Origin: a virus
Virus record (IMG/VR): IMGVR_UViG_3300030104_000125
Coordinates: 1-25,364 of that record
DNA length: 25,364 nt
Direction: 5' to 3' (one strand)
Part shown: in pieces, positions 1-25,364 of the stretch
How positions within the stretch are numbered: position 1 is the stretch's first letter
Layout of the letters: every line of letters starts with the position of its first letter
Translations under genes and position numbers: made by a program
Notes under the pieces: model-generated
What the model saw: only the letters and a program-made list of their open reading frames with translations
The model's database searches: none
Told to the model about the DNA's origin: nothing

Positions 1-85
1 CCTTGAAAACATTGAAGAAAATAAAGACTCTGAAAGTGTTGACAAGGAGGGTACTGATATGCTAAAAGACATTTATGAAAAATGA
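1..85 (+). CDS. C-terminal end of an unidentified protein (5' truncated)
   Basis: An open frame enters from the left edge (first full codon at 2) and ends with TGA at 83-85, giving 27 visible residues that end in MLKDIYEK. The tail is strongly charged and rich in Glu, Asp and Lys. Too little is visible to assign a family. It lies on the same strand as the replication genes and just before SSB, so it probably belongs to the same early or middle module. Its codons GTT GAC AAG create a TTGACA string, as also happens at the ends of two other genes here. Confidence 0.5.
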   Translation, partial: LENIEENKDSESVDKEGTDMLKDIYEK

Positions 86-118
86 TTTATTAATAATAAA
101 CAATAACAATAGGCATTT

Positions 119-205
119 ATGTCTTGGTTAATTTATAAAACAAAAGTAGTTGGAACTTATACTTTTATATACGCACAAAAAGTATGGGGTCTACTACCAT
201 TTTAA
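119..205 (+). CDS. possible 28-aa small protein
   Basis: ATG at 119 opens 28 codons ending at TAA 203-205; the peptide begins MSWLIYKTKVVG and ends WGLLPF. It is aromatic and mildly hydrophobic with no clear membrane segment. An AGG lies about 6 nt before the ATG, which is a weak ribosome site. It fills the gap between the truncated gene and SSB. A CAATAACAAT-like string occurs both just before this ORF and just before the SSB start. I do not recognise it, and chance openness in AT-rich DNA is possible. Confidence 0.35.
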   Translation: MSWLIYKTKVVGTYTFIYAQKVWGLLPF

Positions 206-229
206 CAATAACAATAAAGGAAAAAACAT

Positions 230-688
230 ATGGCGATAATTGAAGGCACAGCATACTGGGCTTCTCTGACACGACCAAACGAAAAGTTTGAACCTATGTG
301 GAGAATTGATTTAGCAGTTGATTCTAAAGACGCAGAGGATTTTAAAGGTCAAGGAATATCAGTAGCCGAAACAACTGTTGATGAAAAAACAATATCTAAT
401 ATAATTAGATTTAAAAGAAAAGTAAGTAAAGCTAATGGCGATAAGAATACTCAACCACAATTAGTGGATGCAGATAAGAAACCATTAGAAAAAATAGTCG
501 GTAATGGAAGTAGAGTTAAGGTAATGTATAAACCTTATGAGTGGAACTTCAAAGGTAAGAAGGGAATAGGGTTAGACCTACAAGCTGTCCAAGTACTAGA
601 CTTAATAGAGTACACACCAAGAGAAGACTTTGATGTTGAATCTGGAAATACTTCTAATGGAAGTGTTGACAACATTAAAGAATTTTAG
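230..688 (+). CDS. single-stranded DNA-binding protein, T7 gp2.5-like
   Basis: The 152-aa product most resembles phage gp2.5-type SSBs, which coat ssDNA and coordinate helicase and polymerase at the fork. What is visible: an N-terminal half of beta-type segments (WRIDLAVD near residue 24), a basic stretch near 62-75 (RFKRKVSKANGDK), a GSRVKVMYKPYEW strand near 93-105, and a disordered acidic C-terminus ending in NIKEF. A terminal Phe on an acidic tail is the hallmark of T7 gp2.5, where it contacts the polymerase. The start is preceded by AAAGGA. Position directly before primase-helicase and polymerase supports the call. The fold call is from pattern rather than alignment; DUF2815-type SSBs are the alternative. 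Confidence 0.75.
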   Translation: MAIIEGTAYWASLTRPNEKFEPMWRIDLAVDSKDAEDFKGQGISVAETTVDEKTISNIIRFKRKVSKANGDKNTQPQLVDADKKPLEKIVGNGSRVKVMYKPYEWNFKGKKGIGLDLQAVQVLDLIEYTPREDFDVESGNTSNGSVDNIKEF

Positions 689-694
689 TATAGT
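666..694 (+). promoter_or_regulatory. probable sigma70-type promoter at the end of the SSB gene
   Basis: A -35 box TTGACA at 666-671 and a -10 box TATAGT at 689-694 are separated by exactly 17 bases. The -35 box lies in the last SSB codons and the -10 follows the stop directly. The predicted start is about 700-702, at the 5' edge of a stem-loop. Eleven of twelve hexamer positions match consensus. It could serve the short RNA ending at 774 or, by read-through, the primase-helicase gene. Confidence 0.6.
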
Positions 695-700
695 TACGCA

Positions 701-774
701 GTCATAAAAGTTATGGCTGTCATTTTTCTACTCCTAGGACTGTCGGCTTGTAGTTGGTCGGCAGTCCTTTTTTA
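701..774 (+). ncRNA. candidate small RNA of about 75 nt with two hairpins
   Basis: Between a good sigma70-like promoter and an intrinsic terminator lies a short stretch with no convincing ORF but strong structure. Hairpin 1 (698-720) pairs CAGTCATAA with TTATGGCTG around an AAG loop. A single-stranded pyrimidine-rich linker (721-735) ends in CTCCT. Hairpin 2 (736-768) is the terminator stem, about 58% G+C in otherwise AT-rich DNA. The linker end is complementary to AGGAG Shine-Dalgarno cores, so base-pairing regulation of translation is possible. Structure and flanking signals are seen; transcription and function are inferred. The alternative is a leader/attenuator for the primase-helicase gene. 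I do not recognise a known RNA family. Confidence 0.45.
736..774 (+). terminator. intrinsic (Rho-independent) terminator
   Basis: AGGACTG (736-742) pairs with CAGTCCT (762-768). The stem continues inward to about 13 pairs including G-T wobbles around a loop at 749-755, and six T residues (768-773) follow. This is the strongest intrinsic terminator seen in the window. It separates the SSB transcript from the primase-helicase gene. Confidence 0.85.
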
Positions 775-776
775 TT

Positions 777-869
777 ATGAAAGAGTTTAAGTATTTATTA
801 ATATTATTTATTGTTATGATTACTGTTTCTATTTTAATAGGATGGTACCATGATAATTTAAATTTTTAA
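777..869 (+). CDS. possible 30-aa single-pass membrane peptide
   Basis: ATG at 777 opens 30 codons ending at TAA 867-869. The peptide MKEFKYLLILFIVMITV continues with SILIGWYHDNLNF, giving a charged N-terminus, one hydrophobic helix (about residues 6-22) and a short polar tail, the usual form of a phage micro-membrane protein. It starts within the tail of the terminator and has no visible Shine-Dalgarno sequence, so expression is doubtful. It ends 10 bases before the primase-helicase start. Function unknown. Confidence 0.35.
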   Translation: MKEFKYLLILFIVMITVSILIGWYHDNLNF

Positions 870-879
870 AAAGGAATTT

Positions 880-2526
880 ATGAGGGTGCAAATGAATGAA
901 GAAAATAAAAATGGATTTGTAAAGTATCATTTACCATGTCCATTATGTAATAGTAGTGATGCAGTATCAGTTAATGCTGACAATTCTGCTTACTGTTTCT
1001 CATGTCAAGAATATATGAGAGACTATGATACAGACCAACAACCAACTGTTGTAAGTAAACAACAAGAATTAAAACCAATAACAAATCAATCAGACTTTGC
1101 AGAAATTGTTGATAGAAATATCAAGATAGATACTTGTAAAAAGTATAGTGTATCTGTTAAGATTGATAGCATGGGTAATATAACTAATCATTATTATCCT
1201 TATCATGATAAGCAAGGTTCAAAGATAGGAACTAAAACTAGGTTTACTAAATTAAAAGAGTTTAGTATTCAAGGTAATACAAAACATTCTGGTTTATTTG
1301 GTGAACATTTATTTAATAAAAATAAATATATAATTATAACTGAAGGAGAATTAGATTGTCTATCAGCTTATCAAATGTTTAAGACAGATAAGTATGAGAC
1401 ACCAGTTGTTAGTATTAAGAATGGAATTACTTCTGCAGTTAAAGATATAAAGAATAGTTTAGATTGGTTAGAAAATAATTTTGATAATGTTGTAATTAAT
1501 TTTGATAATGATGAACAAGGAATTGATGGAGCATTAAAGGTAGCTGAACTTTTTAGCCCAGGGAAATGTAAGATTATGCATTTACCAAAAGAATTTAAAG
1601 ATGCTTCAGATTGTTTAACTAAAAATAAAATACAATCATATGTAAAATCTTTTTGGGATGCAAAAGTATTTGCACCAGATGGAATTATAAATGCTAATAT
1701 TTTATTTGATGAGATTGCTAAACCAACAATACAATCTTTTGTTCAATATCCTTTTGAAGGAATTAATAAAATAACATATGGTATAAGACCATCCGAGTTA
1801 GTTACATTTACTGCTGGTAGTGGGTTAGGTAAAACACAAGTGATGAGAGAGATAGTACATCACATGATTAAATCTACTAAAGATAATATTGGTTTGTTAA
1901 TGTTAGAAGAAACACCAGTAATAACTTCAAAAGGTTTAATGAGTATTGAAGCAAATCAAAGATTACATTTACCAGATGTTCATGTAGCTAAAGAAGAATT
2001 AAAAACTTATTTTGATAAGACAGTTGGTACTGGTAGAGTATTTATGTTTGACCATTTTGGTTCTAACTCAATTGATAATATAGTTTCAAGAGTTAGATTT
2101 TTAGCTAAAGGTTTAGACTGTAAGTATATTGTTATAGACCATGTAAGTATTATTGTATCAGACCAAAGTCATGGTGATGAGAGAAGAGCATTAGATGAAA
2201 TCATGACTAGATTAAGAACTCTTGTTCAAGAGACTGGTGTTGCTATGATGGTTGTGTCTCATTTGAGAAGACCAGATGGCAAAGGACATGAAGAGGGAGC
2301 AGCAACATCACTATCACAATTAAGAGGGTCAGCTAGTATAGGACAACTTAGTGATATGGTAATTGGACTAGAGAGAGACGCACAAAATGATAACCCAGAT
2401 ATTAGAAACACAACGAGGGTTAGGGTATTAAAGAATAGATTTTCAGGAATGACTGGACCTTGTTGTAATCTTCAGTATAATGTTGATACTGGTAGATTAG
2501 TTGAGGTACAATCAGATGACTTTTAA
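880..2526 (+). CDS. bifunctional primase-helicase, T7 gp4-like
   Basis: This 548-aa protein should make RNA primers and unwind DNA 5'-3' as a hexamer at the fork. The N-terminal zinc-binding domain has C20-x2-C23 and C39-x2-C42. The TOPRIM primase core shows E155-G-E near YIIITEGELD and D209-N-D211. The RecA-like helicase domain has a Walker A GSGLGKT at 313-319 and a Walker B-like YIVIDH ending near D420. The length is close to T7 gp4 (566 aa). The acidic C-terminus ends QSDDF, matching the acidic tail with terminal Phe by which T7 gp4 binds its polymerase. AAGGA precedes ATG 880; a second ATG at 892 has GAGGG before it and would keep the zinc domain. The 3' end overlaps the polymerase gene. 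Confidence 0.93.
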   Translation: MRVQMNEENKNGFVKYHLPCPLCNSSDAVSVNADNSAYCFSCQEYMRDYDTDQQPTVVSKQQELKPITNQSDFAEIVDRNIKIDTCKKYSVSVKIDSMGNITNHYYPYHDKQGSKIGTKTRFTKLKEFSIQGNTKHSGLFGEHLFNKNKYIIITEGELDCLSAYQMFKTDKYETPVVSIKNGITSAVKDIKNSLDWLENNFDNVVINFDNDEQGIDGALKVAELFSPGKCKIMHLPKEFKDASDCLTKNKIQSYVKSFWDAKVFAPDGIINANILFDEIAKPTIQSFVQYPFEGINKITYGIRPSELVTFTAGSGLGKTQVMREIVHHMIKSTKDNIGLLMLEETPVITSKGLMSIEANQRLHLPDVHVAKEELKTYFDKTVGTGRVFMFDHFGSNSIDNIVSRVRFLAKGLDCKYIVIDHVSIIVSDQSHGDERRALDEIMTRLRTLVQETGVAMMVVSHLRRPDGKGHEEGAATSLSQLRGSASIGQLSDMVIGLERDAQNDNPDIRNTTRVRVLKNRFSGMTGPCCNLQYNVDTGRLVEVQSDDF

Positions 2527-4204
2527 TAAAGTAGTATTCGATATTGAAACAACTTTAACTGCAGATAAAATCTGGTGTATAGTTTGTAAAGATGGAGATA
2601 CCTTTTATCAATTCAAAGAAAATAATTTACATAGGTTTGAAGAGTTTATAAAACAAACTAAAGAAGTTATAGGTCATAACATAATTGGATTTGATATACC
2701 AGTACTGAATAGATTTTTTGGCTACGACTTATTTAAAAATTGTAAGATAACAGACACACTTGTTCTATCTAGATTATTAAATCCTATGATAGATGGTGGA
2801 CACTCATTAAAAAATTGGGGAATTAAACTTGGACATAGTAAGATTGAGTTTGAACAATTTGATTTCTTTAGTGAAGATATGTTAAAGTATTGTAGAAATG
2901 ATGTAGACTTAACACAAAGACTATATAATTTTTTAATTAAAAGAATAAAAGATTTTGGTTATTCAGTTGAGTTGGAACATGAAGTTGCTAAGATAATTCA
3001 AAGACAACATGAAAGAGGATTTAAGATTGATGTTGTTAATGCTTATGGATTACAAGCTAAGTTTCAAGAAGACATGAATGAATTACAAAATAAAGTTAGG
3101 GCAACATTTCCTCCATTAAAAATTGAAGAAGTGTTTATACCTAAATCAAATAACAAAGCAAGAGGATATGTAAAGGGAGTTCCTTTTACTAAAGTTAAGT
3201 ATAAAGAATTTAACTTAGGTTCAAGGCAACAGATAGGTGAACGACTAATGAAGCTTGGTTGGAAACCTAAAAAGAAAACTGATAAGGGTCATGTAATTGT
3301 AGATGAAAAAGTTTTATCAGAGATAACAGATATACCTGAAGCTAAGTTAATAAACGAATACCTTATGCTTCAAAAAAGAATTGCCCAAGTCTCCTCATGG
3401 GTAGAAGCAATCAAGGAAGATGGTAGAGTACATGGCAAAGTAATTACCAATGGTACAATTACAGGGAGGATGAGTCATCAAGCACCCAACATGGCACAAG
3501 TTCCTGCTGTGTACTCACCATATGGAAAAGAATGTAGAGGATTATGGGTAGTTGATAAAGGAAATAAATTAGTAGGTGTGGATGCATCTGGACTTGAGTT
3601 AAGAATGTTAGCACACTACATGAACGATAAGGAATACACAAATGAAATCATTAATGGAGATATACACACAGCAAATCAAGTGGCTGCTGGTCTTCGGTCA
3701 AGGGATGAAAGCAAAACTTTTATCTATGCCTTCATCTATGGAGCAGGGTCAAAAAAAATTGGAAGCATCATTGGAGGTTCGGAAGCAGATGGCAACCGAG
3801 TTAAAGAAAAGTTTCTTAGAGCAACACCAAGTCTTAGAAGCTTACGAGAAAAGGTGGATGCAGTTGCTAAGTCTAACAGAAGATGGCTTAAAGGACTTGA
3901 TGGAAGAAAAATCATCATCAGACACCCACACGCAGCCCTAAATAGTTTACTTCAAGGAGCAGGAGCAATAGTTATGAAAGTTTCCTTGATTCTTTTAGAA
4001 GAATATGCTAAAAATAAACGAATCAAAGCTTATCCTGTAGTAAATGTACATGATGAATTTCAATATGAAGTTGAAGAAGGAAGAGCAGAAGAGTTTGGTA
4101 GACTAGCAGTTCAAGCTATAAAGGATGCTGGTACAAAATTAAAATTAAGATGTGAATTAAATGGAGAATATAAAATTGGAAACAACTGGGCAGAAACGCA
4201 TTGA
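2516..4204 (+). CDS. family A DNA polymerase with 3'-5' exonuclease, T7 gp5-like
   Basis: The replicative polymerase, 562 aa from the ATG at 2516. I chose this over an in-frame TTG at 2501 because GAGG lies 9 nt before the ATG. The exonuclease domain has D9-I-E11, then HNIIGFD and YCRNDVD. Polymerase motif A is DASGLELR from D356, motif B is KTFIY from K400 with FIYGAG after it, and motif C is H512-D-E. The sequence aligns well by eye with T7 gp5 from the thumb onward. It is about 140 residues shorter than T7 gp5 (704), partly where T7 carries its thioredoxin-binding loop. The residue matching E. coli Pol I Phe762 is Tyr404, as in T7. It overlaps helicase (11 bp) and nuclease (44 bp) genes. 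Confidence 0.95.
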   Translation: MTFNKVVFDIETTLTADKIWCIVCKDGDTFYQFKENNLHRFEEFIKQTKEVIGHNIIGFDIPVLNRFFGYDLFKNCKITDTLVLSRLLNPMIDGGHSLKNWGIKLGHSKIEFEQFDFFSEDMLKYCRNDVDLTQRLYNFLIKRIKDFGYSVELEHEVAKIIQRQHERGFKIDVVNAYGLQAKFQEDMNELQNKVRATFPPLKIEEVFIPKSNNKARGYVKGVPFTKVKYKEFNLGSRQQIGERLMKLGWKPKKKTDKGHVIVDEKVLSEITDIPEAKLINEYLMLQKRIAQVSSWVEAIKEDGRVHGKVITNGTITGRMSHQAPNMAQVPAVYSPYGKECRGLWVVDKGNKLVGVDASGLELRMLAHYMNDKEYTNEIINGDIHTANQVAAGLRSRDESKTFIYAFIYGAGSKKIGSIIGGSEADGNRVKEKFLRATPSLRSLREKVDAVAKSNRRWLKGLDGRKIIIRHPHAALNSLLQGAGAIVMKVSLILLEEYAKNKRIKAYPVVNVHDEFQYEVEEGRAEEFGRLAVQAIKDAGTKLKLRCELNGEYKIGNNWAETH

Positions 4205-5090
4205 TACAGTAGCAACTGATATTAAAAAATTAATTGCTGATATAGCTAATGGAAATCCTGCACCTATAACAGAAGAGAACATGAATAGTTTTCTTAATAA
4301 TATTAAGGAAGCTATGATTGCATGGAACACTCCACCTAAAAAAGAAAAGTATAATGGTGTATTAAGAATGAGTATCTTAGGTAAACCAGCTAGACAATTA
4401 TGGTATGATAAGTATTCACCTAAAGAAACAAAAGAATATGATGCAAGTAATAATTTAAAATTTTTATATGGACATATTATAGAACACTTACTATTATACT
4501 TAACAGAATTATCTGGACATAAAGTAGAAGATAGACAAATGAAAGTTAAAGTAGATGATGTTAAAGGACATATAGATGCTAAAGTAGATGGAGAAATATG
4601 TGATGTTAAGTCTGCTTCACCTTTTAGTTTTAAAAAATTTAAGAATGGTGAGTTAATAAATGATGACCCTTTTGGGTATCATGCCCAGCTATCAGGATAT
4701 GAAACAGCTAATGGAACTAACAAGGGAGGTTTTCTTGTTGCTGATAAATCAAGTGGTGATATATGTTTTTACAAACCAGAAGACTTAGCTAAACCTGATA
4801 CAAGAAGTTTAATAAAAGATTTAAATACTAAACTTGCTAGTGATACACCTCCTGAAAGATGCTATGAATTAAAGACAGAGAAGAATGGAAACAAAGCTAT
4901 ACCAGTTGGTTGTCAATTTTGTATACATAAGTTTGAATGTTATGCAGATGCAAACAAAGGTAAAGGTTTAAGAGTATTTAAATATTCAAATAAGAATGTG
5001 TTCTTAGCTGATGTAATTAAAGAACCTATGGTAGAAGATATAACAAAAGAATTTACAGATGGAATTAAAACACAAACACCTTCTAGTTAG
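4161..5090 (+). CDS. PD-(D/E)XK exonuclease, RecB/Cas4-like
   Basis: 309 aa. Motifs of the RecB nuclease family appear in order: G104-HIIEH109, D139 in GHIDAK, D148-V-K150 in CDVKSAS, and Q176-LSG-Y180. The family cuts or resects DNA with Mg2+. Directly after the polymerase, it sits where T7 has the gp6 exonuclease, so host DNA breakdown, primer removal or recombination are likely roles. C251-x2-C254-x5-C260 near the C-terminus recalls the Fe-S cluster cysteines of Cas4/AddB proteins, with C234 or C147 as a possible fourth ligand. The usual cysteine ahead of the nuclease core is absent, so a metal site is uncertain. The start overlaps the polymerase end and has only a weak ribosome site. Confidence 0.8.
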   Translation: MENIKLETTGQKRIDTVATDIKKLIADIANGNPAPITEENMNSFLNNIKEAMIAWNTPPKKEKYNGVLRMSILGKPARQLWYDKYSPKETKEYDASNNLKFLYGHIIEHLLLYLTELSGHKVEDRQMKVKVDDVKGHIDAKVDGEICDVKSASPFSFKKFKNGELINDDPFGYHAQLSGYETANGTNKGGFLVADKSSGDICFYKPEDLAKPDTRSLIKDLNTKLASDTPPERCYELKTEKNGNKAIPVGCQFCIHKFECYADANKGKGLRVFKYSNKNVFLADVIKEPMVEDITKEFTDGIKTQTPSS

Positions 5091-5442
5091 AGCAGAAGTA
5101 TTAGAACCACCTAAAGATTTAAAGGTCATGAAAAAGTGGACTAAGAGTTTAATAAAAGATATTGATATGAAAATATTAGCTGGTCCATATGCAAAGTATT
5201 GTGAAGTTAAAGGTAATAGAGGTTTAACTTGCGTCACTATAATAGAAACATCCCATATAACTTTACACTCATGGGATGAAATGAGTCCTGCGTTAGTACA
5301 GCTTGATGTTTATAGTTGTAAACAATTAGATGAGAAAATTGTTTTTGATTATGTATATAAGTTTCAACCAGTAAGAATGTCTTATAGATATTTTGATAGA
5401 GAAAAGAATTTTAAATTATTAAAGTTAGATAAGGATGAGTAA
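5059..5442 (+). CDS. S-adenosylmethionine decarboxylase-family (SpeD) pyruvoyl enzyme
   Basis: 127 aa, typical of the short bacterial AdoMetDC proenzyme. The signature TSHITLHSWDE aligns with the family's ESH-I-x-I-HTWPE. S65 is the expected self-cleavage serine that becomes the pyruvoyl group, H70 and C87 (in DVYSC) match the processing His and catalytic Cys. The residue before the serine is Thr rather than the usual Glu, and two residues appear inserted between His and Cys. Family members decarboxylate AdoMet for spermidine synthesis. Published work on virus-encoded polyamine enzymes, as I recall it, found that some pelagiphage homologues are instead pyruvoyl-dependent arginine or ornithine decarboxylases, so the substrate is open. 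It overlaps the nuclease gene by 32 bp. Confidence 0.88.
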   Translation: MELKHKHLLVRAEVLEPPKDLKVMKKWTKSLIKDIDMKILAGPYAKYCEVKGNRGLTCVTIIETSHITLHSWDEMSPALVQLDVYSCKQLDEKIVFDYVYKFQPVRMSYRYFDREKNFKLLKLDKDE

Positions 5443-5443
5443 T

Positions 5444-5608
5444 ATGAATAATGATTATCAAACATTATTAGAAATGTGGAGAGATGAAAAAAATAAAAGA
5501 CAAGCAATGGAAAATGAATTAGCTATTGTAAAAGACAAACTTTTAACTAAAAATAAAGAATGTGAAACTTTAAATAAAGTAATAAGTAATATACGAAATG
5601 AACAGTAA
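5444..5608 (+). CDS. 54-aa coiled-coil protein, unknown function
   Basis: ATG at 5444 follows the SpeD-like stop by one base, with AAGGA at 5431-5435 as ribosome site, and the frame ends at TAA 5606-5608. The peptide is almost wholly charged and helical; it starts MNNDYQTLLEMWRDEKNKRQ and continues with Glu/Lys-rich heptads such as ENELAIVKDKLLTKN. No membrane segment is present, and there is one cysteine near residue 40. Its 3' end overlaps the next gene by 11 bases, consistent with coupled translation. Not recognised. Confidence 0.65.
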   Translation: MNNDYQTLLEMWRDEKNKRQAMENELAIVKDKLLTKNKECETLNKVISNIRNEQ

Positions 5609-5903
5609 ACAAATGAAACCTATTAGAAGAAAAGCTAGACATATATTAGTAGCTTGGTTACAATCTTTGTTATCAAAAGAAGAAGCTAGTAAAATTAATT
5701 ATAAAAATGTATTTAGTTTTATTCCTAATCAAACTCATTACTATCAAGGTGATACATTTAGATTACAACCTTGGTCGTACAAATGGATAGTTAAAAAATT
5801 AAAACGCAATCCAGAGTTGACAATAGATGATTTAAATGCTATGTTACAACCAACCGAAAAACAATTAAGAAGACAACAAATGCAAGAACTAGGACCACTA
5901 TAA
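5598..5903 (+). CDS. 101-aa hypothetical protein
   Basis: A basic, mostly helical protein with an Arg/Lys-rich N-terminus (KPIRRKARH), an aromatic centre (HYYQGDTFRLQPWSYKW, about residues 47-63) and a charged helical tail (EKQLRRQQMQEL). Clustered basic and aromatic residues would suit nucleic-acid binding, but I see no defined motif and do not recognise a family. Its start overlaps the previous ORF by 11 bases and its stop shares one base with the next start (TAATG), so it is part of a coupled run. Confidence 0.65.
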   Translation: MNSKQMKPIRRKARHILVAWLQSLLSKEEASKINYKNVFSFIPNQTHYYQGDTFRLQPWSYKWIVKKLKRNPELTIDDLNAMLQPTEKQLRRQQMQELGPL

Positions 5904-6142
5904 TGACACATAAAGATATGTTTAAAGGAACTACCTATGATTCATTAGGTAAGCAGGTAGATGGAAATCATTATTCAAAGATGAAGATTCAACCTGCAGA
6001 ATTTATAAATGAAAATGGTTTGTTGTTTGCAGAAGGTAATGCTATTAAATATATCTGTAGACATAAAGCAAAAGGCAAACAAAAAGATATTGAAAAAGCT
6101 ATTCACTATCTTGAAATGATACTTGAAAGGGATTACTCATGA
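5903..6142 (+). CDS. DUF3310 protein (nucleotide-kinase-associated domain of T7 gp1.7 type)
   Basis: 79 aa carrying the DUF3310 pattern: VDGNHYSKMKIQP (about 19-31), then EGNAIKYICRHKAKG (about 44-58), then DIEKAIHYLEMI. The domain occurs in phage nucleotide-metabolism proteins, including T7 gp1.7, a nucleoside monophosphate kinase; small stand-alone versions are common and their activity is rarely tested. The fit with an early metabolic region is good. It begins at a TAATG junction and ends in an ATGA overlap with the next gene. Role in dNTP supply is an inference. Confidence 0.8.
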   Translation: MTHKDMFKGTTYDSLGKQVDGNHYSKMKIQPAEFINENGLLFAEGNAIKYICRHKAKGKQKDIEKAIHYLEMILERDYS

Positions 6143-6519
6143 GTTTATCAGAAGCACAAATAAGACAATTAGAAAAAAGAGCAAGAGGTTTTCGCAGACT
6201 TATTGCTGCATTAAATGATTTAAATATGTATGGGATACATGAACAAATAGATAGAATATTATTTGTTAAGATAGAAGATTTAAAAGAACATTTAAAAAAG
6301 AAAATAAAAAGAAACAATGAAAAGCTAAATGAAATCTATACTGAAACTGTAGATGCTTTAGTTGATGATGATTATCAAAGTGGAGAGATAGGTTATAAAC
6401 CTTCTCCTATACATAAAGAAGAACCAGTTGGTGAATCTTTTACTAGCAAAGATTATAGTAAGAGAACATATACTTCTCTTAAAGAACATGGTACTGATAT
6501 AAGTTTTGAGAATGAGTAA
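6139..6519 (+). CDS. 126-aa hypothetical, helical N-terminus
   Basis: The first 70 or so residues are strongly helical and basic (QIRQLEKRARGFRRLI; EDLKEHLKKKIKRNNEKL), suggesting a coiled coil or nucleic-acid-binding helices. The remainder is polar and low in order, with acidic DDDYQSGE and a Ser/Thr-rich tail ending SFENE. The gene starts in an ATGA overlap with the DUF3310 gene and ends overlapping the next gene by 8 bases. I do not recognise a family. Confidence 0.65.
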   Translation: MSLSEAQIRQLEKRARGFRRLIAALNDLNMYGIHEQIDRILFVKIEDLKEHLKKKIKRNNEKLNEIYTETVDALVDDDYQSGEIGYKPSPIHKEEPVGESFTSKDYSKRTYTSLKEHGTDISFENE

Positions 6520-6835
6520 TGTATTAGGGTTAGATGGTAAACCTAAAAAACCTACACCAGATAAATGTCATATGCGTTTATGTTTAGTTGGTACAGATGA
6601 TATTGATATAAAAAATGTACAGACATTTGGTATAGCTGATGATGGTTTCTTTATGGTAAAGTCTTTTGATAATGAAAGACTACCAGTATTCATGACTAAT
6701 CCTGCACGAGTACAAAGTGTTGAGATATATAAAGAAGGTCAGAAACCTTTAACTAAATTAAGGGAAGGAAAATCTGATGATGATTTTCTTTTAGACCTAC
6801 TAAAGAAAAAGCATGAAACAGAATCGAAAACTTAA
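6512..6835 (+). CDS. 107-aa hypothetical protein
   Basis: I place the start at ATG 6512 rather than an in-frame TTG at 6506; the ATG overlaps the previous stop by 8 bases and gives a product beginning MSNVLGLDGKP. The middle looks like a small beta-rich domain (DDGFFMVKSF, RLPVFMTNPARVQSVEI), followed by an acidic then basic helical tail (KSDDDFLLDLLKKKHETESK). No catalytic motif is evident. It overlaps the next gene by 23 bases. Family unknown. Confidence 0.65.
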   Translation: MSNVLGLDGKPKKPTPDKCHMRLCLVGTDDIDIKNVQTFGIADDGFFMVKSFDNERLPVFMTNPARVQSVEIYKEGQKPLTKLREGKSDDDFLLDLLKKKHETESKT

Positions 6836-7070
6836 ATCTAAACCTAGAGTTAAAAGAAAAGAAGCTGAATTGATGGGCTTCAAATTGATTATAAATAATC
6901 AAGGACAATTCATTACAGAAATAAAATCTTACCCAATAGATAAGATACCATTACATTTTAAAAAAGAAAATGCTGGTGTTATTAATGCGTTGTTAAGAGA
7001 ATGTAAAAGTAATTTTACTTTATTAAGTGAAGAGTTAGAAAAAATTGCAAGGGATGTATTTCACAGTTAA
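6813..7070 (+). CDS. 85-aa hypothetical protein, last gene of the plus-strand module
   Basis: The N-terminus is very basic (KQNRKLKSKPRVKRKEAE), followed by a small alpha/beta-like region (FKLIINNQGQFITEI) and a helical C-terminus (ELEKIARDVFHS). Binding to nucleic acid through the basic tail is possible but not shown. Its stop (TAA 7068-7070) overlaps the stop of the convergent minus-strand gene by four bases, so the two modules meet here with no intergenic spacer and no convincing terminator. Confidence 0.6.
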   Translation: MKQNRKLKSKPRVKRKEAELMGFKLIINNQGQFITEIKSYPIDKIPLHFKKENAGVINALLRECKSNFTLLSEELEKIARDVFHS

Positions 7071-7309
7071 ACTTCTAATTTAGTTTCTTGTTTTTTTAAT
7101 TCTTCATCTGACTCAGGGGTACAAAAAAATTTAATAAATATTTTATATTCATTAACTTCGTCTGGTCCAATAGATTCTGTTTTTTCAAAAGACTCTTTAT
7201 AACCAGCAGTCATACAATCATAAAATGTATCATAAGTATTTAACTTATGAGGTTCAAGACAGGAGTTTGCTAATCCTGAACACATAATCATAAACAAAGC
7301 TATCTTCAT
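7067..7309 (-). CDS. 80-aa predicted exported protein with four cysteines
   Basis: A short Lys start followed by a hydrophobic run (IALFMIMCSGLANS) resembles a Sec signal peptide with possible cleavage near residues 15-17. It is not a proper lipobox, because the -3 position before C17 is Ala and not Leu. Cysteines at about 10, 17, 32 and 63 would allow one disulphide after cleavage. The C-terminus is acidic, then basic. It starts at a TGATG junction with the upstream gene and is last in the lysis-region transcript. An envelope role in lysis or exclusion is a guess from context. Confidence 0.6.
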   Translation of the reverse strand: MKIALFMIMCSGLANSCLEPHKLNTYDTFYDCMTAGYKESFEKTESIGPDEVNEYKIFIKFFCTPESDEELKKQETKLEV

Positions 7310-7524
7310 CAGTCTAATATTAAAGAAGTAATTTTCTTTTCCCCCATGTATATCTCTATGTTTGCTTTAGATTTAATACATTTGTAGACTACTCTATCTG
7401 CAGTACCTTTGTCCTTCATAGCATATCTTTTTGCCTTCAAACATTTTGATAACGATTCTTGAATTCTGTGTTCCTTAATTTCATGGTCCATTATAAGAAG
7501 CAGGGCAAATACAATCTCTGTCAT
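7309..7524 (-). CDS. 71-aa small protein with hydrophobic N-terminus, of a type seen in marine phages
   Basis: The N-terminus TEIVFALLLIMDHEIKEHRI is followed by SLSKCLKAKR, a segment DRVVYKC, and an amphipathic C-terminus. I recall similar small proteins beginning with a hydrophobic segment and an ExxEHRIQ-type motif in marine T4-like and pelagiphage genomes, but no known function. Two cysteines (about 28 and 49) could pair if exported. The ATG overlaps the stop of the 40-aa ORF upstream (ATGA at 7521-7524), with an AAGGAGA site just before it, so translation is well supported. Confidence 0.7.
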   Translation of the reverse strand: MTEIVFALLLIMDHEIKEHRIQESLSKCLKAKRYAMKDKGTADRVVYKCIKSKANIEIYMGEKKITSLILD

Positions 7525-7643
7525 TTTTTCTCCTTTTTGTTTTTACATTTACATCTAGGTGCAAATAGTTTATCTATCTGTTCTGATATCCAATCTAATC
7601 CTCCAAAGCATTTTAAAAAAAATCTATCTATAAAATTATTCAT
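7521..7643 (-). CDS. 40-aa cysteine/lysine-tailed microprotein
   Basis: ATG at 7643 opens 40 codons ending in TGA at 7523-7521, which overlaps the next start as ATGA. The peptide begins MNNFIDRFFLKCFGGLDWIS and ends with a basic tail containing RCKCKNKKEKK. The aromatic N-terminus could lie on the membrane; the CxC plus Lys tail resembles small metal- or nucleic-acid-binding tails, without proof. It overlaps the upstream 128-aa gene by 8 bases. The Shine-Dalgarno for the following gene lies inside its last codons, so the two genes appear co-evolved. Confidence 0.6.
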   Translation of the reverse strand: MNNFIDRFFLKCFGGLDWISEQIDKLFAPRCKCKNKKEKK

Positions 7644-8022
7644 GTCCATTACCATTTCTAATTAATTTTTCTACATCTGCTTGTAGTTTTGAAACTTGTT
7701 CTTTTAAAAAATCTATATTAATTTTATTGTTTCTCATATTCTTTAATTCTTCATCCATAGACTCAATTAAACCTGCCATATGTTCCACAAGCATGAAAAG
7801 TTCTGCTTCCCCACTTGACTGACCTAATTCTCCACGAGGGTATTTGATTCTAAACTCTGTATTTTGACTTAAATCTTTTTCAAATAATTCTAGTTTAGTA
7901 CTATGTTTATTGAGAGTTTCAACTACACCAAAGTATGCCCATACACCTACAGCAACAGCACCAATGATGCTGATTAAATTCTTCATTGGCATACTTACTG
8001 AAGTCTTATCTGATATTTTCAT
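7636..8022 (-). CDS. 128-aa membrane-anchored coiled-coil protein (spanin-like candidate)
   Basis: After a 14-residue start, a single hydrophobic helix (about residues 15-37, LISIIGAVAVGVWAYFGVV) anchors a long charged helical region with heptads (DEELKNMRNN; FLKEQVSKLQADVEKLI). A central segment with FRIKYPRGELG recalls a conserved stretch I have seen in small proteins of marine myoviruses. One N-terminal membrane segment plus a coiled coil is the topology of an inner-membrane spanin, and the position next to a holin-like gene fits lysis. No partner lipoprotein is certain. The ATG overlaps the upstream stop as ATGA. Confidence 0.7.
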   Translation of the reverse strand: MKISDKTSVSMPMKNLISIIGAVAVGVWAYFGVVETLNKHSTKLELFEKDLSQNTEFRIKYPRGELGQSSGEAELFMLVEHMAGLIESMDEELKNMRNNKINIDFLKEQVSKLQADVEKLIRNGNGHE

Positions 8023-8099
8023 GGGTTAACTATCGGACCTGTACAATAAGTTAAAATACATATTGCAATTATTATCCAACCTGTAAAATAGTAATTCAT
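8019..8099 (-). CDS. 26-aa single-pass membrane peptide
   Basis: ATG at 8099 is preceded by GAGG at a good distance and opens 26 codons ending in TGA at 8021-8019, which overlaps the next ATG (ATGA). The peptide MNYYFTGWIIIAICILTYC followed by TGPIVNP is one membrane helix with short flanks. A proper ribosome site and the four-base coupling to the following gene support a real gene despite its size. A role as lysis or exclusion peptide, or as a translation-coupling leader for the spanin-like gene, is possible. Confidence 0.6.
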   Translation of the reverse strand: MNYYFTGWIIIAICILTYCTGPIVNP

Positions 8100-8115
8100 A
8101 ATTGTACCTCATAAA

Positions 8116-8367
8116 TTAATTATAACTGTATCCTGTATTTGATTTTTTTAATTTTTTAAATAAGTCTTCATGTTGTTCTATGATTTCTTTATCCATATTC
8201 ATCATGTCATCCATCTGGTCTTCTAACTTTTCTACTTGTCTTTCAAGTTTTTGTACCTTATCATCATGTACTGCTTGAATAGTTGATAGTTCAAATGTTC
8301 TAGATAGACTCCATCCTCCCAATGCAATTAATAATCCTACAAGCATTGTTAAAATTTTTTCCATCAT
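8116..8367 (-). CDS. 83-aa membrane-anchored coiled-coil protein
   Basis: A hydrophobic N-terminus (KILTMLVGLLIALGGWSL, about residues 4-21) is followed by a long charged coiled coil (QKLERQVEKLEDQMDDMM) and a polar tail ending TGYSYN. The architecture parallels the 128-aa gene downstream, and both could be spanin-like or membrane-scaffold proteins. No Shine-Dalgarno sequence precedes its ATGATG start; the start overlaps the stop of a 15-codon ORF (ATGA), so translation probably depends on coupling. Function unknown. Confidence 0.65.
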   Translation of the reverse strand: MMEKILTMLVGLLIALGGWSLSRTFELSTIQAVHDDKVQKLERQVEKLEDQMDDMMNMDKEIIEQHEDLFKKLKKSNTGYSYN

Positions 8368-8411
8368 AATAGAATACCTAATAGTAATCCAATTACTGCT
8401 AATGTTATCAT
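8364..8411 (-). CDS. possible 15-aa hydrophobic micro-ORF
   Basis: ATG at 8411 lies one base after the stop of the holin-like gene and opens 15 codons encoding MITLAVIGLLLGILL, ending in TGA that overlaps the next gene's ATG. All residues are hydrophobic or small. The tight stop-start chain on both sides, and the lack of a ribosome site for the downstream gene, suggest it is translated at least as a coupling leader. Whether the peptide itself acts is unknown. Confidence 0.4.
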   Translation of the reverse strand: MITLAVIGLLLGILL

Positions 8412-8412
8412 A

Positions 8413-8844
8413 TTATTTCTTTACTAATGAACCACCAAAGTATAAACCTATAATGGCTGATACTAAGTTAGTGTCTAATGGTGTTATTACTAAACTGTTA
8501 GATGATAATGTTATCCATTTCATTACTTCTTTTTCAGGTAAGAAAAAGAAAGCAGGTTTAAATTCTAAATAACCTACAATCACACTTGTATCTGGTGATA
8601 GTACAGGCATTAGTTTTGGTAATAATACTATTGCAAAGACAGCGATTAATGCTATAATTCTTCTAGTCCATTGGAATCCTACATTGTCATACTCTCTAGC
8701 TTCTTTAAAACCTTGTTGTTGAACCTCTGCTCTTTGTATAAGCATCTTTTGTTCAGCTTGTTTAGCTTTAATACTTTGAGACCATATACTCATTACTCCA
8801 CCGAGTACAGTAGAACCAAGCATTGTTATCATTTCAAATGGCAT
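8413..8844 (-). CDS. holin-like 3-TM membrane protein
   Basis: 143 aa with three hydrophobic parts: residues about 4-20 (MITMLGSTVLGGVMSIW), a strong helix after RR at about 62-83 (IIALIAVFAIVLLPKLMPVL), and a C-terminal helix (VSAIIGLYFGGSLV). A Gln/Lys/Glu-rich stretch lies between the first two, and the protein ends in KK. The layout and the W-T-R-R-x-hydrophobic start of the second helix fit the GTA-type three-TM holin family, which forms inner-membrane lesions that trigger lysis. AAAGGAGA precedes the start. It follows Hsp20 and heads a run of small membrane genes. Assignment is by topology and motif, so other membrane roles remain possible. Confidence 0.7.
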   Translation of the reverse strand: MPFEMITMLGSTVLGGVMSIWSQSIKAKQAEQKMLIQRAEVQQQGFKEAREYDNVGFQWTRRIIALIAVFAIVLLPKLMPVLSPDTSVIVGYLEFKPAFFFLPEKEVMKWITLSSNSLVITPLDTNLVSAIIGLYFGGSLVKK

Positions 8845-8860
8845 TTATTCTCCTTTGTAA

Positions 8861-8887
8861 CTAGGGAGCTATTAACTCCCTAGCTCC
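8861..8887 (-). promoter_or_regulatory. bistable hairpin upstream of the holin-like gene
   Basis: CTAGGGAG (8861-8868) can pair with CTCCCTAG (8876-8883) around a 7-base loop. A second stem, GGAGCTA (8865-8871) with TAGCTCC (8881-8887), uses the same bases, so the two exclude each other. In the minus-strand mRNA this lies between the Hsp20 stop and the holin ribosome site. No T-run follows, so it is not a standard terminator. An mRNA-processing or translation-tuning element is the likely reading. Confidence 0.5.
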
Positions 8888-8893
8888 TTAGTG

Positions 8894-9313
8894 TTATTTA
8901 ATCTTAATTGTCTTAGCTTTTTTTTCTTCAGGTAAGTCTTGATATAATTTTATATTAAGAATACCATCTTTAAAATCAGCCGAGTCTACTTTAACATATT
9001 CTGATAAAGTAAATTTTCTAACCACACTTCTTGATGCGATACCTTGATGTATCAAACTATCTTTATCTTTATCTTCTTTCTTAGCTTTGATAGTAAGCAC
9101 ACCATCTTGTAACTCACATTCTATATCAGACTTAGTGAAACCAGCTAATGCCATTTCTATCTGATGCTTTCCTTCACCTACTTTTCTTATGTTGTATGGT
9201 GGAAAGTTAGAAGTGTTTATTCTTGAGACCTCATTTAATGAATCAAACATTCTATCAAAACCGATAGAGAAGTTTTTAAATGGGTCAAAGTTTATTAAAT
9301 CGTATTGTGTCAT
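8894..9313 (-). CDS. small heat-shock protein, Hsp20/IbpA-like
   Basis: 139 aa. An N-terminal arm (DPFKNFSIGFDRMFDSL) resembles the IbpA start. The alpha-crystallin domain covers about residues 38-125, with YNIRKVGEGKHQIEMALAGF, ELQDGVLTIKAKK, GIASRSVVRKFTLSEYV and FKDGILNIKL. A C-terminal TIKIK supplies the I-x-I motif used in oligomer assembly. Such ATP-independent holdases bind unfolding proteins and are carried by several marine phages, presumably to support folding of virion proteins or protect the host. A consensus sigma70 promoter and a 5' stem-loop lie directly upstream, and AAAGGA precedes the start. It leads the lysis-region transcript. Confidence 0.92.
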   Translation of the reverse strand: MTQYDLINFDPFKNFSIGFDRMFDSLNEVSRINTSNFPPYNIRKVGEGKHQIEMALAGFTKSDIECELQDGVLTIKAKKEDKDKDSLIHQGIASRSVVRKFTLSEYVKVDSADFKDGILNIKLYQDLPEEKKAKTIKIK

Positions 9314-9343
9314 ATTAATCCTTTCGTTAAGCGATTTAAGTTT

Positions 9344-9366
9344 AGTAATCCCTAATGGGCATTACT
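9344..9366 (-). promoter_or_regulatory. 5'-terminal stem-loop of the Hsp20 leader
   Basis: On the minus-strand RNA, AGUAAU-G-CCC pairs with GGG-AUUACU around AUUA: nine pairs with one bulged base. The predicted transcription start near 9368 puts the hairpin at the very 5' end of the message. Such end hairpins are known to slow 5'-dependent mRNA decay in bacteria. The hairpin is seen; the stabilising role is inferred. Confidence 0.5.
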
Positions 9367-9374
9367 CTTCCTAT

Positions 9375-9403
9375 ATTATAGTAGGAATTCTAGTCCTTGT
9401 CAA
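9375..9403 (-). promoter_or_regulatory. consensus sigma70 promoter for Hsp20 and the lysis genes
   Basis: On the minus strand, TTGACA (9403-9398) and TATAAT (9380-9375) are separated by exactly 17 bases: a full consensus match with the ideal spacer. The -35 box is formed by the last codons of the 1652-aa gene (V-D-K-D-stop). Expected start is near 9368, about 55 bases before the Hsp20 ATG. It implies transcription by host RNA polymerase, independent of the long structural transcript. Confidence 0.85.
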
Positions 9404-12400
9404 CAAAGAATAAGTCTTTAAATTTCTTATTTCTAGCTAATAATTTCATCTTACCAAGTTTATTTTTATAATATCTTTTATATTCTTTTTCCATACCTAC
9501 TTCATCTCCTGCAAATAATGCTTCTTTAAATTTTGGAAATACATTTTTATCTTTAAAATTTTTTACATTAAATTGAAAATCAAGTAACATTTGTTTTCTT
9601 CTATAATCTAAATCTTTATATTTTTTTCCATATAAATTAATTAGTATTTGATTTTTTGCTTTTAAATCTTTTCTTAATATATCTTCAACAGCTTCTCTAT
9701 TTAAATTGTTTATATCATACCCATATACTAATCCAGTTTTTAATTCGTTTTGTGTAAGTTTATGTCCAAACCCAATAGTATCAGTACCACCTTCTACTGA
9801 TTTATGTTTAAAATTTTTATCTTTATTCATTAAAGGAGCATTTTCTACTTCTTTTATATATGTAATAAATTTTTCATCTTCCCAAGCTTCAGGTTTCTTG
9901 TCAGGTACAATAACTTTTTCTTCTTCCATCATAGTAGTTACTTGGTCATCAACTGATTTTGTTTCTAATGGTTTAACTCCTTCTAACTCAGATAAACCTA
10001 ATACTTTATCACCACTTTCATAACCTAATCTAACAACTTCTCCACCTTTAAAAAAAGTTTTTCTTTTAGTAGGAAGTTTAGTTATCATAACACCAGATGT
10101 ACCTATACCATATTTACTAGGAATCTTTTCTATCTTAAATAATTTTCCTAAAATTTCTTGTACATATTCTTCTAATTCTTTTTGACTAAAACCTTTTTGA
10201 AAAGTTTTATTACTACCTGCACCAAACAACCATCCATCTAAATGAGGTATTGCATTTTTAGATTTACTAGCTTGAGTAGCAACATCTTTACCTCTAGTAG
10301 TTATAATTGCTACACCTTTATTATTAATTAATTCTCCTATTTGAGCAACAACATTAGCTCTTTCAAATGGGTCTTCAATTACATTTAATACATTAAGATT
10401 TACTACAGCATCTTTAGAATTTTTTCCTTCATTCATTAATACATCATCTGCAGTTTGATAAGTAGGTAACTTACCACCAGATTTAATAATTTTTTCTTCT
10501 GGAACAAATGGTTCATGACTTGTAACTTTTTTATTTATAAATTGTTTTGTACCAACTCCTGTACCTGAACCAAAATCATGTACACTATTTAATTTTTTAT
10601 CTGATAAAATTTTATTTACTTTTTTATAAGTACCAACTGTTGTGTTAATAGCTGTGTTTCCTCTTTTAATTGCAAACTTAGTAGCTAACTTAGTAGCACC
10701 ACCTACTAAATAATTTTGTCTATCTATTACACCACCTTCAGCAAACATAATTTGACTACCAAGTGTACTATCAAATACTGGTGGTTTTGGTCCTGCAAAT
10801 AATTTTGATATCCAATTTCTCCAATTAGGTAAAGGTAAAAATCTTTGACTTAAAATTCTTACTGCTCTATCAGTATTTCCATCCCATGCTGCTTTACCAG
10901 CTTCAACAGGAGCAGAAGCTATTTGTGCTGCAGGTGGAAATAAATACCATGGTTCTCTTGAACCTGGTCCAATTAATCTATTAGCAATTAACTCTGGTAA
11001 GAAACCAAACATACCTGATAGTCTTGCACCTTCAGCCCACCATCTATTATTGTTAGCATCATAATCAGTTACTACTTCACCATACTTTGCTAACTCTCTT
11101 AATGATTGAACACCACTATATATAGGTAATACAGCTAAAGTTTTAACTAAAGTTTTAGCACTACCATTTTCCATTCTCATTAAAATTTTATTTGTCTGTG
11201 CTGATTTAGCCATAGCCCATGATAAAAACTGACCCATTAATCTTACCCATTGATTATTACTTTGTGTAAATAATAATCTATTAGATACTTGAGGTATTAA
11301 TGCATCTCTATTTGCTGTTATAATTCCTGCTTCATTAATAGCACCTTTGTTTCCAGCAATTTTAATTGCAGTATTTAAATTTTTAGCTGAACCTATTGAT
11401 AAAGCTTTGTTAGTAGATATACCATAATTATTATTTAAAAAATATTTAATTCTTTTTGCTCTACCAGTATTATCTAATCCTGTTTTAGTTAACTTATTTA
11501 AAGTTTTAGATAAATAATATGCATCAGCAACACCAGTATTATATGCAAATCTTCTAGCATAACCAGTTAACCATGATAATCCTAATGCTTGAAATGCAAG
11601 ATTGTTAACTTTTTGTGAAGGAGACATACCAACCCAAGCATTATTTACTAACACATCTCTACCTTCAAATCCAGCAGACTTCATTAATGCTTGTCTAATA
11701 CCATCATCTATATCTTGATTTAAAGATTTAGCTAATCCTTTTTCATTCTTAGCTCTAAGTGCTGTATCTTTAAAACCTCTAATGATTGCTCTCCAACTAG
11801 AAGAGTTTTGAAAAGGTTGAATTAAATCACCTAATGATGTAATAGTAACTCTACCTAACATATTTAAATTACCTAATGTTCCTAAAAGAGCTGCACTTGA
11901 TTTTGATGCACCAGTCATAGCTGTACCATATCTATCAAAATATGCATCAATACTATTTGCTACTAATTTCATTTCTTGATTCATAGCATTTAAATATTTT
12001 TCTCTTGGTAATCCTGAGTTTATATATTTATTTCTTATTTGTAAAAATAAAGGTTGTAATAATTCTCCATTAGTTCCAAACTGTCTAGCAAATGCAATTG
12101 ATTTAACTGAATCATTTGTTAAACTATTTAATATATTACGAGTATCATTTACTAAGTAACCTTTGTTTTCTAATATTTGTTCAACTTTTTTATAAGGTCC
12201 TTGTAATGCTCTTTTATGTGTAATATGGTCTGTAACTGGAGTGTAAATAAATTTGTTTCCTTCTTTAGAAACACCTGATTTAGAATCTGAAAACATTTGT
12301 TTTAATACTGCAGAATTAAATACACTATCACCAGAAGTTCTATGTCCATGTAAATAATTTTCTGCTGCAACTTGAGACCTTAATTTACCTTTATTAACTC

Positions 12401-14348
12401 CTGAAGCAACAGTACCTTTCATTCCTAAACTTTCATAAATTTCTTTAACTGTTTTTATAAAAGCTTTCTCATCTTTTTTTACAACATCCCAATTTAAAAC
12501 TCTAGGAAAATAATTATCTAATTCTTTAGCTGGAAAAAATCCTGCTGATTCAGATAAATTTTTAAATTCATCTATATAACTTCTAACATTTTTTGATAAT
12601 GTTATTACTCTTTCAGATGTATCTTTTGTTATTTGTCTACCTCTAAGAATAGAGTTAGCTTCTGCTAATTCTGCACCAGAATAATTTTTAGTAATATCAT
12701 AAGCTTTTCTATTAAAGTATCTTTGCATTTGTTCTGCAACAGCTATAACAGATTTTTCTTGTACTGGAGAATCAACTTCTCTAAATAACATCTTACTAAT
12801 TTTTTCAGTAGCACCACCATAAGAATTTAATTTAGATGCACTTGTTGCTGACATAAAATCTCTAACTCTTTGCATAGTTAGTTGTGTCATTTCTCTATCT
12901 ATTAGTCCAAGTATTTTTCCTTTTTCTAAATTAGTTCCAAACTTAGCACTTCTTTGAATCATCTTTTGCATTTGACCAGCCATTGCACCAGCAGCAGCCC
13001 AATACATTAAATCAGTTTCTTCATCACCAAATAAAATACCACCAACTGTACCAGCACCAGCACCTACAAGTGGTCTAACTGTAGCAGATAATAAACCTCT
13101 TACTGCCCAATCAATTTTTGTTTCATCTTTTCTTAATGCTTCTAATATTTTTGTTTGTCTTTTAGCAACTAACTCTGACCATTGTTTTAATTTATCTTGT
13201 TGTTTACCTATTAAATCTTTTTTAACAAGTTCACTTGCTTTTTTAGCTTCAATAATTTTATTTCTAATATTAATAATTTGTTTACCAAGAGGAACCTGCT
13301 TTAACATTCCAGGAACTTTATCACCTTTTGGCTGTTTTCTTCCTTTTAGTTTTCTTATTTTAATTAATAAATCTCTTTGTTCTAATAATTTTTTTTCTAA
13401 TGTTTTAAATTTTTTAGTTTCATTTGCTATAGGTCTAACAAAGTTAGTAGTCCACTTAACCATATCATTGCTAAGTGCTTTAACTTCTTTAGTATTAGCA
13501 GCAGCTTTAATTTTTTTTAATTGTGGTTGAGTAAGATTATTTTGTTTAGCTAATTTTTTTTCTATAAAATCTTCTACTAATTTTAATTCTGATTTAATTA
13601 ATTTAGGTGCATACTTACTTAAAACTTTTCCACCAATAGGAATTACTGCACCAATTGCACCAGCAGTTCCTGAAGATATAGCAACACTATTCCAATCTAC
13701 TTCACCAGTCTTAGCTATATTATCTATAACTACATCACCACCTATTAATAAAGCATTTAATGTAGCTGAACTAATAGGATTAGTCATAGCTTTTAAACTA
13801 ATAGGATTTATATAACCAACTAAATAGTAAGGGTCTAAAAGCATTGAAGCAACTGAACCAGCAGTTATTAATCCACCATCATCTTCTCTACCTCTAAATT
13901 TATAATGTTCTTTATCTAAAGCTTCTAATCTTTTTCTTTCATTTTCTAATATATAATCTTTAAAAGTTTTATCTTTATCTAATATGTCTTGAAAATATGC
14001 TTTACCAATTCTAAACATATTACCAACAACCATAGTTTCTTTATCCCAACCATATTCAAATCTTTCCCAATTACTTATTTGTGAATCAGGCACAACAGGA
14101 CCTTCACTACTTAAAGTAGTGTCAGTTTGTTTAGCAATGGATGGGTAATCGGTTTTAACACCTTCTAAATTAGAAAGGTCAAATTGTTTTGGTACTGTTT
14201 GAGTTTGAAGAGGTTTAACAAATTCTAAATTAGAAAGAGTTAAAGATTCAGATGGAGTTTCTTCTGTTACAGAAACTTGTTTTTCTTCTGTAATAACAGG
14301 AGTTACTCCTTCTAAATTTGAAAGATTTAATTGATTTAATTCTGCCAT
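9390..14348 (-). CDS. giant gp16-like internal virion (ejection) protein with methyltransferase-like and lysozyme-like domains
   Basis: 1652 aa. The N-terminus carries LSNLE motifs at 9-13, 38-42 and 58-62. A long helical body includes Gly/Ala-rich hydrophobic stretches (e.g. VRPLVGAGAGTVGGILFG) like those of T7 gp16-type proteins, which leave the capsid and build the DNA channel across the envelope. After a GG-x-R-Y motif (about 1201-1217) comes a class I methyltransferase-like domain: DFGSGTG from D1258 and NVLNVI near 1319-1324, then a strand VAIITTRG. A second GG-x-R-Y motif follows (about 1431-1446), then LSELEGV near 1452. The C-terminal domain has EVEN (E1500/E1502) and DTIGFGH (D1523-T1524), as in GH24-like lysozymes, which may open peptidoglycan at entry or lysis. 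It follows the gp15-like gene by six bases. Confidence 0.8.
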   Translation of the reverse strand: MAELNQLNLSNLEGVTPVITEEKQVSVTEETPSESLTLSNLEFVKPLQTQTVPKQFDLSNLEGVKTDYPSIAKQTDTTLSSEGPVVPDSQISNWERFEYGWDKETMVVGNMFRIGKAYFQDILDKDKTFKDYILENERKRLEALDKEHYKFRGREDDGGLITAGSVASMLLDPYYLVGYINPISLKAMTNPISSATLNALLIGGDVVIDNIAKTGEVDWNSVAISSGTAGAIGAVIPIGGKVLSKYAPKLIKSELKLVEDFIEKKLAKQNNLTQPQLKKIKAAANTKEVKALSNDMVKWTTNFVRPIANETKKFKTLEKKLLEQRDLLIKIRKLKGRKQPKGDKVPGMLKQVPLGKQIINIRNKIIEAKKASELVKKDLIGKQQDKLKQWSELVAKRQTKILEALRKDETKIDWAVRGLLSATVRPLVGAGAGTVGGILFGDEETDLMYWAAAGAMAGQMQKMIQRSAKFGTNLEKGKILGLIDREMTQLTMQRVRDFMSATSASKLNSYGGATEKISKMLFREVDSPVQEKSVIAVAEQMQRYFNRKAYDITKNYSGAELAEANSILRGRQITKDTSERVITLSKNVRSYIDEFKNLSESAGFFPAKELDNYFPRVLNWDVVKKDEKAFIKTVKEIYESLGMKGTVASGVNKGKLRSQVAAENYLHGHRTSGDSVFNSAVLKQMFSDSKSGVSKEGNKFIYTPVTDHITHKRALQGPYKKVEQILENKGYLVNDTRNILNSLTNDSVKSIAFARQFGTNGELLQPLFLQIRNKYINSGLPREKYLNAMNQEMKLVANSIDAYFDRYGTAMTGASKSSAALLGTLGNLNMLGRVTITSLGDLIQPFQNSSSWRAIIRGFKDTALRAKNEKGLAKSLNQDIDDGIRQALMKSAGFEGRDVLVNNAWVGMSPSQKVNNLAFQALGLSWLTGYARRFAYNTGVADAYYLSKTLNKLTKTGLDNTGRAKRIKYFLNNNYGISTNKALSIGSAKNLNTAIKIAGNKGAINEAGIITANRDALIPQVSNRLLFTQSNNQWVRLMGQFLSWAMAKSAQTNKILMRMENGSAKTLVKTLAVLPIYSGVQSLRELAKYGEVVTDYDANNNRWWAEGARLSGMFGFLPELIANRLIGPGSREPWYLFPPAAQIASAPVEAGKAAWDGNTDRAVRILSQRFLPLPNWRNWISKLFAGPKPPVFDSTLGSQIMFAEGGVIDRQNYLVGGATKLATKFAIKRGNTAINTTVGTYKKVNKILSDKKLNSVHDFGSGTGVGTKQFINKKVTSHEPFVPEEKIIKSGGKLPTYQTADDVLMNEGKNSKDAVVNLNVLNVIEDPFERANVVAQIGELINNKGVAIITTRGKDVATQASKSKNAIPHLDGWLFGAGSNKTFQKGFSQKELEEYVQEILGKLFKIEKIPSKYGIGTSGVMITKLPTKRKTFFKGGEVVRLGYESGDKVLGLSELEGVKPLETKSVDDQVTTMMEEEKVIVPDKKPEAWEDEKFITYIKEVENAPLMNKDKNFKHKSVEGGTDTIGFGHKLTQNELKTGLVYGYDINNLNREAVEDILRKDLKAKNQILINLYGKKYKDLDYRRKQMLLDFQFNVKNFKDKNVFPKFKEALFAGDEVGMEKEYKRYYKNKLGKMKLLARNKKFKDLFFVDKD

Positions 14349-14354
14349 TATTCA

Positions 14355-16226
14355 TTAAGGTGTAGATTTAAATTTAACCTTTTTAGATTTGTATACAGAT
14401 TTGTTATTAAGAGGAAAAGCAATTTCATATTTTTCTTTTATTTCTGCACCTGTCATATCATTTGGAAGTATAGCTTGTACTTCTTCAATACTTTCAAATA
14501 CTGGTTTGTTATTATATCCTACTTCTTTAGGAGTTATTTTAATTGTTTCACCTTTCTCATCTTTTCTTAACATTGAACTCATTTGTTCAGCTATAGCAGC
14601 ATCACCTGCTGTAACATCTTCTTTAACTGAGTAATCTATTTTGTTTGCATCTAATATTTCTTTATTTTTTTCTGTTAAAGGAACTTCTTTTTTTTCTCCA
14701 TCAATATTAACTACAACAGTTCTTATTTTATTATCTGCAATATCTTTTTGAATTTCTTGTTCATTTGCTACTATATCAGGTGCAATTGTTTTATCTACAT
14801 TTCCTGTTTTAACTTCTCCTTCTGTTGTAGATTTATTTTCATCATAGAATTTTTTTATATTATTATCATTTGCATATAAGTAATTTTTAAAATCATTAAC
14901 AACTTTTGCATCACCATCTATTAAAGCTGTATAAATTTTAACAACTTTACCTTGACCATCTAAAAAATCATTATCAATTTTTCTTGCTTCTGTATCAATA
15001 AATTTAGACATAGCAACACTAATACTTTTCATTTTTGATTTATCATCTACTTGATACTTAGCATCTCCTAATTGTAATCCACCATCTATATCAACAACTG
15101 ATAAAGGAACAATTGTAGTTAAGATATATGCATTTTTACCATTACTACTAATTTTATCTTTGTTAGTTGTTGCTCTTCCATTGTTTATAGCTTTTGATGT
15201 AGCTGTCCAAATTGCATCTTGACTAAAATATTTTTTAATATCAGTTGGTTCTTTAGAAATATTATTATAAGCATATGTTGCATTATCTTTTGAATCTCTA
15301 ACTCCATTAAACATAGCTTCAATTGCAAGTAAATTAACTTGTGCATTTGGTTGCATACCTTCAATCTTACTATCTGTTTTATTAAATTTAAAACTTAATT
15401 CATTACCAGCTCCACTAATATTCATTGTATTTATAAATTTTAATGTATCATTATCATTATTTAATTTAAATACAGCTTCATCTTGCATTTTTTCCCATCT
15501 AGAATTATATTCTTTATCTGGTGTATTAACTTTTACTTTTTTTGATAATAATATTTTTTCATCTGTAATATCTGTACTATCTTTAGTATCTGTATTATCT
15601 GTAGATTCTATTTCTTGTATTGCTGTTTCAACTTTTTTATCTGAATCAGTTTTATCTTCTACTGTAATTAATTTACTATCTGTAGTTTCTTTTTTCTTCC
15701 ATGGAGTTTTAGATAAAATAGTATTAATTAAAAAACTATCACCTTTAGCTTCACTTAATTGATTTGCATAATCTTTTAATATAAATTTCTTTTCTTTATC
15801 TAATTCATTTTCATAATTAGTTAAATAGTTTTCATCAAACTCATATGTTCTATTAGTACTACCAAACTCAGCTCTTAATACTTTCTTTCTTTCATCAGAT
15901 AAAGCATTAAATTTATCAACACCTAATTTAATCATTAAATATCTATCAGCATATTCATCTTGGTCAAAAGTTATACCAGTATCTTTATTAGCTTTATTAA
16001 AAGCTGCAGCTTCAGCATTTAATGAATTAATCTCATCAGCTTTTTCTTTTTCTTGATAAAACTTTTTAAGTTCATAATCATATTTTGCATCTTTTCTTCT
16101 AATAAGAGAATCTCTTTCTGCTTTTAATTCATCAGCACGAATAGCTAAATCTTCTTTAGTTATTTCTCTATCTCTATCAATAGCACCAACTGCTAAATTA
16201 GCAACATCCATCCAATTAAATCCCAT
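14355..16226 (-). CDS. gp15-like internal virion protein
   Basis: 623 aa, highly charged and mostly helical. The first 80 residues form a likely coiled coil (DLAIRADELKAERDSLIRRK; KKFYQEKEKADEIN), followed by acidic, Thr/Asp-rich low-complexity regions (near 195-225) and a basic C-terminus (YKSKKVKFKSTP). It is placed between a small structural gene and the giant gp16-like gene, as gp15 is in T7, where it is part of the ejectosome. Sequence resemblance to T7 gp15 is not obvious by eye, so the call rests on size, helical character and gene order. The start is joined to the upstream gene by TAATG. Confidence 0.6.
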   Translation of the reverse strand: MGFNWMDVANLAVGAIDRDREITKEDLAIRADELKAERDSLIRRKDAKYDYELKKFYQEKEKADEINSLNAEAAAFNKANKDTGITFDQDEYADRYLMIKLGVDKFNALSDERKKVLRAEFGSTNRTYEFDENYLTNYENELDKEKKFILKDYANQLSEAKGDSFLINTILSKTPWKKKETTDSKLITVEDKTDSDKKVETAIQEIESTDNTDTKDSTDITDEKILLSKKVKVNTPDKEYNSRWEKMQDEAVFKLNNDNDTLKFINTMNISGAGNELSFKFNKTDSKIEGMQPNAQVNLLAIEAMFNGVRDSKDNATYAYNNISKEPTDIKKYFSQDAIWTATSKAINNGRATTNKDKISSNGKNAYILTTIVPLSVVDIDGGLQLGDAKYQVDDKSKMKSISVAMSKFIDTEARKIDNDFLDGQGKVVKIYTALIDGDAKVVNDFKNYLYANDNNIKKFYDENKSTTEGEVKTGNVDKTIAPDIVANEQEIQKDIADNKIRTVVVNIDGEKKEVPLTEKNKEILDANKIDYSVKEDVTAGDAAIAEQMSSMLRKDEKGETIKITPKEVGYNNKPVFESIEEVQAILPNDMTGAEIKEKYEIAFPLNNKSVYKSKKVKFKSTP

Positions 16227-16801
16227 TACATATCTCCTTTCAGTTGCTCTACTTTACTTGGTAGTTCACTTTCAACTCTTGATAATAAACTTTCACCTAA
16301 ACTTTCAGCTTTTGGTTCTGCCATTTTATCTGTTTTAATTTCTTCATCTTCATTTTCATCTGCATCAAAATCTACAGGTTCAACATCATCACCATGAATT
16401 TCAGCATCAGGGTCAGTTTCTTCACCAGTATATAAAGTATAATCTTTTATATCAGCATAATCAGCAATAGATATTAATAAATATAATGTAGGTTCAATTA
16501 ATAACATCATTAAATCAGGAGTCCATTTACCTTCACTATATCCTTTATATAAAACAACTTGTGCTATTTCATCTAAAGCAGTTCCTTCATCAATTAAATC
16601 AATTAATTTTCTTAAATTATCTATCTCGGTTAATTCCATATAGACAGCTTCCATAGCATTACCTTGGTCTATAAATTGTGGAGGTCTTTCCCATGCTTTA
16701 GGCATATCTGTAGGAGTAGTTAAAGATTCTCCAGGTGTAGGAGCAGAAAAAGGATTAACACCTACTTTATCAAATTGTGTTTGTTTTATTTTTTCAGCCA
16801 T
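16226..16801 (-). CDS. 191-aa acidic virion structural protein (putative)
   Basis: The N-terminus has a motif PGESLTTPTDMPKAWERPPQF (about residues 23-43) that I recall from a conserved structural protein of marine T4-like and pelagi-phages. A helical middle follows (ELTEIDNLRKLIDLIDEG; hydrophobic LMMLLIEPTLYLLISIADY), then a very acidic linker (about 125-158) and a helical end. Function in the particle is unknown. It has TAATG junctions on both sides, so translation is coupled with the small basic gene before it and the gp15-like gene after it. Confidence 0.6.
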   Translation of the reverse strand: MAEKIKQTQFDKVGVNPFSAPTPGESLTTPTDMPKAWERPPQFIDQGNAMEAVYMELTEIDNLRKLIDLIDEGTALDEIAQVVLYKGYSEGKWTPDLMMLLIEPTLYLLISIADYADIKDYTLYTGEETDPDAEIHGDDVEPVDFDADENEDEEIKTDKMAEPKAESLGESLLSRVESELPSKVEQLKGDM

Positions 16802-16929
16802 TATACTTTTTTCTTTTTAGGAAAACCTGCTTTCATATTAGCATAAGCTTTCTTTGTTATTGTTGTTTTACTTTTTGGTCTTGAGATACCAGCTTTTTTA
16901 CGAGCATTAATATTTTTATAAAGAGACAT
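16801..16929 (-). CDS. 42-aa small basic protein
   Basis: The ORF starts at ATG 16929 and ends at TAA 16803-16801, with TAATG junctions at both ends. The peptide MSLYKNINARKKAGISRPKS continues with KTTITKKAYANMKAGFPKKKK. I recall near-identical small basic proteins (KNINARKKAGISRPKSKSTIS type) in many marine phages, usually among structural genes. The very high Lys/Arg content suggests binding to DNA or to the acidic protein encoded next to it. Function unknown. Confidence 0.75.
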   Translation of the reverse strand: MSLYKNINARKKAGISRPKSKTTITKKAYANMKAGFPKKKKV

Positions 16930-17087
16930 TATTTTTTCTTTTCTTTCTTCATTGGGGTAGCTATCATAATTGTAACACAGCCACCATGTTTATAAGTTTT
17001 TCTTTTTGAATGTTCAACAAATTTTTTAGCAACATCTGGTTTTTCTGCAAATAAAAATTTTCTTTGTTTGTTTGATTTAAATGGCAT
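16929..17087 (-). CDS. 52-aa small basic protein
   Basis: ATG at 17087, preceded by AGGA from the end of the previous gene, opens 52 codons ending at TAA 16931-16929 in a TAATG junction. It begins MPFKSNKQRKFLFAEKPDVA, then VAKKFVEHSKRKTYKHGG, and ends in a Lys-rich tail. It is strongly basic throughout with one cysteine. Similar 'MPFKSxxQRxFLFAxxPxVA' proteins occur in many phages and bacteria, with no clear function. It belongs to the structural transcript by position and coupling. Confidence 0.7.
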   Translation of the reverse strand: MPFKSNKQRKFLFAEKPDVAKKFVEHSKRKTYKHGGCVTIMIATPMKKEKKK

Positions 17088-17094
17088 TAGTATC

Positions 17095-18363
17095 CTATAT
17101 ATTCATATGTCTGTAGTAATTATTAATTTGGTCTATTTGTTGTGCAGAAAAACTTCCATGTAATAAACTTCCTTGTGAAGCACCTTTTAAATCAGTACCA
17201 CTCCACTTAGCATCTTGACCTTGAGTTGAACCAGTATGCATAGCACCCATCATAGCATAATTAATTGGTGGAGCTTCAATATTTAAATCTTGGTTTAATA
17301 AAGATTTTTTTATTGTATCATAAGCTTTACTTTTTACTGACTTTGTAATCCAATCTTTTGTTTTCTTTTTTAATGTTGATTGTCCATTAACTTTAAATGT
17401 TTCACCTTGACTATTAAAAATATATTTATTATGTTGAGGTGAATATGTAAAGTCTTTACTATTAGCAAAATTAAAATCTATTAATCCATCTGCATTATTA
17501 GACATAGTTAAATTTTTATTCATAGCATTTCCTATGTGTTCAGCTTGATAAAAACCATCATTATTAATTTTGTACAAATCTTTATAATTTTTATATGCTA
17601 ATTTAGCATTGTCTGAATAATTTACTAAATTTTTACTTTCCCATGCAGCATTAATATTATCAGCTACAATTCTATCTACACCACTTAATGTATTTCCTAT
17701 TGATTGTCCTCTAAGCATAGTACCATCAATTGTTCCTGATTTAAGCATACCTGCTGCTTGTTCATTTGATACTGTACTCCAAATTTGTCCTTCGCCATGT
17801 ACATTACCTCTCATACCAAATACATCTACACTACCATCTACTTTTGTTTTACCAAATTTCATTTTACTTTTCCAATTATTAATTGTAGTTTTAGATTGGT
17901 TAAATAAATTTTTAGCACCTTTAGAAATTCTAGAAAAAATATTATTCTGACCTTTAAAGTTTCCAGCAAATTTTTGAAAACCATTAGATATACTTTTTGT
18001 AATAGTACTCATTGTATTACTAATAGCACCAGTTGTAGCTTGATAACCTGTTCTAATAGCATTACCAACTTGACCTATACTTCTAAGAAATAAATTTTGA
18101 GAACCCATAAGTCCTGTTGGTCCATGAATTCCACTCATAGCAGCTCTACCTATCATATTACTTAATCCTCCTAAAGCATATGGCATAGCTACAGACATAG
18201 CAATCATACCTAGTGGTCCAAGTTTTTTATTTATTTTAGCAACACCTCTCATAACAGATTTACCTACTTTTGCAATACCTCTAGCAATACCTTTAGTAAT
18301 TTTACTAACAGGTCTTGTTATTCTTTTTGCTACTTTTTTTGCTGCTTTAAAAACACTTCCCAT
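17095..18363 (-). CDS. 422-aa basic, glycine-rich putative internal/virion protein
   Basis: The first 55 residues are a series of short amphipathic cationic segments (FKAAKKVAKRITRPVSKITK; GIARGIAKVGKSVMRGVAKI), then a hydrophobic Gly/Met/Ala stretch (LGPLGMIAMSVAMPYALGGL, about 48-67). The rest is polar, Asn/Ser/Lys-rich. A membrane-active N-terminus ahead of a soluble body would fit a protein ejected with the genome, and the gene lies between the gp14-position and gp15-like genes. No known domain was recognised. The start has an excellent AAGGAG site. Confidence 0.5.
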   Translation of the reverse strand: MGSVFKAAKKVAKRITRPVSKITKGIARGIAKVGKSVMRGVAKINKKLGPLGMIAMSVAMPYALGGLSNMIGRAAMSGIHGPTGLMGSQNLFLRSIGQVGNAIRTGYQATTGAISNTMSTITKSISNGFQKFAGNFKGQNNIFSRISKGAKNLFNQSKTTINNWKSKMKFGKTKVDGSVDVFGMRGNVHGEGQIWSTVSNEQAAGMLKSGTIDGTMLRGQSIGNTLSGVDRIVADNINAAWESKNLVNYSDNAKLAYKNYKDLYKINNDGFYQAEHIGNAMNKNLTMSNNADGLIDFNFANSKDFTYSPQHNKYIFNSQGETFKVNGQSTLKKKTKDWITKSVKSKAYDTIKKSLLNQDLNIEAPPINYAMMGAMHTGSTQGQDAKWSGTDLKGASQGSLLHGSFSAQQIDQINNYYRHMNI

Positions 18364-18377
18364 TTTATTTTATCTCC

Positions 18378-20477
18378 TTAACTTCTTGTTAAAATTGTTT
18401 TAAATAAATCTAAACCAAATCCACCTAATTTTTGTAGAGTACTTGCTCTAGCTGCATCACTAACTTGTTCATTCCCTAATGCAGCAATAGATAAATTAGT
18501 TTGTCTTTCTTGTGCATTTTGTGCTGCTTCATATTCCCACTTAGCAGAATCTCTCATCTCTTGCCATAAAAAAGATAAACCTTGGTTACTCATATTAAAT
18601 GAATTCATTGCATTAGCTTGGTTAACTGCATTTTGTCCTGCAGTATTTGCTTGATTTAATTGTCTTCTCCATGTAACATTTGATTGTTCAATTAGATTTG
18701 AATTTTGTGTATTAAAATTATCTCTATTATAATTTAATTGTGAATTAAATTTTTCTATTTCAGCATTTAAACTTTCTTGTAATCTTTCAGCTTCTAATGA
18801 ATTACCTTGATTTAAAGCTTCTATTCTATTTGTTTCAGTAATATTGTACTGGTTCATTGCATCATTTCTTGCAGCATTTTGTTGACTAATAGTAGTAGAT
18901 AAACTATTCATAAATTGATTAGTTTGATTCTGACTTGTTGCATTAAATTGAGCAGAAGCATTATCTGCAGCTTGATTAGTTAACATTGCTTGTTGTCTAT
19001 TCTGTGCATTTAATACTTCAGTTTGTTGTGAATTAGTTAAGTTTGCCATATCCATTTGTAAAAATGCTTGAGCATTAACAACAGCTTTTTGTTGAGCATT
19101 AGTTAAATTTTGCATATCCATTGTAGCTGTTTGTACAGCATTTTGCATAGTAGCTTGTTGTTCATTATTTAAATTTTGTAATTCAAATGTTCTAAATAAA
19201 TTAGAATTAGATATTGCAGTTTGTTGTTGATTGTTTAAATTTAAAACATCCATTCCTGCAGTAGTTTGAGCATTTGCTAAAGCTGTTTGTTGATTAGCAC
19301 TTAAATTAGCTAAAGCCATTTGTTGAGTTAATTGACCTTGAGTTAAACCAGCTTGTTGTATGTTAGCTAAGTTTGCTAATCTTATTTCTTGTTGTTGTTT
19401 AGCACCAGCTAAAATACTTTGTTGTTCACTCATTGCATTAAGTTTAGTTAACTCTTGAGCAAATTGACCAGTAGCCATTTGTGCTTTCATATCATTTTCA
19501 GCATTAACTAACTGAGTTTGAAAATTTTGTTGAGCAGTTAATACTTCTGCTTGTTGTTCATTTGTTAAATTCTGTGCTGCTCTTTGTTGTAATGCTGTTG
19601 CATTTGATTGAGCAATAGGTAATGCAGATGTAATAATTGCATTTACTAAAGCATCTCTACCAATTGTAGATTTACTTAAACCTCTTTGTGCTAAATTTTT
19701 TTCAACACTATCAACTGCACCTCTTGCCCATGTAGGGATTTGTCCAGTATCAATACCAGATAATAAAGAAGTTATTTGAGTAGATACTAAAGCATCTGTA
19801 GGTAATGCAGCAACTTGTGCTTGTACTGCAGTAGGTTGTGATACTATTGCTTTAGTAACAGTAGCTGGATTATTTGCAATAGCTGATTGAATATTTCCAG
19901 GTAATGATGCTGTTTGTCCAGCAACAGTTGCAGCAGTTCCACTTAATACTGCAGCTAAAGCTCCACTTGATAATTGTCCTTGTTGTGCTGCAGCTACAGC
20001 CGAAGTTGTAGGATTAGCACTAGCACCAGTAGCAGTACCAGATAAAGTTCCAGTAACTGTTCCTATTTGCGATTGTGTACCTACTGTACCTGTTTGAGCA
20101 GTTCCTGTTTGAGCAGTACCACTTGTTGGTGTCATAGTAGATGTAGTAAAACTTGTAGGTCCTGCACCTGCTGTTGAAGTTAAAGCTGTCGGTGTTGCAA
20201 TTTGTGAACCTGTAATTGTTTTAGTTCCAACAGCAGTAGGTGCTGTTTGTTGTGAACCTGCTAATAATTCATTAGCTTGTACTGTTTGTTGTGTATAAGA
20301 TTGTTTTGCAGCATCAGCAAGTTCAGGAGATTTAATTTGTTCAGTTACATATTTATCTGCAAACTGATTTCTTTTTCCTAATCCACCTTGTTGTGGTTGT
20401 GAACCTTCAGGAATTCTTGTAAATTTCCTAGCTTCATCACCTGTTGCTCTTCTGATTCTTTTAATTTTTTTTATCAT
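18378..20477 (-). CDS. 699-aa repeat-containing virion protein (T7 gp14-position, marine-phage type)
   Basis: A basic start (IKKIKRIRRATGDEARKF) is followed by a Thr/Ala/Gly-rich low-complexity region (about 50-170). A helical part (about 220-300) comes next, then nine consecutive 22-residue units (304-501) of the form L-x-N-x-Q-Q-x-A, and a Asn/Gln-rich helical C-terminus. Proteins with this repeat and the following DNASAQFNATSQ-type segment are, from memory, widespread in marine phages among tail or internal proteins. It sits where T7 has gp14. Multiples of 11 residues suit a right-handed helical rod or coiled coil. The start lacks a clear Shine-Dalgarno. Confidence 0.6.
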   Translation of the reverse strand: MIKKIKRIRRATGDEARKFTRIPEGSQPQQGGLGKRNQFADKYVTEQIKSPELADAAKQSYTQQTVQANELLAGSQQTAPTAVGTKTITGSQIATPTALTSTAGAGPTSFTTSTMTPTSGTAQTGTAQTGTVGTQSQIGTVTGTLSGTATGASANPTTSAVAAAQQGQLSSGALAAVLSGTAATVAGQTASLPGNIQSAIANNPATVTKAIVSQPTAVQAQVAALPTDALVSTQITSLLSGIDTGQIPTWARGAVDSVEKNLAQRGLSKSTIGRDALVNAIITSALPIAQSNATALQQRAAQNLTNEQQAEVLTAQQNFQTQLVNAENDMKAQMATGQFAQELTKLNAMSEQQSILAGAKQQQEIRLANLANIQQAGLTQGQLTQQMALANLSANQQTALANAQTTAGMDVLNLNNQQQTAISNSNLFRTFELQNLNNEQQATMQNAVQTATMDMQNLTNAQQKAVVNAQAFLQMDMANLTNSQQTEVLNAQNRQQAMLTNQAADNASAQFNATSQNQTNQFMNSLSTTISQQNAARNDAMNQYNITETNRIEALNQGNSLEAERLQESLNAEIEKFNSQLNYNRDNFNTQNSNLIEQSNVTWRRQLNQANTAGQNAVNQANAMNSFNMSNQGLSFLWQEMRDSAKWEYEAAQNAQERQTNLSIAALGNEQVSDAARASTLQKLGGFGLDLFKTILTRS
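18975..19568 (-). repeat. nine in-frame 66-bp (22-residue) tandem units
   Basis: The 594-bp segment encodes nine consecutive units of exactly 22 residues. Units 1 and 5-9 show the pattern best, for example LTNEQQAEVLTAQQNFQTQL, LSANQQTALANAQTTAGMDV and LTNAQQKAVVNAQAFLQMDM. Unit 2 is diverged but keeps the length. DNA identity between units is low, so the repeat is old and held by protein structure rather than recent duplication. Confidence 0.85.
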
Positions 20478-20480
20478 ATT

Positions 20481-20654
20481 CTATTTAAAGTAATTATATA
20501 CTCCACCTACTATACTTGAAATTATTATTAATACCCATATGGCACCTTTACCTTTATTAATATCAGCTCTTAAACATTTAGTTTCAGATTTTAGTTCTTT
20601 AACTTCTCTAACTAAAAAATCTATTTTAACTTCTGTTGCTGATTTCTTTGCCAT
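20481..20654 (-). CDS. 57-aa coiled-coil protein with C-terminal membrane segment
   Basis: ATG at 20654 shares a base with the upstream stop (TAATG), and the ORF ends at TAG 20483-20481, four bases before the next ATG. The N-terminal 35 residues are a charged helix (TEVKIDFLVREVKELKSETK), followed by one hydrophobic helix (AIWVLIIISSIVGGVY) and a short end. The form resembles small phage tail-region membrane proteins. An accessory lysis or virion role is possible; function unknown. Confidence 0.65.
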   Translation of the reverse strand: MAKKSATEVKIDFLVREVKELKSETKCLRADINKGKGAIWVLIIISSIVGGVYNYFK

Positions 20655-20797
20655 TATCTTCCTTGTCCTCTATATTTTTTAAAACTTCTTCTTTTATTTT
20701 TATTCATTGTGCTTGTATTTGGTCTACGACCTTGTGAACTTCCTTTCTTGATTGGAACATGAGCAACCTTATTCCATAATCCTTTTGCCTTTGCCAT
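20654..20797 (-). CDS. 47-aa small basic protein
   Basis: ATG at 20797 opens 47 codons ending at TAA 20656-20654 in a TAATG junction. It begins MAKAKGLWNKVAHVPIKKGS and continues with GRRPNTSTMNKNKRRSFKKY and RGQGR. I recall such small Arg/Lys-rich proteins beside tail genes in marine phages. Its charge suggests nucleic-acid or acidic-protein binding. It begins 4 bases after the stop of the DUF7483-like gene, with AGA-rich sequence ahead of the start. Confidence 0.7.
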   Translation of the reverse strand: MAKAKGLWNKVAHVPIKKGSSQGRRPNTSTMNKNKRRSFKKYRGQGR

Positions 20798-20800
20798 TCA

Positions 20801-21847
20801 TTATCTAGCTGTTGCTGGATTATCTCCAACTAGAGGTTCTGCTGCAAATGCAATATAAGCCATTTTTTGACCAGTACCATTACAATCTCCATTATCTTCT
20901 CTAATTTTAAAACCATTAGATAAAATATCAATATCATTATATGTTGTAGCAGTATCTTCTGCTGCATTAGAATTTGCTACTATAGTATAATCTACAACAT
21001 TATAACCACCTGATGTACTTCTTCTATTATCATATATATTCCAATCTGAAGATGTAATAGTATTTTTTATTATTACAAATGCAGGTTTAAATCCTGTGTA
21101 ACAAAATGGACCATCTAAATTACCATTACCAGTAAAACTTGAAAATTTACTAAAGCCAACTGTATCTGCAAAACAGTAAGCAATCATTGTATCTCCACTT
21201 CCATTAACATCTGTATCTGCTCCTATAGAAAAAACAGAATTTGTTGGAGAAGTAGAATTAAAATAAGAACTAGCTCCAGAAGAAGATGAAGCATTATTTA
21301 AATCTAAATGCATATAAGCACCATTACCTAAAGATTTATGATAAACTACCCAGTTTCTACTAGCAGCAGTACAATTTTTTATAAAAATTAAACCTGGTGT
21401 TGCTCCTAATCCATGTCCTATAGTAGCATTTGCTGCAGTTCCTGTCCATTTACAAATACTAATCCCTGCACTTGTATTTACAGAAGTAGCTGTTGTATTT
21501 ATAGAACCATCTGTATTAGCTGAACCTACACCATTTGCTTTCCAGTTCCATGCTACCATAGTTCCACTATGTGCAAGACCATTTCCACCTATTGTCCAAC
21601 CACCAGTACCAAATGCTGTTAAACCATTAACATTAGTATCTTCGGCATCATTACTATTTGAAATTAAATATTTAGTTGCACCTCTTGTTTGGTCATATAA
21701 TTCTGATGCAGAAGAACCATCTCTTTTTTTAAACCAAACAAAATCAGGATTAAAAGGTATATCTGAAACTGTTATATTTGAACCTGTTCCAGTATAAAGT
21801 TTAGTATCAAAATAATTTGTAGATTTTTTTATAGTTGTATAAGCCAT
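20801..21847 (-). CDS. 348-aa tail/receptor-binding protein, DUF7483-like
   Basis: I place the start at ATG 21847 (MAYTTIKKSTNYFD). It shares a base with the upstream stop (TAATG) and has AAAGGA about 10 bases before; the frame stays open a little further upstream in the other gene's coding region. The body is beta-rich and Gly/Ser/Asn-rich, with repeating elements typical of this domain: FNPDFVWFKKRDG, YDQTRGATKYLISN, GWTIGGNGLAHSG, GFKPAFVIIKN, and a final QKMAYIAFAAEPLVGDN. I recall this domain, annotated DUF7483, at the C-terminal end of marine phage tail proteins just after lectin domains. Here it is a separate gene. Confidence 0.7.
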   Translation of the reverse strand: MAYTTIKKSTNYFDTKLYTGTGSNITVSDIPFNPDFVWFKKRDGSSASELYDQTRGATKYLISNSNDAEDTNVNGLTAFGTGGWTIGGNGLAHSGTMVAWNWKANGVGSANTDGSINTTATSVNTSAGISICKWTGTAANATIGHGLGATPGLIFIKNCTAASRNWVVYHKSLGNGAYMHLDLNNASSSSGASSYFNSTSPTNSVFSIGADTDVNGSGDTMIAYCFADTVGFSKFSSFTGNGNLDGPFCYTGFKPAFVIIKNTITSSDWNIYDNRRSTSGGYNVVDYTIVANSNAAEDTATTYNDIDILSNGFKIREDNGDCNGTGQKMAYIAFAAEPLVGDNPATAR

Positions 21848-23202
21848 TATTCGTTTAATCCTTTCGTGCAAAGAGCTGTAAAATTATTTGGAACATCATA
21901 TTCAAACTTGCCAATTCCTGATGCATTAGTTCCCTCAGAAGAAATAACAGTTGTTGAAAAATATCCATTACCAAAATTAAATTCTGCTTTGTTTCCATCA
22001 TATCCTGACATACAAGGTATAAACCAATCTCCTGCATCACCCATACCTGTCCAAGCTGCATTAGTAGTTGTTCCTGCTGCTATCTCAGAAATTGTTGCTG
22101 AGTTTTGCCAAGTACCATTTTTAGAAAACCAAAGTGTTCTTGTATCTGCATCAAAAGCTACACCAATAATATCGTTAGTTGTATAACTATCTCCATAAGA
22201 AGCACCACCACTATGATATTTATTTCCATTAGAAGCATAGTAAGACCAAGCAGTAGAATCATGTCCTGGATAATCATCTCCTTGTCTAGTATCTGCTAAT
22301 GACATTCCTATCATAGCATCACTACCACCTGAATTATTAGCATATTTCATTTCCCAGTAGAACTTACCTTTATTCATTGCAAAAGTTGCAAAGTTATTTT
22401 TATTATTTGTATTCCATTCAAGTTTAGTATTACAAATTGAAAATGTTGAACCTTGTTCATAATTATCTAAAGGGTTCATAGTACAAAAAACATTACTTGG
22501 ATTATCAACCATATTTGTTATAGTTCCAGTTGCAGTATAATTATTTCCTTCACCTGATTGGTCTGTAACAGAACCATTATTTTTTAAAAGAAAATAACCT
22601 TGAGAACCATAAGTTACACTTGGGTCAGTTTTTATTTTCCAAACTCCATTAGAATCTGATTCACCAAATGTTGATGCTTCATATCTATAACCATAAGTTA
22701 GATGACAATGTGACATATAACCATCAAATTGTAAATCTGTATTCCCACTATTGTTTCCTGATGTTCCTAAATAATTGTATACAGAGCTTGACCATAATGT
22801 TCCAAAACCAGAACTAACTTCATTTATAGAAGAAAAACCACCTAATTCAGTTCTTACATCTTTACCATTTACATAACATTTCATTCTATCAGATTCTGTA
22901 CTATTATCTGAATCATAAATAAAAACTATATGATACCAAGCATTAGTATCTCTGAATAACATATTAGTTTCAAATGAGCTATCATCTGAACCACCACTAT
23001 CTTTACATTCCCAACCTAATCTATCAGTACTTCTAAAATAAAGTTTAAATCTTGAATTAATATTATTATCGCTTCTTTGATTTCCCATAATACCTAGTTC
23101 ACCAAGGGAGCTTCTTTTAACCCAACCACTCCAAGTCCATTTTTGAGAGTAGCCACTTCCTGATGTTGCGTCTAAAGTTCTTGTTAAATGTGATGATGCC
23201 AT
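21847..23202 (-). CDS. 451-aa LamG-like plus SPRY/B30.2-like tail protein
   Basis: The N-terminal 210 residues look like a concanavalin A/LamG domain: WTWSGWVKRSS, FKLYFRSTDRLGWEC, AWYHIVFIYDS, MKCYVNGKDV and FDGYMSHCHL. Residues about 265-400 look like a SPRY domain: KFYWEMKYANNSGG, MIGMSLADTR, DIIGVAFDADTRTLWFSKNG, AEFNFGNGYF. Both are carbohydrate- or protein-binding folds, so a role in receptor recognition by the tail is likely. The protein stops at GKFEYDVPNNFTALCTKGLNE, a linker that in related phage proteins continues straight into the next gene's domain. It begins at a TAATG junction with the fibre gene. Confidence 0.75.
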   Translation of the reverse strand: MASSHLTRTLDATSGSGYSQKWTWSGWVKRSSLGELGIMGNQRSDNNINSRFKLYFRSTDRLGWECKDSGGSDDSSFETNMLFRDTNAWYHIVFIYDSDNSTESDRMKCYVNGKDVRTELGGFSSINEVSSGFGTLWSSSVYNYLGTSGNNSGNTDLQFDGYMSHCHLTYGYRYEASTFGESDSNGVWKIKTDPSVTYGSQGYFLLKNNGSVTDQSGEGNNYTATGTITNMVDNPSNVFCTMNPLDNYEQGSTFSICNTKLEWNTNNKNNFATFAMNKGKFYWEMKYANNSGGSDAMIGMSLADTRQGDDYPGHDSTAWSYYASNGNKYHSGGASYGDSYTTNDIIGVAFDADTRTLWFSKNGTWQNSATISEIAAGTTTNAAWTGMGDAGDWFIPCMSGYDGNKAEFNFGNGYFSTTVISSEGTNASGIGKFEYDVPNNFTALCTKGLNE

Positions 23203-24317
23203 TAATTAAATCCTCCTGAACCTGTTGCACCTACTGATATTGTTATACTAAAAGTTCTATTAGCAATTTGTGATTCTACATCAGTTGCTCTTAAATCAAA
23301 ACTATAAGTTGTTTCACTTGTAGGTGTAGGAGCTGTTCCACTTATTGTATAAGTAGCAGTTGTTCCTGGTGTACCACTTAAAGCTAAATTCATTGTAGAT
23401 GCAGGTGTATCAGTATTTCCTGTTAATGTTAAAGGTGAAGTAACTTCAGTTATTGTTACATTACTATCTGAAGTTGCTACAACATTTAAACCTGATATTG
23501 TAGAACCTGCTGAAAAACTTCCAAGTGAACCTGCACTTGTAGTCCATGATGGAGCAGAAGATACACTTAATATTGCTGAAGATGTTCTTACAGCATTACC
23601 ATCATTGTTTTCTACTCTTAAAAAATAACTTCCATTACTTAAATTAAATGTAGCATTAATAGAAGTAGCACTTGTAAATGAAACTGCAGTAGCTCTTGTA
23701 ATAGCTCCTGTTGAACTTATTGCTTCTACTATTGGAACACTAACAAAATTTGTTCCTACTATTGTAATAGTAGAACTAACACTAGGTGCTATTGTAAAAC
23801 TTGAAGATGTAATAGTAGGTTTTGTTTCTCCTACTGTTACACTTCCACCTAAATTAACAGCACTACCATTTATTGTAATACTATTATTAGAAAGCATATC
23901 ATTAGTAACTTGAGTTTCACCAACTGTTCCTGCAGTAACTGCACCTAATACTCTATTATTAGTAGTAGTATCTTGTATCTTTGCATAAGTTACAGCATCA
24001 TCTGTTAACTTAGCTGTTGTAACTGTATCATCTGCTGGTGTTGATATTAAACCAATACCCATTTGATAAATAAAATCACAAGTGTTTGAATCACTTAATG
24101 CTGAATCAAATGTTACAGTAGCATTATTAACTGTAAAATTTCCATATTGAATTACACCATCAATTGAGATAACTAATGAGTTAGCATTAATTGGTGTAAA
24201 AGCTGTACTGTTTTGAGTTAAGTTATAAGGACCAGCACCTGTTGCAGTACTTGGAGTTATAACATCTAACTTTTCTACATTACTAAATCTATCTAAATTT
24301 TGTCCTATGTAAGCCAT
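23202..24317 (-). CDS. 371-aa tail fibre protein
   Basis: The N-terminal 90 residues (MAYIGQNLDRFSNVEKLDV; SLVISIDGVIQYGNFTVNNA) match the adaptor-type start I recall from many marine phage fibres. A DDTVTTAKLTDDAVTYAKIQ segment follows (about 94-113), then a Thr/Ser/Val-rich region with an IPT-like domain (about 170-250) and a cadherin/Ig-like domain near the end (TYSFDLRATDVESQIANRTF). Few charged residues and many short beta repeats are typical of trimeric fibres or adhesins. Likely part of host attachment. TAATG junctions link it to the genes on both sides. Confidence 0.7.
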   Translation of the reverse strand: MAYIGQNLDRFSNVEKLDVITPSTATGAGPYNLTQNSTAFTPINANSLVISIDGVIQYGNFTVNNATVTFDSALSDSNTCDFIYQMGIGLISTPADDTVTTAKLTDDAVTYAKIQDTTTNNRVLGAVTAGTVGETQVTNDMLSNNSITINGSAVNLGGSVTVGETKPTITSSSFTIAPSVSSTITIVGTNFVSVPIVEAISSTGAITRATAVSFTSATSINATFNLSNGSYFLRVENNDGNAVRTSSAILSVSSAPSWTTSAGSLGSFSAGSTISGLNVVATSDSNVTITEVTSPLTLTGNTDTPASTMNLALSGTPGTTATYTISGTAPTPTSETTYSFDLRATDVESQIANRTFSITISVGATGSGGFN

Positions 24318-25364
24318 TAGTAATTAATTCCTATTCCATGTAATTGTGTTTCTTTTGAAGAAGACGCTTGGTTTGCCCAAACTGCTTTGTAACGAACATC
24401 TGTACCTGAAGTACAAGTCGTTTCTCCTAATCTTACTTGTTTAATTCCTGTAGAATAAACTGGTGTAATTGCAGTATAGCTTGATGCTTCTGTCCAATTT
24501 GTTCCACCATTACAAGTAAAGTATATTTTTAAATCTGTTCCTAGAGTACAAGTACCTGCATTATCTTTATATAACATTGTTCCACCAACTTTTGTTTTAG
24601 CTGAACCAACTGTGTTTGTATTTTGTATAGCTGTTCCTGTTGCTTGAGTAGTAAATGTATTAGTACCAATACCAAGACTTGTTCCACCTGGATTTACATC
24701 TCCTGAAGTTGAATTATGAATAATATGAAAAGTTTTTGGTCTACCCCAAGTGTTTGCAAAACCTACATCAATATATCTTGCTGATATAGTTCCTGAATTT
24801 TCTGTCCATCTATATCGTACTATTGCGTTTAAGTGAGAACCACCATTAAAATATTTTCCATTATAAGTTAATGCTTGGTCATAAAATCCTTGATAACTAT
24901 TACCATCAACTAAATCAGACCAACCACCACCATTAGCATTGTCATAAGTAGTTGGTGTAATTCCACTACCTCCAAATAAATATCCACTTCCTGCACTTGT
25001 TGAAGCATTTAATTCAGTTAAACCCATATTACCATTTGAACTATCAACATAAACATCTGTTACTTGAAAATATAAATCTGATGTAATAGTTTTTGTTGAA
25101 CCTAAATCTATTCTACAACCATAAATATCGTTATCATCATAATCTCTAGTTGTTGATGTATGGTCGTGAGTTATTAATCCTGTTGTATTATTAATTGTAA
25201 ATGTTGGAGAATTATTTACACCACCAGAATTAGTTATAGCTGATACTGATGGAGCAAAACCTGTTTGACTTTTTGTATCTAAATATCCACTTGCATTTAC
25301 TATTACATTTGTTTTTGTTGCTAAAGTATCTGTTGTAAATGTATCTATAAATTGGTTTGGTAAA
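24317..25364 (-). CDS. tail/adhesin protein, N-terminus beyond the window edge
   Basis: The frame is open from the right edge (25364) to the stop at 24317, at least 349 codons, without a stop. A Met at 25027 has no ribosome site and lies inside a continuous domain (DLYFQVTDVYVDSSNGNMGL), so I do not take it as the start. The first part is Thr/Asn/Ser-rich with SDLYFQVTDVYV. The second has YDNANGGGWSDLVDGNSY and GTISARYIDVGFANTWGRPK, resembling discoidin-like carbohydrate-binding domains. The C-terminus is beta-rich (TPVYSTGIKQVRLGETTCTS). It precedes the fibre gene with a TAATG junction. The exact family is unclear. Confidence 0.65.
   Translation of the reverse strand, partial: LPNQFIDTFTTDTLATKTNVIVNASGYLDTKSQTGFAPSVSAITNSGGVNNSPTFTINNTTGLITHDHTSTTRDYDDNDIYGCRIDLGSTKTITSDLYFQVTDVYVDSSNGNMGLTELNASTSAGSGYLFGGSGITPTTYDNANGGGWSDLVDGNSYQGFYDQALTYNGKYFNGGSHLNAIVRYRWTENSGTISARYIDVGFANTWGRPKTFHIIHNSTSGDVNPGGTSLGIGTNTFTTQATGTAIQNTNTVGSAKTKVGGTMLYKDNAGTCTLGTDLKIYFTCNGGTNWTEASSYTAITPVYSTGIKQVRLGETTCTSGTDVRYKAVWANQASSSKETQLHGIGINY

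Follow-up and report, generated by a model that had tools for sequence, protein, structure and literature searches.

A large putative ejection protein of a pelagiphage with predicted methyltransferase and lysozyme folds in its exchangeable C-terminal region

The window, that is, the whole stretch of 25,364 nucleotides analyzed here, comes from a marine virus contig (25.7 kb) that is syntenic with Pelagibacter phage HTVC103P. A single open reading frame (ORF) of 1652 amino acids was found on the minus strand, where a sequence-only reading made without database searches had placed one large protein. The ORF follows genes of 699, 422, 191 and 623 aa and precedes an Hsp20 gene (Table 1), while the opposite strand encodes an AdoMet decarboxylase, a Cas4-like exonuclease, a DNA polymerase and a primase. 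Its product shares 41% identity across residues 1-1563 with HTVC103P gp52, which is deposited under the name "hypothetical protein". The source phage is thus an HTVC103P-type pelagiphage, and its host is probably a SAR11 bacterium; HTVC103P itself is a cultured SAR11 phage growing on HTCC7211. The gene order 699-422-191-623-1652 aa is comparable with that of HTVC103P and of gp25-gp22 of HMO-2011, and HMO-2011-type morphogenesis genes are present in HTVC103P-type pelagiphages (PMC8528129).

Table 1. Position of the 1652-aa ORF, its domains and motifs, and the neighboring genes in the window
Feature	Coordinates	Strand	Remarks
Hsp20 gene, directly downstream of the 1652-aa ORF	8894..9313	minus	PF00011 E=2.9e-16; phrog_432 E=3.7e-39
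1652-aa ORF	9390..14348	minus	ATG at 14348, stop 9390-9392; putative ejection (internal virion) protein, enzymatic cargo at its C-terminus
T4-lysozyme-like (GH24) domain, residues 1492-1649	9402..9875	minus	E1502, H1515, S1517, E1519 and T1524 invariant
LSELEGV motif, residues 1452-1458	9975..9995	minus	In the linker joining methyltransferase to lysozyme
Class I AdoMet-methyltransferase domain (predicted), residues 1226-1430	10059..10673	minus	Profile, alignment, AF2, Foldseek
Q1384-KGF...E1391-L1392 signature	10173..10199	minus	Common to TIGR04096-type methyltransferases
Motif IV region, N1319-VLN-V1323	10380..10394	minus	Without DPPY or PC DNA-methyltransferase motif
Motif I, D1258-FGSGT-G1264, AdoMet-binding loop	10557..10577	minus	Aspartate and all three glycines unchanged in 40/40
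Conserved core, residues 90-1200 (~1100 aa)	10749..14081	minus	Common to all HTVC103P-type homologues whatever the C-terminal cargo
Gly-rich segment, residues 221-240	13629..13688	minus	Sole segment above the hydrophobicity threshold used (Kyte-Doolittle scan)
N-terminal LSNLEGV-type short repeats, residues 9, 38 and 58	14157..14324	minus	Fourth copy at residue 1452
623-aa gene, upstream of the 1652-aa ORF	14355..16226	minus	gp15-like by position only
191-aa gene	16226..16801	minus	Same-position gene in phage LS06-2018-MD07 annotated internal virion protein (position only)
699-aa structural-module gene, upstream	18378..20477	minus	Synteny with HTVC103P

The neighborhood holds further genes of possible relevance. 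HTVC103P and HTVC115P also have the Hsp20 gene at this position, and its product could be a chaperone of the giant 1652-aa protein. The AdoMet decarboxylase gene (SpeD-like, 5059-5442 on the plus strand, PF02675 E=3.6e-13) has annotated counterparts in HTVC103P and HTVC115P; its product uses up AdoMet, and the same genome codes for an AdoMet methyltransferase. A toxin-activating lysine-acyltransferase (HlyC-like) is annotated within the structural module of HTVC115P (gp46, L009:3391-3840), and HTVC103P has an HlyC-like lysine-acyltransferase gene in its early region. Such an enzyme might acylate an ejection protein.

The ORF closes the tail/internal-protein module as its last large gene, in keeping with the gene order of T7 gp16. 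The sequence-only reading had called its product gp16-like; this description holds for gene order and size, but not for sequence or profile similarity, since the comparison of T7 gp16 with the core gave an hhalign probability of 0.3% and an hmmsearch score below the inclusion threshold. Homology of the upstream 623-aa gene product to T7 gp15 or HMO-2011 gp23 was likewise not detected. From gene order, we infer that the 1652-aa protein is located in the virion and ejected.

Most of the protein consists of the conserved core, whose members share 29-72% identity with the source phage's protein in a 16-sequence alignment. Searches of the core against Pfam (16 members), the PDB, T7 gp16, HMO-2011 gp22 and LS06 gave no meaningful match, and polyvalent-associated domains (LPD, MPTase) were not seen in the 16 members with Pfam, even at E<=0.5. 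Matches of the core to haemagglutinin HA2 were set aside as coiled-coil noise. The short repeats follow the pattern LS[NE]LE[GF]V, which also occurs in HTVC103P (residues 11, 34 and 1469), L038 and L030 and is absent from the other homologues examined.

Beyond the core, the sequence-only reading had recognized a class I AdoMet-methyltransferase-like domain. The whole 1652-aa protein matched nothing in Pfam or PHROGs, and the methyltransferase scored only when excised. The isolated segment matched TIGR04096 (E=1.5e-8) and PF13489 Methyltransf_23 (E=1.6e-3) by hmmscan, both with scores under the curated cut-offs. An AF2 model built from a 40-sequence alignment reached a mean pLDDT of 94.8 and a pTM of 0.90, and Foldseek returned 793 PDB matches at E<=1e-3, with all 50 of the matches listed being AdoMet methyltransferases. 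The top structures among them were glycine/sarcosine N-methyltransferases, Trm9, TylM1 and CypM, and the nearest viral models were portions of other large phage proteins.

The residues expected of such an enzyme are strictly conserved. Across 40/40 homologues there is no variation at D1258, G1260, G1262, G1264, E1279 (the acidic residue after strand 2), V1320, N1322, R1330, G1345, R1352, Q1384, K1385, E1391 or L1392. Each of the 74/74 domains with enough sequence contains motif I, the VLN motif and QK[GE][FY]. Two results that could have spoken against the domain were therefore not obtained: the predicted structure is a Rossmann-like methyltransferase fold, and the motif I glycines are kept in all aligned relatives, with no conserved loss. 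The domain is under purifying selection: most close pairs have a dN/dS far below 1, and L042 paired with L038 or with L008, two related comparisons, gives 0.57-0.65. By its predicted fold and motifs, the methyltransferase belongs to class I.

The second predicted enzyme lies at the C-terminal end. Neither Pfam nor PHROGs matched the source phage's lysozyme segment, even when excised. Its AF2 model (pLDDT 82.7, pTM 0.80) found T4, P22, gp5-type and other GH24 lysozymes as best PDB matches (E 4e-3 upward, probability ~1.0), so that the modeled lysozyme fold is clear but remote. The fold proposed from sequence was thus recovered, while the proposed active-site residues were only in part: E1502 and T1524 are invariant in a 7-sequence alignment, but E1500 and D1523 vary. 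The catalytic triad of T4 lysozyme consists of E11, D20 and T26. When aligned by eye, the position of T4 D20 corresponds to S1517, and lysozyme activity is therefore not to be assumed. On these models, both the methyltransferase and the lysozyme fold are real within one polypeptide.

Comparison of homologues showed that cargo is exchanged C-terminal to the ~1100-aa core, in the form of interchangeable wall hydrolases and an optional methyltransferase. Methyltransferase followed by lysozyme is found in the source phage, HTVC103P, L038 and L043, and HTVC104P has the same architecture by tblastn coverage. The order is reversed, with a lysozyme-type hydrolase preceding the methyltransferase, in L003, L018, L024 and L030. 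The methyltransferase is followed by a glucosaminidase in L048 and the partial L032, and by a short tail without recognized hydrolase in L033 and L047; L002 and L006 carry a hydrolase without methyltransferase. Core and methyltransferase are also fused in roughly twelve additional complete ORFs of IMG/VR (1494-1966 aa). The hydrolases on this core include Phage_lysozyme PF00959 (HTVC103P, E=2e-10; L024, E=6.2e-8), Glucosaminidase PF01832 (L006, E=7e-17; L048, E=7.9e-13) and a transglycosylase/endolysin-like module (L053). The HTVC103P module also matched phrog_2083, "internal virion lysozyme motif" (E=1.8e-10).

Some methyltransferase modules are 97-98% identical on cores that are merely 39-55% identical, with a synonymous divergence of 0.05-0.12 and dN/dS of 0.08-0.29 in the same pairs. 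The breakpoint lies at the 5' edge of the methyltransferase module, and similarity continues into the next gene. In L027, L029 and L035, the next gene is the 143-aa membrane-protein gene, and the exchanged block is therefore not described as ending after Hsp20. Since large blocks farther downstream are also alike, either the methyltransferase module or the core may have moved. In the tree, core-fused methyltransferases form one group (99/96) adjoining stand-alone versions, and CRP-3-type and other fusions lie elsewhere.

Several C-termini depart from these arrangements. Single in-frame stops occur in the inter-module linkers of L017 (4989-4991), L027 (1070-1072) and L029 (590-592), splitting off the methyltransferase or the hydrolase plus methyltransferase, by real gene splitting or sequencing error. 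In L017 and L027 the stop separates hydrolase from methyltransferase, so the methyltransferase may be a separate protein there. In HTVC115P gp40 (C-terminus at L009:11487-13490), a ~670-aa unrecognized region with no Pfam match replaces methyltransferase and lysozyme on the same core. The L004 ORF has an extra unrecognized domain of ~170 aa (residues ~890-1060) at the methyltransferase/lysozyme boundary, as do L005 and L057.

The methyltransferase family extends well beyond these phages. Relatives were found on 311 IMG/VR contigs and at 4 loci among 84,980 species genomes of bacteria and archaea, a ratio that hangs on one degenerate sequence pattern and is a rough figure. The family thus appears virus-biased, being found almost only in viruses. 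Stand-alone members are ~240-aa genes in the terminase/portal interval of the late head module. Larger proteins also hold the domain, among them a 3120-aa protein of phage LS06 and the 1211-aa gp97 of Myrna, encoded two genes before the major head protein. A literature search found no virion proteomics for any family member, and the virion mass-spectrometry results in the passages of PMC7150772 that were covered concern Rosebush only, with none for Myrna. A family methyltransferase is also encoded in the portal/coat interval of the Roseobacter phage CRP-3 (gp36). In L087, a methyltransferase nearly identical to that of CRP-3 gp36 is fused to a SleB-type Hydrolase_2 (E=7.2e-15); this fusion lies in a different protein and place, and wall hydrolase and methyltransferase were therefore joined separately there. 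ORFs of ~585 aa (L080:5876-7633 and similar ones in L079 and L083-L086) combine a methyltransferase of the terminase-portal class with an unrecognized N-terminal region of ~370 aa; the fold search also returned a 601-aa viral model, A0A6J5LHE8, that bears the name cytidyltransferase-like.

Profile comparisons suggest that the family is distantly related to Dnd-associated TIGR04096 methyltransferases. TIGR04096 was the top match for the source phage and most relatives tested (E 6.9e-10 to 3e-3), with the source phage domain scoring 33.9 and 32.1 bits, far below the 150-bit curated cut-off. One of the four cellular loci, L102, is TIGR04096-like (144.9 bits, just under that cut-off), matched the viral profile with an hhalign probability of 98.4% and has the QKGF..EL signature in common with it. 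The literature search turned up no TIGR04096 protein with a described substrate.

Incoming DNA had been suggested as one target of an ejected methyltransferase, alongside host nucleic acid or protein. The motifs [DNS]PP[YFW] and PC[QSG] occur nowhere in the 1652 aa, and the enzymes of nearest solved structure methylate small molecules, peptides or tRNA; an effect on incoming DNA is accordingly disfavored. Because the motif IV of DNA methyltransferases is absent, base methylation of incoming DNA is not favored. The substrate is most likely not a DNA base, and a protein, an RNA or a small molecule is favored.

Taken together, these observations point, with a probability of roughly 0.55, to a large last ejection-type protein that carries a GH24 lysozyme cargo for entry and a methyltransferase cargo acting in the cytoplasm before phage expression. 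The conserved core, judged by gene order, would probably be packaged in the head and exit with the DNA; the GH24-type lysozyme would open the peptidoglycan during entry; the C-terminus would arrive in the AdoMet-containing host cytoplasm, and the methyltransferase might then modify a host or phage target ahead of phage gene expression. T7 gp16 enters the cell, its C-terminus presumably reaching the cytoplasm, and ejection proteins have exchanged wall-hydrolase domains with one another (PMC8954989); there is also precedent for virion-delivered multidomain proteins (PMC5512222). An awkward point is that the lysozyme needs the periplasm and the methyltransferase cytoplasmic AdoMet, so that neighboring domains need separation by linkers or cleavage. 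A broader proposal, which we hold tentatively and consider rather doubtful as a whole, is that a virus-specific methyltransferase family, distantly related to the Dnd-associated methyltransferases, resides in virions of several phage lineages and is injected as an early effector, its fusion to hydrolases having arisen separately at least two times. As an early effector, it may serve host reprogramming or counter-defense.

The methyltransferase could instead act while virions are being assembled in the producing cell, with a capsid, tail or host component as its target and virion carriage a mere by-product of fusion. AdoMet is available where the protein is made, stand-alone homologues sit among late head genes, and L017 and L027 have a separate methyltransferase ORF adjoining the late ejection gene, although their in-frame stops fit the entry or the assembly view, or sequencing error. 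Fusion to several different large head/entry-module proteins, twice beside wall hydrolases, is however the pattern of entry cargo, and we regard action at assembly as unlikely, though a serious rival. Still less probable is methylation of the incoming phage DNA (base or backbone) against restriction, or a counter to phosphorothioate-based (Dnd) defense. The TIGR04096 match with its common signature would suit such a role, as would P1 DarB, a packaged anti-restriction DNA methyltransferase (PMC5512222). On the other hand, the protein lacks NPPY/DPPY or PC motifs, the match reaches only 33.9 bits against a cut-off of 150 in a family for which we found no described substrate, and polyvalent DNA methyltransferases are EcoKI/TaqI-like with NPP(Y/F) and usually helicase-paired (PMC5512222), features not seen here.

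An ordinary metabolic enzyme acting on a host small molecule and fused by chance would agree with the closest folds among the matches listed (glycine/sarcosine N-methyltransferases, TylM1, CypM and Trm9-like enzymes), but the near confinement of the family to viruses (311 viral loci vs 4) and its recurrence in head/entry modules make this improbable. An inactive Rossmann domain, either decayed or of structural use only, might be suggested by the lack of any Pfam or PHROG match in the whole-protein search, but is at least as hard to sustain and very improbable: AdoMet-loop and other residues are invariant across 40 divergent sequences, and the dN/dS of most close pairs lies far under 1, with higher values (0.57-0.65) for L042 against L038 or L008.

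To our knowledge, few phage-delivered enzymes are known besides RNA polymerases, ADP-ribosyltransferases and DNA methyltransferases. Under the preferred reading of cytoplasmic action after entry, a conserved, virus-biased methyltransferase on a putative entry protein is a candidate effector acting before gene expression, one that can be tested directly in phages whose hosts are among the very abundant bacteria of the ocean. As the C-terminus is an exchangeable cargo site, comparison across phages should expose further delivered enzymes.

Among known systems, HTVC103P gp52 and its HTVC104P homologue share with the source phage the core, the methyltransferase-then-lysozyme order and the neighbors (Hsp20, AdoMet decarboxylase); gp52 differs in its overall sequence (41% identity) and in a lysozyme module of another GH24 type. 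T7 gp16 is also a large last ejection-type protein by gene order that carries a peptidoglycan hydrolase, but its homology was not detected, it has no methyltransferase and its hydrolase is N-terminal, a contrast drawn correctly in the sequence-only reading according to the literature (PMC8954989). CRP-3 gp36 and L087 also unite a methyltransferase of this family and a peptidoglycan hydrolase in a single head-module protein, whereas the core is another one, the SleB Hydrolase_2 is N-terminal and the gene lies in the portal/coat interval. TIGR04096 proteins have a homologous catalytic core including the VLN, R and QKGF...EL signatures, but the match to the phage domain is confined to about positions 28-153 of the 478 in the model. 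Polyvalent proteins such as P1 DarB contain several enzymatic domains, including methyltransferases or lysozymes, and are thought to be delivered with the DNA (PMC5512222). The 1652-aa protein resembles them in having at least two disparate enzymatic domains in one polypeptide and a late/virion gene context. Their methyltransferases are mostly of the EcoKI/TaqI-like adenine DNA type with NPP(Y/F) and a helicase partner, whereas that of the source phage is a class I enzyme of non-DNA type. Apart from the DNA methyltransferases of DarB type, our literature search yielded no ejection protein described as having such a methyltransferase domain. Delivered multidomain "polyvalent" virion proteins are therefore already known, while a methyltransferase cargo of this kind appears to be new.
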